Positions 1-64,000 of a DNA stretch of 64,000 nucleotides are shown in pieces; the first letter of the stretch is position 1, and every line of letters begins with the position of its first letter. The stretch is from Granulosicoccus sp. (GTDB lineage Bacteria; Pseudomonadota; Gammaproteobacteria; Granulosicoccales; Granulosicoccaceae), in assembly GCA_023301725.1 (NCBI GenBank), contig JALZUD010000017.1:1-64000 (forward strand). Reading direction: 5' to 3'. A model generated the notes under the pieces. It saw only the letters and a program-made list of their open reading frames with translations, did not search any database and had not been told where the DNA came from. A program made the translations under genes and the position numbers.

Positions 1-321
1 CTCAGGCGAGCTCAGCACATCTCCTTGCATCACAGTTTCAAAAACATGCCTACGTGAAACCTCCAACGCAGCTTGTAAACTGGCATAACGTGCCTTGCCT
101 AGCCCCGGGCTTTCGCAAAACTGCGACTGACTTGCATTAAGCACAGCGCCCAGCGAACCAAAGGCCTCTAGCGTACTGCGGGCTACATCTACCGCCGATT
201 TTCCAGGCGTACCGGTTTGTAAAAATATGGCCAGTAATTCTGCATCACTAAGTGCGGCTGCACCAAAGCGCAGTAGTTTCTCTCGCGGGCGCTCGGTCTG
301 AGGCCAGTTTTTGATACTCAT
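1..321 (-). CDS. radC: DNA repair protein RadC, N-terminal part (cut by window edge)
   Basis: The minus strand reads from an ATG at 321 to the window edge without a stop, giving the first 107 residues. The protein opens with MSIKNWPQTERPREKLL and continues through SDAELLAIFLQTGTPGKSAVDVA, the N-terminal helical (UPF0758) part typical of RadC; the family is usually about 220 residues. The C-terminal JAB/MPN metalloprotease-like domain lies outside the window. A purine-rich stretch (aaggaag) sits just upstream of the ATG and supports this start. The gene is divergent from coaBC, the usual arrangement in gammaproteobacteria. RadC was named for a repair phenotype that was later questioned, so its real role is unsettled. 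Confidence 0.95.
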   Translation of the reverse strand, partial: MSIKNWPQTERPREKLLRFGAAALSDAELLAIFLQTGTPGKSAVDVARSTLEAFGSLGAVLNASQSQFCESPGLGKARYASLQAALEVSRRHVFETVMQGDVLSSPE

Positions 322-335
322 GATCAGCTTCCTTG

Positions 336-467
336 CGATCAATGGGGGTAACTCAAGTAAACCACTTTAGTCGCACGCGTGGGCTCGGCAATTTACCCAC
401 ATGTGCATTGTGTGATGAAATGTGCAGCCTATTTTTACAGTGTATTGCCGATCAATGTGGGTAGCCC
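336..467. promoter_or_regulatory. radC-coaBC intergenic region with repeated motif array
   Basis: The motif atgKgggta occurs three times: forward at 342-350 and 455-463, and reverse-complemented at 394-402. Around the two forward copies, 15 bp match with one mismatch (336-350 and 449-463). A second complementary pair, tcggcaat at 385-392 and attgccga at 444-451, interleaves with the first, and gggc/gccc flank the whole (381-384, 464-467). The layout suggests an operator cluster between two divergent genes, or an RNA pseudoknot if transcribed. Function is inferred only. Confidence 0.4.
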
Positions 468-582
468 CGGTACCCAGACGCCATCAGGGATCAATACGGC
501 TTGCACGCCCTGTGCATATCCATAGATACTCAAAACCCATGGCCCTCATTTGTGCTTGCCTGCAAACTGTTAATATCGCCTC

Positions 583-1908
583 ATGTCTGAACTTAACAAC
601 ACGAAAATTTTACTGGGTGTCACTGGTGGTATTGCGGCTTACAAGAGCGCTATCCTCGCCAGAAGGCTCATGGATAGCGGTGCGACTGTGCGAGTTGTCA
701 TGACTCAGGGTGCACAAGCCTTTATTCAGCCGATGACTTTTCAGGCGCTGACCGGCAATCCGGTACATACCAGCTTGCTGGATGCCGAGGCGGAAGCCGC
801 TATGGGGCATATTGAGCTTGCTCGCTGGGCAGATATCATACTCATTGCTCCCGCCAGTGCAAACACTCTGGCAAGGCTGGCTCACGGCTTGGCAGATGAC
901 TTGCTCGGCACCTTATGTCTGGCCACTGATGCCCCTCTGTACGTGGCACCCGCCATGAATCGGCTGATGTGGGCACACGCGGCTACTGTGCAAAATTGCC
1001 AGACGCTTCGCTTGCGAGGGGTGAATTTCATTGAACCTGCGGTAGGCGCCCAAGCTTGCGGTGAGACCGGATCCGGGCGCCTGCCCGAACCTGAAGATAT
1101 TCGCGATCAACTCATTGGTATGCTGCAAAGTGCAAAGCTAGAAGGCTTGCATACCGAGCCAGGTTCATCAAACCACCCAGCATCAAGTGCTAAACACTTA
1201 AGCGGCAAGCACCTACTGATTACCGCTGGCCCCACACAAGAAGCCATTGACCCGGTGCGCTACATCAGCAATAAGAGCTCTGGCAAAATGGGCTTCGCCA
1301 TTGCCGAAGCTGCCATCCAACTCGGGGCAAGAGTGACTTTAATTGCAGGCCCTGTGTCCTTGAGCTGCAGCGACTCCATTCAGCGCATCGATGTGGTCAC
1401 CGCTGAGCAAATGCACAAGGCCGCCATCACAGCTGCCAGCGATAGCGATGTGTTCATATCGGTAGCTGCCGTGTCCGACTATCGCATCGAGCAAATTGCC
1501 GAGCACAAAATCAAGAAGAACGATGAGCAAATTCAACTCACACTCATCAGAAACCCAGATATTCTTAAATCTGTATCGCACATGCAAGGTCGCCCTTTCT
1601 GTGTAGGCTTTGCCGCAGAAACCGATCAGGTGCGAGAGCATGCATTAGGCAAGCTTGAACGCAAATCACTAGACATGATTGCAGCCAATCATGTGGCACA
1701 GGCAGATAACCCTGTGTTTGGCAGCGACACTAATGCTCTAGATGTCTATTGGGCGGGCAGTGATGGCCACAAACATATCGCCTCTGCTAACAAATCAGTG
1801 GTGGCACGCGCTCTACTCGAACTGGTCGCACAGCGATTAACGGCAAGCGCCTTATCACGCACGGCCACAAACACCACAGCTAACCCCTCTTCGAGCGACC
1901 CTGCATGA
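583..1908 (+). CDS. coaBC: Bifunctional phosphopantothenoylcysteine decarboxylase / phosphopantothenate-cysteine ligase
   Basis: This 441-residue cytoplasmic flavoprotein catalyses two steps of coenzyme A synthesis: CTP-dependent joining of cysteine to 4'-phosphopantothenate, then decarboxylation to 4'-phosphopantetheine. The N-terminal CoaC half shows [11 protein letters not shown] (12-22), the catalytic-type histidine in [10 protein letters not shown] (H76), the PAMN substrate motif (123-126) and the C159-G lid motif. The CoaB half starts near 207 ([13 protein letters not shown]), with the SSGKMG loop and a KIKK segment near 309-312. A poorly conserved linker (about 183-206) and a low-complexity Ser/Thr/Ala tail are present. 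The stop overlaps the dut start by 4 bp (ATGA), so translation is probably coupled. Confidence 0.98.
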
Positions 1909-2360
1909 ACACTGTTGACTACACCATCGTTGATGCGCGCATTGGCGACACTATTGCCTTGCCACACTATGCCAGCGAAGGGTCGGCGGGGCTCGATCTG
2001 CGCGCATGCCTCGACAGCACACTCTCACTACAACCCGGGCAAACGCATCTTATCCCCACCGGTATTTGCATCCACATCAGTAACCCGGGCTTTGCAGGAC
2101 TCATACTGCCGCGCTCCGGGTTAGGCCACAAACATGGCATCGTGTTGGGCAATCTGGTGGGGCTCATCGATTCAGACTATCAGGGCCAGCTATTCGTCTC
2201 CTGCTGGAATCGCGGCACCGACGCCTTCGACATAGAAATAGGTGCGCGCATTGCTCAGCTGGTTATCGTCCCCGTTGCACAAGTCAACTTCAACAGAGTA
2301 GAGAGTTTCGATAGCAGTGAGCGAGGCGAGGGTGGATTTGGCTCTACGGGTCAATCGTAG
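1905..2360 (+). CDS. dut: Deoxyuridine 5'-triphosphate nucleotidohydrolase (dUTPase)
   Basis: dUTPase hydrolyses dUTP to dUMP and pyrophosphate, keeping uracil out of DNA and supplying dUMP for thymidylate synthesis. All five motifs of the homotrimeric family are visible in 151 residues: GSAGLDLRA (26-34), PRSGLG (69-74), [13 protein letters not shown] (82-94, with the catalytic Asp90), [10 protein letters not shown] (115-124) and the C-terminal glycine-rich [10 protein letters not shown] (140-149). Length is normal. The gene overlaps coaBC by 4 bp; coaBC-dut is a conserved bacterial pair. Confidence 0.98.
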
Positions 2361-2515
2361 AGCACAGCAAAAAAACATAAAAGCCCCCTAGATAGCACCT
2401 ATCGATTTGAATGCTGGTTTAACCGATAGGCAGGAAATACACGTCGTCGTCTGTAATGGTGTGCAGCCTGCGTTAAAGTAGAGGCTTCCGTCCGCATGCC
2501 TCGAACCTTTCCACC

Positions 2516-4800
<2,285 letters not shown>

Positions 4801-4803
<3 letters not shown>

Positions 4804-4848
4804 CAAGCAACGTTACAAGCAACGTTACAAGCAACGTTACAAGCAACA
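4801..4848. repeat. Four-copy 12-bp tandem repeat at the argB 3' end
   Basis: Four 12-bp copies follow one another: taacaagcaacg, ttacaagcaacg twice, then ttacaagcaaca. The first copy contains the argB TAA stop; copies 2-4 carry TTA at that place, so a T-to-A change in a repeat unit could have created the stop. The unit keeps frame and would read LQAT if translated. Copy number may vary between strains. Confidence 0.9.
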
Positions 4849-4855
4849 TTGAGAG

Positions 4856-4891
4856 CTAGTGTCCTGTGACCTTGAGATCACAGGACACTAG
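4856..4891. terminator. Perfect 14-bp hairpin between convergent genes
   Basis: ctagtgtcctgtga (4856-4869) is repeated exactly inverted at 4878-4891, with an 8-base loop. It lies between argB (+) and the serine hydrolase gene (-), and overlaps the latter's TAG stop. Neither strand has a U-run after the stem, so it is not a textbook intrinsic terminator. It may stabilise 3' ends or end transcription in both directions. Confidence 0.55.
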
Positions 4892-6237
4892 TCTGCTAAA
4901 GCCTGATTAACCGCTGTATGCAATTCGGTACGCAGTGGATAACTCGAGGAAGGGTAGAGCTGAGTTAACAAAATTACGTACATGTCCTCTTCAGGGTCTA
5001 TCCAGAAAAAGGTACTGGCGGCGCCGCCCCAATGATGCTCTCCAGCCGAGGTTAATAGACCAGCTTTTACTGGATCCAGAACCACAGCAAACCCGAGTCC
5101 AAAACCCACGCCCGCATAATTGCTCTCGCTCCATACCGCCTGCCCCATGGATGCCATGTCGCGGTTATCAGGTAATTGATTGCAACGCATGAATTCAACA
5201 CTTTTGCGCCCAAGCAATCGCGTACCTTGAAACTCGCCCTCATTAAGCAAACACTGACAAAAATTTGCAAAATCATCTACAGAACCTACCAGGCCTCCTC
5301 CACCGGAATACAAGACCGGCTCCTGTAAAAAACTACTGACAGCAACGGTATCCAATGCCACTGGCGGTTTCAACACATCACTATTGGCAGCAAGATCCTT
5401 TTTTACAGTAGCGCTAACTGCACCTAGATCTCCCCCCTCTGCCGGACCATACATATCTGCAAAACGATAGGCATCAGATTCACGCACATGAAAACCGGTG
5501 CTGTTCATACCCAGCGGCTCAAAGATAGCCTGCTGAAAATACGCCGCAAGACTCTGCCCTGACCAGACCTCTACCAAACGACCCAATACATCGGTGGCTA
5601 CGCTGTAATTCCATTGCGTGCCCGGTTGGCACAACAGTGGCGCTTGACCTAGCTGATCAACCAGCGAGGCCAGCGTCTGGGCAGCCCCGGGGAAGATCAA
5701 ACCCTGATCGCGATAGTATTGGTCTACTGGGGTTGCATTCATAAAGCCATAAGTTAGCCCCGATGTATGCGTCATGAGTTGTCGTACGGTAATAGCCGAC
5801 TCAGCAGGGTTGGTATTACGATGCAACTCGTTTGCACTCTGAGCAGTACCTTCTCCAGTCCACACACGCATATCTGTGAACGCTGGTAGATAGCGCGCAA
5901 TAGGATCATCGAGTTGGAAATACCCTTGCTCGAAGAGCATCATCGCGGCCACCGTAGTGACAGGCTTTGTCATGGAATAAAGCCGCACGAGGGTATCGCG
6001 ATCAAACGGCCGCTCCGTCGTGCGACCAGCAGCACCATCGGACGCTAAGCCTGCAATCCCAGACGCGTGGAAATAAGGTTGCAAACCGTGGCGACCCACT
6101 AAAACACTGGCTCCGGCGAGTCTGTTGCTGGTTACCTGCTGATCTAACCAGACGCCAATTCGATCCAGACGTGCTGGATCAAAACCAGCATGCTCATCGG
6201 CTCTCAGCGAGTTGGTTACGTTGCGCTCGGTGCTCAT
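4888..6237 (-). CDS. Serine hydrolase, class C beta-lactamase/esterase family
   Basis: The 449-residue protein belongs to the penicillin-binding-protein-like serine hydrolases (beta-lactamase, PF00144 type). The nucleophile motif SMTK is at 88-91 and the second motif is YSV at 211-213, as in EstB-like esterases rather than true AmpC (Y-A/S-N). Near the C-terminus, HHWGGAASTFFWIDP matches the third active-site region. No signal peptide is visible, which argues for a cytoplasmic esterase. Substrate cannot be told. It is monocistronic, with its 3' end in a hairpin shared with argB. Confidence 0.88.
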   Translation of the reverse strand: MSTERNVTNSLRADEHAGFDPARLDRIGVWLDQQVTSNRLAGASVLVGRHGLQPYFHASGIAGLASDGAAGRTTERPFDRDTLVRLYSMTKPVTTVAAMMLFEQGYFQLDDPIARYLPAFTDMRVWTGEGTAQSANELHRNTNPAESAITVRQLMTHTSGLTYGFMNATPVDQYYRDQGLIFPGAAQTLASLVDQLGQAPLLCQPGTQWNYSVATDVLGRLVEVWSGQSLAAYFQQAIFEPLGMNSTGFHVRESDAYRFADMYGPAEGGDLGAVSATVKKDLAANSDVLKPPVALDTVAVSSFLQEPVLYSGGGGLVGSVDDFANFCQCLLNEGEFQGTRLLGRKSVEFMRCNQLPDNRDMASMGQAVWSESNYAGVGFGLGFAVVLDPVKAGLLTSAGEHHWGGAASTFFWIDPEEDMYVILLTQLYPSSSYPLRTELHTAVNQALAD

Positions 6238-6366
6238 GGGTGGGATTATATTAACTGTCTGATGATTAGCCTAAGATACAAGCCTAAGGCCACCTTGTCT
6301 AACCTACTTTAGGCCGGAGAGTTCATCTTTGACCAAGCGAGTGGTGCTACGCCACTCAGGCAGAGG

Positions 6367-6996
6367 CTACTGCTTGTAATTTTTGAGCTCGCGATACCGA
6401 ATCAGATCCTCATCAAACTTAATTGCAGCCTCATTTCGCTCTGCAGCTTTTGAATCAATGAGTGACCAGGCGTTTTCGATATTACGTTGCACGCTTCTCT
6501 GCTCAACGTACAACGATTCCTGTGCTTTGGCAGGACCCATATTTTTTTCTTGCATCTGTATTCGCTTATCGACCACTGCCAATCGTTCAGACAAAATTCG
6601 GATCCGATCATCCAGCCGAGTGATAAATCCATCAATCATGCCGATCCGGTCATCTCGTGTACGAATTAAATCTTCCTCGGCGGTAAAGGTTGCCAGTAGT
6701 GCTCGATCGCGAATGGCGAGAAGCGTCTTTTGACGCTCTAGCAATCGAGCATTTCGACGCTCATCCCGGCTGAGTATTTCTTCAAGTACCACGCCCTGAT
6801 TATTGAGAATACTGTGCCCGTTGTCTTGCTTGGAGTCTGGTGCACGATCTTGGTAAGTCACCAAACCGCGCTCTTCGTACTTGTACACCGGATCAGCATT
6901 GACGGCTGCACTAACAGAGAACAGAGCGATCGCGCTCAGCGCAATCGGCACGCCCAGCGCCGCTTTCAAACTATGGGTTAACACCTTGATTAACAT
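6367..6996 (-). CDS. DUF4124-like exported protein with coiled coil
   Basis: This 209-residue protein starts with a basic, hydrophobic export signal (about 1-34, ending SAAVNADP). It is followed by the short VYKYEERGLVTYQDRAP segment typical of DUF4124 proteins, which usually carry a Y-x-D-x-G-x-x-x-Y/F-x-D pattern. Residues from about 65 onward are highly charged and predicted by eye to form a long coiled coil, rich in Arg, Glu and Asp. It is probably periplasmic. Function is unknown and no operon partner is evident. Confidence 0.7.
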   Translation of the reverse strand: MLIKVLTHSLKAALGVPIALSAIALFSVSAAVNADPVYKYEERGLVTYQDRAPDSKQDNGHSILNNQGVVLEEILSRDERRNARLLERQKTLLAIRDRALLATFTAEEDLIRTRDDRIGMIDGFITRLDDRIRILSERLAVVDKRIQMQEKNMGPAKAQESLYVEQRSVQRNIENAWSLIDSKAAERNEAAIKFDEDLIRYRELKNYKQ

Positions 6997-7192
6997 GTCG
7001 CAGATCGTCCCAAATCATAAACTCCAAGTTGGCAAAAACTACGACAACTCTCCCCTGTCGCAACGCCTTTTAAATTGTTCAGCCTAAAAAATAACGGCCA
7101 CCCTGACTATATCGTGAGCAGATACCAACGAATCTGTGAAGCCTTTCTCGTCATTTAAAGGACCTACAAATTATGCGTGTACAATCCCGAAG

Positions 7193-7975
7193 ATGAAAAT
7201 TATCAGCGCCAATCTCAATGGTGTGCGATCAGCAGCATCAAAAGGCTTCTTTAGCTGGGTCAACCGTCAGCGCGCTGATGTTATCTGCGTACAGGAAACC
7301 AAGGCTCAGGAGTGGCAACTAACCGATCCTGTTTTTCACCCTAAAAAGCTGCACTGTTACTATCACGACGCTCAGAAAAAAGGCTACAGCGGCACCGCGA
7401 TTTACAGTCGCGAAAAACCTGTAAAACTTGTCCGTGGCCTTGGCATAGATTGGATCGACTCAGAAGGACGTTATCTTGAGGCGCAATTTGCCAACGTAAC
7501 CGTAATCTCCTTGTACCTGCCCTCAGGTAGCAGCGGTGATGAGCGCCAGCAGTACAAGATCAAGATGATGGATGTTTTTCTGCCCCACTTGAAAAAACTA
7601 AGGGCTCGGAACAAGCCAGTTGTCATCTGCGGTGACTGGAATATTGCACACACCAACGCTGACATTCGCAACTGGAAAGGCAACCAGAAGAATTCAGGCT
7701 TTCTACCAGAGGAACGGCTGTGGCTAAGCGAGCTTTTTGAAAAGCAGGGTTATGCTGACGCCTTTCGTCAACTGCCGCAGAAAGAACACGAATACAGCTG
7801 GTGGTCTCAGCGTGGACAAGCCAGAGCAAACAATGTGGGTTGGCGCATCGACTATCAGATCGTTAGTGATGACCTTGCACCATTAGTCAATCGAACACGC
7901 ATTTACCGGGAAAAATTCTTTTCAGATCATGCGCCCTTGATTATTGACTACGACTTCGATTTACAGGCTAGTTAG
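7193..7975 (+). CDS. xthA: Exodeoxyribonuclease III / AP endonuclease
   Basis: This Mg-dependent endonuclease/exonuclease/phosphatase-family enzyme cuts at abasic sites and trims 3' ends in base excision repair. Starting at the ATG at 7193 gives 260 residues beginning MKIISANLNGVR, the normal family N-terminus; an in-frame ATG at 7136 would add 19 unlikely residues. Visible catalytic motifs are N7-x-N9, VQETKAQ (E35 as metal ligand), GDWNIAH, the WWSQRG segment with W-R-I-D-Y, and a C-terminal SDHAPL. Monocistronic. Confidence 0.95.
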   Translation: MKIISANLNGVRSAASKGFFSWVNRQRADVICVQETKAQEWQLTDPVFHPKKLHCYYHDAQKKGYSGTAIYSREKPVKLVRGLGIDWIDSEGRYLEAQFANVTVISLYLPSGSSGDERQQYKIKMMDVFLPHLKKLRARNKPVVICGDWNIAHTNADIRNWKGNQKNSGFLPEERLWLSELFEKQGYADAFRQLPQKEHEYSWWSQRGQARANNVGWRIDYQIVSDDLAPLVNRTRIYREKFFSDHAPLIIDYDFDLQAS

Positions 7976-8079
7976 CGTTCAATTTCCGCTGTATGATCAC
8001 ACAGCTAGTTACGCGATCTACTGAAGGACACACAAGGTAGAAGGCGACTGCACAATCAATTGCCAGCCTTGCGGGCTCC

Positions 8080-8445
8080 TCAAGACACAACAACATCACC
8101 CAGCCAGAAAGCGCCAAGGCACAAGGCCATATTCAACAGTATATTAGCAACAGCCTGTTTCCAGGTATGCTGGGCACGTAGCTCCAGAGTTTGATAAGCG
8201 AAGCTTGAAAACGTGGTAAACCCTCCACAAATGCCCAAAGCTAGCCGCGTCCAATGTTCTGCCACCACTAAGTCATCGCTTAGTAGTAATCCAAGAATGG
8301 CACCGAGCACAAAGCTACCCACTACATTAACTATCAGCGTAGACAGTGGAAACTGATGTCTGACAACCAGGCTCAGATGATGCCTTGCCACTGCACCCAA
8401 TCCGCCGCCAGTGGCAAAAACCATTGATAGCAACAGAGCACTCAT
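8080..8445 (-). CDS. crcB: Fluoride channel protein CrcB/Fluc, copy 1
   Basis: The 121-residue membrane protein has four hydrophobic segments and the Fluc signatures: GGGLGAVARH near the N-terminus, the pore asparagine in NVVGSFVLG, and the GGFTTFSSFA segment that lines the dual pore. Fluc proteins export fluoride passively as antiparallel dimers. A second crcB-type gene lies 3 bp upstream on the same strand, so the two are surely cotranscribed and may form a heterodimer, as known from paired crcB genes in other bacteria. Confidence 0.93.
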   Translation of the reverse strand: MSALLLSMVFATGGGLGAVARHHLSLVVRHQFPLSTLIVNVVGSFVLGAILGLLLSDDLVVAEHWTRLALGICGGFTTFSSFAYQTLELRAQHTWKQAVANILLNMALCLGAFWLGDVVVS

Positions 8446-8448
8446 GCC

Positions 8449-8817
8449 TCAACAAGGCCTACCTGAGAATATATGCGCAGAGCGTTCACCAACGACAACC
8501 GCCAGCAAGCCCACAATAATCTCCAGAAACGCTGACGCCACGGCTGTGGAGATATCACCATTAATAAGATAGACAGAGATGTCAGCTGCAAACGTGGAAA
8601 ATGTAGACAGCCCACCACAAAAACCCACAGCCCCTAGGTGAACAACATGTTCATGTACTTTGCGTTTGATGGCATAGAACCAGCCGATGGCAAAGCAGGC
8701 CATGATATTCACTACAAATGATGAACTCATGGGCCAGAAACCCAACTCTTGTGCCACCAGTAGTTCGCGCAGCAAAGAGCCCAGTGCACCACCTGTAAAC
8801 ACCGCGACATACATCAT
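8449..8817 (-). CDS. crcB: Fluoride channel protein CrcB/Fluc, copy 2
   Basis: A second four-helix Fluc homologue, 122 residues from the chosen ATG at 8817 (MMYVAVFTGGALGSLLREL). The frame stays open to a GTG at 8877, which would add 20 residues (mostly hydrophobic) not expected in the family. The GGLSTFSTFA motif is intact, but the pore-lining region reads NIMACFAIG instead of the usual N-V-x-G-S-F, so this subunit is more divergent than its neighbour. It stands between the NTF2-like gene and copy 1 on the same strand. I see no fluoride riboswitch upstream. Confidence 0.88.
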   Translation of the reverse strand: MMYVAVFTGGALGSLLRELLVAQELGFWPMSSSFVVNIMACFAIGWFYAIKRKVHEHVVHLGAVGFCGGLSTFSTFAADISVYLINGDISTAVASAFLEIIVGLLAVVVGERSAHIFSGRPC

Positions 8818-8886
8818 GGTGATTTGGCCTGGGAACACGAAAAACAGGCAAGCTGCGGCAGACAAGCTACCACGCACCTAATCACT

Positions 8887-9372
8887 CTAATGCAGTACTG
8901 GCGGTTTTGCGGGTTCGTCCCAGTCATCATCCAGTTCATCAAAGCCGATATCGTCAAAGCCATGTAAATCATCTAGCTCATCGCCAAAGGCGGTATCGGG
9001 CTCTGGCGAGGCATGATGTAGCAGCATGCGCCAACCACCCTCCTCCATCTGATAGATATTGGTGGACACCATGATACTCACCACCTCCCCATCCAGTGCT
9101 ATCTCTTCTCTGACCAGATGTACCGCTAAGGCATCGTTGCCGGTGTACAGGGTATCTACGATAGAAAATTGCAACACGGGTGCTTCGGCAAACATATGCT
9201 CAAAGCTTTGCATGACAGCACTGCGCCCTTCGATACGCGTGGCTCCCGGATGCACGCACACAACGTTTTCATCACGCGACCAGACAGCATCAAGTGCCGC
9301 CATATCAGCGCTCTCTATAGCATCATAAAAGGCAGCTTCGGCCTCCTCAGGGGTACTGAAATTTGTACTCAC
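8887..9372 (-). CDS. NTF2-like/SnoaL-like domain protein
   Basis: The 161-residue protein has an NTF2-like fold pattern of the DUF4440/SnoaL type: an N-terminal helix (AEAAFYDAIESADMAALDAVW), then VVCVHPGATRIEGRSAV, then alternating beta strands ending GGWRMLLHHAS. Such domains can be small-molecule enzymes or binding modules; the catalytic role here is unknown. Residues 128-161 form an acidic tail rich in Asp and Glu. It lies upstream of crcB copy 2 on the same strand with a short gap, so it may head a three-gene transcript. Confidence 0.75.
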   Translation of the reverse strand: MSTNFSTPEEAEAAFYDAIESADMAALDAVWSRDENVVCVHPGATRIEGRSAVMQSFEHMFAEAPVLQFSIVDTLYTGNDALAVHLVREEIALDGEVVSIMVSTNIYQMEEGGWRMLLHHASPEPDTAFGDELDDLHGFDDIGFDELDDDWDEPAKPPVLH

Positions 9373-9408
9373 AGATCCGTTTTACAAGTCGCTCAAACCG
9401 CCGACAGT

Positions 9409-10230
9409 CTAAAGGGCTTCAGGCGGTAGGTGTTGCACCCAGTCTACCTGATCATCACCAAAAACCAAAAAAGCAGGATTGATCAGGGATTCACGCTCAT
9501 TGTAGGTGAGCTGACGGCTATGCACATCACGGATATAACCACCAGCCTCTTCAACAATACATTGTGCAGCAGCAGTGTCCCATTCACCTGTGGGCCCTAA
9601 TCGGGCATACACGTCGGCAACACCCTCTGCAACCAAACAGGATTTGAGAGCTGAACCCATTGGGATGACGTCATATTCGCCAAGATCGTCAAGAAAGTGT
9701 TGCATACAGGGCCCAGTGACAGGGCTACGGCTTTTTGCAACCGTGACCGGATGATTAGCGGCACGCACATGTATGGGCTCAGCTGCCAAAGCGCCCAATT
9801 GCTTGAATGATCCACAGCCAATTGTGGCAAAGTAGGTCACATCGAGAACAGGTGCAAAGACAACGCCGGCGATAGGTTGATTGTTATGAACCAAAGCAAT
9901 GTTGACTGAGAACTCGCCATTTCTACGCAGAAACTCGCGCGTGCCATCCAGAGGGTCGACGAGCCAATAGGTTTGCCAACGGTGGCGTTCTTCGAAAGCG
10001 ATGCCGTCAGATTCTTCAGATAGCACCGGTAAAGAGGGTTGGAGCTGACTCAGTTCATCAATGATAACTTCGTGTGCAGCTAAATCGGCAGTCGTTACCG
10101 GTGAGTTATCGCTTTTGAAATCTACTTCGTATTCCCCGCCATACACTTCCACGATACGTTTACCCGCATGGCGCGCTATTGATATCGCGTCACGGGTAAG
10201 TCGTAGAGCTGTTTGCGGGTCGAAATTCAT
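9409..10230 (-). CDS. cysQ: 3'(2'),5'-bisphosphate nucleotidase CysQ
   Basis: CysQ removes the 3'-phosphate from adenosine 3',5'-bisphosphate (PAP), a by-product of sulfate reduction and of carrier-protein phosphopantetheinylation. The 273-residue inositol-monophosphatase-family protein has the metal-binding motifs LSEESDG (70-76) and VDPLDGTREF (91-100), and the C-terminal WDTAAAQCIVEEAGG. Length is normal. It is preceded by an intergenic region with two palindromes. Probably monocistronic. Confidence 0.95.
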   Translation of the reverse strand: MNFDPQTALRLTRDAISIARHAGKRIVEVYGGEYEVDFKSDNSPVTTADLAAHEVIIDELSQLQPSLPVLSEESDGIAFEERHRWQTYWLVDPLDGTREFLRRNGEFSVNIALVHNNQPIAGVVFAPVLDVTYFATIGCGSFKQLGALAAEPIHVRAANHPVTVAKSRSPVTGPCMQHFLDDLGEYDVIPMGSALKSCLVAEGVADVYARLGPTGEWDTAAAQCIVEEAGGYIRDVHSRQLTYNERESLINPAFLVFGDDQVDWVQHLPPEAL

Positions 10231-10273
10231 GGTTCATGCACCATCAAAGACATTCAGGATTATCGACAAAGCT

Positions 10274-10299
10274 TAGTTTATTCTTGAATGAATAAACTA
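10274..10299. promoter_or_regulatory. Perfect 10-bp inverted repeat upstream of cysQ
   Basis: tagtttattc (10274-10283) is inverted exactly at 10290-10299 with a 6-base spacer. It is AT-rich and lies 44 bp upstream of the cysQ start on the minus strand. A protein-binding site or a weak RNA hairpin is possible. Confidence 0.4.
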
Positions 10300-10355
10300 G
10301 GACTGTTGACGAAAGTGCAACAAAATTCGATGAGGCTACGGACTAGTTCTCATTT

Positions 10356-10380
10356 GCTACTACTTGATATCAAGCGTAGC
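10356..10380. promoter_or_regulatory. 25-bp palindromic element between gspN and cysQ
   Basis: The core cttgatatcaag (10363-10374) is a perfect 12-bp palindrome. It is flanked by gctac (10356-10360) and its complement gtagc (10376-10380). The absence of a loop in the core favours a dimeric protein-binding site over an RNA hairpin. It lies between the gspN stop and the cysQ start. Confidence 0.4.
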
Positions 10381-10464
10381 TGTAAATGGGACAGTTGTTG
10401 GTGTTTTGTAGAACCGAATGGCACAAGACCCAATGACACAGGCAGATCGTTTAGCTGCGGATTG

Positions 10465-11241
10465 TTAAAAGAGTCGGTTTACATTGCCTTGCCTGACAAA
10501 GCGCACACGCCCTTGCGCATCCGCTCGTCCCATTTGTTGCAAACCGGCGCGTACAGCAGCAGGCGTGCTTTGCGATGGAGTGAACAGGATGTCGGCTGAA
10601 AAGTCGCCGCTTTGCGTCAGCGTCACTGAGCCATCCATAGCAACATCTCCACCAGCAGCGCTCAGTGCCACAGAATGAGACTGCTCACCATCAGGAGAAA
10701 TATCGACAGTAACATCGCCCAGTGAGGTGGGGATGGGGGATTCTAGTAGGGCGTTGTTCCATCTCAACGTGCCTTCAAACTGCTCCAGTACATTATCCAC
10801 CAGAAGCACCTGATCGATATCACCCAGCAGCTCACCATTGAAACGAGCTATTGGCACTGGTAGTAGCACTTCTAGTTCTTTGGCCAGTGCGTTGAACGTG
10901 AAATCTGTGATGTTGATGTCACCGTTCCACTGCCGCGCCGCCAATCCAGCTCCTTGTCCACCGTAGCCGTTAAAACGAAACGATGCACCCGTGCCTCCAC
11001 TAAGCAAGGTTTTTGGAGCCACAGTCCAACCTACGTCATTGAACTCAAGGGGTAACAAATCATCGGTGGAACGAACAGTGCCTATGTTGCCCTTGTAGAG
11101 TTTTCCCGATACATTTTCTAATGCCACATTGCTCAATTGCGGCCGGATTCTATCAACAACAGGGGCTGCCGGAAAAAATACAAGCATTGCGATAACGTAG
11201 GAGACGAGGCCAAGCAGCAGCAGCCATACAATGCGCATCAA
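10465..11241 (-). CDS. gspN: Type II secretion system protein GspN
   Basis: The 258-residue protein has one N-terminal membrane segment (about 4-26, rich in Leu/Val) followed by a periplasmic region with SNVALENVSGKLYKG and GDVTVDISPDG, as in GspN (T2SS protein N). GspN is an accessory part of the type II secretion machine, present in some systems and not others. Its start overlaps the gspM stop by 4 bp. It is the last gene of the gsp run. Confidence 0.88.
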   Translation of the reverse strand: MMRIVWLLLLGLVSYVIAMLVFFPAAPVVDRIRPQLSNVALENVSGKLYKGNIGTVRSTDDLLPLEFNDVGWTVAPKTLLSGGTGASFRFNGYGGQGAGLAARQWNGDINITDFTFNALAKELEVLLPVPIARFNGELLGDIDQVLLVDNVLEQFEGTLRWNNALLESPIPTSLGDVTVDISPDGEQSHSVALSAAGGDVAMDGSVTLTQSGDFSADILFTPSQSTPAAVRAGLQQMGRADAQGRVRFVRQGNVNRLF

Positions 11242-11711
11242 CCGCGCTCCATATTGAAGCGCGCACTGACGATGCCATTGTTTTTTCGACTGATGGTCAT
11301 CGTGGTTACAGACAATCCGTACTGTTCCAGCTCAGCAAGTACTCCCACTAGCTTATCAAATTCCACTTCGTTGAACTGCACTCGTGCACCGTTGGCTCCA
11401 CTGGGCTCAACACGCTCAGGTGGATCCATGGAGGCTTCACGAATCACTTGGTCGATCAGTAGATACGGCGCTTTATCAGAGGTCTTGCGTTGCGAGCCAT
11501 TGCTAGCTGATGCACCTTGCAACTGCACAGCAGCCTGTTCAATGAAACGCAGGTCATCCTGTTTGGCTGCAATGGCTTGCTGTGCCTGCGCCTGGCTCTG
11601 ACTCATCGGATACCAGATAAACGCAAACACGGCAGCTACCAGCACGAATGCGCTGACAGCAATAACAATTAGGCGGTCACGAGGTGATTGACGCAGGTAC
11701 CAGTCTTTCAT
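11238..11711 (-). CDS. gspM: Type II secretion system protein GspM
   Basis: GspM is a bitopic inner membrane protein that binds GspL in the assembly platform. This 157-residue protein has a short cytoplasmic N-terminus (MKDWYLRQSPRDR), one membrane helix at about 14-34, an Ala/Gln-rich coiled-coil stretch, and a small C-terminal ferredoxin-like periplasmic domain. Size and position between gspL and gspN match the family, whose sequence is weakly conserved. Confidence 0.88.
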   Translation of the reverse strand: MKDWYLRQSPRDRLIVIAVSAFVLVAAVFAFIWYPMSQSQAQAQQAIAAKQDDLRFIEQAAVQLQGASASNGSQRKTSDKAPYLLIDQVIREASMDPPERVEPSGANGARVQFNEVEFDKLVGVLAELEQYGLSVTTMTISRKNNGIVSARFNMERG

Positions 11712-11774
11712 CGTTGTATTGTCGATTTGTTCGAATGTAGAAACATCAGGTTAATCTTCGCTGTTTGCCGTTGA

Positions 11775-12989
11775 CTATTCAATACGCACACGGCCACGCA
11801 CCGAATTATTCTCACGATTTGCTGACTGCACAGACATATTTAATGAGCCGCGTTCTTTCAATTCTGATTTCAACGCATCCAAAGTCGGCACATCATCGGT
11901 GTTCAGATCCAGATCAAACCTGCCATTTCTGTAACCGATAGTGCGCAGTACGGTCTGCGGCTGCGTTGACAGACTGCCAGCAATTTGCGCTAAACGACTG
12001 GTAAAGCCATCGTTATTGACTGCCCCAATGTTTTCAAGCGCTGACTGCACTTGACGTCTTGGTCGTTGCATGCGGGCATCTGGCAAGGCTTCTTTGAACG
12101 CTTCGCTAATGTTGACATCAAGTGCATCTTTTTGTTTTTCTAACGAACTTAACTCTAGCCACTTGCCAGCGAACAGCAACGCAAAGACACAGGCTGCGAG
12201 TATTGCCGTGGCTCGCCATGGCTTCCACGTATTATCAAAATTGCGCTTGATATTGAAGTCACCCTGCATCAAATTGACACGTGGCGCAGACGCCAAGCCA
12301 CTGCTGTACAACGCTAGGCGGTGATCAACTTGCCTGATTTCGAGCTCCATACCGGCTGGCACGTTAAATTTGTTATCAGCATGGGTACTGAACGCCACCA
12401 AAGACACAGGGCCATCTGAATCGTTGCCACCTAACGCACCTTCAATCATCATGCTAGCCATTTCAGTGTCGGTGGCAAAACCTGTGTAGTCAGCCAAACG
12501 CACAACCGCACGGCCATGATCGAGCAACGCACTCCAGACATGCATTTCGGGGGTAGCTGATGTCAACACTGGCAGGGCAAGAGTTTCAGGCACAATCTCA
12601 GAGGGACGCAGACCCGCCTGGGCGCAGAGCTCGGTAATTTGCTCCATGACGTCCAGACTAATAACCACTACGGGGTATTCATCGTCGCGGGTCTTTACGC
12701 CTAATGCAAAATGCAGATCATCGATATCATCTGCCACCTGCTCTTCCAGCACGTAAGGTACAGCTTGCTGGGCACGCGCCAACGAGCCACCGGGAACGCT
12801 AGCTTGTGTAAGCAGGACATCATCAGCGGGCAAGATAAGTATGCAACGACGCCCGTCGACACTATCGGCCGCCTCGCGCAAGCTTCCTTCGCTCACAGGC
12901 GTAGTTAGAGCACCGTTGTCGTCAGAGGTTGCCCACTGAACATTGTCCTCTCCGATCAGAGGCATATAAATAATGACGTGTTTAGACAC
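11775..12989 (-). CDS. gspL: Type II secretion system protein GspL
   Basis: GspL links the cytoplasmic ATPase GspE to the membrane platform. The 404-residue protein has an actin-like cytoplasmic domain (about 1-235), the conserved pre-membrane motif NLMQGDF (239-245), one membrane helix (about 260-277), and a periplasmic C-terminal domain ending in a cluster of short strands. Length is normal. It lies 86 bp after gspK and 63 bp before gspM, slightly looser spacing than the rest of the operon. Confidence 0.92.
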   Translation of the reverse strand: MSKHVIIYMPLIGEDNVQWATSDDNGALTTPVSEGSLREAADSVDGRRCILILPADDVLLTQASVPGGSLARAQQAVPYVLEEQVADDIDDLHFALGVKTRDDEYPVVVISLDVMEQITELCAQAGLRPSEIVPETLALPVLTSATPEMHVWSALLDHGRAVVRLADYTGFATDTEMASMMIEGALGGNDSDGPVSLVAFSTHADNKFNVPAGMELEIRQVDHRLALYSSGLASAPRVNLMQGDFNIKRNFDNTWKPWRATAILAACVFALLFAGKWLELSSLEKQKDALDVNISEAFKEALPDARMQRPRRQVQSALENIGAVNNDGFTSRLAQIAGSLSTQPQTVLRTIGYRNGRFDLDLNTDDVPTLDALKSELKERGSLNMSVQSANRENNSVRGRVRIE

Positions 12990-13075
12990 GATGTTTCCTA
13001 AAGTTACTGTTCGGTTACGCAGATTACAAATCTACTAACAAAAGTGGATATAAATAAGATTTGCTACGTTATTCG

Positions 13076-14179
13076 CTACAGGGTATCGCGGGAACGATAC
13101 AGCACGCGAGTCTGACCCGCACCATCACGCTCAAGCAAGGTAAATTGAGACAATGTAATACCTTCAGCCTCCACATCGATACGAACCTGAAAATAGTTTG
13201 ATCTCACATCATAGGCGACATCGGCAACAATTGCCTCCTCGGACGACAGTGGCACCTCAGCGGTGAAGGCATCTGCACTCTCATAGGGCGTAACGTCTCG
13301 CGCATTTCCTTCCAGCGTTTCCGGGGCATCTTCAGCATCCAAGTCAAAAATATCCTCACACTCAGGGTAGTCCTCATAGGCGCCTGTATCCCAACGGGAC
13401 AACGAGGCGGCAATAGGCTTCACTTCATCGGACAGTGACGCCAATACCTCGGGTGTGGCGGTATTGACATTCACTGGTGTGGGCCCTGAAATAGTTGGCA
13501 GTGCAGAGATATGCGGTAACAACAGCTCGTAATCCTCTGTTTCTTCCTCCACCGCACTGCTAAAGCCCCTAATCAGTTGCAGCTCACTCACACTGACGAT
13601 AGGCGAATTTGCTGTTCGATAACCCACCTCCAACGACGTGTAGTACTCATCTTCTGCGCCATTGGGGTCTGTGAAATTAATATCGCTATCCAGCCAATCA
13701 ACCACCGCATCAACTTTTATGGGATCAATGTTAAGTTCTTGCAATAGCCGTGCAAACTGCTGCCTGTATGCAGGCACAACAACACCCTCGGGATCAACGA
13801 GGTTGTTTAGATTGAACCGACCCTGCATATCGATAACACAGCCTTTGATTGACGCATTGTCCATAGGCACAGGCGGAATGGTCTGCGCCCAGTCATCGTC
13901 CAGTGAATCGCTGTTGCTACGCAACTCGTCTTGAAAATCACGATACAACAGTGCAGCCGCGAACCGCTCACCGCTGATACCCAGTGATCGCGCTTGCTGG
14001 ATAAGCCCCTCGTTGCGCTCACGCTGCAAGTCCAGCTGTTGAGAACTGGTTATCGACACCATGGTTATAGTGCCCAACGCCAGAACGAGCACAGCCGTCA
14101 AGATAGCCACACCACGCTGCCTCGTGGGTTGTTGTGTGGCTAGGTAGGAGCCTTGATGTCTATGACTAAACATTATCAT
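13076..14179 (-). CDS. gspK: Type II secretion system minor pseudopilin GspK
   Basis: GspK caps the pseudopilus tip with GspI and GspJ. The 367-residue protein has a prepilin-type leader ending at Gly23, then VAILTAVLVLALGT, without the Glu at position +5, as usual for GspK. The large globular domain contains the expected segments GRFNLNNLVD, VVDWLDSD and PVNVNTATPEVLASL. Its ATG overlaps the gspJ stop (ATGA); the alternative ATG at 14173 would shorten it by two residues. Confidence 0.95.
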   Translation of the reverse strand: MIMFSHRHQGSYLATQQPTRQRGVAILTAVLVLALGTITMVSITSSQQLDLQRERNEGLIQQARSLGISGERFAAALLYRDFQDELRSNSDSLDDDWAQTIPPVPMDNASIKGCVIDMQGRFNLNNLVDPEGVVVPAYRQQFARLLQELNIDPIKVDAVVDWLDSDINFTDPNGAEDEYYTSLEVGYRTANSPIVSVSELQLIRGFSSAVEEETEDYELLLPHISALPTISGPTPVNVNTATPEVLASLSDEVKPIAASLSRWDTGAYEDYPECEDIFDLDAEDAPETLEGNARDVTPYESADAFTAEVPLSSEEAIVADVAYDVRSNYFQVRIDVEAEGITLSQFTLLERDGAGQTRVLYRSRDTL

Positions 14180-14898
14180 CCTGGCAAGGCAAACAGGCGT
14201 GTCACACGACCGTAATCCTGCAGTTCCAGATTGAATTCGATAGCAGCGGGTATTCCAGGCTCTGTTTCATCAGGCGGTGGCCACGTGTCGTTCCACTCAC
14301 CGTCGGTATCGAGAAACCGTAAACTCATGTCCTCCACGCCACTGAGCAATTGCCGCCTACGAGCAGGCTCCTCGTTAACCGTGTCTAGGTGATACCAGTA
14401 CTGCCTGATCAGTTTGTCCTCTTCCAGCGAGTAGGCAACGCGTTGTAAATTGGAACGCACGGGTGATACATCCGCAGCTGGGTTTGCCCAACCTGCACGC
14501 GTCAGTTCCAGCAAATTCTGTCCTTCTATGTTGACTTGTAAGGGCGCAAGCTCCGAATCGAATGCAGATCGTACCGATCTATCAGCAATTTGAGTCACAT
14601 CTTCAGCCATCCAGTAAAACGTACGCTGAAGCTCAGCCAAGCGCGTTGACTGGTTATCGATGCCCTCGCGAATAGCGTTGATCTGGAACAACATCTGAAA
14701 AGCGGCAGTGCCCAGAATGGCGAGTAAAAACATGGCCACCAACAGTTCGATCAGAGTAAAGCCTGCCGCACTCTTGCGCGTTGCTCTGCTTGCAATTCTG
14801 TTTGTAGCTATTGATGGCACCGCGGCAAGCGCATTTGCGTCCAAGCTTGCACCCACAATGCCGATCGCACTCTTACCTGAGTGATATCCACCCATCAC
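14176..14898 (-). CDS. gspJ: Type II secretion system minor pseudopilin GspJ
   Basis: The 240-residue protein carries a prepilin peptidase site AAG|FTLIELLVAM with Glu at +5, then the GspJ-type globular domain (QRTFYWMAEDVTQIADR, RVAYSLEEDKLIRQYW). The leader before the cleavage point is 46 residues, much longer than the usual 6-25, so the true start may lie further in, although no internal ATG is present in the leader beyond codon 2. Overlaps gspI and gspK by 4 bp each. Confidence 0.92.
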   Translation of the reverse strand: MMGGYHSGKSAIGIVGASLDANALAAVPSIATNRIASRATRKSAAGFTLIELLVAMFLLAILGTAAFQMLFQINAIREGIDNQSTRLAELQRTFYWMAEDVTQIADRSVRSAFDSELAPLQVNIEGQNLLELTRAGWANPAADVSPVRSNLQRVAYSLEEDKLIRQYWYHLDTVNEEPARRRQLLSGVEDMSLRFLDTDGEWNDTWPPPDETEPGIPAAIEFNLELQDYGRVTRLFALPG

Positions 14899-15413
14899 TG
14901 AATAGCGCCTTCATCAGTGGACGCGCCTTGTCTTAGGGCAGGATTCCCAACGATGCCAGTTACGGTGTACGTGTAGTTATCTTCGTCTTTAACCAGTCTG
15001 ACTTCCACATCGACACGGCGTAAATCAGGATCGGCAACCGCTTGCGTGCGAGTACGCACATACCAGGTGATATTTCCCATCTCTACTTCTTTATTGGTTG
15101 TACCGTTCGCAGGCCATGCCGGAACACTTTGTAGCTCCGCTAGTGCGTTACTGGCAACCCATCGACCGAATTCACGTTCTCGAAGATAGTCTGCTCGCCA
15201 CGTACTGGCAGCAGCAGAAGCCACCAGTGCTCCACAACCCACTGCAATGATAGTCATTGCCACCAGGATTTCTATTAGCGTAAAACCTGATTGCTTTTGG
15301 CGGTTGTGCGCCGACAATACGCAAGTTAGACGGAAGCGGGGCAAAGAGCCAGGTTGAACCGCACTAAAGCGCGCTTGCCGTTTCTTATATATGGCATCTG
15401 TTGTCATAGTCAT
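14895..15413 (-). CDS. gspI: Type II secretion system minor pseudopilin GspI
   Basis: A small 172-residue pseudopilin with site QSG|FTLIEILVAM (Glu at +5) and the GspI pattern ASNALAELQSVPAWP, followed by YVRTRTQAVADPDLRRVDVEV. It forms the tip complex with GspJ and GspK. The leader is 43 residues; a TTG at codon 33 (15317) would give a standard 11-residue leader, but its ribosome-binding site is poor. Overlaps gspH and gspJ by 4 bp each. Confidence 0.92.
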   Translation of the reverse strand: MTMTTDAIYKKRQARFSAVQPGSLPRFRLTCVLSAHNRQKQSGFTLIEILVAMTIIAVGCGALVASAAASTWRADYLREREFGRWVASNALAELQSVPAWPANGTTNKEVEMGNITWYVRTRTQAVADPDLRRVDVEVRLVKDEDNYTYTVTGIVGNPALRQGASTDEGAIQ

Positions 15414-16027
15414 GAACCTGAGAGCTGTTGCACGGTGACTGGGAACAAATCACCCGAAGACACCTCGTACTGAAATTCCTGCCCTGTGTCGCTAATCAGG
15501 ATACGAAAATCCGGAATAATTTCGCCATTGGATAAGAAAATAATGTGCGGTTGTAATGGATTTTCGTCGGTTGCATCGCTGAGCTCATCAATCAGATTTT
15601 CCAGAACAATGGGCAAACCAGAAATATCGACGATCATCTCCAGAGCCACTTCAGGCGCTCGAAAACGCAGCTGCTCATCCTCGAATATCTGCCATTCCTC
15701 CTCGTCCTCTTCATTTTTAAGAAGAACATAGAAGCTGTAGGAATCGGGGTGGAATCGAATGCCGAATTGTTGACGCGAATACACTGCCTGATCTGAAGCC
15801 AGCTGCATCAGTAAACCAGTGCGCCGCGCCTCGTTGCTCATGCTCTTGCCAACATTCCTGAACTCAACACTGATAACAACAACACCAAGAATGATGGCCA
15901 CTATTGCCACAGTCACCAAAAGCTCGATAAGAGTGAATCCACGCGCCAAAGGCGCGCGAGCAGCTTGTGAGGCGTTAAATTGATCAACATGCTTACGCCT
16001 GAATTGCATAGCGTTTAGTCTATTCAC
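15410..16027 (-). CDS. gspH: Type II secretion system minor pseudopilin GspH
   Basis: The 205-residue protein has prepilin site ARG|FTLIELLVTVAIVAI after a 30-residue leader and the GspH-like domain (NEARRTGLLMQLASDQAVYSR, then RFHPDSYSFY). The first start codon is a GTG at 16027; an ATG at 16009 is an alternative. GspH is a minor pseudopilin of the secretion pseudopilus. It follows gspG by 40 bp and overlaps gspI by 4 bp. Confidence 0.9.
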   Translation of the reverse strand: MNRLNAMQFRRKHVDQFNASQAARAPLARGFTLIELLVTVAIVAIILGVVVISVEFRNVGKSMSNEARRTGLLMQLASDQAVYSRQQFGIRFHPDSYSFYVLLKNEEDEEEWQIFEDEQLRFRAPEVALEMIVDISGLPIVLENLIDELSDATDENPLQPHIIFLSNGEIIPDFRILISDTGQEFQYEVSSGDLFPVTVQQLSGS

Positions 16028-16067
16028 ACCTTTTTAGCCTGTAAGCGAAAAAAACGGCAGCTGTGGT

Positions 16068-16526
16068 TTATGAGGCGTCGAGTGAGCTAATGTCGGCATC
16101 GAAACCTTCACCACCTTCCACACCATCATTACCTAAAGAGATGATCTCGAAGCGTCCATCTTCACTAAGGTACAGATAATCGCGCCCCCAAGGATCCTTG
16201 TTCAGCTTTTGCACATAACCACCCGATTTCCAGTTGCCAGGCTCAGGATCACCACTAGGCCGTACGACCAGGGATTCGAGACCTTGCTCGGTCGAAGGGT
16301 AGTTAAAATTGTCCAGCCTGTACAAACCCAGCGCGGCTGAATAATTGCCAATATCGGTTTTCGCCCGCACCACTCTGGCTTCATTCGGCCGATCCATGAT
16401 TAACGGCACTACAGCTGCGCCCAGAATAGCTATGATAGCGACCACCACCATAATTTCGATTAAGGTGAAACCACCTTGTTTATGCAACTTTTTCACAATA
16501 TTCAGCTGTACTTTCTTGTTGCCCAT
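16068..16526 (-). CDS. gspG: Type II secretion system major pseudopilin GspG
   Basis: GspG is the main subunit of the secretion pseudopilus. From the ATG at 16526 it has 152 residues, with leader ending at Gly19 and mature N-terminus FTLIEIMVVVAIIAILGA (Glu at +5). Signature segments are TDIGNYSAALGLYRLDNFNYPSTEQGL, DPWGRDYLY and the calcium-site loop LGNDGVEGGEG. This start was chosen because a gagagag Shine-Dalgarno lies 8 bp upstream; the frame extends to 16646 but the added residues are not pilin-like. Heads the gspG-N run. No gspC, D, E or F is in the window. Confidence 0.95.
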   Translation of the reverse strand: MGNKKVQLNIVKKLHKQGGFTLIEIMVVVAIIAILGAAVVPLIMDRPNEARVVRAKTDIGNYSAALGLYRLDNFNYPSTEQGLESLVVRPSGDPEPGNWKSGGYVQKLNKDPWGRDYLYLSEDGRFEIISLGNDGVEGGEGFDADISSLDAS

Positions 16527-16612
16527 AAGGCCGCTCTCTCTCATTTTTCTAGGATTTACACTACATCTTTGGCAGAACAATACCACTGCCTTTACGACCA
16601 AATACTCACCCA

Positions 16613-17233
16613 ATGATTCCCAAAAAAAATAAGTTCTGGTCCTCAAAAGCCTATCTGCTGGTCATTGTTCTGGCCTTAATGTGCATTGCCTTGCAATACA
16701 CAGGCCTTGCAGACACGCTTGCCTATGAAAGGAGCTTGATCGCAAACGGCCAGTGGTGGTTATTACTGAGCGGAAACTTTGTGCATCTGGGAATCAATCA
16801 TCTCTGGATGAACATGGCAGGTCTGGCTTTGGTGGTGGCGTTGGTCTGGAAACACTACAGTGCTACGCAGTGGCTTACGTTAATACTCCTGTGTAGTGTA
16901 GGCGTCGGTACTGGAATCTGGTTCTTCAACACTGAAATTCAAGGCTATGTCGGATTTTCAGGCGCACTTCACGGACTGATTATCGCAGGGGGGTTGGCCG
17001 ATCTGCGCATTTATCCCCGTTCTGCGGGTTTGCTGTTAATTCTGATCGTAGGTAAGCTGGGCTGGGAGCAGTTTAGCGGTGCTCTGCCCGGTAGTGAATC
17101 AGTTGCCGGCGGCTATGTTCTGGTCGATGCGCATCTCTACGGTGCGATCACCGGTGCTCTTGTAACACCAGCTTTGCTCATTCAAAATCATCTCAACAGA
17201 AAAAACAAAGCAAGCGATGACGCTCCAGGCTAG
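16613..17233 (+). CDS. rrtA: Rhombosortase (rhomboid-family intramembrane protease)
   Basis: The 206-residue polytopic membrane protein has rhomboid hallmarks: a GNFVHLGINHLWMNMAG segment (H-x3-HL-x2-N), the nucleophile motif GFSGALHG (Ser116) and a catalytic histidine in DAHLYGA (His174). The combination GxSGxLHG plus short six-helix size fits the rhombosortase subfamily, known to process proteins with a C-terminal GlyGly-CTERM signal and often co-occurring with type II secretion. It is divergent from gspG with 86 bp between, which supports that link. No GlyGly-CTERM protein is visible in the window. Confidence 0.9.
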   Translation: MIPKKNKFWSSKAYLLVIVLALMCIALQYTGLADTLAYERSLIANGQWWLLLSGNFVHLGINHLWMNMAGLALVVALVWKHYSATQWLTLILLCSVGVGTGIWFFNTEIQGYVGFSGALHGLIIAGGLADLRIYPRSAGLLLILIVGKLGWEQFSGALPGSESVAGGYVLVDAHLYGAITGALVTPALLIQNHLNRKNKASDDAPG

Positions 17234-18249
17234 CTTTTCGTCATCTTCGCCAGCTCCGCTAGCAACCTTGCCGGTATCTCAACACCCTGCGCGACACTTT
17301 TTTCGCGTTGTTCATAGCGTCGCTGCGATGGTAGACGGGTACCAGGCATGTCGAGCACCTGAGAAAACAAGAGTTCGGCGCGCTGCAAGTAGGCAGTTGA
17401 GCCAAATTTACTGGGGTCGATAGCCAGCAGCAATTCTCCACCAAAAGGCGCGCCCACCTTGTGTGTGTCCTGATTGCTCGAATCAACACTGAAGTTCTCA
17501 CCAATAAGCGCACCCGCTAGCAACTCAACCATTAATGCGATAGAGGCACCCTTATGACCGCCAAAGGGAAGTTGCGCGCCAGCAAGCGCCGCATCAGGAT
17601 CGTTGGTTGGTCGTCCTTGATCATCAATCGCCCAGCCATCGGGTATCGGCTGCCCATCACGCTGATGCAACTGGATTTCACCACGAGCGCTGGCACTTGA
17701 CGCCTGATCGAAGACCAGTGGAGGCATTGCCTCGCGCGGGAAACCAAAGGCCATGGGGTTAGTTCCAAACAGCGGCCTTGTACCACCAGCAGGTGTGACG
17801 TAGGCGTTCGATGTGGTAAAGGCAAAAGCCACCAGGCCCTGTCGCGCCAAACATTCTACTTCAGGCCACAACGCCGCAATGTTGTAGACGTTATGGATTG
17901 CCAGAGCCGCTGTGCCGTGCATTCGCGCCTTTTTGACCAAAGCTGGCAAGCCCACATCCAACGCCTGCGGGCAGAACCCGTTCTTGCCATCAACATGCAC
18001 GACGGTTGAATCGTCTACTTGCAGTGAAGGCACAGCATTCGCGTCTGCTGATGGATTTTGCAACGCGTTGATATAGAACGACACACGAAACAAGCCATGC
18101 GATGTACAACCGTCACGCTCCGCCGCCGTTACACTACTGGCTATGCTGTTGGCCTGCGCTCGAGCAAACCCATTGGATTCCAGAGCAGTTAGAGCCAGAT
18201 GATGAATCTCATCCAGATTCAAGCAGGTAGTGGGTTGTTCGTTACTCAT
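17230..18249 (-). CDS. Malate/L-lactate dehydrogenase-family oxidoreductase
   Basis: The 339-residue protein belongs to the LdhA/MDH type 2 (NAD(P)-dependent, non-Rossmann) family that reduces 2-oxoacids or delta-1-pyrroline/piperideine carboxylates. Visible signatures are HGLFRVSFYINAL, GTNPMAFGFP, and PFGGHKGASIALMVELLAGAL. The ATG at 18249 was preferred over one at 18303, because the extra 18 residues do not fit the family. Its substrate cannot be read from sequence. The 3' end overlaps rrtA convergently by 4 bp. Confidence 0.88.
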   Translation of the reverse strand: MSNEQPTTCLNLDEIHHLALTALESNGFARAQANSIASSVTAAERDGCTSHGLFRVSFYINALQNPSADANAVPSLQVDDSTVVHVDGKNGFCPQALDVGLPALVKKARMHGTAALAIHNVYNIAALWPEVECLARQGLVAFAFTTSNAYVTPAGGTRPLFGTNPMAFGFPREAMPPLVFDQASSASARGEIQLHQRDGQPIPDGWAIDDQGRPTNDPDAALAGAQLPFGGHKGASIALMVELLAGALIGENFSVDSSNQDTHKVGAPFGGELLLAIDPSKFGSTAYLQRAELLFSQVLDMPGTRLPSQRRYEQREKSVAQGVEIPARLLAELAKMTKS

Positions 18250-18354
18250 AATGTTAAAGATCCGTCTGATAAGCGCTACTCGTAGCATCAATACGCTGTG
18301 CACAATGGCCTCTCTCGAACAACAGCATACACATAACTCAATGAGCGCAATGTC

Positions 18355-19377
18355 ATGAGCTGCGGCAAGATAGATTCCTTCCTTGAAAAGACAATAGTGC
18401 CCAGTTTTAGCAGTCTGGGCATACGTATTCGTTCCAGACTCTACCCCTGGCCTGAGCTGTCCAGTTACTGCCTCAAAGGCCAGACCGTGCTACTAACGGG
18501 TGGCACCTCGGGCATCGGCAAGGCCGCAGCAAAGCGCTATGCACAACTGGGAGCAACGCTTGTCATCATCGCCCGTAACCCTGACAAGGCGCAACAACTG
18601 GTCAACGAACTCCAGAGCGCATCAGGTAACAACGATATTCATCGAGTGATTGCAGATCTGGGCCAACAGCAGGAAGTACGTACTGCCGCTATTGAGATAG
18701 CAGATAAATGGCCAGTAATAGACGTTATTGCGCACAACGCAGGTGCTTTGTTTAATAAGCGGCAACGCGCCGAGAACGGCACTGACTTGTCAGTGGAGCT
18801 GATGGTAGCTACGCCATTTCTGTTAACAGGCTTGCTACTCGATTGCCTGACAAACAAACCAGCTGTCGATGACACGCAAGGGCAGTCGCCGAATGCTGTA
18901 CGTACACCCGCTCGCGTAATCACCATGAGCTCTGGTGGCATGTACACGGAGCCATTGAACGCTAGTCGACTTGAAATGCGTGATGCAAACTATCAGGGAG
19001 CCAGTCAATATGCGCGCGCCAAGCGCGCACAGGTGGTACTCAATGAAATGTGGGCCGAGCGAGTGCCAGCTGAACACGTCGTCTTCCATGCGCTGCATCC
19101 GGGGTGGGTGAGAACACCGGGCATAACAGAGGCACTACCAGGCTTTTCCAAAGTGTTGGGACCACTGGGCCTGTTGCGCACGCCAGATGAGGGAGCAGAC
19201 ACCCTACTGTGGCTAAGCGCTGACGCTTGCGCACAGAAAACAAGTGGTGGATTCTGGCACGACAGAGTAGAACGTGACATCGATATGAGCAACAAGACAC
19301 GCAAAGCTGACTCACCAGAACAACGAACAGCCTTGTGGCAATGGTGCGAGTCACAGACAGGCTGGCAATTCAGCTGA
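18355..19377 (+). CDS. Short-chain dehydrogenase/reductase family protein
   Basis: The 340-residue NAD(P)-dependent oxidoreductase has the Rossmann motif TGGTSGIGK (57-65 approximately), NAG in the AHNAGALF segment, a Ser in ITMSSGGM, and the catalytic Y-x3-K in QYARAKRAQ. The region before the Rossmann fold (about 45 residues, with PWPELSSY) resembles DHRS12/retinol-dehydrogenase-like SDRs. Substrate unknown. It is divergent from the dehydrogenase at 17230 across about 105 bp. A five-codon upstream reading frame (18341-18358) overlaps its start. Confidence 0.88.
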   Translation: MSCGKIDSFLEKTIVPSFSSLGIRIRSRLYPWPELSSYCLKGQTVLLTGGTSGIGKAAAKRYAQLGATLVIIARNPDKAQQLVNELQSASGNNDIHRVIADLGQQQEVRTAAIEIADKWPVIDVIAHNAGALFNKRQRAENGTDLSVELMVATPFLLTGLLLDCLTNKPAVDDTQGQSPNAVRTPARVITMSSGGMYTEPLNASRLEMRDANYQGASQYARAKRAQVVLNEMWAERVPAEHVVFHALHPGWVRTPGITEALPGFSKVLGPLGLLRTPDEGADTLLWLSADACAQKTSGGFWHDRVERDIDMSNKTRKADSPEQRTALWQWCESQTGWQFS

Positions 19378-19448
19378 CTCGGCTACGCCTAGATTGATCA
19401 CAGGCAAACATGGCACCATGACTCAAGCGACACACTAAAGATACTTCG

Positions 19449-21461
19449 CTAACGCTGCTCAATAGCGCCAGCGGGTATACGCACGTCGAATGACGTCCCC
19501 ACACCCAGCTCTGAACTGACCAGCAATTCCCAGCCATGCGCATTACAGACCTTCTTACAGATTGACAAACCCAATCCGGTGCCCACCACGCCACCTATGT
19601 GGAACCGTTCGAACGGGGTAAATATTCTGTCTAGATACTGCTCTTCAATACCAATTCCATTGTCTTGCACTCGTATGCTAATCATCCTTGGTAGCTCACC
19701 CTGCACGTCGCTAACAGAAACCTCAATTTTTGCAGATGTGCCAGGCCTGCGGTATTTCAAGGCATTTAGTAGCAAATTTCTGAACAACTGGGATACGCCC
19801 ATTGCGTTAGCTGATATTTTTGGTAACGTATCCACATGCAATTGACCTTGCGCATCAGCTACCGCGAGTTCCATCTCATCCCAGACATCCTTAAGCACTA
19901 CATTAAGATCCACTAACTCATAGACCTGATTAGCACTGCCAGATCGGGAGTAGGCCAATGTTGCCCTAATAAGATCGCTCATGCGTTGAGATGAACCGCG
20001 TATAGAGTCCAGATAATAGCGGCCGTCACCCTCTATTACAGAGCCATAATCTTCTTCGAGAAGATCACTAAATTGTCGCATTTTACGCAAGGGCTCCTGT
20101 AAATCATGTGAGGCAACATGCGCAAACTGCTGTAGCTCCTCATTGGCTTGCAGCAGGTTATTGTTAACCTGCTTCATTAGATATTCTTGCTCTAACTTAC
20201 CTTTTTGAGCCATGTCCAATTGAGCAACTGCCGCGGACAGCGTGTTCAGCTCACTAAGAAAATAATGTTGCCGATGCTTAGGGAAACGCTCACTACCCAC
20301 GTCCGAGATGCGTTGCGAAATATCCACAATTGGCTGCACAGTTCTTCGATACAACAGCCAGTAGCCAACGGCCGCTAATACCAACATGGCCAAAAAGCTA
20401 ATACCCAACAGTTGAAAACGATACTGGCGTACAGAATTTAACGTAAGCACGGCTAACGAATTGACACTGTCACTAGACACTGATCGCAGTGAATCGGTAA
20501 TCTCAAAAATGCGTGTAGTACGCAAGCTCAGAGAATCATTTAGTGCAAGTTGGCTTTCTCTGCGAAGCAATGCTTCGACCTGCATCGCAAAGAGACCATC
20601 TTGCCGACCAAGACGGGCTCGCAGCTCGCGAATAGATGCAATCATCCCCGCAGATACACTCTTGTCACTGATGTAAATAGTGCGGGCTATCAAAGCGCTG
20701 AATAGCAAATCCCTATTCTGCGCAGCCTGTGTAATCCGCGTAGAGCTGTTCAACAAAGGAAGACGCTCGACGATAGCCGCAAGCGAGACAAGATCCTGAA
20801 TCATCAGTAGATAATCCTGCAGTTCAAGATTACCTTTGTCGTATGTCAGCATTTGCTGCGCAAAGTTGGGTACATCGTCGCTATCGGCGAATGCCGTGCC
20901 TGATGGAGCAAATTGTGTCATGACATCACTGGCCACTAGCAATTCATTGCCAACGGTCACTATCCCAGCTTGCATGGTCTTCTCTAACTGTTGCAAGAAC
21001 ATCAGTACGGAAAGTTTTTCGTTTTCGATAACTCCTTGCAATCGGAGTTCTGCTGCCTTTGATTTCTGAAGATCCATGATCGCGGAGCTTATCGACGATA
21101 TCTCACCAATAAGCTGAACTTGCTCTTCAGATGACTCAAGCTCAAGCAATGCAGAAGATTCTCTAACATGCAGCATGGTGTCATCCAGTTGCTCACGTCG
21201 TAGATCGAGCTCTTGTGTGTTCTTGGCAATACTCAGCAACAGCCCCTGAGATTGCAACCCTGCAGTAGCTGACGTAAGCTTGTGAGCTGCATCAAGGCTC
21301 GGCAATAAATCAAACGCCATTTCCTGTTCGCGCTCGAGCATCGTTGAGCTGTAAAACCACACGATAGAGACCAGAGCAATAAATACACAGGCCACCCCTA
21401 TCAGGCAAAAAAGAAATGCACTAAGTAACGTCGCGCTTGGTCCGTCTTTAGGCTGCCGCAT
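19449..21461 (-). CDS. Membrane sensor histidine kinase with large helical periplasmic domain
   Basis: A 670-residue kinase. It has a membrane helix at about 13-37, a long periplasmic domain (38-347) that looks wholly helical, a second helix (348-371), a HAMP-like linker to about 425, a HisKA domain with the phospho-acceptor His452 in VASHDLQEPLRKM, and an HATPase with N-box FRNLLLNALKYR, QDNGIGIEE and GTGLGLSICKK. No receiver domain is fused and no response regulator is nearby. The periplasmic domain layout recalls TorS-type sensors, which read a periplasmic binding protein. A binding-protein gene starts divergently 128 bp away, which suggests a functional pair. Confidence 0.9.
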   Translation of the reverse strand: MRQPKDGPSATLLSAFLFCLIGVACVFIALVSIVWFYSSTMLEREQEMAFDLLPSLDAAHKLTSATAGLQSQGLLLSIAKNTQELDLRREQLDDTMLHVRESSALLELESSEEQVQLIGEISSISSAIMDLQKSKAAELRLQGVIENEKLSVLMFLQQLEKTMQAGIVTVGNELLVASDVMTQFAPSGTAFADSDDVPNFAQQMLTYDKGNLELQDYLLMIQDLVSLAAIVERLPLLNSSTRITQAAQNRDLLFSALIARTIYISDKSVSAGMIASIRELRARLGRQDGLFAMQVEALLRRESQLALNDSLSLRTTRIFEITDSLRSVSSDSVNSLAVLTLNSVRQYRFQLLGISFLAMLVLAAVGYWLLYRRTVQPIVDISQRISDVGSERFPKHRQHYFLSELNTLSAAVAQLDMAQKGKLEQEYLMKQVNNNLLQANEELQQFAHVASHDLQEPLRKMRQFSDLLEEDYGSVIEGDGRYYLDSIRGSSQRMSDLIRATLAYSRSGSANQVYELVDLNVVLKDVWDEMELAVADAQGQLHVDTLPKISANAMGVSQLFRNLLLNALKYRRPGTSAKIEVSVSDVQGELPRMISIRVQDNGIGIEEQYLDRIFTPFERFHIGGVVGTGLGLSICKKVCNAHGWELLVSSELGVGTSFDVRIPAGAIEQR

Positions 21462-21589
21462 TATATTTCACGCCTCCATTCGCGTGGCTTGAATCATGCA
21501 AAACCAACAAGGCTGCAAGATCGATATTACGTAACCTGAAGCACTTTCGTTGCTAACCCTCAGCATCGGATTCAACCAGCAAAAATATC

Positions 21590-23017
21590 ATGAATACAAC
21601 ACGACGTAGTTTCATTAAGACCCTAATTGCAGGAAGCATATTACCGGCGACGCCAAGCCACAGTGCAGCACAATTCGCACCATGGTATGAATCTCTGGCC
21701 AACAAAGCCAGAGAAATTTCAGATGGGCGATCTTTACAGGTACTCATCCCCAATGGCTCGCGCGCCAATATTCAAGCGGCAACGGCGCTTTTCACTGAAA
21801 TGAGCGGTGTACCGTGCAGCATTGAAGAAGTGCCTATTAACGATATCAACCTAGAGTTAATACTGCGCTCAAACGCTGGAGAAACCTCTGTTGATCTCGC
21901 ACTACCCGCCACCTTTGGTCTGGCAGATCTTGTACAAGCAAACGCTATCACCAATCTGGATGAGTTCGTCGCGCGCCACGAACCTGACGGATTTCGTGAC
22001 GATTACCTTTACCAGAAAGGCGATAAACACAATGGTTCAACCTACGGTTATCAAACAGATGGTGACGTTTATCTGTTGTTCTACAACAAAGCCATGCTGG
22101 AAGATCCACGCGAACAATCCGCCTATTTTGAATTAACAGGTAAAACTCTCGAACCTGCAACCACGTGGGCTGAACTTGACCGCATGATGGCCTTCTTCCA
22201 CAGACCCAACCAGAATCAATACGGTGGCGCATTATACCGAAACCCAGAATACCCAATATGGGAATGGTGGGCGCGCTTTCATGCGACAGGTAGTTTGCCG
22301 TTTACAGACACTATGCGCCCAAATATCAACAACCAGGCCGCAGTGGATGCACTTGAACAACTAGTTGCAGCTACCTCATCGCAGATCCCGAGCGCTGCAA
22401 GTAACGACATATTCGACAACTGGAAAAGCTATGCCCAAGGCAATATTTTTTGCAATATGGGCTGGGGCGGAACACAAAAATTTCTGCAAACACAAGATCC
22501 TACGCGCGACAACGTCGTTACCAGCTCTCTGCCTGGCCCACCTATGGATGGACGCCCGAGCAAGATGGGCTACTTTAACTGGGGTTGGAACTACACAGTA
22601 AGTTCAGGCTCAACGCAAAAGGAGCTTGCTTATTTACTAGCGCTTTTTTGCACAACTCCCACTGCCTCAACGGTAGCTATTCGCGAGGCAGACGGGTTTT
22701 TCGATCCTTTTAGAGAAAGCCACTATGCTGATGAAACGGTGCAATCAGTTTATGGTGCATCGTTTCTCAAGGCCCAAAAAGAAAGTCTGGGGAACTGTGT
22801 GCCTGACTTATACATGCGCGGTCAAACCAGCTACCTTGATGTACTACGCCAACAAATACTGGCAACTATGGAGGGGGAGTTCAGTGCGCGGGAATCACTG
22901 GATATCTGTGCTCAAAAATGGTCACACATTACTCGCAAACTAGGCCGATCAGAACAGCTGCAGGAATGGAAAAATCTCTTGGCCACTTATCCTTTGGCAT
23001 TTCAGAAGGAACGCTAA
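21590..23017 (+). CDS. Tat-exported extracellular solute-binding protein
   Basis: The 475-residue periplasmic protein begins with a twin-arginine signal (T4-R-R-S-F-I-K10, then a hydrophobic stretch ending near SHSAA). The body resembles family 1 (sugar/MalE-like) binding proteins: VLIPNGSRANIQAAT, DLALPATFGLADL, YGYQTDGDVYLLFYNKAML, and a conserved GWGGTQKF and FNWGWNY region. Known relatives feed ABC transporters, but no permease or ATPase gene lies nearby. Divergence from a histidine kinase gene makes a sensory role plausible. The ligand cannot be assigned. Confidence 0.85.
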   Translation: MNTTRRSFIKTLIAGSILPATPSHSAAQFAPWYESLANKAREISDGRSLQVLIPNGSRANIQAATALFTEMSGVPCSIEEVPINDINLELILRSNAGETSVDLALPATFGLADLVQANAITNLDEFVARHEPDGFRDDYLYQKGDKHNGSTYGYQTDGDVYLLFYNKAMLEDPREQSAYFELTGKTLEPATTWAELDRMMAFFHRPNQNQYGGALYRNPEYPIWEWWARFHATGSLPFTDTMRPNINNQAAVDALEQLVAATSSQIPSAASNDIFDNWKSYAQGNIFCNMGWGGTQKFLQTQDPTRDNVVTSSLPGPPMDGRPSKMGYFNWGWNYTVSSGSTQKELAYLLALFCTTPTASTVAIREADGFFDPFRESHYADETVQSVYGASFLKAQKESLGNCVPDLYMRGQTSYLDVLRQQILATMEGEFSARESLDICAQKWSHITRKLGRSEQLQEWKNLLATYPLAFQKER

Positions 23018-23024
23018 GGTACGC

Positions 23025-25115
23025 TTACACACCGCCATATTCCTGCTTACCATCGCCAATCCAGCGACGAACAAGCGCATCAACACTTAGGCGATTTGCT
23101 GCAAGCAGATCGTCTGCGATGAGTGTAACGTCATCCAGTAAATCATCATCCCGGCCTAAACACGCAACACGAAATTCGGCAAGACCTGTCTGACGAGTCC
23201 CTAACACCTCACCCGCCCCTCGCAGCTCAAGGTCTTTTTGTGCAATAACAAAACCATCGTTAGTCTCGCGCATAATACCTAAACGCTCTCGCGCGGTGCT
23301 AGACAACGGTGACTGATACAACAACATACAACTACTCTGTGCGCTACCCCGACCCACCCTACCTCGCAGTTGGTGTAACTGCGATAGCCCTAATCGTTCA
23401 GAATTTTCAATGATCATTAAGGATGCGTTAGGCACATCAACGCCCACTTCGATCACGGTTGTGGCAACCAGCAAGTCAAGCTCTTGTACCTTGAACGATT
23501 GCATGAGTTGCTCTTTTTCACGCGGCTTGAGTCGGCCATGGACTAAGCCAATACGATGCTGTGGTAACTGCTCCCGTAAAATCTGAAGCGTATCCTCAGC
23601 CGCTTCTGCCTGTAAAGAATCTGACTCTTCAATGAGGGTACAAACCCAATAAACCTGCCGTCCTTGTTCAATGGCTGCACCCACTCGCTGCACAATTTCG
23701 TCACGACGAGTGTTATCTAAAGCTACCGTGGTAACAGGCTTACGTCCCGGCGGAAGCTCATCGATGACTGATACATCCAGATCAGCATAAGCAGTCATGG
23801 CAAGGGTGCGTGGAATAGGCGTTGCCGTCATGATCAGCTGATGTGGCAGGCTTGTTGTATTAGCGCCTTTATTGCGAAGTGCCATTCGCTGGTGTACGCC
23901 AAAGCGATGCTGCTCATCGATAATGGCAAGTCCAAGATTGGCAAATTGCACATCCTTCTGGAACAGTGCATGTGTGCCTACAACTACTTGATGCGTGCCT
24001 GTGGCGATTGCTTCAATGCTGGCGCGTCGAGCGGCGACTCGCAGCTTACCGGTTAACCAGACCACACCAATCCCCAGAGGCTCAAACCATTGTGTGAAAT
24101 TCAACATGTGCTGCTCTGCCAGCAGTTCAGTAGGCGCCATCATCGCCACCTGATAACCCGCCTCCACTGCCTGCGCGGCTGCCAAAGCAGCGACTACCGT
24201 CTTGCCGGAACCCACGTCACCCTGAACCAATCGCAACATGGGTTCCGCATTGCCCATGTCGTCAAGCACATCCTTGAGCACTCGTTGCTGAGCGTTTGTG
24301 AGTTCAAAACTCACTGATGATCGTAAGTCCGCCAGTAGTTTTCCCAGCGGTCTGACCAACGGTGCTTGATACGCATGCGCCTCGACTCGAAGCAATCGCA
24401 AGCCGAGTCGATGAGCAACCAGCTCCTCTAAAGCCAGCCGGCGATGTGCCGGATGCAAGCCTTCCATCAGGGCCGACACATCGGCATCAGGGGGAGGTCT
24501 ATGCACGATACGCAATGCGCTCGTTAAATCCGGTAATTGCCTATCGTCAAGGTGTTTGTGCGGAATATGATCATGTAACAATTGCTGATCCAATAGTGCA
24601 AGCGCCTGATCGGTCAGTTTGCGAAGCGTGCCCTGTTGCACGCCTTCGGTGGTGTGATAAAACGGCGTAAGTGTGTTGTTTAGCGATACATTGGTGGGTG
24701 CATTGTCACGCAGAACTTTGTATTCAGGATGCACCATTTCAAGCATTCCAGCGCCACGACGCACTTCGGCAAAACACTGCACAGATTTGCCTTTCGCCAA
24801 TTGAGACACCTGGCCTTGCGAGAAGTGAAAAAAACGCAAGGTAATAGACCCTGTACCGTCATTAATACGCACAAGTAATGAGCGGCGTTGTCGAAGTACA
24901 ACCTCAGCCAGCACGACCTCGCCACACACCAAAGCCTCAGTGCCTGGCACCAACTCACCAATACGGCTAAGCCGGGTTCTATCCTGATACCGAAATGGCA
25001 GATGAAACAAAACGTCTTGCAGCGTGAGAATGCCAAGCTTTTCCAGCCGGGCAGCTACCGCCGCACCCACGCCTTTAAGTGTTTCAACACCAATAGTTTC
25101 TAAAGTATCAGTCAT
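23025..25115 (-). CDS. recG: ATP-dependent DNA helicase RecG
   Basis: RecG reverses stalled replication forks and branch-migrates recombination intermediates. The 696-residue protein has the N-terminal wedge (OB) domain with GVETLKGVGAA and DVLFHLPFRYQDRT, the Walker A GDVGSGKT, the motif II-type DEQHRFGV, TATPIPRTLAM (motif III), and the C-terminal SERLGLSQLHQLRGRVGRG (motif VI). Length is normal. It ends the gmk-rpoZ-spoT-ridA-recG run on the minus strand, and its 3' end is convergent and close to the binding-protein gene. Confidence 0.98.
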   Translation of the reverse strand: MTDTLETIGVETLKGVGAAVAARLEKLGILTLQDVLFHLPFRYQDRTRLSRIGELVPGTEALVCGEVVLAEVVLRQRRSLLVRINDGTGSITLRFFHFSQGQVSQLAKGKSVQCFAEVRRGAGMLEMVHPEYKVLRDNAPTNVSLNNTLTPFYHTTEGVQQGTLRKLTDQALALLDQQLLHDHIPHKHLDDRQLPDLTSALRIVHRPPPDADVSALMEGLHPAHRRLALEELVAHRLGLRLLRVEAHAYQAPLVRPLGKLLADLRSSVSFELTNAQQRVLKDVLDDMGNAEPMLRLVQGDVGSGKTVVAALAAAQAVEAGYQVAMMAPTELLAEQHMLNFTQWFEPLGIGVVWLTGKLRVAARRASIEAIATGTHQVVVGTHALFQKDVQFANLGLAIIDEQHRFGVHQRMALRNKGANTTSLPHQLIMTATPIPRTLAMTAYADLDVSVIDELPPGRKPVTTVALDNTRRDEIVQRVGAAIEQGRQVYWVCTLIEESDSLQAEAAEDTLQILREQLPQHRIGLVHGRLKPREKEQLMQSFKVQELDLLVATTVIEVGVDVPNASLMIIENSERLGLSQLHQLRGRVGRGSAQSSCMLLYQSPLSSTARERLGIMRETNDGFVIAQKDLELRGAGEVLGTRQTGLAEFRVACLGRDDDLLDDVTLIADDLLAANRLSVDALVRRWIGDGKQEYGGV

Positions 25116-25168
25116 GAACGTTTACGGCCAAGTCGACGGCTGTGCGAGGCGTCGCGACCAAAACTGGA

Positions 25169-25552
25169 CTAACCCAAAAACATTACACCTTCTACTTCTA
25201 CGGCAACATTACGCGGCAATGAAGCAACACCGATGGCAGCTCTTGCCGGGAAAGGCTTTGAAAAACGCTCCTCCATAACCTCATTAACAATGGGGAAATC
25301 GGTGAGATCAGTGAGAAATACAGTGAGCTTAACAACGTGTTCAAATGAGCCGCCAGCAGCAAGACAAACAGCTTCCAGATTATCGAAAACTTGAACCACC
25401 TGTTTGCGTACGTCGTCGCTGACTAGCTCCATAGTGCTCGGCACCAGTGGGATAGATCCCGACAAATAAACTGTATCACCAGCTCTTACTGCTTGTGAAT
25501 AAGCTCCAATGGCAGCAGGGGCGTTGTCTGTGTGGAAGGTTTGTCGCGACAT
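25169..25552 (-). CDS. ridA: RidA family reactive enamine/imine deaminase
   Basis: RidA hydrolyses reactive 2-aminoacrylate and related enamines made by PLP enzymes, protecting them from inactivation. The 127-residue trimeric YjgF-family protein has the signature region [24 protein letters not shown], and the C-terminal [18 protein letters not shown], including the conserved Arg that contacts the carboxylate. Lies between spoT and recG, as in many gammaproteobacteria. Confidence 0.97.
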
Positions 25553-25668
25553 AGGGCTCTCGAATAAGGGAATTGACGATGCCGTTAGTATAAACCGGCA
25601 GGTATTCCATTATGCACTTGCGTTCAGAACAAACCGCAACGCTTGCGCGCTCGGGACACAGGCTGTCG

Positions 25669-28041
25669 CTAGGAGCCCCGCTTTACGCTTCTCACCGCAG
25701 GCAGATTACGCAAGCGCCGAACGATACGCGCCAGTTGCTTTCGACTTTCAACTGAAAGTACAAACTTTATGTTGATGTCATCCTGACTACGGTTCTCAAA
25801 ATCCAATTGTTCAATATTAACGTTCATTAAAGACATGCTACTGGTGACACTGGCAAGAGCGCCAGGTTGATGCACAAGGTGGCAGATCATCACGACTTCA
25901 AACTGTTCGTTGATATCTGCAGCCCATTCAACGGCAACCCATTCCTTTGGCCGACGACGAAACCTACGCACGTTGCGGCAACCTGCTCGATGCACCGCTA
26001 CGCCTTTGCCAGGGGTAAAAAAGCCTTGAACTTTGTCACCGGGAATGGGCCGGCAACATTTCGCCATGTACAAGTTGGAACTACTGCCAGAATCTATGAT
26101 GATCGGCGCAACCTCTTTCACAGGCTGAAGAGTGGCCAGGGTAGTGTCATTGCCTTCTTGCAAATCAATCAAACGTTGGGCTATTTGGCTGGGCAGGTAA
26201 TTCCCCAGACCAATATCAGCGTACAGCGTATCGCTATCCTGCAAACGCCACTCAGCCAACAGCGCATTGTGTGTTTTTTCGGCTATGGCCTCTGGCAAAA
26301 TATCATGACGCGCCAGCGCTCTCTTTAACAGACGCTTACCAAAGCTTACGGCCTCGCCACGGTCCATGGCTCGCAAATAATGCCGTATCGCTGTTCGGGC
26401 CTTAGCCGTAACCACCGTATGCAACCACATAGGACTAATAACGATGTTCGTACCTGTAATGATCTCTACCGTCTGGCCATTCTCAAGCTGACTACTGAGA
26501 GCCACGGTACGCATATCGACCTTGGCCGATAGGCAACGGTTGCCAACCTCCGAGTGCACAGCATAGGCAAAATCCACCGGTGTGGCTTTGCGCGGCAACT
26601 GCACAATGCGACCCTTGGGCGTGAACACATAGATCTCTTCAGGGAACAAATCGATCTTGACACTTTCCACAAACTCCATCGAGTCTGTAGCTGATTGCTG
26701 AACATCCACCAGCTTCTCAAGCCAGACCGGTGTTGTGATCTGGTCAGCACCAGCAGGGTCGTTCTTGTACATCCAGTGTCCGGCAATCCCAGACTCGGCA
26801 GTGGTATGCATATCGCGCGTGCGAATTTGCACCTCTAGCGGGGTATTTTCTGCACCGTGCTGTAATACGGTGTGCAAGGACTGATAGCCATTTCGCTTAG
26901 GCAAGGCAATGTAGTCTTTGAAGCGAGAAAAAATAGGCGGATACAACTGGTGAATAATGCCCAGAGTTTTGTAACACTCGTCAGCATCGTCCACCAATAT
27001 GCGCAGTGCTAGCATGTCGAACACGCGTTGCACGCTGACCCGCTTTTTCTCCATTTTTTTATACAAGCTGTAAAGATGTTTTTCGCGCCCATAGACATGC
27101 GCCTTCACACCCTTTTCACTGAGGCTAGCCTGAATTCGCTCAATGACTCGTTCAAGGATTTGATTGTGGTGAGTAAGTCGCGCAACCGTGGCCTCAAGCA
27201 CTCGACTACGGACCGGATAACACGCCGCAAAGCCAAGAACCTCCAGCTCGCTCTTTACCAAATACATACCTAGCCTTGAGGCGATAGGCGCATAGACCTC
27301 CAGAGTCTCCTTGCCTATTCGTCGTTGTTTATCAGGGCTGCATGAACCTATTGTGCGCATGTTGTGCAAGCGATCACCCAGCTTGATCATCACAACACGA
27401 ATATCCGTCACCATCGCGAGCAACATTTTTACAAAACTCTCAGCTTGCGCCTCCTCCTTTGAACGAAATTTCAAATGACTGAGTTTGCTGACACCATCGA
27501 CAATGTGGGTCACTTCCTCACCAAAAGCGTCGACGAGGGCATCGCGAGTAACCGGGGTGTCTTCAAGCACATCGTGCATGAGTGCAGCCATGACGCTTGA
27601 GTGATCAAGACCCATGTCAAAGACAATACCGGCAACCGCTATGGGATGCGTTATGTACGGATCGCCCGATTGCCTGACTTGCGCACTATGAGCATCTCTA
27701 GCGAGCACAAAAGCACGCGATACATCGGCGAGTTGTTCACTGGTGAACCGGTTGCTGAGTTTATCTTGCAATGCCGAGTAAGCTTGCAGCACTTGTGAGA
27801 CAGCAGGCTTTGGCGAATCGCCATGTGATAAAGGGGCAGCGGTGTCATCACGCGGCACAAACGGGTCGGATACAACTGGGGCGGATTGTTCGGCTGTTTC
27901 CACCACACTGCTGGCAGTTTGACTGGAAGCATGAGCAAGCGATCTGTCAGCGGATCGCTCATCAGAGTCAGATTGCGATCCCGATGCAATGCGGGATCGC
28001 TCTTTCACTAAATCAGAATTCTGCTCGCAAGTCTTTGTCAT
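25669..28041 (-). CDS. spoT: Bifunctional (p)ppGpp synthetase/hydrolase SpoT
   Basis: SpoT makes and degrades the stringent-response alarmone. The 790-residue protein has an HD hydrolase domain (LMHDVLEDT, His156-Asp157), a synthetase domain with RFKD at 373-376 (the RxKD loop of bifunctional enzymes) and GYQSLHT, a TGS domain ([15 protein letters not shown]) and a C-terminal ACT domain. Compared with E. coli SpoT, about 80 extra N-terminal residues, rich in Ser, Ala and Asp, come before the conserved start. The ATG at 28041 overlaps rpoZ by 29 bp; a GTG at 28008, 4 bp after the rpoZ stop, is an alternative. Confidence 0.95.
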
Positions 28042-28273
28042 ACATTACCGGTTCAGCGGGGGCAGCAGGCGGAGCAGCTTCTAACAGAATGTCTTCGCCA
28101 ATGAGGCCGTCAGCGATCTCTCGCAAAGCAATAACTGTTGGTTTGTCGTCGTCTTCCGGAACAAGCGCTTCAGCGCCCATCGAAATGTTGCGAGCACGTT
28201 TTGATGCGATCAATACCAGATCAAACCGGTTATTGACCATCGCCAAACTATCTTCAACAGTAACTCGAGCCAT
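28013..28273 (-). CDS. rpoZ: DNA-directed RNA polymerase omega subunit
   Basis: Omega helps assemble RNA polymerase and forms part of a ppGpp site. The 86-residue protein has the conserved [28 protein letters not shown] block and the downstream [12 protein letters not shown] segment. Its C-terminus is an Ala/Pro-rich tail. It sits between gmk and spoT, the usual context, and overlaps the preferred spoT start by 29 bp. Confidence 0.97.
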
Positions 28274-28456
28274 GAACGTAAAACCTGTTTAAGTGGGGAA
28301 CCGCTTAGTTTAACGTTTCCTTGCACTGCATGCCAGCACAATATCAGCCGTCAAGCAGCAGGAATGCCGCTAACATGTAATTTACTGACATTTATCGCAT
28401 GAAATAACCGATATATTCGGAATAGCACCTTTGACAAAATGACAAAAGTGGGTGAT

Positions 28457-29080
28457 TCACTCGTGTGTGAGGCTTGTTATCAAGCCGGCATGCCGAAGCG
28501 CTTGCCGCGATTTGAGAACTCGATGACTCAGAATGACTGCTTTGAGCTCTGCCAAAGCCTCATCAAAATTGTCATTGATGATCAGGTAATCAGCTCGGTG
28601 ATATTGCTTCATCTCCAATACGGCCTCTGCAGTACGACACTCAATGACATCGGCAGAATCCTGGCCTCGACCTTGAAGCCGCTCAATGAGGGTATGGCGC
28701 GAAGGAGGCAGTATAAAAACTGATATCACCTCGGATAACATTTTTCTCACCTGCTTTGCGCCTTGCCAGTCGATTTCCAGAATCACATCCAAGCCTTGAC
28801 CCAGCGCCGTGTTCACCGCCTCCATGCTCGTGCCGTAAAAATGACCAAACACTTCAGCATATTCCAGAAACTGGTCTGAATCGATCATCTGTTCGAATTG
28901 CTCGCGCGAGACAAAATGATAATGCACGCCCTCTGTCTCACCCGGGCGCTGTGCGCGGGTGGTATGGGACACCGCCACCGTGAGCTCTTTCAGTTCATCA
29001 ATGGCTCGCCTTACCAGCGAGGTCTTCCCAGCGCCTGATGGCGCGGACACAATAAATATATTAGCCTGATTGCTTTGCAT
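28457..29080 (-). CDS. gmk: Guanylate kinase
   Basis: Gmk phosphorylates GMP to GDP in the cytoplasm. The 207-residue protein has the Walker A SAPSGAGKTSL (13-23 approximately), the GMP-binding region RAQRPGETEGVHYHFVS, the segment DVILEIDWQGAKQVR, and FILPPSRHTLIERLQGRGQDS. Length is normal. The 183-bp gap to rpoZ holds a short hairpin (28291-28308), so rpoZ may also have its own promoter. Confidence 0.98.
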   Translation of the reverse strand: MQSNQANIFIVSAPSGAGKTSLVRRAIDELKELTVAVSHTTRAQRPGETEGVHYHFVSREQFEQMIDSDQFLEYAEVFGHFYGTSMEAVNTALGQGLDVILEIDWQGAKQVRKMLSEVISVFILPPSRHTLIERLQGRGQDSADVIECRTAEAVLEMKQYHRADYLIINDNFDEALAELKAVILSHRVLKSRQALRHAGLITSLTHE

Positions 29081-29199
29081 GCTTGCAGCCTTGAAAGGAC
29101 GGATTTCAACAACTTGATACTATAGCGCCCAACAACGTATACAGATACACCCATTGGCACGCCATGGTTCATACGTTGACAACGCACTTTGTGGAAACC

Positions 29200-30168
29200 A
29201 TGATCAAACCAAATTTTGATGGCAAGCGCTTCAGCTACCCTGACAATACAGAACAAGGATCACGATGGGATGTTCTGCGCTGGTTCCTAACCCGCAAAAA
29301 AAACCCGTGGCCTCGCAACCTGACCAACCCACCACCAGCACCCGTACTACCGCGAGTCGAAGGCGGTGGACTAAGGGTGACGTTTATCAACCATTCCACA
29401 GTCCTTATTCAATGCGCTGGTTTGAACATCATTACTGATCCGGTTTTTTCAAAACGAGTCAGCCCTTCTCGCTTTGCCGGTCCAAAGCGCTTTCGAGCTG
29501 CAGGTCTCAAAATAGAATCACTGCCAAAGATTGACGCTATTTTGATAAGTCACACACATTATGATCACATGGATTTGCGCTCAATCAAGCGCCTATGTGA
29601 ACGCGATGCACCGCAAATCATTGCACCTTTAAAAAACGCTCAGTTCATCAACAAGCTCTCATCTGTCAACGCCACTGAATTGTCTTGGTGGGACACACAT
29701 TCACTGCAAGACAACATTACTGTCACTCTTGTACCCGCAAGACACTGGACGTCAAGAAGTCTGGGTGATGAAAACCAATGCTTATGGGGAGGATTTGTCA
29801 TCACCACAAATGCGGGTTCCCTATACTTCGCAGGTGACACTGGCTACGGCGATGGGGAACACTTCAAGCAAGCCGCATCAAAGCTCGGGCCTTTCCGGTG
29901 TGCATTGATTCCTATTGGCGCCTACGAGCCACGCTGGTTTATGAAACCTCAACACATGAACCCGGAAGAAGCCGTGCGCGCATTTAAAGATCTGCAATGT
30001 GAATATGCATTGGGCATACATCACGGTACGTTTCAGCTCACCGACGAAGGGCACGATGAGCCCGTGATTGATCTAGTCAAAGCTTTGCAGGCACACCAAG
30101 TAGATGAAACCCGCTTTGTCACACTTCACAATGGTGGCGCCTGGGATGTGCCAGAAACTCACGTTTAA
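29200..30168 (+). CDS. MBL-fold metallohydrolase, UlaG/NAPE-PLD-like
   Basis: A cytoplasmic metallo-beta-lactamase-fold hydrolase with the zinc-site signature SHTHYDHMD (HxHxDH) and upstream VTFINHSTVLIQ and ITDPVFSKRVSP; later motifs are ARHWTSRS, YFAGDTGYGDG and IGAYEPRWFM. This set is typical of the UlaG/NAPE-PLD-like group, whose bacterial members include lactonases and lipid phosphodiesterases. The ATG at 29200 gives 322 residues; the frame runs to an ATG at 29164. Substrate unknown. Divergent from gmk. Confidence 0.85.
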   Translation: MIKPNFDGKRFSYPDNTEQGSRWDVLRWFLTRKKNPWPRNLTNPPPAPVLPRVEGGGLRVTFINHSTVLIQCAGLNIITDPVFSKRVSPSRFAGPKRFRAAGLKIESLPKIDAILISHTHYDHMDLRSIKRLCERDAPQIIAPLKNAQFINKLSSVNATELSWWDTHSLQDNITVTLVPARHWTSRSLGDENQCLWGGFVITTNAGSLYFAGDTGYGDGEHFKQAASKLGPFRCALIPIGAYEPRWFMKPQHMNPEEAVRAFKDLQCEYALGIHHGTFQLTDEGHDEPVIDLVKALQAHQVDETRFVTLHNGGAWDVPETHV

Positions 30169-30181
30169 AGCAAAATTAACG

Positions 30182-31234
30182 TCAATAAATGTTCGTTAAT
30201 GCCACGCCCAAACCAATACGTTGCTGGTGATGATCGTACTCGATCAGCGATTCGCCATACCCGTTAAAGTACTGCACAAAACCACGGAACTTTGCGAATA
30301 ACGGAAACGTCATACCCAGCTCTACAGCACCTTTGCCTGTTGCGGTGTTGCGACGCACCAACGCTGAATATTCGTATTTGTTCTTTCTCCAGGCAGCGGT
30401 GAATTCCGCATGGCCCATAAATTCAAGGATATCCGGGTTGTCGTCGCCTTTGGGGTCATCGGGAGTTTCTTTCTCATCCTCCGGCAGACGATACCAGGGG
30501 CGAATACCCACTACCAGATTATTTTTTTCGTAAATTAGCTGGGTATAAATCCGATTCCAGCTTCTGGACAACCCTTGTACCTGTCCATTGGACTCATGCT
30601 CCAGCCCAAGTACTAGCGCTGTTTTTCCGCCCGCTGGTCCCCACAACAGAGGTATCAGATAAAAAATTTCGGGTTGATAGTTAGTCTCTCGAAACGGACT
30701 GGACAAGTCTTCAGAGTACAACTGCCACCAGGCCTTTAAAGTAATACCTACAGACAAGGCATCGTTGGCAAAGAATAGATCGTTTTCATTAAGACGTGTC
30801 TTAAGGCTTATCTGAAATTTTACCTCCGCCGGTTGCAATCCTTCACGCAGTGGCACATCATTTATTTGATAAGCCGACTCATAAACCGAAGAGGTATAAC
30901 TAACAGGCAGAAAGAAATTGTGTTTGTGCGCGGTAAGTACATAAGGATTAAAGGCTGTCTCGCGCTCCAGCAGCACACGCTTGGTTAGTGCACCCGGTGT
31001 CGAATTGTTATCCGCCACAACCGTTTCATCATCTACTTCACCGGCCAGCACAGCCTCCGCAGGAAACCCGATTGAATCGACTCCGATGGGAGCTGCCGGC
31101 ACATCCTGCTCAGGCAATGCAACTGATGTGCTTGTAGGCGTGACAACTTCAAGCTGCTCGTAAGCTTCAGGAATTTCTACCGTTGCACAGCCTGTTAACA
31201 CTAACAAAACGTTGATACTCAATAACTTCATCAT
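30182..31234 (-). CDS. pldA: Outer membrane phospholipase A with a lipoprotein signal
   Basis: PldA-type enzymes are dimeric beta-barrel hydrolases of the outer membrane that degrade misplaced phospholipids. The catalytic region EHESNGQVQGLSRSWNRIY carries the His-x-Ser nucleophile and the following Asn, and the DDNPDILEFMGH and GYGESLIEYDHHQQRIGLGV segments match the calcium-dependent OMPLA barrel. From the ATG at 31234 the protein has 350 residues and starts MMKLLSINVLLVLTGC: a lipobox with Cys16, unlike the plain signal peptide of E. coli PldA. About 95 residues, poorly conserved, lie between the Cys and the barrel. A TTG at 31258 that overlaps cbiX is an alternative start. The 31234/31231 ATGs have an AGG-type ribosome-binding site. 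Confidence 0.87.
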   Translation of the reverse strand: MMKLLSINVLLVLTGCATVEIPEAYEQLEVVTPTSTSVALPEQDVPAAPIGVDSIGFPAEAVLAGEVDDETVVADNNSTPGALTKRVLLERETAFNPYVLTAHKHNFFLPVSYTSSVYESAYQINDVPLREGLQPAEVKFQISLKTRLNENDLFFANDALSVGITLKAWWQLYSEDLSSPFRETNYQPEIFYLIPLLWGPAGGKTALVLGLEHESNGQVQGLSRSWNRIYTQLIYEKNNLVVGIRPWYRLPEDEKETPDDPKGDDNPDILEFMGHAEFTAAWRKNKYEYSALVRRNTATGKGAVELGMTFPLFAKFRGFVQYFNGYGESLIEYDHHQQRIGLGVALTNIY

Positions 31235-31254
31235 TGAGCCTATCGTTGCCACCC

Positions 31255-31824
31255 TCAAGAGGCAGGTGTCTCTGCGTTATCGTCCAGAGCACTTCCAGGC
31301 TTAATATTGATTGCACCTGACTGCCTATCAAACTCGAACGGACAAACACTACATTGAATTCGCTTTTGCGTTGCTGGCGTATCGTTAAGTCTTGGATCTG
31401 CATCACCACTGGCAAGAACTGGCTGATCATCCGCGTCAAAACGCTTTTTCAACAGATCCAACAGGAGATCATCAATGCCCAGTGGCTCGGCAATCTGATA
31501 GGTGGTCAGTGGAAATCCGGCGGCAGCTTGCGAGGTAAGACTGGGTATGTCGCGCGTCCAGTGTTTGCCTTGCGCTAGAAATAGCGGCAACACCACAATA
31601 TGTGTTGCGCCTTTTTTAACGCAGCTAGAATACGCGCTGGCAATATCGGGCATCGCCAACTCCATATGCGCAGGTTCCACTATCTTGCATTCACCGTTGA
31701 AGCGTGCAGCGAAACGTAGGGCGAGATCGTTGAGATTATCGTTCGACTGCGCACGTCGACTGCCGTGGTCGCAAATGATAATACCAGTGGGTGGGGCGTC
31801 TTCTGCAAGGGGCGACATAGGCAT
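31255..31824 (-). CDS. Sirohydrochlorin chelatase-like protein (CbiX family)
   Basis: The 189-residue protein matches the short CbiX/SirB family that inserts Co or Fe into sirohydrochlorin: IIICDHGSRRAQSNDNLN near the N-terminus and LPLFLAQGKHWTRDIP, with the metal-handling His residues in both motifs. The C-terminal 60 residues (after about 130) are poorly conserved and include a Cys-rich-free, Asp-rich stretch plus CSVCPFEF. It is directly upstream of the phospholipase gene; the two may be cotranscribed, although their functions have no obvious link. Confidence 0.82.
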   Translation of the reverse strand: MPMSPLAEDAPPTGIIICDHGSRRAQSNDNLNDLALRFAARFNGECKIVEPAHMELAMPDIASAYSSCVKKGATHIVVLPLFLAQGKHWTRDIPSLTSQAAAGFPLTTYQIAEPLGIDDLLLDLLKKRFDADDQPVLASGDADPRLNDTPATQKRIQCSVCPFEFDRQSGAINIKPGSALDDNAETPAS

Positions 31825-32003
31825 AAGTAAACAGCTTTAAACTTCTCGGATAACAATTTTATACGTTCTTAGCGAACAAGCACCAACCTGTTTCACTCAC
31901 GCACCCTGTTGTACGTATCAAAGAGCGACTCTGAGGGGCAAAGCGACAGCTCGCATCATGCCAGCTCTGCCATAGTTAAGTTCCAACATTCAAACGACAA
32001 TAA

Positions 32004-33182
32004 TCAGGTGCTAAGCTTGGAACGAGTAAGACCTGCCATGGAAATAATGCCTACTAAAGGCCCCAAAGCAAGTACGCAGAACAAAAAAGGCCAGCCAAAC
32101 GCTGCCGCAAGCTGTGGTGTTACTTGAACAGTAATGATAGTGAGGAAGAACCCAAGAGCGGTTTGCAAAGACATCAAACTACCGCTGATCTCAGGCGGTG
32201 AAAGATCAGCCACCATGGCAGAAAACTGAGCTGAATCAGGAATGACGGACAATCCCCACAGCACAAACACCACCGACACAAGCCAAACCGGTCCACCAAA
32301 AACCATTGCGGCCAACAGCGCAGACAAACCGCTGAAGCACATAACGATGATCGTCAATTCTGCCTTACCCACAGCATCGGCCAATCTACCCGCGAACGGG
32401 CAAAGCACAGCGCCCGCACCAATGGCGATAAAGGCTGTTAGCTTGGACCATTGAGCAGCCGTTGCTGCGTCCACTTGTAAAAGATACGAGGCGGCAGCAG
32501 CAGGCGCAATCCAAGCCCATAAGGCGTAAAGCTCCCACATATGTCCAAGATAACCGAGAAATGCTCGCCGTAGTCGCTTATCAGTCCACGCCACAGTGAT
32601 AGCGCGCGGGTTCAACTTCGCACCAACAACATGATGCGGGCCTAGCTGAGTCAATAGAATTGTAATAGCCGCAAACAGCGCAAGCGCGCTGGCAACACCT
32701 GTGGTCAGACGCCAATTGCTACCGCCTACAAAAGCCAACAAATGTGGAGCAGCTGAGCCTAGCGTTAAACCGCCCACTAGCAAACCCACTAGCCAACCAC
32801 GATCAGCTACGCCCCAACCGACAGCTATTTTCATGCCCACAGGGTAAACACCGGCTAGCGCAAATCCTGTGATGATACGTAAGCCGATGGCGACAAACCC
32901 ACCAGGCTCAACCACCAACATACAAGCGTTGGCAACCGCGGCCAGTACCGCTGCGCTGGCAAACACTCGTCGAGCATCAAACCTGTCAGCGATACCTGAA
33001 ATGGCGACAAACAACGCACCCACAACGAAGCCTGCGGCAACGCCCGAGACCAGCATGGCCTCCTGCACTGTGCCTAGGGTAATCTCCTGACGCAGGTCTA
33101 CGAGAATAGCCGATGTCACAAACCACAATGACATCGCGCAGACCTCCGCCAGAACCAGCAAACTCATAGAACGAGTTTTCAT
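32004..33182 (-). CDS. MFS transporter
   Basis: The 392-residue protein has about 12 hydrophobic segments, a cytoplasmic loop with ADRFDARRVFASAA after the second or third helix (MFS signature A region), and a matching GRLADAVGKAELT in the second half. It starts MKTRSMSLLVLAEVCAMSLWFVTSAI. Members with similar sequence are annotated as general multidrug/metabolite transporters; substrate unknown. It lies 33 bp downstream of lpd on the same strand. Confidence 0.85.
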   Translation of the reverse strand: MKTRSMSLLVLAEVCAMSLWFVTSAILVDLRQEITLGTVQEAMLVSGVAAGFVVGALFVAISGIADRFDARRVFASAAVLAAVANACMLVVEPGGFVAIGLRIITGFALAGVYPVGMKIAVGWGVADRGWLVGLLVGGLTLGSAAPHLLAFVGGSNWRLTTGVASALALFAAITILLTQLGPHHVVGAKLNPRAITVAWTDKRLRRAFLGYLGHMWELYALWAWIAPAAAASYLLQVDAATAAQWSKLTAFIAIGAGAVLCPFAGRLADAVGKAELTIIVMCFSGLSALLAAMVFGGPVWLVSVVFVLWGLSVIPDSAQFSAMVADLSPPEISGSLMSLQTALGFFLTIITVQVTPQLAAAFGWPFLFCVLALGPLVGIISMAGLTRSKLST

Positions 33183-33215
33183 AACAGTGCTAGGTTCTTA
33201 AGGGCCTATGCAGGC

Positions 33216-34709
<1,494 letters not shown>

Positions 34710-34782
34710 CTAATTTACCGTTGAAGCAAATACACGGCCATAAACTCATGTACAAAAGACCCACCAGACACGATCAGTAACA

Positions 34783-35859
34783 ATGACTCTACACAACGCA
34801 TCCCTTATTCAAGAAGCTAAACAATGCGCCCTGAACCTGAGCAATGCTTTAGATCATGCGCCCAGTGACACACTGACATCAGTTCTCGAACAACATACCA
34901 GTGATCAGTATCGATGGCGCGGCCTGCATCCGTTTAATGAACTTACCGGGGCTGCTGCTGTAGCAACAACGTTCTGGCAACCTCTACGTGAGGCGTTTAC
35001 CGCTTTGCAGCGGCGGGTTGATGTGTTTTTTGCGGGGCATAATGCGGCGCCTGCCAGTGCGGCAAATGCAGAAAACGAGCAAGATGATGCGATCTGGACC
35101 TGTCAGATGGGGCATTTTATGGGGCTTATGGATCACGCCTGGCTGGAGATCCCACCCACACATCGTATGGTCTTTATTCGCTTTGTTGAATTTCACAAGA
35201 TAGTTGATGGCTTTATTACAGAGTCAGCCATGTTTTTTGATCTTATTGGTGTCATGCGCCAATGCGGCCAATACCCACTGCCACCGAGCACAGGTGCAAG
35301 CTTTGTCTATCCGGGCCCTACCACTCATGACGGTTTGTTATTTAACGAAAATCCCTCTACTGAAGCACAGCTCACGCAAGCCTTGATCGATCGTATGATC
35401 AATGATCTTAGTGATGCGAACAAAGCGGCAGCGGCCAGCAACAACAACCGAGTACCCCGTGAGGTACTTGCCAGAAGCTGGCACGAGAACATGATCTGGT
35501 ACGGCCCAGAAGGCATTGGCGCCACGTATACCATTGATCGCTACCAGCAACAGCATCAGTACCCGTTCAGATACAACCTAAATGGCAAGACGTTTAATGG
35601 CCATGTGGCCCGAATGGCTGAAGCCCACTATGGATGCTTCTTTGGCTGGCCCAATTTAACCAATCAGGCCAGTGGCGGTTTTCTCGGCCTGCCCGCGAGT
35701 AACGTGCCTGCTGACATGCGAGTGGTTGACGTATATCGGCGCGAATCAGACAAGCTTATAGAGAACTGGGTCATTATCGACATACCCCATTGGCTGTCTA
35801 TGCAAGGACTAGACGTACTTGCCCGTATGCGACAGCTTTTGGGAGTTGAAACCCTATGA
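34783..35859 (+). CDS. Tandem NTF2-like/SnoaL-like domain protein
   Basis: The 358-residue protein appears to hold two NTF2-like (SnoaL/ester-cyclase-like) domains. The first covers about 30-165, with YRWRGLHPFNELTGAAAV, FFAGHNAAP and FIRFVEFHKI. The second covers about 210-350, with VLARSWHENMIWYGPEGIG, GYKxx-like YQQQHQYPF, and DVYRRESDKLIENWVIIDIPHWL. Polyketide cyclases and related enzymes share the fold, but catalytic function here is not established. It stands alone on the + strand between lpd and sucB. The 3' end is followed by a bidirectional terminator at 35937-35965. Confidence 0.8.
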   Translation: MTLHNASLIQEAKQCALNLSNALDHAPSDTLTSVLEQHTSDQYRWRGLHPFNELTGAAAVATTFWQPLREAFTALQRRVDVFFAGHNAAPASAANAENEQDDAIWTCQMGHFMGLMDHAWLEIPPTHRMVFIRFVEFHKIVDGFITESAMFFDLIGVMRQCGQYPLPPSTGASFVYPGPTTHDGLLFNENPSTEAQLTQALIDRMINDLSDANKAAAASNNNRVPREVLARSWHENMIWYGPEGIGATYTIDRYQQQHQYPFRYNLNGKTFNGHVARMAEAHYGCFFGWPNLTNQASGGFLGLPASNVPADMRVVDVYRRESDKLIENWVIIDIPHWLSMQGLDVLARMRQLLGVETL

Positions 35860-35936
35860 GCTCACCCTAGATCGATGGGCTACGTTCGCTAATACTGAAC
35901 AGTATTGCAGACGATTGAAAAGCTCCCTCCTCAAAC

Positions 35937-35965
35937 GCAAAAACCGCCCAAAGGACGGTTTTTGC
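35937..35965. terminator. Bidirectional intrinsic terminator between tandem NTF2-like gene and sucB
   Basis: gcaaaaaccg (35937-35946) is inverted exactly at 35956-35965, with an inner ccc/gg pairing around aaa. The right arm ends in five Ts on the + strand, and the left arm gives five Ts on the minus strand. It can end the + strand transcript from 34783 and the minus-strand sucB transcript (stop 36037). Confidence 0.85.
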
Positions 35966-36036
35966 CATTCAATTCAAGCTTGTGAACGTCAGCGCACTGT
36001 TATTGCGCTAGCGCTATTGCACAAACCCCGAGCGAC

Positions 36037-37296
36037 TTACAAATCAAGAACGATTCGTGCCGGATCTTCGACCATCTCTTTGATCGCCTTAAGAAAACCA
36101 ACAGCGCCCTTACCATCAACAATCCGGTGATCGTAACTCAGAGCGATGTACATCATAGGCCGAATGACCACCTGACCATCGACAGCCACGGGCCGATCCT
36201 GTGTGGCATGCATTCCGAGGATGGCACTCTGTGGTGGGTTGAGGATGGGGGTTGATAGCAATGAACCGAACACACCACCGTTAGATACTGTGAAAGTACC
36301 ACCCGTCATCTCTTCAAGGGATAGCTTGCCGTCTCGCGCTTTCTCGGCGTAAACACCGATTGTCTTTTCAACATCAGCCAAAGACATAAATTCTGTATTG
36401 CGTAGTACCGGCACTACAAGACCACGCTCTGAAGATACGGCTACACCGATGTCGCAGTATCCGTGATAGACCACATCATCACCATCAATCGAGGCGTTAA
36501 TGTCGGGGTAACGCTTGAGAGCCTCAGTAGCCGCTTTCAAGAAAATTGACATAAAGCCAAGCTTAATACCATGAGATTTTTCAAACTGTGCCTTGTACTG
36601 ATTACGCAGTGCTATGAACGCACTCATGTCTACCTCGTTAAAGGTTGTGAGCATGGCTGTTGTTTGAGTGGCCGTTAACAGGCGCTCAGCAATACGTGCA
36701 CGCAGTCGTGTCATGGGAACACGTTCTTCAATGCGCTCGCCTTGAGGCACAACTGGCGCAGAGGCAGCCAAAGTGGCAGGAGCCTTAGCAGCCGTTGCTA
36801 CAACGGCTACAGGCGCTGTAACCGCAGGGCTTGCACCACCACCAGCAACATGCGCATTCACATCAGCTTGTGAGATACGCCCGTTTTTACCGGTGCCATT
36901 AACTTGGGCTGCCGTGAGACCATGTTGTTCCAGTAACTTGCGGACAGACGGGCTAGTTTGCCCCGCACTATTGTCTGCACTGTTGTCTGCACTAAGGCTT
37001 GCACTGACGGCATCATTGGAAGCCTCTGGCGCAGCAGCCGCAGGTTTTGCAGCAGCCGTGCCTTTCTCGATAGAACCAATGACCTGATGGGCGGCAACCG
37101 TTGTGCCTTCAGGTTCTATGATTTTGCCAAGCACACCATCCTCTGCGGCTGGCACTTCGAGCACAACCTTGTCGGTCTCGATATCAACCAAGACTTCGTC
37201 TCGACTTACCGCATCGCCTTCCTGCTTATGCCAGGTTACGATCAATGCATCCGCAATTGATTCAGGCAGTGTTGGCACTTTGATCTCAGAAGTCAT
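36037..37296 (-). CDS. sucB: 2-oxoglutarate dehydrogenase E2, dihydrolipoyllysine succinyltransferase
   Basis: SucB is the succinyl-transferring core of the 2-oxoglutarate dehydrogenase complex. The 419-residue protein has one lipoyl domain with the acceptor Lys43 in [14 protein letters not shown], an Ala/Ser-rich linker (about 80-105, with a repeated ADNSADNSA), a peripheral subunit-binding domain ([13 protein letters not shown]), and the catalytic domain with the [16 protein letters not shown] active-site motif. It lies directly downstream of sucA, spaced 57 bp. Confidence 0.98.
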
Positions 37297-37353
37297 CTAG
37301 AGAGTCTCTATTAAGGTTTTTAAAATGACGGGGTTGATGAGCAATTGTAAGTC

Positions 37354-40233
37354 TTATTGCGCAAGCTTGTTGGGAATCACACCTAAGGCCTCTTCAACCA
37401 GGCGCTTCTGTTCAATCAGGTGCTGACTCATGTAACCACTAGCAGGGGATGCAGACGGTGCTCTACCCGCAAATTCCAGTGATTTAATCTTCTTTGGCAA
37501 CACCCGCTCAATGCGGTGCCGATTAGATCGCCACGCACCTTGATTACGTGGCTCTTCCTGACACCACACAACCGTTTTGGCATTCGGGTAGATTTTGATC
37601 ACTTCTGTGACGGCATCATAAGGAAACGGATACAGCTGCTCCAGACGAATCAAAGCCACGTTATCAATTTCTGCAGCCCGTCTGGCCTCTAACAAATCGT
37701 AGTACACCTTGCCACTGCAGAGTACAACCCTGTCTACCTTGGAAGGCTTGAGTTCATCCAGCTCACCCAGCACAGGCAAAAAGGTGCCCTCGGCAAGTTC
37801 CTCTAACGTAGACGTCGCTAAACGGTGCCGCAGCAAACTCTTGGGAGACATCACAATCATAGGGCGGCGCATGGGACGAACCATCTGCCGACGTAGCATG
37901 TGGTATGCCTGTGCAGGCGTACTGGGAACTAACACCTGCATGTTGTCTTCAGCACACAGTTGCAAGAAACGCTCGAGTCGAGCTGAGGAGTGTTCAGGCC
38001 CTTGTCCTTCATAACCGTGAGGCAACAGCATAGTAAGTCCACATAAGCGCCCCCACTTGGTTTCGCCTGAACTGATGAACTGATCGATGACCACTTGCGC
38101 ACCATTGGCAAAATCACCAAACTGTCCTTCCCAGATAACCAGCGTGTTGGGGTCAGCTGTTGCGTATCCGTATTCAAAACCAAGAACCGCCTCTTCTGAC
38201 AACACAGAGTCGATAACCAGAAAGTTACCCTTGCCATCAAGCTCACGCAATGGTACGTAGGCACCCATGGTCGCTTGGTTGTGTAATACAGCATGACGAT
38301 GAGCAAACGTGCCTCGGCCACAATCTTGTCCAGACAATCGTACCGAGTAACCCTCATGCACAAGCGTTGCATACGCCATGGTTTCGGCATAACCCCAGTC
38401 CAGTGGCAAAGCACCCGCTGTCATCTTGCGCCGATCCTGAATGATTTTATTAACGCGTGAATGCAACGCTAACCCATCAGGCAAAGTGGTCAGCTGCGTG
38501 GCTAGTGATTGCAACGTGGCCAAATCGAACTCTGATGAATAAGGAATTTGCCAATCAGTACCAGTGTACTTGGACCAATCAATGGCAAGTTCGGGCGCCT
38601 CAGCCAAGCCTTCAATCACGCCTGGAGCCACATTTTTTCCATCATCAAGGTCTTTGCGGTAGCTCTCAACCATGCTATCGGCATCGGCAGTTGCAAAAAC
38701 GCCAGATTCGTTCAACGTATTTGCATACAGTGTGCGAGTGGTTGGCAACGCTTTAATCAATTTGTACATCATGGGCTGGGTTACTGAAGGCTCATCAGTT
38801 TCGTTGTGCCCATGGCGTCGGTAACACACCATATCAATGACCACATCTTTCTTGAACGCCATACGAAAATCCAGCGCTAGCTGAGTCACAAAGTACACAG
38901 CCTCTGGATCGTCGCCGTTGACGTGAAAAATAGGCGCATTGATCATTTTTGCTACATCGGTAGCGTACAAAGTAGAACGCACATCATCCACATTGCTAGT
39001 AGTAAAACCAATCTGGTTGTTGACGATGATATGCACGGTGCCCTTAGTGGAGAACCCGCGCGAGTCAGCCATGTTGAACGTCTCCATGACAACACCTTGA
39101 CCCGCAAAAGCGGCATCGCCATGTATGGCAATAGGCAGTACCTTATCGCCTTCCTTGTCACCGTAGCGATCTTGTCGCGAGCGCACCGAACCTTCCACCA
39201 CTGGCGATACGATTTCCAAGTGTGAAGGATTAAATGCCAGCGACAGATGCATGTGACCGTGCGCAGTCTTGATATCAGAACTGAAACCCTGATGGTATTT
39301 CACATCACCCGAGGACAAACTCTCGTTGTACTTCTTACCTTCAAATTCAGAAAATAAATCGGCAGGATTCTTACCCAGAATATTAACCAGTACATTGAGG
39401 CGACCTCGATGGGCCATACCGATAACAATGTCTTTTACACCGGCAGCACCTGAGCGACGCACCAGCTCGCTCATGACAACAATCAGACTCTCACCACCTT
39501 CTAATGAGAAGCGCTTCTGACCCACGTATCGCGAACCAAGATGTCGCTCCATGCTCTCCGCCGCAGTAATACGCTGCAAAATCCATTCGCGTGTTTCTGA
39601 ATTAAGTGCGGGCGCTGAAGCCACGCTCTCTATTCGTTGCTGTAACCAATCTTTTTGCGGCGTGTAATCGATGTACATGAACTCATAACCGATAGAGCCG
39701 CAGTAGCACTTTTCCAAATGCGTAATGATGTCGCGCAGGGGCGCCTGATCGATACCCTCAAGCGATGGTGTCGGAAAAACAGTGTCAAGGTCGGCATCGG
39801 AGAGACCGTTCTCACGCAATCGGACTTCGCGAACCATGGCATCGCTTTGCTGGCCCAAAGGGTCAGTCTTGGCTAGCTGATGACCACGCACACGGTAGGC
39901 GTTGATGAGCTGTGTTACATAGATCTGTTTTAGCTCGGCAGTTGAACCTGCACTAGCGGCAGCAGGCGCACCAGCGCTGGATCTCTGCTGCCCTTTGGTA
40001 ATCTGCTGAAATTTAGCCCTGACTTCCGAATGCATCGCCTCACGGGTGTTCTCATCAACCATGGGCAGATTGCCGAAGTAATCCCGCCACGATTCATCAA
40101 CCGAGTTGGGATCTTTCAGATACTGTTCGTACTGCTGCTCCAGCCATGGCGAGTTGGCACCCGCAAGCACAGAAAGCTCCCAGTGCTCTTGCATTGATTG
40201 CTTCTGATCCACGGATTTTGATGATGCACTCAT
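37354..40233 (-). CDS. sucA: 2-oxoglutarate dehydrogenase E1 component
   Basis: SucA decarboxylates 2-oxoglutarate with thiamine diphosphate and transfers succinyl to the E2 lipoyl arm. The 959-residue protein has the N-terminal segment SPWLEQQYEQYLKDPNSVDESWRDYF, RVRGHQLAKTDPLG, VLIGMAHRGRLNVLVN-like IVIGMAHRGRLNVL, the TPP-binding HGDAAFAGQGVV, and FEYGYATADPNTLVIWEGQFGDFANGA near the middle/C-terminal half. Length is normal. First gene of the sucA-sucB pair; the dehydrogenase-like gene ends 48 bp upstream. Confidence 0.98.
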   Translation of the reverse strand: MSASSKSVDQKQSMQEHWELSVLAGANSPWLEQQYEQYLKDPNSVDESWRDYFGNLPMVDENTREAMHSEVRAKFQQITKGQQRSSAGAPAAASAGSTAELKQIYVTQLINAYRVRGHQLAKTDPLGQQSDAMVREVRLRENGLSDADLDTVFPTPSLEGIDQAPLRDIITHLEKCYCGSIGYEFMYIDYTPQKDWLQQRIESVASAPALNSETREWILQRITAAESMERHLGSRYVGQKRFSLEGGESLIVVMSELVRRSGAAGVKDIVIGMAHRGRLNVLVNILGKNPADLFSEFEGKKYNESLSSGDVKYHQGFSSDIKTAHGHMHLSLAFNPSHLEIVSPVVEGSVRSRQDRYGDKEGDKVLPIAIHGDAAFAGQGVVMETFNMADSRGFSTKGTVHIIVNNQIGFTTSNVDDVRSTLYATDVAKMINAPIFHVNGDDPEAVYFVTQLALDFRMAFKKDVVIDMVCYRRHGHNETDEPSVTQPMMYKLIKALPTTRTLYANTLNESGVFATADADSMVESYRKDLDDGKNVAPGVIEGLAEAPELAIDWSKYTGTDWQIPYSSEFDLATLQSLATQLTTLPDGLALHSRVNKIIQDRRKMTAGALPLDWGYAETMAYATLVHEGYSVRLSGQDCGRGTFAHRHAVLHNQATMGAYVPLRELDGKGNFLVIDSVLSEEAVLGFEYGYATADPNTLVIWEGQFGDFANGAQVVIDQFISSGETKWGRLCGLTMLLPHGYEGQGPEHSSARLERFLQLCAEDNMQVLVPSTPAQAYHMLRRQMVRPMRRPMIVMSPKSLLRHRLATSTLEELAEGTFLPVLGELDELKPSKVDRVVLCSGKVYYDLLEARRAAEIDNVALIRLEQLYPFPYDAVTEVIKIYPNAKTVVWCQEEPRNQGAWRSNRHRIERVLPKKIKSLEFAGRAPSASPASGYMSQHLIEQKRLVEEALGVIPNKLAQ

Positions 40234-40281
40234 TGGTTCTTTCCTGACCTTACCTGCACCTGCAGGCTTGAATGATGTTAG

Positions 40282-41328
40282 CTATAAGTATGCAGGGATG
40301 CTGTCAATAACAGCCCGGGTGAATTCATCGGTATTGAGCTTACCCCCCAAGTCGCGAGTACTCTGTCCGGTTTCGATACAACCCAGAAGACTCAAACGTA
40401 GGGCGTGGCCCAGATCATATCGATCAACATGATCAAGCAACATGCCAAACGCAAGCAAGGCTGCTGCCGGATTAGCAATATTTTTGCCGGCTATGTCAGG
40501 TGCAGTACCTCCAGCGGGATCAAACATAGCGATATCCACTTCGTTGTTGTCATCGAAAGAGTAATTTCCCGAAGCCCCCGTGCCCAGACTGCCTACTAGG
40601 CCAGAAGCCATGTCTGACAAAAAATCGCCGTATTCGTTCAACACCAGGACCACTTCATAAGAGGACGGGTCGATGATAATTTTAGCCAGCAAAGCGTCAA
40701 ATAATTCGACGTGATGTTCGACATCGTCAAATTGCTGGTGGACATCCGCAACAACCGATTCAAATAACCCATCGGTAACTCGCTGAATGGTGTGCTTGGA
40801 TGAGCTCGTCATTGAATAGTGACCACTTCCGTAGGAGAGTCCTTTACTGCGCGCCAGCTTGAACGCAAATCTGGCCGCTTGCTCGCAAGGTCGTCTTTCC
40901 ACCATTCGCAAAGATACCGCTGCGTCTTTGCCGATCAACTGTCCGGGGTCGTCGTAGGTGCCACCAGTTGCAATTCGCACAATGTGCAGATTGACGTTTT
41001 CCTTGAAATTACTGTGTATGCCTTTTATGGAAATGGCAGGCCGATAGATAACGCTGAAATCACAACGTCGACGAATCAGTGCATTCGGACTGCTGTCACG
41101 GGTAATTGTGGGGTATTTGACGGCCAACTTGGTCTGGCGCATCGAGGCCTCTGCCTCATCAATGACCTCATCGCCACGCTTTTCCCGATTCTCCAGACTC
41201 CAATCCACAGGGATAAAATTGACATCCACTGGCAACGCGTCAGCTACAGCCCTGACCGAAGCAGCTAATTCGGGGCCAATGCCGTCCCCTTGAAGTTCGG
41301 TTATCTGAATAGTGTTAACGCTGCTCAA
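40282..41328 (-). CDS. Divergent isocitrate/isopropylmalate dehydrogenase-family protein
   Basis: The 348-residue protein has the family fold: QGDGIGPE (13-20), RPxxSIKGIHSNF, K178 within KHTIQRVTDGLF, NEYGDFLSDMASGLVGSLG (with metal-ligand Asp235/Asp239 positions), and the NAD-site GTAPDIAGKNIANPAAALLAFGMLLDH. The substrate loop, usually R-E/x-N-T-E-G-x-Y in NAD-isocitrate enzymes, reads VRIATGGTYDD here (118-127), without the Glu. That makes the substrate uncertain. It is the gene directly upstream of sucA on the same strand, so a role in the isocitrate-to-oxoglutarate step is attractive but unproven. Confidence 0.82.
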   Translation of the reverse strand: MSSVNTIQITELQGDGIGPELAASVRAVADALPVDVNFIPVDWSLENREKRGDEVIDEAEASMRQTKLAVKYPTITRDSSPNALIRRRCDFSVIYRPAISIKGIHSNFKENVNLHIVRIATGGTYDDPGQLIGKDAAVSLRMVERRPCEQAARFAFKLARSKGLSYGSGHYSMTSSSKHTIQRVTDGLFESVVADVHQQFDDVEHHVELFDALLAKIIIDPSSYEVVLVLNEYGDFLSDMASGLVGSLGTGASGNYSFDDNNEVDIAMFDPAGGTAPDIAGKNIANPAAALLAFGMLLDHVDRYDLGHALRLSLLGCIETGQSTRDLGGKLNTDEFTRAVIDSIPAYL

Positions 41329-41485
41329 TCTAGTCTCCTGTTTACTCTGGCACCACGCCCTGGATAATGAGCCTGACCACGAGTTTTTCTAATGATCTGC
41401 ATAGCTTAGTCTGACAAGGCCTGCAGGCACAACGATAAAAGCCAAATAGCCTGTTTACCGATCCACAGGCACGCAGGCGCAACGC

Positions 41486-42046
41486 TCACGCATTGTCGTC
41501 TTCCGAATCGAATTCCTCAAACTCTTCGTAATCGTCATCTGAATCCTCGTCGTGGTCGAAACGCTCCGGATTTGCCCAGAATCGTGCATTGAGCCAATCT
41601 GGTGGTGCCTTGTATTGACTGAGTCGGTACTCGTACCATAGCCCTTCATCAGGTTGGGCAACAGCGGCATCCAGCATGGTCAATTTCTTAAAGCCCAGAG
41701 AAAAAAACAACATATCCAAATTGTCAGACGACGTTTGATCACGTGCACAATGGACCACAACTCGGTAAGGGTATGCTCGAATAGCTTTGCCCAATTGAAT
41801 CTCGAGCTCAGCGCTAACGGCATCGGCCACCCACACCAGCATGATTCCGGGCGCATCCGCACCGCGCTCTCGGACAAATTGCTCGGCAGCTGTTAGGTCA
41901 GGTAGCTTGACAGGTGATGTTGCAGCTTCTGCAGATTCAACAAGCCGGCTGTCCAATGGTCCGACAACGACCATCTGTATTTGCGGATCCACAAATAAAT
42001 AGTCACCAAGGAACTTCTGATCTTTGCTTGTTTCGATTTTAACCAT
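41486..42046 (-). CDS. Conserved protein of unknown function with acidic C-terminal tail
   Basis: I do not recognise this 186-residue protein. It has a predicted alpha/beta core with VVVGPLDSRL, GIMLVWVADAVSAEL and YPYRVVVHCARDQTSSDNLDMLFFSLGFKKL, which reads like a small soluble alpha/beta domain. A strongly acidic tail (Asp/Glu-rich, about 165-186) follows WLNARFWANPERF. No signal peptide or membrane segment. It lies alone on the minus strand between the dehydrogenase gene and the DUF1244 gene. It looks coding because the frame is long, ordered and begins at a normal ATG. Confidence 0.7.
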   Translation of the reverse strand: MVKIETSKDQKFLGDYLFVDPQIQMVVVGPLDSRLVESAEAATSPVKLPDLTAAEQFVRERGADAPGIMLVWVADAVSAELEIQLGKAIRAYPYRVVVHCARDQTSSDNLDMLFFSLGFKKLTMLDAAVAQPDEGLWYEYRLSQYKAPPDWLNARFWANPERFDHDEDSDDDYEEFEEFDSEDDNA

Positions 42047-42172
42047 GATTCAGTCACCTTGCGTACACGGTGGTGGCTTGCCTATTATTGCTCAGTGCCC
42101 AGCAACATTAGCAAGTCGCCATTGGCGCTTGCCCAACTCAGCGTGAGAAGCCAACGCTAACAAAGCTCACTG

Positions 42173-42481
42173 TTAACCGTGAGTATCTTTGAAAGCGGCT
42201 TTTTGTTCGGCGGTAGCTTCAGTCTGGTGTTTTTGCTTCCAGTCGCTAAATGGTTCACCGTAAATACGCGTTCTAGCCTCTTCATACGGCACCTCGATGT
42301 CACGCTCGAGCGCTGCAGCCACGTAATATTTAGACAGACAATTTCGGCAAAACCCTGACAGATTCATAAGATCGATGTTCTGCACGTCAGAGCGTTTTTG
42401 CAAATGCGCAACCAATGTTCTAAACGCAGCAGCCTCGAGCTCTGTGCGCGTTTGATCATCCAGCGAGTCAATGCTGTTCAT
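42173..42481 (-). CDS. DUF1244 domain protein
   Basis: The 102-residue protein matches DUF1244: AAAFRTLVAHLQKRSDVQNIDLMNLSGFCRNCLSKYY, followed by EARTRIYGEPFSDWKQKHQ. The two cysteines in GFCRNC suggest metal or redox binding, but the function is not known. The family is widespread in alpha- and gammaproteobacteria. Divergent from the DUF3301 gene. Confidence 0.9.
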   Translation of the reverse strand: MNSIDSLDDQTRTELEAAAFRTLVAHLQKRSDVQNIDLMNLSGFCRNCLSKYYVAAALERDIEVPYEEARTRIYGEPFSDWKQKHQTEATAEQKAAFKDTHG

Positions 42482-42693
42482 TTTTTGTAGAATCCCTAAG
42501 GTTGGTTACGAGTCGTGGTGTTGACACTATAGACCACCAGCTAGCGTGTGAGAACCGCGTAGAGGGGTACATTACTCATGTTGCCTTGTCTCAAGCCAGT
42601 AAACGGGCTTGGAACGCACTCGCGGTCTGGCTTCTTGCAACCTTAAAGTCACACCACAATCCTTCAGCACCACATCGGAATAAAGATTACGCA

Positions 42694-43041
42694 ATGACTG
42701 GAAACGCGCTTTTGGACTTACTTATTCTTGCGCTGCCCGTTTTGGCGTTTATCTGGTGGTGGACTGGCTCAAAAGCCCATGAGCTGGCCACAGGTTTTGC
42801 GCGGCAGGCGTGCAAACAGCGACAACTGCAATTTTTAGATCAGACCACTGCCTTGAGCCAATTGAAACCTGCTCGCGATATCAGAGGTGCATTCTGTTGG
42901 CAGCGAACTTATCAGTTCGAGTTTACCGATCAAGGCCAGTACCGGGATGCGGCCACTGTCACTATGCACGGCCAGCGATTAAAAGAGATTCAGTTCCCGT
43001 ATTCACGAGACATTGACGGCAATCGCATCTACACACATTGA
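42694..43041 (+). CDS. DUF3301 family membrane-anchored protein
   Basis: From the ATG at 42694 the protein has 115 residues: one N-terminal membrane helix (LLDLLILALPVLAFIWWW), then ATGFARQACKQRQLQFLDQTTAL and WQRTYQFEFTDQGQYR, matching DUF3301. Function unknown. The frame is open upstream to 42502, but those residues are not conserved and hold no membrane-protein pattern. Precedes the YchJ-like gene by 60 bp on the same strand. Confidence 0.85.
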   Translation: MTGNALLDLLILALPVLAFIWWWTGSKAHELATGFARQACKQRQLQFLDQTTALSQLKPARDIRGAFCWQRTYQFEFTDQGQYRDAATVTMHGQRLKEIQFPYSRDIDGNRIYTH

Positions 43042-43101
43042 ACCGCGTTGAGTGCGCTAATATGTCTTCATCTGAAACAGCTTGAAAAATACCGATAACC
43101 C

Positions 43102-43593
43102 ATGAATGAATGTCCTTGCGGCTCTAGTCGCGACTTGAGCGAATGCTGCCAACCCATAATCAACGGTGATAGCCGTGCCTTGACCGCAGAAGAGCTTATC
43201 CGCGCACGCTACACAGCGCACACGAGGGATAATATGGAATTCATATTAGCTACCCATCATCCCTCCACGCGTGCTGAGGTTGATGAGGTGGCAACCCGCA
43301 GATGGGCCAACGAATCCACTTGGTTGGGACTGGAAATTATCAAGGTCGATGATGGCTTGGCCGAAGATACCTCTGCCCGCATCGAATTCATTGCTCGTTA
43401 TAGAGACGGAGCGCGCCGTCGTCATGCTCACCATGAGCGCGGTGTGTTCGAGAAATATCATGGCCAATGGTACTTTCGGGACGCTGAAGTACCCGATGTT
43501 GACCAATTCCGGCGCGATACGCCAAAACAGGGGCGAAACGAGCCCTGCGCGTGCGGCAGCGGAAAAAAGCACAAGAAGTGCTGTGCCGCCTGA
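43102..43593 (+). CDS. YchJ family protein with two SEC-C motifs
   Basis: The 163-residue protein starts with the cysteine motif [13 protein letters not shown] and ends with [13 protein letters not shown], both SEC-C type zinc-binding motifs like the one at the SecA C-terminus. Between them lies an NTF2-like YchJ middle domain ([38 protein letters not shown]). YchJ function is unknown; zinc binding is inferred. It is followed by fadD. Confidence 0.9.
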
Positions 43594-43702
43594 ATCGCGG
43601 TACAGTAAACCAACGTTTCAGCCACAGTTGTAACAATGGTACTGATTCATCGTCTTGTCGGACAACACCGTCCTACATCGCCCACACCATCGAGGATGCA
43701 TC

Positions 43703-45367
43703 ATGGATAAACCTTGGCTCCAATCCTACCCAGAATCGGTTCCTGCCGAAATTGATCCCAGCGAGTACGCATCGGTTGTCGAGATCTTTAACGAAAGCTG
43801 TACACGCTTCGCTGATAAACCGTCGTTTCACAATCTAGGCAAAACGATCACCTACCAGGAATTGGAAGAGGCAACTGATGCATTTGCCTCGTGGTGCCAG
43901 CATGAGGCCGGACTGGTCAAGGGAGATCGCATCGCCATCATGATGCCCAATCTGCTTCAGTACCCGGTTGCCGTATTTGGTGCTTTGCGCGCCGGCCTGG
44001 TGGTTGTCAACACCAACCCTCTTTACACCGACCGCGAACTCAAGCACCAATTAAAGGATTCCGGTGCAAAGGCCATTCTGGTCGTGGAGACATTTGCACA
44101 CACCTTGGCGGATGTTATTGATGACACAGAAATCAAAACTGTCATCACTACCCGCTTCGGGGACATGCTCAGCTTTCCCAAATCTATCCTGATAAATTTT
44201 GTCCTGAAATACGTCAAAAAAATGGAGCTCCCCTTCTCCCTACCTGGCGCATTTTCCATGAAGGAAGTGCTAGCCAAAGGCGCACAGTTACCTCAGGCAC
44301 AGGCTGATTTAAGTCATGATGATATCGCCTTTTTGCAGTACACAGGCGGGACCACTGGCGTGGCAAAAGGCGCAATGCTGACGCATGGCAATATGGTCGC
44401 AAACATCTTGCAGGCCCATAGTTGGGTCAATGCCGTGAAACAAGACGAAGGCAACGAACTTATCGTTACCGCTCTGCCGCTTTATCACATCTTTGCCCTA
44501 ACAGCTAATTGCCTCACTTACATGAAGCTAGGTGCAATGAATTTGCTCATCACCAATCCACGCGATATGCCTGGGTTTGTGAAGGAATTGAAAAAATTCA
44601 AATTCACAGCCTTCACGGGAGTCAACACACTCTTCAACGCCTTATTAAATACACCCGGATTTAGCGACATTGACTTCTCCAGGCTCAAACTGACACTAGG
44701 AGGCGGCATGGCGGTACAAAAATCGGTAGCCGACCAATGGCAATCTGTCACAGGCAATACACTAATTGAGGCCTACGGACTCACCGAAACCAGCCCGGCT
44801 GCCTGTATTAATCCCATGGACATCGGTAAGTACAGCGACTCTATAGGCTTGCCTCTGTCCTCCACCGATGCATCGATACGCGACCCTGACAACAATGCAT
44901 TGCCCGTGGGTGATCGAGGTGAGTTGTGTATTCGTGGGCCACAAGTCATGAAAGGCTACTGGCAGCGCCCAGAGGCCACGGCTGAAACCATTGATAGCGA
45001 CGGCTGGTTGCACACCGGCGACGTAGCTGTTATGGATGAAAAAGGATTTTTCAAAATCGTTGACCGACTCAAAGACATGATTCTAGTATCCGGATTCAAT
45101 GTCTATCCCAATGAGATAGAGAGCGTTATTGCCAGCATGCCGGGTGTTCTTGAGGTCGGTGCTATTGGTATTCCAGATGACCATTCTGGCGAGGTGGTGA
45201 AAGTCGTCGTTGTGAAAAAAGACAACGCGCTGACCGAAGAAGATATCCAAGCACATTGCAAAGAGGAGCTGACTGGCTACAAGCGTCCCAAGGTTATTCA
45301 GTTTGTCGATGAACTGCCAAAAACCAACGTGGGGAAGATATTACGCAGAGAACTGCGGGAGCTCTGA
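43703..45367 (+). CDS. fadD: Long-chain-fatty-acid-CoA ligase
   Basis: FadD activates long-chain fatty acids to acyl-CoA with ATP, at the inner membrane face. The 555-residue protein has the AMP-binding motif YTGGTTGVAKGAMLTH, YGLTETSPA, GWLHTGDVAVMDEKGF, and the C-terminal DRLKDMILVSGFNVYPNEIE with final Lys in PKTNVGKILRRELR. The ATG at 43703, preceded by GAGG 7 bp upstream, was preferred to one at 43655. An intrinsic terminator lies at 45497-45550. Confidence 0.95.
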   Translation: MDKPWLQSYPESVPAEIDPSEYASVVEIFNESCTRFADKPSFHNLGKTITYQELEEATDAFASWCQHEAGLVKGDRIAIMMPNLLQYPVAVFGALRAGLVVVNTNPLYTDRELKHQLKDSGAKAILVVETFAHTLADVIDDTEIKTVITTRFGDMLSFPKSILINFVLKYVKKMELPFSLPGAFSMKEVLAKGAQLPQAQADLSHDDIAFLQYTGGTTGVAKGAMLTHGNMVANILQAHSWVNAVKQDEGNELIVTALPLYHIFALTANCLTYMKLGAMNLLITNPRDMPGFVKELKKFKFTAFTGVNTLFNALLNTPGFSDIDFSRLKLTLGGGMAVQKSVADQWQSVTGNTLIEAYGLTETSPAACINPMDIGKYSDSIGLPLSSTDASIRDPDNNALPVGDRGELCIRGPQVMKGYWQRPEATAETIDSDGWLHTGDVAVMDEKGFFKIVDRLKDMILVSGFNVYPNEIESVIASMPGVLEVGAIGIPDDHSGEVVKVVVVKKDNALTEEDIQAHCKEELTGYKRPKVIQFVDELPKTNVGKILRRELREL

Positions 45368-45496
45368 CACCGCATCTGCAAGCTTGCCAACCGTTTTCGG
45401 TGTGCCTACTTTGCAGTGTGCCCACCAATACTGAGGTAGGCATGTACCACTAGAGCGCAAAACCGAGGGCTATTTGCCACAGCCCATCGGCCAATT

Positions 45497-45550
45497 CGCC
45501 TGTCGCGCCACCAATTCAGACACGTGCTCTGTTCGCGACAGGCGTTTTTT
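45497..45550 (+). terminator. Intrinsic terminator downstream of fadD
   Basis: cgcctgtcgcg (45497-45507) is inverted exactly at 45534-45544, giving an 11-bp stem with a 26-base loop, followed at once by six Ts. The loop contains its own cacgtg palindrome. It lies about 130 bp after the fadD stop and 9 bp before the end of the convergent Nudix gene. Confidence 0.85.
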
Positions 45551-45558
45551 GAGCGTCG

Positions 45559-46140
45559 CTATTCGTGGCGAACCATAACAAGCGGTTCACCCGGCCTGCT
45601 ACTGATATCAGCCACCATTACACGCGGCGGTGTAGTATCGCTGGTTTTAGCGTGTTCAAAATAGCGTTGTAACGAATCCACAACCACTGGGAATGCCAAT
45701 TTATCCCACGGTATCTCGGCTTCGGCAAACAGTGCCACCTCCAGTGTCTCCTCACTGGCTCGGGCAAAACCATCCCGCAAGGTGCCTTGGTACATGAGGT
45801 AGATCTGGCTAATATGCGGCAGATTGTAAATACCAAAAAGGCGCAAATCATCACCCACAGCTGTCGCCTCTTCAAACGCTTCTCGCGCCGCTCCCTGCAG
45901 CGTGGTCTCCTTATTTTCCATAAAACCTGCCGGCAAAGTCCAGTAGCCAAGCCTAGGTTCGATAGCTCGCTTACACAGAAGCACCTTGCCTTGCCACTCC
46001 AGAAGGCAGCCTACGACGTTGGTGGGATTTTCGTAATGTATGTGCTCGCATTGGGTGCAAACCCGGCGCATACGATTATCACCATCGGGCACACGCTGTG
46101 CGCAGGGTTGACCACATTGGACACAAAAGCCTGTAGACAT
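45559..46140 (-). CDS. Nudix hydrolase with N-terminal zinc ribbon
   Basis: The 193-residue protein has CVQCGQPC plus CTQCEHIHYENPTNVVGCLL, a four-Cys zinc ribbon, then the Nudix box GFMENKETTLQGAAREAFEEAT with the REx2EE core. The ribbon-plus-Nudix architecture resembles NudC-type and ADP-ribose/NADH pyrophosphatases, but the NADH-specificity SQPWPFPxS motif is missing, so the substrate is uncertain. It is the downstream neighbour of a thioesterase gene on the same strand. Confidence 0.9.
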   Translation of the reverse strand: MSTGFCVQCGQPCAQRVPDGDNRMRRVCTQCEHIHYENPTNVVGCLLEWQGKVLLCKRAIEPRLGYWTLPAGFMENKETTLQGAAREAFEEATAVGDDLRLFGIYNLPHISQIYLMYQGTLRDGFARASEETLEVALFAEAEIPWDKLAFPVVVDSLQRYFEHAKTSDTTPPRVMVADISSRPGEPLVMVRHE

Positions 46141-46167
46141 TCTTGTACACCTTGTTTCGGGTAGACG

Positions 46168-46587
46168 TTACTTCAACATAACCCGAACGGCATCAGGCAG
46201 AGGCATCGATTTGCCAGCCGTCGTGTTCACCCAGACTACGCGCGAACTGCCAATGGTATACAACTCTTCATCAACGGTGAGCGAGTAGGTGCTGACAAAT
46301 GAGCTTCTGCCGGGAGAGTGCCCACCCATTCTGATACATACCGTCGCTGGATACACCACCGGCTTAATGTATTGAGCATGATTGTCAACAATCACCATGC
46401 CCTCTTCGGCTGCGCCTGCCAAGGGCGAAAAACCCGCTAATTCGTACCATTGCAAACGCGCTGTTTCAAAGTACTGAAAGTAGACAATGTTGTTCACGTG
46501 GCCAAGGGCATCCATGTCACCCCAGCGCACAGGGAATTGCACTTGGTGCAGAAGATTCCCCTCTATATGTTCGTCCGGTATTTCCAT
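46168..46587 (-). CDS. Acyl-CoA thioesterase, hotdog fold (4HBT)
   Basis: The 139-residue protein has the 4-hydroxybenzoyl-CoA thioesterase signature RWGDMDALGHVNNIVYFQYFETARLQWYELAGF, with the catalytic Asp in GDMD and the HVNN turn, followed by hotdog strands (VDNHAQYIKPVVYPATVCIRMGGHS). Likely hydrolyses short acyl-CoA; specificity unknown. It ends 27 bp upstream of the Nudix gene start, so cotranscription is likely. Confidence 0.9.
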   Translation of the reverse strand: MEIPDEHIEGNLLHQVQFPVRWGDMDALGHVNNIVYFQYFETARLQWYELAGFSPLAGAAEEGMVIVDNHAQYIKPVVYPATVCIRMGGHSPGRSSFVSTYSLTVDEELYTIGSSRVVWVNTTAGKSMPLPDAVRVMLK

Positions 46588-46651
46588 CTACTCAACATCG
46601 CTTCTCGGCCGACAGGCCCCTGCGCTGAGTTTACGGCATTACCGCCTGAAT

Positions 46652-46861
46652 TCAAGCAGCGGTAACTACAGAAGCCTGCCAGCCTTTGTCGCTTTGAGTG
46701 GCTTCAAATTCTACAACCTGACCTTCGCTCAAAGAGCGATAGCCTTCACCTTCGATGACTCGATAATGAACGAATACATCTTCGCCTGCGGGGCTGATAA
46801 TAAAACCATATCCTTTGGCGTTATCAAACCACTTAACCGTACCTTGCTGTCGTTCTGACAT
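46652..46861 (-). CDS. Cold shock domain protein
   Basis: The 69-residue protein has the CSD nucleic-acid-binding motifs RNP1 (KGYGFI) and RNP2 (VFVHY), plus GTVKWFDNAKG near the N-terminus. It binds single-stranded RNA/DNA. The His before RNP2 is VHY where many CspA proteins have VHF. A 269-bp noncoding region upstream (46862-47130) may hold a long 5' leader, as is common for csp genes. Confidence 0.96.
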   Translation of the reverse strand: MSERQQGTVKWFDNAKGYGFIISPAGEDVFVHYRVIEGEGYRSLSEGQVVEFEATQSDKGWQASVVTAA

Positions 46862-47130
46862 GCAAACCTCCTTTTCAATCTAAAACGGTTGGGGCCCGGT
46901 AATTGGCCCAACCCTGAAGATTGACAAACTACCATGCAGTCTTTGGCGGATCTAGTAACGCACCACTCATGTCACCCTTGTTTACAATCAGGGTTGCATT
47001 ATTGATAGCTTTTAGTATTGCCGACAAGACTCTGCGATCACATTCCACATTGCTGGATTTTTCGAGAACATCTGGCCATCAAATCGTCGACAACACCTAT
47101 AGAAATTCAAACCTACCAGTAGGGTTACAT

Positions 47131-49785
47131 TCAACCTTCTGCTAATGATTTACTCACTAGTTCGTACACATCAGCAGACAATGACTCAATTTTTATAATC
47201 CCAACCAACTGCTCGCGCATCAGAGACTGAGAGGGTTCTACCAGCCTGGCCCAACGCGTCAACGACTTAACAAGAGCGGCTGCCACTTGAGGATTTATGG
47301 CATCAAGCTCAAGCACCCGCTGAGCCACAAAGGCATACCCACTACCATCAACAGCATGAAACGCCACTGGATTATTAAGTGCAAAGCTTGCCACTAAAGC
47401 TCGCACACGATTTGGATTACGGATATCAAATTGTTCATGTTCAAATAGCATGACCACATCATCCATAATTTGCGATCGTCTTGAACTTGCCTGTATGGCG
47501 AACCACTTGTCTAACACCAGCTTGTTACCAAGCGCTGCGACCATAAATTCTTGCAAACTTTCATCGCGCAAACCACTTGTGGTGTGGCATAAACACGATA
47601 ACGCTGTCAGTTTATCTGTCATATTGTTTGCGGATACAAACTGTTTTCTGGCAAGTTTCAACCACAAACCCTCTGGCAAGAAACTCAGCAGATTCAATGC
47701 AGAGTTAGCCAAGCGCCGAGCACCCATTGCATCGTCATCAGACACGTTAACTTGTGTCTCACGTTGCTCCATGACCAGCTCAAGCAATAGGGATTCACTG
47801 TACTTGGCAAAAGCCATTTGCACAGCGGCGCTTGCACCACCCAGTTTCTGGTAGTCAACGGATTCGAGCTCCTCCGCTAAGGTATCAATCGAGGGAAACT
47901 GTAAGGCCTCAGCTTTAAATGCAGGCTCAAGATCAGCATCGCTCAACAACATGCTTAACGCCTCATTCAGGTTATCAAGCGTTTTGGCAACGTTGCTATT
48001 TTCAAGTTGCGCCATCACCGCTCGTGTCGCCAAACGTTGCAGAGCCTCCCAACGGTTAAATGCATCAGTGTCATGAGCTACCAGCAAGCTAAGTTCCTCA
48101 TCAGCTAAGTTGTGTTCACGTTTTACCGGCGCTGAAAAACCACGAAGCAATGAAACCACAGGCTTAGCAACAACACCTTCAAATACAAAATCCTGAGCCT
48201 GATCAGTCACGTTTAAAATAATACTGGTGCTGTCCTTGGTATCAGCAGACGCACCCTCAATATCGCAGGCTTGCAACACTATCGGATTGCCTGATGCGTC
48301 CAGCAACCCCATACGTATTGGGATATGCAAGGCGGGTTTATTGCTTTGTCCGGGGGTATCTGGGGTTCGCTGTTCTAGGCGTAGCGTGTACCTGTGAGCC
48401 TGTTCATCAAATTGCTCGTGAACACAGACTACGGGTGTGCCCGCAACGCTGTACCAGAGTCTGAATTGCTCAAGCTCAACACGGGTAACACTTTGCATAG
48501 CGTCGATGAAGGCATCGCATGTGGTGGCAGTTCCATCGTGTCGACGCACATATTCATCCATACCTGCTCGCCACGACTTATCACCCAGCAAGGTGTGCAG
48601 CATGCGAATCACTTCCGCACCCTTTTCGTACACTGTTACTGTGTAAAAATTGTTAATTTCGATAAAACTATCAGGGCGAATCGGGTGCGCCATGGGGCTG
48701 GCATCCTCAGCAAATTGACGCGCCCTCAGCAAGCGCACATCAGCAATACGTTTTACCGTTTGAGAATGCATATCACTGGAGAAGCATTGATCGCGGAATA
48801 CGGTTAGCCCCTCTTTTAAACTTAGCTGAAACCAATCCCTGCAAGTAATACGGTTACCTGTCCAGTTATGAAAATACTCATGTGCAATGACAGCCTCGAT
48901 ACCTAGAAAATCTGCGTCCGTGGCGGAATCAATATCGGCAAGAACATAGCGCGAATTGAACACATTCAATCCCTTGTTTTCCATGGCTCCCATATTAAAA
49001 TCATCTACAGCCACAATCATGAAACGTTCAAGATCGTACTCAAAACCGTACGTCTGTTCATCCCAACGCATCGAACGTTTAAGAGCGCCCATGGCGTAGT
49101 CGCACAACATAATGTTATGCGCCTGAACGTAAATTTGTAGCAACACTGATTGACCCGATGCAGTAACAAACGTGTCTTCAATGACCGATAACTTGCCAGC
49201 CACCAGTGCAAAAAGGTAGCACGGCTTAGGGTGAGGGTCATGCCAGTGGACCACATGCCGCCCATTCTCAAGCACTTTAGTGGAGACCAGGTTTCCATTG
49301 CTCAACAAGACGGGATAGCTCGTCGCATCGGCTTCAATGGTCACATCGAAAATCGATAACACATCCGGGCGATCCAGATAATAGGTGATCTTGCGAAACC
49401 CTTCCGCTTCACATTGTGTACAGAAATTCCCACTGGACTGATACAAACCTTCCAAGGCTAGATTTGCCTCTGGATTTATCAACGTTTCAACACTCAAAAC
49501 GCAATCAGCTGGCAACGATCGCAAGGTCAGACTAGTGGCATCAAGCTCATACTCTTCACAACTCAACGCGACACCATCCACTTTCACACTGTGCAGCTGT
49601 AAATCCACTCCCTGAAGAACCAGAGGCGGGGTATCTTTGTGCGAAGAACTCCTGTGTAGATGCAACTGACTCGTTACTATCGTGGCGTCAGCTTCCAACG
49701 AGAAATACAAACTAGTTTTCAGAATCTGCCATGCAGATGCCTGATAGTCCTTACGCAGAATGGTTTTGGGCGTTTGAGGGTCCAT
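47131..49785 (-). CDS. pepN: Aminopeptidase N
   Basis: A cytoplasmic M1 zinc aminopeptidase that removes N-terminal residues in peptide turnover. The 884-residue protein has the GAMENKGLNVFN exopeptidase motif and the zinc site HEYFHNWTGNRITCRDWFQLSLKEG (HExxH with the distal Glu), with the DVxRLxRARQF-like segment DVRLLRARQFAEDASPMAHPIRPDS downstream. Length and organisation match the gammaproteobacterial PepN with the large C-terminal helical domain. Monocistronic as far as seen. Confidence 0.98.
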   Translation of the reverse strand: MDPQTPKTILRKDYQASAWQILKTSLYFSLEADATIVTSQLHLHRSSSHKDTPPLVLQGVDLQLHSVKVDGVALSCEEYELDATSLTLRSLPADCVLSVETLINPEANLALEGLYQSSGNFCTQCEAEGFRKITYYLDRPDVLSIFDVTIEADATSYPVLLSNGNLVSTKVLENGRHVVHWHDPHPKPCYLFALVAGKLSVIEDTFVTASGQSVLLQIYVQAHNIMLCDYAMGALKRSMRWDEQTYGFEYDLERFMIVAVDDFNMGAMENKGLNVFNSRYVLADIDSATDADFLGIEAVIAHEYFHNWTGNRITCRDWFQLSLKEGLTVFRDQCFSSDMHSQTVKRIADVRLLRARQFAEDASPMAHPIRPDSFIEINNFYTVTVYEKGAEVIRMLHTLLGDKSWRAGMDEYVRRHDGTATTCDAFIDAMQSVTRVELEQFRLWYSVAGTPVVCVHEQFDEQAHRYTLRLEQRTPDTPGQSNKPALHIPIRMGLLDASGNPIVLQACDIEGASADTKDSTSIILNVTDQAQDFVFEGVVAKPVVSLLRGFSAPVKREHNLADEELSLLVAHDTDAFNRWEALQRLATRAVMAQLENSNVAKTLDNLNEALSMLLSDADLEPAFKAEALQFPSIDTLAEELESVDYQKLGGASAAVQMAFAKYSESLLLELVMEQRETQVNVSDDDAMGARRLANSALNLLSFLPEGLWLKLARKQFVSANNMTDKLTALSCLCHTTSGLRDESLQEFMVAALGNKLVLDKWFAIQASSRRSQIMDDVVMLFEHEQFDIRNPNRVRALVASFALNNPVAFHAVDGSGYAFVAQRVLELDAINPQVAAALVKSLTRWARLVEPSQSLMREQLVGIIKIESLSADVYELVSKSLAEG

Positions 49786-49947
49786 AGTTTTCTACTGATT
49801 GTTTGAGAGGGGTATAAAGCTGACTGCAATGTAGGGCTACGCGACAGGCGCGCTTTCATGTGTTTCGTTCTTGCCCATGGTACTTGATTAACCCTAAATA
49901 CCAGTTTGTGCCTGTTAAATCTAAACCTGACAACTACACTTCTCGCT

Positions 49948-51114
49948 ATGAGTTTGATAGCTACATTACGCGCAGGGTTTTACCTGTGTTTTCTCTTTGT
50001 TGCGCTGCCCGCATCCGATGTGCTGGCAGAAAGCGCCCGCAGCCTTGAACAACTGGCTGTTGACATTGACAAGACTGATGCGCAACTAGAAACACTCAAG
50101 CAAAAGCTGGAACAAAACCTGTCTTTAAAAAATGACCTGCAATCAGCGTTTGCCGCAACTCAGGAACAGCGAGGGGAACGCGACGTACGTCTGGCTGAAC
50201 TTGACCAGCGTATCGGTGTGTTCGGTGCCCGTCTTGACGAAATGGATGCAGACATCAACGCGGCCAGTGACGATATCAATAATTACCAGGCCACGTTGGC
50301 GAACGCCCTAGTGAATGCGCAAAATATCGGCACTGATACTCGCCTGAAAGCCCTACTGCAGCACAGTGACCCTGTTGCCGCACAGCGACTTTCTACGCTA
50401 AGAGAATATTTTTTTCGCGCTCAGAGTGAACAATTGCGCACTGCCATCAAATTCTTGCAACAAATTGAAGACGCCCGCCTAACCGCCTTAAAGGACAGAA
50501 ACTGGTTAGTGCACATCAGAGCAAAAGCGACAGGTCAACGTGATGCTTTTGCAAAAACCGCGAGATCAACTCGTGTGCAAATCGATTCCGTTAACACAGA
50601 ACTTGAACACACAACACGCTCAGTAGCCGAGCTAGAACAAGACCAACAACGACTTCAATCACTTATGGACGAGCTGGAAACTCTACAGCGATCAGGTTCA
50701 GGGTATTTTGCGGCATTTAAAGGTAATTTTCCCATGCCGGTAGATGGCACCGTTGCAGCAAGCTTTGGATCTAAGAAATCATTGGGCGCTTTGCGCTGGG
50801 ATGGGATGTACATAAACGCTACTGCCGGCAATCCCGTACAAGCTGTAGCAGATGGAGAAGTTGTTTACAGCGCCTGGCTTCAAGGCTTTGGTATTCTGGT
50901 CGTCATAGATCATGGTGACAGTTATATGACGCTATATGGCGGTAACAGTGAGGTCATGGTGCCAGTGGGTGAATGGGTATCCACTGGAACAACCATTGCA
51001 TCTGTAGGTGACTCAGGTGGTCAAAACGCTAGCGGGTTATATTTTGGAATACGTCACAATTCGCTCGCACTTGATCCAGCAGAATGGTTGTCAGAAGTAA
51101 GTTCAGGGACGTAA
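49948..51114 (+). CDS. envC: Murein hydrolase activator EnvC-like protein
   Basis: EnvC activates the amidases AmiA/AmiB at the septum. The ATG at 49948 gives 388 residues with an N-terminal signal (LRAGFYLCFLFVALPASDVLAES), a long coiled coil (about 30-265), and a C-terminal LytM (M23-type) domain. The LytM domain is degenerate: the zinc-ligand His and HxH are absent, as in known EnvC (RWDGMYI instead of H-x3-D), so it is probably not enzymatic. A TTG at 49906 would extend it by 14 residues. ctpA follows on the same strand. Confidence 0.94.
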   Translation: MSLIATLRAGFYLCFLFVALPASDVLAESARSLEQLAVDIDKTDAQLETLKQKLEQNLSLKNDLQSAFAATQEQRGERDVRLAELDQRIGVFGARLDEMDADINAASDDINNYQATLANALVNAQNIGTDTRLKALLQHSDPVAAQRLSTLREYFFRAQSEQLRTAIKFLQQIEDARLTALKDRNWLVHIRAKATGQRDAFAKTARSTRVQIDSVNTELEHTTRSVAELEQDQQRLQSLMDELETLQRSGSGYFAAFKGNFPMPVDGTVAASFGSKKSLGALRWDGMYINATAGNPVQAVADGEVVYSAWLQGFGILVVIDHGDSYMTLYGGNSEVMVPVGEWVSTGTTIASVGDSGGQNASGLYFGIRHNSLALDPAEWLSEVSSGT

Positions 51115-51250
51115 GCGGGTCAGCTGTGAAATAACGGTCAAAAACCTTTCCGAAATGGTACGGCCCTTTGGAACAGTAACCAACTGTTGTGGTCTCATTA
51201 GCAATTAGTAGGTATTGTTATGACATTGGTAACGACAGCACAAGTGCCCG

Positions 51251-51288
51251 TCGGGGCGATCAATGGTTCTTACCATTGCACACCCCGA
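51251..51288 (+). other. Structured leader element before ctpA
   Basis: tcgggg (51251-51256) pairs with ccccga (51283-51288), and inside it caatggt (51261-51267) pairs exactly with accattg (51272-51278) around a tctt loop. There is no U-run, so a terminator of the envC transcript is unlikely. It ends 29 bp before the ctpA ATG and may form part of a 5' leader. Confidence 0.45.
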
Positions 51289-51317
51289 ACGGTAATCCTC
51301 AATTGGAGTAGCATTGC

Positions 51318-52625
51318 ATGAAGGTAAACACACGCTCGGTTGGCTTGGTACTAGCCGGTGCCATTGTCGGCGGCTCACTTACGCTAACTCAGCACGTTAT
51401 GGGAGCTCGAAGTAGTGAATTGCCTCTAGAACAGATGCGCACTTTCACGGATGTATTCAGTCGTATTAAAAACGATTACGTCGAAGAGGTCTCCGACGAA
51501 GAACTTCTCGAGTACGCAATTCGCGGCATGCTCAGCGGACTAGATCCGCATTCGGCCTATCTCAACACAGAAGAATTCAATGAGCTTCGCATCGGTACCA
51601 CGGGCGAATTTGGTGGTTTGGGCATCGAGGTCGGCTTGGAAGACGGGTTCGTAAAAGTCGTATCACCCATCGATGACACCCCCGCGGCACGCGCTGGCAT
51701 ACAGTCAGGTGACTTGATTATTCGCCTTGATGACACGCCAACCAAAGGACTGTCACTCAATGATGCGGTCAAATTGATGCGTGGCAAACCGGGTAGCATT
51801 CTCACACTAACGGTTATTCGTGAAGGCGCTGACCAACCATTGAGCATTGACATAGAACGTGATGTCATCAAGGTAACCAGTGTTCGTAACCGTATGCTCG
51901 ACGACAACTACGGTTACCTTCGAATTTCTAACTTTCAGACAAAGACCTCGGCAGATATGGTCAAGGCAATCAACAGCATGCAAGAAGAGGCTGGTGACGA
52001 CAAGCTACAAGGGCTTGTACTCGATTTGCGCAATAATCCCGGCGGCGTTCTATCGGGGGCCGTGAAGGTATCTGACGCATTCTTGAACGAGGGCATGATT
52101 GTCTACACTGACGGCCGTGAAAGCGATTCAAAACTTCGCTACGATGCCACCAGTGGCGATATTCTTAATGGCGCACCCTTAGTGGTACTTGTTAATGGGG
52201 GCTCGGCTTCAGCCTCTGAAATTGTTGCAGGTGCCATGCAGGATCACGGCAGAGCGGTGGTCTTGGGCAGCAAGACTTTCGGCAAGGGCTCAGTTCAAAC
52301 TATCCAAGATCTGTCCTCCGGTGGTGCAGTAAAACTGACCACATCACGCTACTACACGCCTAATGGCCGCTCTATTCAGGCCCTGGGTATCGAGCCTGAT
52401 GTTGAAACGCGCCCCGGTTCGTGGGTGCGTCCCGACCAAGAGAACAACTTCACACCGCTGACAGAATCAAGCTTACGCGGATCTCTGGTCAACGAAAATG
52501 ATGCCGATGAAGACAACGTGGAAGGTGATGACGCGGAAGATAATCTGGTATACGACGACTATCAGTTATTTGAAGCGTTGAATTTGCTGAAAGGGCTGAC
52601 TATTTTAAGTAAGAAATCCAGTTAA
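51318..52625 (+). CDS. ctpA: C-terminal processing peptidase, S41 family
   Basis: Periplasmic serine protease of the Tsp/CtpA group that trims or degrades envelope proteins. The 435-residue protein has an N-terminal hydrophobic anchor/signal (GLVLAGAIVGGSLTLT), a tail-specific-protease domain start (RIKNDYVEEVSDEELLEYAIRGML), a PDZ domain (GIEVGLEDGFVKVVSPIDDTPAARAGIQSGD), and the catalytic Ser in GGSASASEIVAG and Lys in SKTFGKGSVQT. The last 60 residues form an acidic tail (many Asp and Glu). Its context after envC is common. Confidence 0.96.
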   Translation: MKVNTRSVGLVLAGAIVGGSLTLTQHVMGARSSELPLEQMRTFTDVFSRIKNDYVEEVSDEELLEYAIRGMLSGLDPHSAYLNTEEFNELRIGTTGEFGGLGIEVGLEDGFVKVVSPIDDTPAARAGIQSGDLIIRLDDTPTKGLSLNDAVKLMRGKPGSILTLTVIREGADQPLSIDIERDVIKVTSVRNRMLDDNYGYLRISNFQTKTSADMVKAINSMQEEAGDDKLQGLVLDLRNNPGGVLSGAVKVSDAFLNEGMIVYTDGRESDSKLRYDATSGDILNGAPLVVLVNGGSASASEIVAGAMQDHGRAVVLGSKTFGKGSVQTIQDLSSGGAVKLTTSRYYTPNGRSIQALGIEPDVETRPGSWVRPDQENNFTPLTESSLRGSLVNENDADEDNVEGDDAEDNLVYDDYQLFEALNLLKGLTILSKKSS

Positions 52626-52668
52626 TCAGTCATCGACAAAGTTATCTCAACAGAGCAGTTGTTTTGAC

Positions 52669-52708
52669 GAAGATGCTGATCCTCTCGCATGAGAGGATCA
52701 GCATCTTC
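52669..52708. terminator. Perfect 18-bp hairpin downstream of ctpA
   Basis: gaagatgctgatcctctc (52669-52686) is inverted exactly at 52691-52708 with a 4-base loop, an exceptionally strong stem, 44 bp after the ctpA stop. It has no U-run on either strand. It may act as a Rho-assisted terminator or an mRNA 3'-end stabiliser. Confidence 0.6.
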
Positions 52709-52918
52709 TGTCGCTATTGAAGGCAGTGCGGAACATCGCTCAAACGCCCGCTATCTATCGTCGCCAACACGTCAGCTTGGATAGGGGCTAGTTTGCCACC
52801 CGCAGGCACTGTGCCTTGAAAATCCGAGCGGTAACCGCAGGTGCTATCATGAGTTACCCGGCTGATGATGTAACTCCGTGTTGCCTCGCAACTGCCGATA
52901 GACCAACAGGATTGCCGT

Positions 52919-54223
52919 ATGGGTTGTCAGTACTTTGCACCTAACAGCGACGGTGCCGATTCATTTACAGTCGCTATGCCGCGTTTGACAGTGGGTCGCG
53001 GCACCTTACACGAACTAGGCGAACGTACAGCTGCACTCGGTGTTAGTCGTATTGCTCTCTTTACTGACCCTCATTTGCTAGATGGCCCCTTAGTCGCCAT
53101 TGCTAAAGACTCTCTGAAAAAAGCAGGAATTTCATACACGATATTTTCAGATATTCGCGTAGAGCCAGACGACGAATCGGTCAGCCGTGGTGCAACGTTT
53201 CTCAAACAGGCTCCGTGTGACGCCATAGTGTCAGTGGGTGGCGGCTCAGTGATAGACACTGCAAAAGCCTCACTGATACTCCACAATCAGGGTGGCCAGC
53301 CCATTGACTACCTAGCGCCACCCATAGGCGCAGGCAAAGCCATCACAGCGCCATTGTTGCCACACATCGCCTGCCCTACAACCTCGGGTACAGGCTCTGA
53401 ATGCACCTCCATCTCGGTGCTACGCATCAACGAGTTGAACACTAAGTTTGTCATCGCGCACCCTAGTCTGTTGCCCACACTAGCGATTGTTGATCCTCAG
53501 GTATGCGACTCCCTTCCATCCAACGCGATAGCATCCACAGGTTTTGATCTGTGCTGCCACGCTCTGGAATGTTATACCGCAAGAGCCTACACACAGCACG
53601 CAAAAATTGCTTCACCCACTGCGCGACAATACATTCAGGGAGCAAATCCTTTCAGCGACATCGCTGCACGAGAAGCCATACAGATTGTTGGACGCTACCT
53701 TGAACGTGGAGTCAATGATGCTAGCGATACCCAGGCGCGCGACCAACTCATGTGGGGCGCTACTCTAGCAGGCATAGCGTTTGGTAATTCTGGCACCCAC
53801 CTACCCCATGCGATGTCTTACGGTATTACGCACTTGATGAAAGACATCACTACAGTAGGTTATCCAGTAAAAGATCCCTTTGTACCCCATGGTATCAGTG
53901 TAATTGTCACCGCTCCTGCCATTTTTCGCTATACCGCTGACGGGGCACCCACTCGCCATCTCGACAGTGCCCGCTTGTTATTGGCTGACGACAAGGGAGC
54001 CACTCCAGATGATGCGGGAGAGGTACTGGCTAGCAGGCTCATACACTTGATGAAGGCAACACAGATGCCTAACGGTATAGGCGGCATAGGGTTCAATAAA
54101 GCACACACCAAAGCACTTGCAAGGTCCTCGATACGACAAGGAAGAGCCATAGCCAATGCTCCGCGTGACTCCAATCTTGTTGATCTAGAAAATCTTTACA
54201 GCAACGCTTTAAGCTACTGGTAA
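52919..54223 (+). CDS. Iron-containing alcohol dehydrogenase, hydroxyacid-oxoacid transhydrogenase type
   Basis: The 434-residue Fe-ADH-fold protein has the NAD-binding GGGSVIDTAKA, PTTSGTGSECTSISVL, DLCCHALECYTARAY (metal-binding His area), and GNSGTHLPHAMSYGI. The IQGANPFSDIAAREA segment and the long insert match the ADHFE1/HOT subgroup, which oxidises 4-hydroxybutyrate with reduction of 2-oxoglutarate to D-2-hydroxyglutarate. That reaction is inferred from the subgroup. A 293-bp gap with a strong hairpin precedes it. Confidence 0.88.
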   Translation: MGCQYFAPNSDGADSFTVAMPRLTVGRGTLHELGERTAALGVSRIALFTDPHLLDGPLVAIAKDSLKKAGISYTIFSDIRVEPDDESVSRGATFLKQAPCDAIVSVGGGSVIDTAKASLILHNQGGQPIDYLAPPIGAGKAITAPLLPHIACPTTSGTGSECTSISVLRINELNTKFVIAHPSLLPTLAIVDPQVCDSLPSNAIASTGFDLCCHALECYTARAYTQHAKIASPTARQYIQGANPFSDIAAREAIQIVGRYLERGVNDASDTQARDQLMWGATLAGIAFGNSGTHLPHAMSYGITHLMKDITTVGYPVKDPFVPHGISVIVTAPAIFRYTADGAPTRHLDSARLLLADDKGATPDDAGEVLASRLIHLMKATQMPNGIGGIGFNKAHTKALARSSIRQGRAIANAPRDSNLVDLENLYSNALSYW

Positions 54224-54345
54224 CGCGCATAGGGTTTGAACGACCCTATCATTGCCCCATACGCCACTTTTTGTTAAACAACAAGCAAACTATTTTTCTG
54301 ACGCACATGATCAGTGTGCGTTACTACAATCACACGAGTTAGACA

Positions 54346-55104
54346 TTGTTAGAGACTACATTGAATCAACAACTAGCAGACAAACTTGCGCAAAAAGAGG
54401 CGCAATTAGATTTTGCCTACGATTGTCTATCGAAATTTACCCGAGTAATTTCCCACGACATCAACACACCCACCGCCACGTTAAAGCGATTGCTGGAAAT
54501 GCTTCACGAAGGCCACATGGAGCAGCTTGATGAGGACGGTCAGGAAATCCTGAATATGTCTTTAGTGTCGGTCACTAGATCACACGATCTAACAACAGGG
54601 CTTCTTGAGTACTCTAATAATTGCCGTCCATCCAGTGCTCGAGACACCGTAGACACCGCGCTGATAGTGTCTGATGTTGTGAGCTCTTACGAAGAGCAGA
54701 TCAAACAACGCAACATCACGGTCAACGTTGCCCAGATGCCCAACATAATCAGTAATGCCGATGCGATTACTAATCTGTTCTCCAACTTACTGGACAATGC
54801 ACTAAAATTTAGTCCGGCAGATGATCAACATAGAACGATCAAAATCCGCTGTGAGCGACATGATCAGCACACCGAATTTCAGTTTGAAGATCAGGGTATT
54901 GGCATAATGCCAGAGCATGCAGAAACCCTTTTTGAACCTATGGCTCGCTTGGTTACCCGTGCAGAATATCCCGGCGCTGGACTGGGCTTATCCCTATGCA
55001 CAGCGATAGTGCATGCACTCGAAGGCTGGTTGTGGGTAACACCAAGCCCATCGGGTGGCAGTATTTTTCATATACATCTGCCCGACTTGGAAGTTACAGT
55101 CTGA
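54346..55104 (+). CDS. Cytosolic sensor histidine kinase without a sensor domain
   Basis: The 252-residue protein starts with a TTG (54346; a second TTG at 54361); no ATG is available before the kinase core. A short helical lead-in is followed by HisKA with the phospho-acceptor in RVISHDINTPTATLKRLLEM and an HATPase (TNLFSNLLDNALKFS N-box, FQFEDQGIGI G1, GAGLGLSLCTAIV G2). No membrane helix, PAS or receiver is present. No response regulator is adjacent, so the partner is unknown. Confidence 0.8.
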   Translation: MLETTLNQQLADKLAQKEAQLDFAYDCLSKFTRVISHDINTPTATLKRLLEMLHEGHMEQLDEDGQEILNMSLVSVTRSHDLTTGLLEYSNNCRPSSARDTVDTALIVSDVVSSYEEQIKQRNITVNVAQMPNIISNADAITNLFSNLLDNALKFSPADDQHRTIKIRCERHDQHTEFQFEDQGIGIMPEHAETLFEPMARLVTRAEYPGAGLGLSLCTAIVHALEGWLWVTPSPSGGSIFHIHLPDLEVTV

Positions 55105-55277
55105 ACATTTCCACCGTCACACACTAGTAATATTAATCAGCGGCAAAGTAATGTGCGTCCGTACCATTAGGACAGTACGAACGCATATCGTAAGCTCTAA
55201 AACAAGAGCCTACTAACTGTAGCTCCTTCACCATCGTAAACAAACTATAGCTAACTACAACAACGCGTTGTAGCGCT

Positions 55278-55673
55278 CTACTTGAACAGACCTTTAGCCG
55301 CATCTAGTGGATTACCCGAAGTCATACCTTCGAGCAGGCTACCACCAGAACTCATTTTATCCATCAAAGTGGGCATCGCCTGAGACAAAGACTCAGCAGC
55401 TTTACCAGGCTCTATGCCCATTTTTCCAGCCATTTCGGCGATTTTGTCTTCACCCAGCGCACTGGTTAATTCGTCAGCAGATACTGGTGCGTTCTCTCCA
55501 TCACCCATCCATGAACTCACCTGATCGCCTAATCCGCCGGCTTTAAGTTTTTCGGCAATACCGCCAACGTCAAGTCCTTCACCGCTAGTTAGGCCAGATA
55601 GAGCATCCATGATGCCACCCATATCGCCCATTTTATCGCCAAGAAGCTCCTGCCCCATTTTTAATAAATCCAT
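55278..55673 (-). CDS. YidB-like (DUF937) protein
   Basis: The 131-residue, Gly/Met/Asp-rich protein has LLKMGQELLGDKMGDMGGIMDALSGL, QVSSWMGDGENAPVSADELTSALGEDKIAEMAGKMGI, and MPTLMDKMSSGGSL, which match the YidB/DUF937 family. These form small helical proteins of unknown function. Alone on the minus strand, between the histidine kinase and the MFS gene. Confidence 0.85.
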   Translation of the reverse strand: MDLLKMGQELLGDKMGDMGGIMDALSGLTSGEGLDVGGIAEKLKAGGLGDQVSSWMGDGENAPVSADELTSALGEDKIAEMAGKMGIEPGKAAESLSQAMPTLMDKMSSGGSLLEGMTSGNPLDAAKGLFK

Positions 55674-56114
55674 AATACAACCCTCTACTAAATGTTAGGA
55701 CAACCGAATGGCTGCCCTGAATATCGGTCTCGATGTCGGCATCGTTACAAGTGAACTAGTAACCGTTATGTACTGACTGTAACTTATCAATACACAGACA
55801 CCACTGCAATACCTAACCACAAGGATACACAAACACACACTCGTCCGCCGCACAGTGCAGGTTAACAATACAACACGGATGTTAAACAACGTGACAGGCT
55901 CGCTCTTAAATCGATCGTCAACTTACCGCAACGCGACGTAATATAAAAACGTTAACCCTTGATTGGTTTATCAATCGAGTGTGGGAACAAGCGTTTTAAT
56001 GCATTGTTATTATTAGCGACGAGGGCACGAAATTACTTGTTGTAAGTCGTGGATGCCCATCAGTCTGTCCTGACTGCGACCTAGGCTACGCACTGAGAAA
56101 AATTGCCACACGAA
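55674..56114. other. 440-bp intergenic region, no gene recognised
   Basis: Between the YidB-like gene and the MFS gene. Only short open stretches without convincing protein sequence are present on either strand. One imperfect hairpin occurs at 55958-55979 (cttgattg with a near-inverse caatcgag). It probably holds divergent promoters of the two flanking genes. Confidence 0.5.
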
Positions 56115-57500
56115 ATGGCATATCTCATGGGTACAATGCGCCAAATCGGGACTTTTGTATTTCGTATGCTGCTCGTACTCAGACAATCATGGCCGTTGAT
56201 GCTAGGCATGCTGTTGCTCATGCTTGGCAACAGCTTGCAAGGCACGTTACTCGGTGTGCGTGGCTCAATGGAGCAGATCGACTCTGCCACCATGGGTTAC
56301 ATCATGGCAGGCTATTTTCTCGGCTTTCTAGGTGGCTCGAAACTGACGCCTCTGCTCATAAAGCGTGTCGGCCACGTTCGCGTGTTCGCAGCTTTTGGCT
56401 CACTCGTTTCTGCCGCTTTCATATTGTATGCAGCCGTTGTTAATCCCTATGCTTGGTGGGCTTTACGGGTCTTAGTAGGCTTCTTCTTTTCAGGTATCTA
56501 TGTGGTTGCCGAGAGTTGGATGAACCATGCCTCAACCAATGAGACACGGGGCAAATCATTGTCCATGTACTTGATTGTGCAAATGGCAGGCATGGTGCTT
56601 GGCCAGTTGTTGCTGAACTTGGGAGACCCCACCGACTACAGTTTGTTCGTTTTGATGACCGTCATGGTGTCGTTGTCTATTGCCCCCATTTTGTTATCCA
56701 CGTCTGTGACGGCACCGGTCGAGACCTCTGCGCGTTCGATGCCACTTAAAGAATTAATAAATACGTCGCCGTTAGCGTGTTTCGGCATGCTGCTTTTGGG
56801 GGGCATTTATGCTGTGCTCTATGCCATGTCGCCGGTGTATGCCACCGAACGCGGTTTGGACATTCAACAGACATCCTACTTCATCGGCGCTATATTCACG
56901 GGTGCCATGCTATTTCAAATCCCGATAGGTTGGCTGTCAGACAAATTTGATCGACGAATTCTTATAGTCAGTGTAACCGGCATCGGCGCTCTGGTTGCTA
57001 TGGCTTGCCTGTATGCCAACGAAGGCATCACACCCTTACTGTTAGGCGCCTTTCTTCTGGGCGGAATGGCCAACCCGTTGTATTCCTTACTGGTCGCGTA
57101 CGCCAACGACTATCTTGAATATGATCAAATGTCTGCAGCTGCAGGTGGTCTGCTATTTATCAATGGTTTTGGCGCAATGCTTGGCCCCATCATTGTGGGC
57201 TACGCGATGTCCAAGTTTGGCGTTGAATGGTTTTTCATAACGCTGTTACTACTGATGAGTGCAATCTGCCTGTACGGCATTTACCGAATGAGCCAACGAG
57301 AGCATATCGTGGTTGATGAGCAAGCACCTTACTTGCCAATTTCAGCCAGAACCTCAGGCCTTGCCACAGGTTTCGCCATTGACGCCGCCGAAGAGCAATA
57401 CCAGGATGAGTTGGAGGAGGCTGAAGAAAGCTTCGAGCTCAGAGCACCCTATGAGGAGGAGGAGGAGACGCAGGATAGACTTGCAGAGCAAAGAAAATAG
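56115..57500 (+). CDS. YcaD-like MFS transporter
   Basis: The MFS protein of about 461 residues from the ATG at 56115 has twelve hydrophobic segments. It follows the YcaD-like pattern GRVGxxxxxYFxGxLxG (GYIMAGYFLGFLGGSKLTPLLIKRVGHVR), a RVLVGFFFSGIYVVAESWM segment, and GWLSDKFDRRILI in the second half. Substrate unknown. The C-terminus (about 425-461) is an acidic tail rich in Glu. Upstream, a TTG at 56103 and further ATGs at 56127 and 56136 are alternative starts. It is convergent with the small zinc-ribbon gene. Confidence 0.87.
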   Translation: MAYLMGTMRQIGTFVFRMLLVLRQSWPLMLGMLLLMLGNSLQGTLLGVRGSMEQIDSATMGYIMAGYFLGFLGGSKLTPLLIKRVGHVRVFAAFGSLVSAAFILYAAVVNPYAWWALRVLVGFFFSGIYVVAESWMNHASTNETRGKSLSMYLIVQMAGMVLGQLLLNLGDPTDYSLFVLMTVMVSLSIAPILLSTSVTAPVETSARSMPLKELINTSPLACFGMLLLGGIYAVLYAMSPVYATERGLDIQQTSYFIGAIFTGAMLFQIPIGWLSDKFDRRILIVSVTGIGALVAMACLYANEGITPLLLGAFLLGGMANPLYSLLVAYANDYLEYDQMSAAAGGLLFINGFGAMLGPIIVGYAMSKFGVEWFFITLLLLMSAICLYGIYRMSQREHIVVDEQAPYLPISARTSGLATGFAIDAAEEQYQDELEEAEESFELRAPYEEEEETQDRLAEQRK

Positions 57501-57505
57501 CTTAG

Positions 57506-57685
57506 CTATTGTTTCTTACTCTTCCAAGTCCCACCGTATTGGTAGGTCGCTGCAAATTCAGTTTTGACTTTTGTTAAGCACTTCCCACACAAAAATAACC
57601 AATCCTTAGAATTGGAGTATCTACACCTGTAGAGAACTTCATGGGTCTCACTACATGAATCACAGGTTTTGGTTCTAACTCTCAT
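57506..57685 (-). CDS. Small zinc-ribbon-like protein (59 residues)
   Basis: Read on the minus strand from the ATG at 57685 to TAG at 57506. The protein has two CxxC pairs, C8-D-S-C11 and C33-G-K-C36, an R-x-R-Y-S-N-S-K-D-W-L-F segment between them, and a C-terminus with YQYGGTWKSKK. From memory, small uncharacterised proteobacterial proteins share the aromatic W-x-F-x-C-x-x-C pattern and the Y-G-G-T-W-K ending, so it is probably a genuine gene and not a chance frame. Zinc binding is inferred. It lies convergent to the MFS gene and about 120 bp from the glmS 3' end. Confidence 0.75.
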   Translation of the reverse strand: MRVRTKTCDSCSETHEVLYRCRYSNSKDWLFLCGKCLTKVKTEFAATYQYGGTWKSKKQ

Positions 57686-57752
57686 AACACTATGTCGGGC
57701 TTTGTATTGGGAGTTAACGAGACTGATTACGCTATGATTTTGACAAGCGATA

Positions 57753-57784
57753 ACTGCCGGATAATTCTAGAACTATCCGACAGT
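57753..57784. terminator. Hairpin downstream of glmS
   Basis: actgccggata (57753-57763) pairs with tatccgacagt (57774-57784) with one mismatch around a 10-base loop, 20 bp after the glmS stop on the minus strand. No U-run follows the stem on the minus strand, so an intrinsic terminator is not clear-cut. Confidence 0.45.
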
Positions 57785-57804
57785 CACTCTATAAGCTTTT
57801 ACAC

Positions 57805-59637
57805 TTATTCAACGGTCACAGACTTTGCCAAGTTACGCGGCTGATCCACGTCTGTACCTTTGATAACTGCCACATGATACGAAAGCAACTGCAAAGGTAA
57901 GGTATAGATAATAGGTGCGATCAAAGCATCACAGTGCGGTACTTCCAGCACTTTCATTGTGGTATCACTAGCGAACATGGCTTCCTTATCAGCGAACACA
58001 TACATCAAGCCACCACGCGCACGGACTTCTTCCACATTGGATTTAAGCTTCTCGACCAATTCGTTGTTTGGAGCGACCACTATCACCGGCATATCAGCAT
58101 CTATCAATGCCAGAGGGCCATGTTTAAGTTCTCCTGCTGCATACGCTTCTGCATGAATGTAAGAAATTTCCTTGAGCTTAAGCGCACCCTCCATAGCAAT
58201 TGGATACTGATCTCCACGGCCAAGAAACAAGCTGTGATTCTTGTCTGCGAAGTCCTCAGCCATAACAGCGATTGCTTCATCCATGCCCAGAACTTGTTCT
58301 ATTTTTGCCGGCAAGCTTTGCAACGCACTGACAATTGCTTTCTCTTGCTCACGCCCTAATGACTTGTGATGGCCTATCGCCGTAGCTAGCATCAGTAGTG
58401 CTGAGAGCTGAACGGTAAAAGCCTTGGTGGAGGCTACGCCAATTTCAGCGCCTGCTCGCATCAGGTAAGTCATGTCTGACTCGCGCGTCAAAGATGATCC
58501 TGCTACGTTGCAGATGGTCAGGCTAGCCATAAACCCTTGCTCTTTGGCAAGACGTAATGCGGCAAGCGTATCTGCCGTTTCACCCGACTGAGAGAGTGTT
58601 ACCAATAGGCTGTTTGGGCGAACAAACGAATTGCGATAGCGATACTCTGATGCGATTTCTACATTGCATGACACACCACCAAAATCTTCGAGCCAGTATC
58701 GTGCACACATACCGGCGTGATAACTGGTTCCACAAGCAATGATCTGTACATGCTCAACCTGACTTAGAAGGGTGGTTGCGTTCTCACCAAAGGCGGCATC
58801 AAGCACTTGGCCGTCAGCCAAGCGATCGTCTAGAGTGCGTTGGATAGCGACAGGCTGCTCATAGATCTCCTTAAGCATATAGTGGCGGTAGTTGCCTTTG
58901 TCGCTGGCATCATTTGACAATGTGGATTCTTCAACTGGCCTGTCAACTTCGTTACCCTGCACATCAACAACCTGCACAGTGTCACGCGTAATCATCGCCA
59001 CATCGCCTTCTTCAAGGTACGCGAAGCGCCGTGTTACCGGCAGTAAGGCTAATTGATCTGATGCAATGAAGTGTTCGCCTATGCCATAGCCTATAACCAA
59101 AGGACTTCCAGAGCGGGCAACAATCAATTGTTCTGGTTGGGTACGATCCATGACGACCGTGCCATAGGCACCTTCGAGTTGAGGCACAGTAACTCTTACT
59201 GCTTCAAACAGACTGCTGGCAGTTTTGAGTTCATGTTCCACTAAATGCGCAATGACTTCTGTATCTGTGTCAGATTCAAAGGTATATCCCAACCCTTGTA
59301 ATCGCTCACGTAATGCGGCGTGGTTTTCGATAATGCCATTGTGCACCACTGCAATACGATCAGACGATACATGCGGGTGAGCATTGGCCTCGTTGGGTTC
59401 GCCATGGGTAGCCCAACGGGTGTGTGCGATGCCTGTGCCGCCTTGCATGCCGAACTGATCGACGGCATCAACTAGCTCTTTAACTTTGCCCACGCGACGC
59501 AGACGATTCAACTGGCCATCTGCACCCACAGTGGCGATACCGGCTGAGTCATAGCCACGGTATTCAAGGCTCTGTAATCCTTTTAACAGAATTTCTGATA
59601 TATCACGTTGCGCTACCGCGCCTACTATTCCACACAT
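57805..59637 (-). CDS. glmS: Glutamine-fructose-6-phosphate aminotransferase (isomerizing)
   Basis: GlmS makes glucosamine-6-phosphate from fructose-6-phosphate and glutamine, the entry step to UDP-GlcNAc. The 610-residue protein begins with the catalytic Cys2 (MCGIVGAV), has the glutaminase motif [18 protein letters not shown] and the two SIS domains with [23 protein letters not shown] and [26 protein letters not shown], ending [11 protein letters not shown]. It follows glmU on the same strand by 74 bp. Confidence 0.99.
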
Positions 59638-59711
59638 GTGTCATTAATCCGAGTTTGTCAGAGACGATATGAACAGACGTCTATAGCCTGACCACTGTTA
59701 CTGATTGTTAG

Positions 59712-61079
59712 CTAGTTTTTGGAAGGTCTTGTCCAATTATCGATATCGGTCTGTTTCGAACGCGTCAGTGAGAGCTTCTTTGCAGGTACATCGCGTGAGA
59801 TAGTTGATCCAGCACCAACAGTGGCACCAGCTCCGATCTTAACTGGCGCAACTAACGCCGTATTTGATCCTATATGCACATTGTCTTCCAAAACTGTCTG
59901 ATGCTTGTTTGCACCATCATAGTTACACGTAATGGTGCCGGCCCCAACGTTCACATTTTCCCCTAACACGGAGTCGCCGACGTAACTCAAATGATTAATC
60001 TTGCTACCTGCCCCAACCTGAGTATTTTTTGTCTCAACAAAATTACCAATGCGCGCAGCCTTCGCAAGTTCGGTCCCAGGGCGAAGCCTTGCAAACGGAC
60101 CTACGTTAGCTGCTTGGCCCAGGCGTGCAGATTCGAGTACACAATTGGCATGTACGATTGAGTCGTCCGCAATATGTGAGTCAGTGATAACACAGTTAGG
60201 GCCGATAACCACGTTGTTGCCCAACGTGCAATGACCTGTAAACACACAGTTAATATCAATGCTGATATCTGTCCCGGTTTCAAGTGTGCCTCTAATATCG
60301 ATGCGGGCTGGATCTGAAAGTGTGACACCAGAATTCATCAGCTGTTCTGCCAAATAGAGCTGATGCACACGTTCAAGAGTAGCAAGCTGTACTCGGCTGT
60401 TTACACCGTCTGTCTCTGAGGCGTCTTCTGGGTGCACCGCCTGAATACGAAGACCCTGCCTCACAGCCTGTGCGTGAATATCTGTCAGGTAGTACTCACC
60501 TTGCGCGTTGTCGTTACCTAGGTCAGCAAGCAAACTAAACAGACTTCTACCTTTGATCGATACGACACCGGCATTAACCTCGGTGATAGTCAGTTGATCG
60601 GGGCTTGCGTCTTTCTGTTCAACCACACCGACAATCGCACCGCCTTCACGAACAATGCGGCCATAACCTGAAGGGTCATCCATCATCAAAGTCAACAGGC
60701 CAATGGTCTGATCATCGCAGACATCAAGCAAGGCTTTATAGGTCGAGGCACGTGTCAAAGGCACATCGCCGTACGTGATCAGTACTGTGTCATCTTCAGC
60801 GATACCTTCGAGAGCTTGCTGTACAGCATGGCCAGTTCCCAATTGCTGTTCTTGTGCGGCCCATTGAACTGAGTGGTCCGAATTTTTGTTTATCTCAGTT
60901 TTTACCTGCTCTGCTTCATGCCCCACAACCACAGTGACACCAGCAGGATCAAGCGTTGCCAGTGTATCCAGAACATGGGTTAGTAGCGGCTTACCAGCCA
61001 GAGGGTGCAAAACTTTGGGCATCGCAGATTTCATGCGGGTACCCTTGCCGGCTGCAAGTACGATAAATCGGGTTGACAT
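59712..61079 (-). CDS. glmU: Bifunctional N-acetylglucosamine-1-phosphate uridyltransferase / glucosamine-1-phosphate acetyltransferase
   Basis: GlmU makes UDP-GlcNAc, for peptidoglycan and lipid A. The 455-residue protein has the uridyltransferase N-terminus FIVLAAGKGTRMKSAMPKVLHPLAGKPL, GDVPLT, and the C-terminal left-handed beta-helix acetyltransferase with hexapeptide repeats (IGNFVETKNTQVGAGSKINHLSYVGD, GTITCNYDGANKH). Located between glmS and the atp genes. Confidence 0.99.
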   Translation of the reverse strand: MSTRFIVLAAGKGTRMKSAMPKVLHPLAGKPLLTHVLDTLATLDPAGVTVVVGHEAEQVKTEINKNSDHSVQWAAQEQQLGTGHAVQQALEGIAEDDTVLITYGDVPLTRASTYKALLDVCDDQTIGLLTLMMDDPSGYGRIVREGGAIVGVVEQKDASPDQLTITEVNAGVVSIKGRSLFSLLADLGNDNAQGEYYLTDIHAQAVRQGLRIQAVHPEDASETDGVNSRVQLATLERVHQLYLAEQLMNSGVTLSDPARIDIRGTLETGTDISIDINCVFTGHCTLGNNVVIGPNCVITDSHIADDSIVHANCVLESARLGQAANVGPFARLRPGTELAKAARIGNFVETKNTQVGAGSKINHLSYVGDSVLGENVNVGAGTITCNYDGANKHQTVLEDNVHIGSNTALVAPVKIGAGATVGAGSTISRDVPAKKLSLTRSKQTDIDNWTRPSKN

Positions 61080-61343
61080 GTGGACTTCCTGAATTGATGC
61101 AGCGCATTATCACATGAGAAATGCAGCTGGTTGTAGACACGCTCATCGGTGTATCGGCAGGAACAGAGATCAAATTCACTACTTGGCTTGTGACGTCTGG
61201 CTGGTCGTAAAGGTTTAACTCAGTGGCATTGTTTGACCGGCTGAATATAGCAACTAAAGCACAGCCATTTGGTGAGTACTATTTTAACTAGAGTGATTGT
61301 GTTGAATTCACTGCGCTCATTAGGAGTCAATTTTTTGATGCTA

Positions 61344-61372
61344 TTGACAAAATAGACAGCCTTCGGAACAAT
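61344..61372 (+). promoter_or_regulatory. Candidate sigma-70-type promoter
   Basis: A perfect TTGACA at 61344-61349 is followed after 17 bp by aacaat (61367-61372), four of six matches to TATAAT. It points toward the short frame and hairpin downstream. Sequence match only. Confidence 0.3.
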
Positions 61373-61488
61373 CGCTTTGAAAAGAAATTATTTATCAAGG
61401 ACCCAGTTTCAAGTTTAGCACCTGCCTGCCGACGTGCCGAGTAAACCCGCTGCTAGTAACCATTAATCACATATCAAAGAGAAAATGT

Positions 61489-61578
61489 ATGAAACATTTT
61501 GGTCTTGAAGTAGTGAGCTTGGTACTTTTTGACTGCTACGTTGCTGGCCGCTTAAAAAAGAGCTTGTCTATACCGTGA
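61489..61578 (+). CDS. Possible 29-residue peptide, uncertain
   Basis: ATG at 61489, stop TGA at 61576-61578. It reads MKHFGLEVVSLVLFDCYVAG and then a basic end. A GAG-containing purine stretch lies 7 bp before the ATG. The stop overlaps the left arm of a 9-bp hairpin. No homologue is recalled, and it may be noise. Confidence 0.2.
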   Translation: MKHFGLEVVSLVLFDCYVAGRLKKSLSIP

Positions 61579-61602
61579 TACTCGTGCAGTTGTGAGTATC
61601 AC
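61575..61602 (+). other. 9-bp hairpin after the candidate short frame
   Basis: gtgatactc (61575-61583) is inverted exactly at 61594-61602 around a 10-base loop, followed by a weak pyrimidine tract (cttctctg). It could end a short + strand transcript. Confidence 0.35.
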
Positions 61603-61655
61603 CTTCTCTGATCTAGCCACATGTTAGTTGTGATCGGCTAATTGCAGATCTCAAT

Positions 61656-61688
61656 ACGAAAAAAACCAGCGTGAAAGCTGGCTTTTAT
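61656..61688 (-). terminator. Intrinsic terminator of the atp operon
   Basis: Stem ccagc (61666-61670) with gctgg (61677-61681) and loop gtgaaa. Read on the minus strand it is preceded by AAAAG and followed by seven Ts (61659-61665 region), as expected for a terminator after atpC. The + strand side has a shorter T-run, so it may work weakly both ways. Confidence 0.9.
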
Positions 61689-61795
61689 TCGTCTAAAGTA
61701 TGACTAGTCTGATGTCGCTAGCGTATCTGTGTTCACACTCAACCCAGAGAATAAGGTGTTGTTAAATGCGCCAATCTTACGCCTAGTTAATCTCT

Positions 61796-62215
61796 CTACT
61801 TACGCAGTTTCTTAATGAATTCCAACTGTGCAGCAGCTTCTGCCAGCTGGGCTTGCACTGCAGCATAATCAATCGTTCCCACTTGGCCGCCTGCGAGGGC
61901 AGCTTCCGCTTCTTCCTTTGATTTCTGCGCAGCCGCTTCATCGATATCATCAGCACGAAGTGCCGTGTCTGCCAGGATGGTCACCACGTCAGGCTGTACT
62001 TCAAGTAAACCACCAGACACATAAATATCAAGAGCTTCGCCTTCACCTACTGGACGCACATGCACTTCACCCGGACGAATACGAGTAATGAAAGGTGTGT
62101 GTCCAGGGGCGATGCCTACTTCACCCATTTGCGCTGAAGCTACCACCATGGAAGCTTCGCCGCTATAGATGCTCTTCTCAGCGCTAACAATTTCAACTTT
62201 GAGTGAAGCAGCCAT
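61796..62215 (-). CDS. atpC: ATP synthase epsilon subunit
   Basis: Epsilon is part of the F1 central stalk and inhibits ATP hydrolysis. The 139-residue protein has the N-terminal beta-sandwich VEIVSAEKSIYSGEASMVV, GEVGIAPGHTPFITRIRPGEV, and the C-terminal helical hairpin with EEAEAALAGGQVGTIDYAAVQAQLAEAAAQL. It follows atpD by 2 bp. Last gene of the operon in the reading direction. Confidence 0.98.
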   Translation of the reverse strand: MAASLKVEIVSAEKSIYSGEASMVVASAQMGEVGIAPGHTPFITRIRPGEVHVRPVGEGEALDIYVSGGLLEVQPDVVTILADTALRADDIDEAAAQKSKEEAEAALAGGQVGTIDYAAVQAQLAEAAAQLEFIKKLRK

Positions 62216-62217
62216 GA

Positions 62218-64000
<1,783 letters not shown>

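Follow-up and report, generated by a model that had tools for sequence, protein, structure and literature searches.

A probable TorT/TorS-like sensory pair in Granulosicoccus built from a different class of solute-binding protein

The divergent genes for a membrane histidine kinase and an extracellular solute-binding protein (SBP) described here probably encode a sensory pair of the TorT/TorS kind in which the SBP is of another class (rough probability 0.78). They lie in the window, the whole 64,000-nucleotide stretch of DNA from a marine Granulosicoccus bacterium that was analysed, which sits on contig 17 of its genome (G000). A TorT/TorS-like arrangement had been proposed in an earlier note and is well supported by the analysis, with binding, ligand and output as predictions. 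The gene pair and its conservation, the predicted sensor fold, the homology of the sensors and the nesting of the SBPs among ABC-linked ones were each established by computation.

The gene pair and the predicted sensor fold

The features of the pair are as follows.

19449..21461, minus strand: membrane histidine kinase, 670 aa, without a receiver domain (ORF, Pfam, orthologues)
19470..19802, minus strand: kinase HATPase_c domain, residues 554-664 (Pfam)
19938..20135, minus strand: kinase HisKA domain, residues 443-508, phospho-acceptor His452 (Pfam)
20355..20411, minus strand: kinase predicted TM helix 2, residues 351-369 (Kyte-Doolittle peak)
20412..21359, minus strand: kinase periplasmic sensor domain, residues 35-350, predicted TorS fold (hydropathy, model, fold matches)
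21360..21416, minus strand: kinase predicted TM helix 1, residues 16-34 (Kyte-Doolittle peak)
21462..21589, no strand: divergent intergenic region between kinase and SBP genes, 128 bp (ORF coordinates)
21590..21667, plus strand: probable Tat signal peptide of the SBP (MNTTRRSFIKTLIAGS...), boundary approximate (sequence; twin arginine invariant in 25/25 kinase-linked SBPs)
21590..23017, plus strand: extracellular SBP, 475 aa, SBP_bac_1, in permease-less surroundings (ORF, Pfam)

Both ORFs were confirmed, diverging across the 128-bp gap that the earlier note had described. That note had also given the SBP gene no ABC permease neighbour, and inspection of the window ORFs by eye, part of them domain-scanned, brought neither a permease nor any other ABC gene near it to notice. 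No torA, torC or torD was noticed by eye adjoining the pair, and no response regulator adjoins the kinase in the window. Neighbouring genes encode an SDR and an Ldh_2 enzyme (Pfam), and a further neighbour is, from its sequence, presumably recG.

HisKA (4.4e-10) and HATPase_c (1.1e-23) were the only domains found in the kinase by Pfam, and the polypeptide stops after HATPase_c. A loop of 316 residues separates the two Kyte-Doolittle peaks (residues 16-34 and 351-369), close to the 310 residues from which a large helical periplasmic domain of TorS-like size had been proposed. Residues 35-350 were modelled from a six-row alignment (the window sequence and L034-L038), and the resulting model, with a mean pLDDT of 85.0 and a pTM of 0.69, was all helix. 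When it was compared with the PDB using Foldseek, the top six rows were all TorS sensor domains (3o1h, 3o1j, 3o1i twice, 3i9y and 3i9w; E 9.4e-8 to 4.2e-5), headed by 3o1h_A (E 9.4e-8, TMq 0.76, TMt 0.88). VIA-align against 3o1i_A gave Z 21.8 (rmsd 2.4 A, 266 residues aligned, 14% identity), a match that covers nearly the whole sensor domain and is clear of the background Z, which is high for helical models, about 14 by the tool's note. The next fold families were McpZ (Z 15.9) and McpS (Z 15.4). The best-matching PDB chains are TorS taken from TorS-TorT complexes, and the two stacked helical bundles of the TorS fold are present in the predicted model. Identity to the TorS structures is 12-16% (VIA-align), and TorS was absent from sensor-profile searches of PDB sequences, with no homology detected at the sequence level. 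On the strength of the model, the periplasmic domain of the kinase is predicted to fold like the TorS sensor.

The SBP matched SBP_bac_1 (PF01547) with 33.8 bits (4.7e-8), above the gathering cut-off of 26, and its PDB profile matches were 1eu8, 9kha, 5ysb and SmoF. Its fold was assigned from these Pfam and PDB profile matches because its own six-row structure model came out at pLDDT 39.5 and was discarded. The N-terminus, MNTTRRSFIK, contains a Tat-like motif (TRRSFIK), of which the twin arginine is invariant across 25 kinase-linked SBPs. The description of a family-1-type SBP with a Tat-like signal was thus upheld, with Tat export putative and read from the motif.

Conservation of the pairing and of the sensor

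An SBP profile (A1) was searched against overlapping genome sets. Of the 48 genomes of the window's family, 12 matched at E<=1e-60; 3 of 369 genomes of its class and 5 of 398 of its phylum matched. A second family, f223 (394 genomes), contained 15 loci in 14 genomes at E<=1e-100, and 5 of 289 genomes of its class matched; f223 comprises several hundred genera, which suggests Rhodobacteraceae. Close relatives of the SBP occur in Granulosicoccus kin and in alphaproteobacteria. At E<=1e-100 there were 31 distinct close loci: 12 from the window's family, 16 from f223, and one each from G236, G1224 and G1335. L087 (G257) and L120 (G1234) were weaker than E 1e-100 and lie outside the 31.

A contig end falls just upstream of the SBP gene in five of the 31 loci (G030, G865, G979, G1335 and G236), leaving 26 that are informative. 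Conservation of the gene pair had been suggested as a check, and in 25 of these 26 the SBP gene faces a divergently encoded kinase that has two TM peaks. The exception is G1224, whose 5.5-kb contig carries an ABC permease and showed no kinase. Among the cut loci, G030 and G865 have a kinase in the expected orientation at the end of another contig, and G236 has a co-directional kinase downstream of the SBP gene. More distant SBP loci, annotated in the same way and mostly with only about 1.5 kb of flank, gave a kinase in 0/24 and an ABC permease in 22/24; 25 such controls were supplied, of which L021 lacked an SBP ORF, and the 24 rows that remained represent 23 distinct places because L016 and L045 coincide. 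The kinase-SBP arrangement is more than chance, because it is found in 25/26 close loci against 0/24 distant ones. It has persisted although the SBPs have diverged (mean pairwise identity 0.45) and the gene neighbourhoods differ. No ABC permease was found within 4 kb of the SBP gene at any of the 25 kinase-linked loci; an ABC ATPase gene lies within that distance in L084, L085 and L111. Failure of the orthologues to co-occur had been named beforehand as evidence against the proposal, and both genes co-occur.

The sensors of 26 kinases (the 25 paired ones and that of G013) measure 278-319 residues. Over the 25 pairs their mean identity is 0.16, against 0.45 for the SBPs. By hhalign, the profile of clade A (the window type) matched the f223 set with a probability of 96.4%, and that of clade B (other Granulosicoccus kin) did so with 98.9%; clade A against clade B directly gave 0.4%. 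By these profile comparisons, in which the f223 set connects clade A to clade B, the sensors of the paired kinases are homologous. SBP distances correlated better with sensor than with kinase-core distances over 14 f223 pairs (r 0.77 versus 0.58) and over five clade B pairs (r 0.81 versus 0.34), with no clear difference in clade A (0.985 versus 0.976); these correlations partly reflect shared species history.

For the reciprocal search a sensor profile (A7) was built from sequences other than those of clade A. It matched at 8 places in the 48 family genomes and at 5 in 149 f223 genomes, and 11 of these 13 are members of kinase-SBP pairs, of which two are split by contig breaks. In f223 the sensor was present in 5 of the 149 genomes, and the SBP in all five of those. 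Related sensor kinases at G016:C1 and G005:C67 have no SBP beside them and adjoin a small exported protein that, from its sequence, looks like a ComEA/HHH protein. SBP-less TorS-like kinases preceded by a ComEA/HHH-like exported protein are found at L135 8594-10537 and L136 8796-10748. G013 has a clade A kinase, and no SBP of this family was detected there, with a contig end nearby; a receiver gene (L059 8480-8962), which we take to be Rcp1-like, occupies the SBP's place upstream of that kinase.

Origin of the binding protein and the proposed signalling route

In two maximum-likelihood trees, the second built without the long branches L045 and L087, the kinase-linked SBPs and those of the cut loci form one group (support 99/91 and 98/92), with weaker support when G236 is left out (86/91 and 80/91). 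The ABC-linked SBP of G1224 is the nearest outgroup, and further ABC-linked SBPs, including those of Phaeobacter, Alisedimentitalea and Rhizobium plasmids, lie outside. A plasmid search with a kinase-linked SBP returned nine records, all below 60% identity; the three examined (H8, H1 and H9) are ABC operons whose SBPs branch outside the kinase-linked group. Clade B SBPs fall among those of f223, away from clade A, a placement that points to a horizontal step, by transfer, in their history. As the pairing recurs in distantly related bacteria, it suggests that a binding protein was recruited from import to sensing. Of the residues that never vary among the 25 kinase-linked SBPs, the G1224 SBP has nearly all, those of the tryptophan-rich stretches at about 291-297 and 329-333 among them, and so it may share their ligand. 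A histidinol-dehydrogenase-family gene adjoins the G1224 gene and was considered as a contextual guide to naming the ligand, for which it is too weak. Genes of that family were seen in the vicinity of ABC-linked SBPs at L118 2590-3876 and L049 10970-12289, and they may hint at the ligand.

An unlikely alternative is that the SBP works for an ABC transporter whose genes lie elsewhere in the genome and that the kinase responds to a different signal, with nothing but a divergent promoter region in common. G1224, a close relative that has a permease and nearly all the invariant residues, agrees with it, as does an excerpt of PMC11113362, in which sbp and kinase neighbours are not always linked and neighbouring genes that did not interact are reported. 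Against it stand the recurrence of the pair in 25/26 informative loci, whose SBPs share a mean identity of 0.45 and whose neighbourhoods differ, and the way in which sensor and SBP distances track each other. The other SBP relatives in the window genome, moreover, show 22-28% identity and belong to ordinary ABC operons with their own permeases; the earlier note had held that finding the binding protein with an ABC permease elsewhere in the genome would speak against the TorT/TorS-like pair, and this was not the case.

ChvE-type proteins both deliver to a transporter and dock on a kinase. A dual role of this kind, with the permeases encoded elsewhere, would suit the ABC-linked ancestry and the conserved invariant residues, and it is about as improbable as separate functions, given that 0/25 kinase-linked SBPs have a permease match within 4 kb (an ATPase gene in the three loci named above) and that no close ABC-linked paralogue was found in the window genome. 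Least likely is direct ligand binding by the helical domain, as in the McpS ligand-binding domain, with the SBP as modulator or scavenger: McpS and McpZ are the next fold matches (Z 15.4-15.9) and related sensors without an adjoining SBP exist (G016 and G005:C67), but TorS scores about 6 Z units higher and is a fold known to act through an SBP, and the SBP pairing is near-universal.

For the preferred TorT/TorS-like pair, the following route is proposed. The SBP, probably derived by a single recruitment from the SBPs of ABC transporters and since then without a permease, would be exported folded via Tat and would bind a small periplasmic solute, probably a carbohydrate-like or acidic polar compound. 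It would then dock on the kinase encoded divergently from it, at the helical periplasmic domain with the TorS fold, and alter the dimeric helical bundle; this change would cross the membrane, and the kinase would change the phosphorylation of a response regulator. The regulator would be the stand-alone receiver next to the kinase in most relatives, and would be encoded elsewhere in the window's lineage.

In 14/25 pairs the kinase gene has a lone receiver (about 120-160 aa) as neighbour on its own strand. Two pairs have a longer receiver protein and one (L084) a receiver on the other strand; the remaining eight, which include all six clade A pairs and with them the window, have none beside the kinase. 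The receiver proteins scanned at these loci contain a receiver domain only (Pfam), and output may therefore proceed via further phosphotransfer or protein contacts. Receivers in the window genome were considered as the regulator of the window kinase: an orphan at G000:C27:37371-37736, presumably Rcp1-like, and a receiver on C23 that has its own kinase. Neither could be assigned.

In five loci a soluble kinase of about 240-280 aa, without TM helices, follows directly after the SBP gene on the same strand, and is possibly a second kinase of the pathway.

Soluble histidine kinase after the SBP gene: L082 10887-11636; L083 8142-8981; L104 7775-8590; L105 8012-8776; L110 7812-8537

Larger relatives were seen at L061, where a CheB-CheR-PAS-receiver protein (12169-15348) and a PAS-GGDEF-EAL protein (15484-18174) are encoded (Pfam) between the SBP gene and a gene assumed to be recG.

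A wider proposal, offered tentatively and at somewhat less than even odds, is that the TorS-type helical sensor is a general SBP docking platform, on which one lineage replaced the TorT-type SBP with an unrelated, Tat-exported, ABC-derived one, spread it between proteobacterial classes, and wired it to lone receivers and, in some members, to a further, soluble kinase encoded in the SBP operon. The pair itself, if borne out, would mean that the sensor fold of TorS does not depend on TorT as partner, and that a kinase sensor is able to change the structural class of its partner. It would also exemplify the conversion of an import protein to signalling, with G1224 as a close ABC-linked outgroup against which docking surfaces could be compared.

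Comparison with known systems

The ABC-transporter SBPs of the SBP_bac_1 class (G1224 and Phaeobacter plasmid pGal_C110) are homologous to the window SBP and share its twin-arginine N-terminus, but are encoded with ABC permeases and not with a kinase. No published account of a TorS-fold kinase paired with an SBP_bac_1 protein was found in the open-licence PMC literature, and an earlier mention is possible. Ruminiclostridium cellulolyticum is Gram-positive, unlike the window organism, and XylFII-LytS differs from the window pair in its types of sensor and SBP. A kinase with a family-1 SBP of its own already has a precedent: according to an excerpt of PMC10384115, the gene for the family-1-type CuaD of R. 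cellulolyticum lies beside two-component genes, and CuaD binds the extracellular part of the sensor CuaS. That sensor was modelled as alpha-beta-alpha sandwiches on long helices, in contrast to the stacked helical bundles predicted for the window sensor. The same excerpt cites XylFII-LytS of Clostridium beijerinckii, in which a signalling SBP is docked on the sensor of a kinase.

TorT/TorS, which senses TMAO in E. coli and Vibrio, resembles the window pair in its all-helical sensor of the TorS fold, predicted here, and in an SBP gene that adjoins the kinase gene, in the window pair without an ABC permease. TorT is a type I, Peripla_BP_4-like periplasmic binding protein, whereas the window SBP falls in the SBP_bac_1 class and carries a Tat-like signal. 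TorS is a hybrid with receiver and HPt domains, both of which the window kinase lacks, and no torA, torC or torD was seen beside the window pair. In Vibrio fluvialis the SBP gene is also divergent from the kinase gene, as stated in an excerpt of PMC10662104. The window pair is TorT/TorS-like by anatomy and is not a Tor system, because its SBP is of another class, its kinase is non-hybrid, no tor genes were seen next to it, the NCBIfam TorS model TIGR02956 (TMAO_torS) scores 100.4 bits on the kinase, below the cut-off of 676.5, and the usual regulator of its relatives is a lone receiver, none of which adjoins it in the window.
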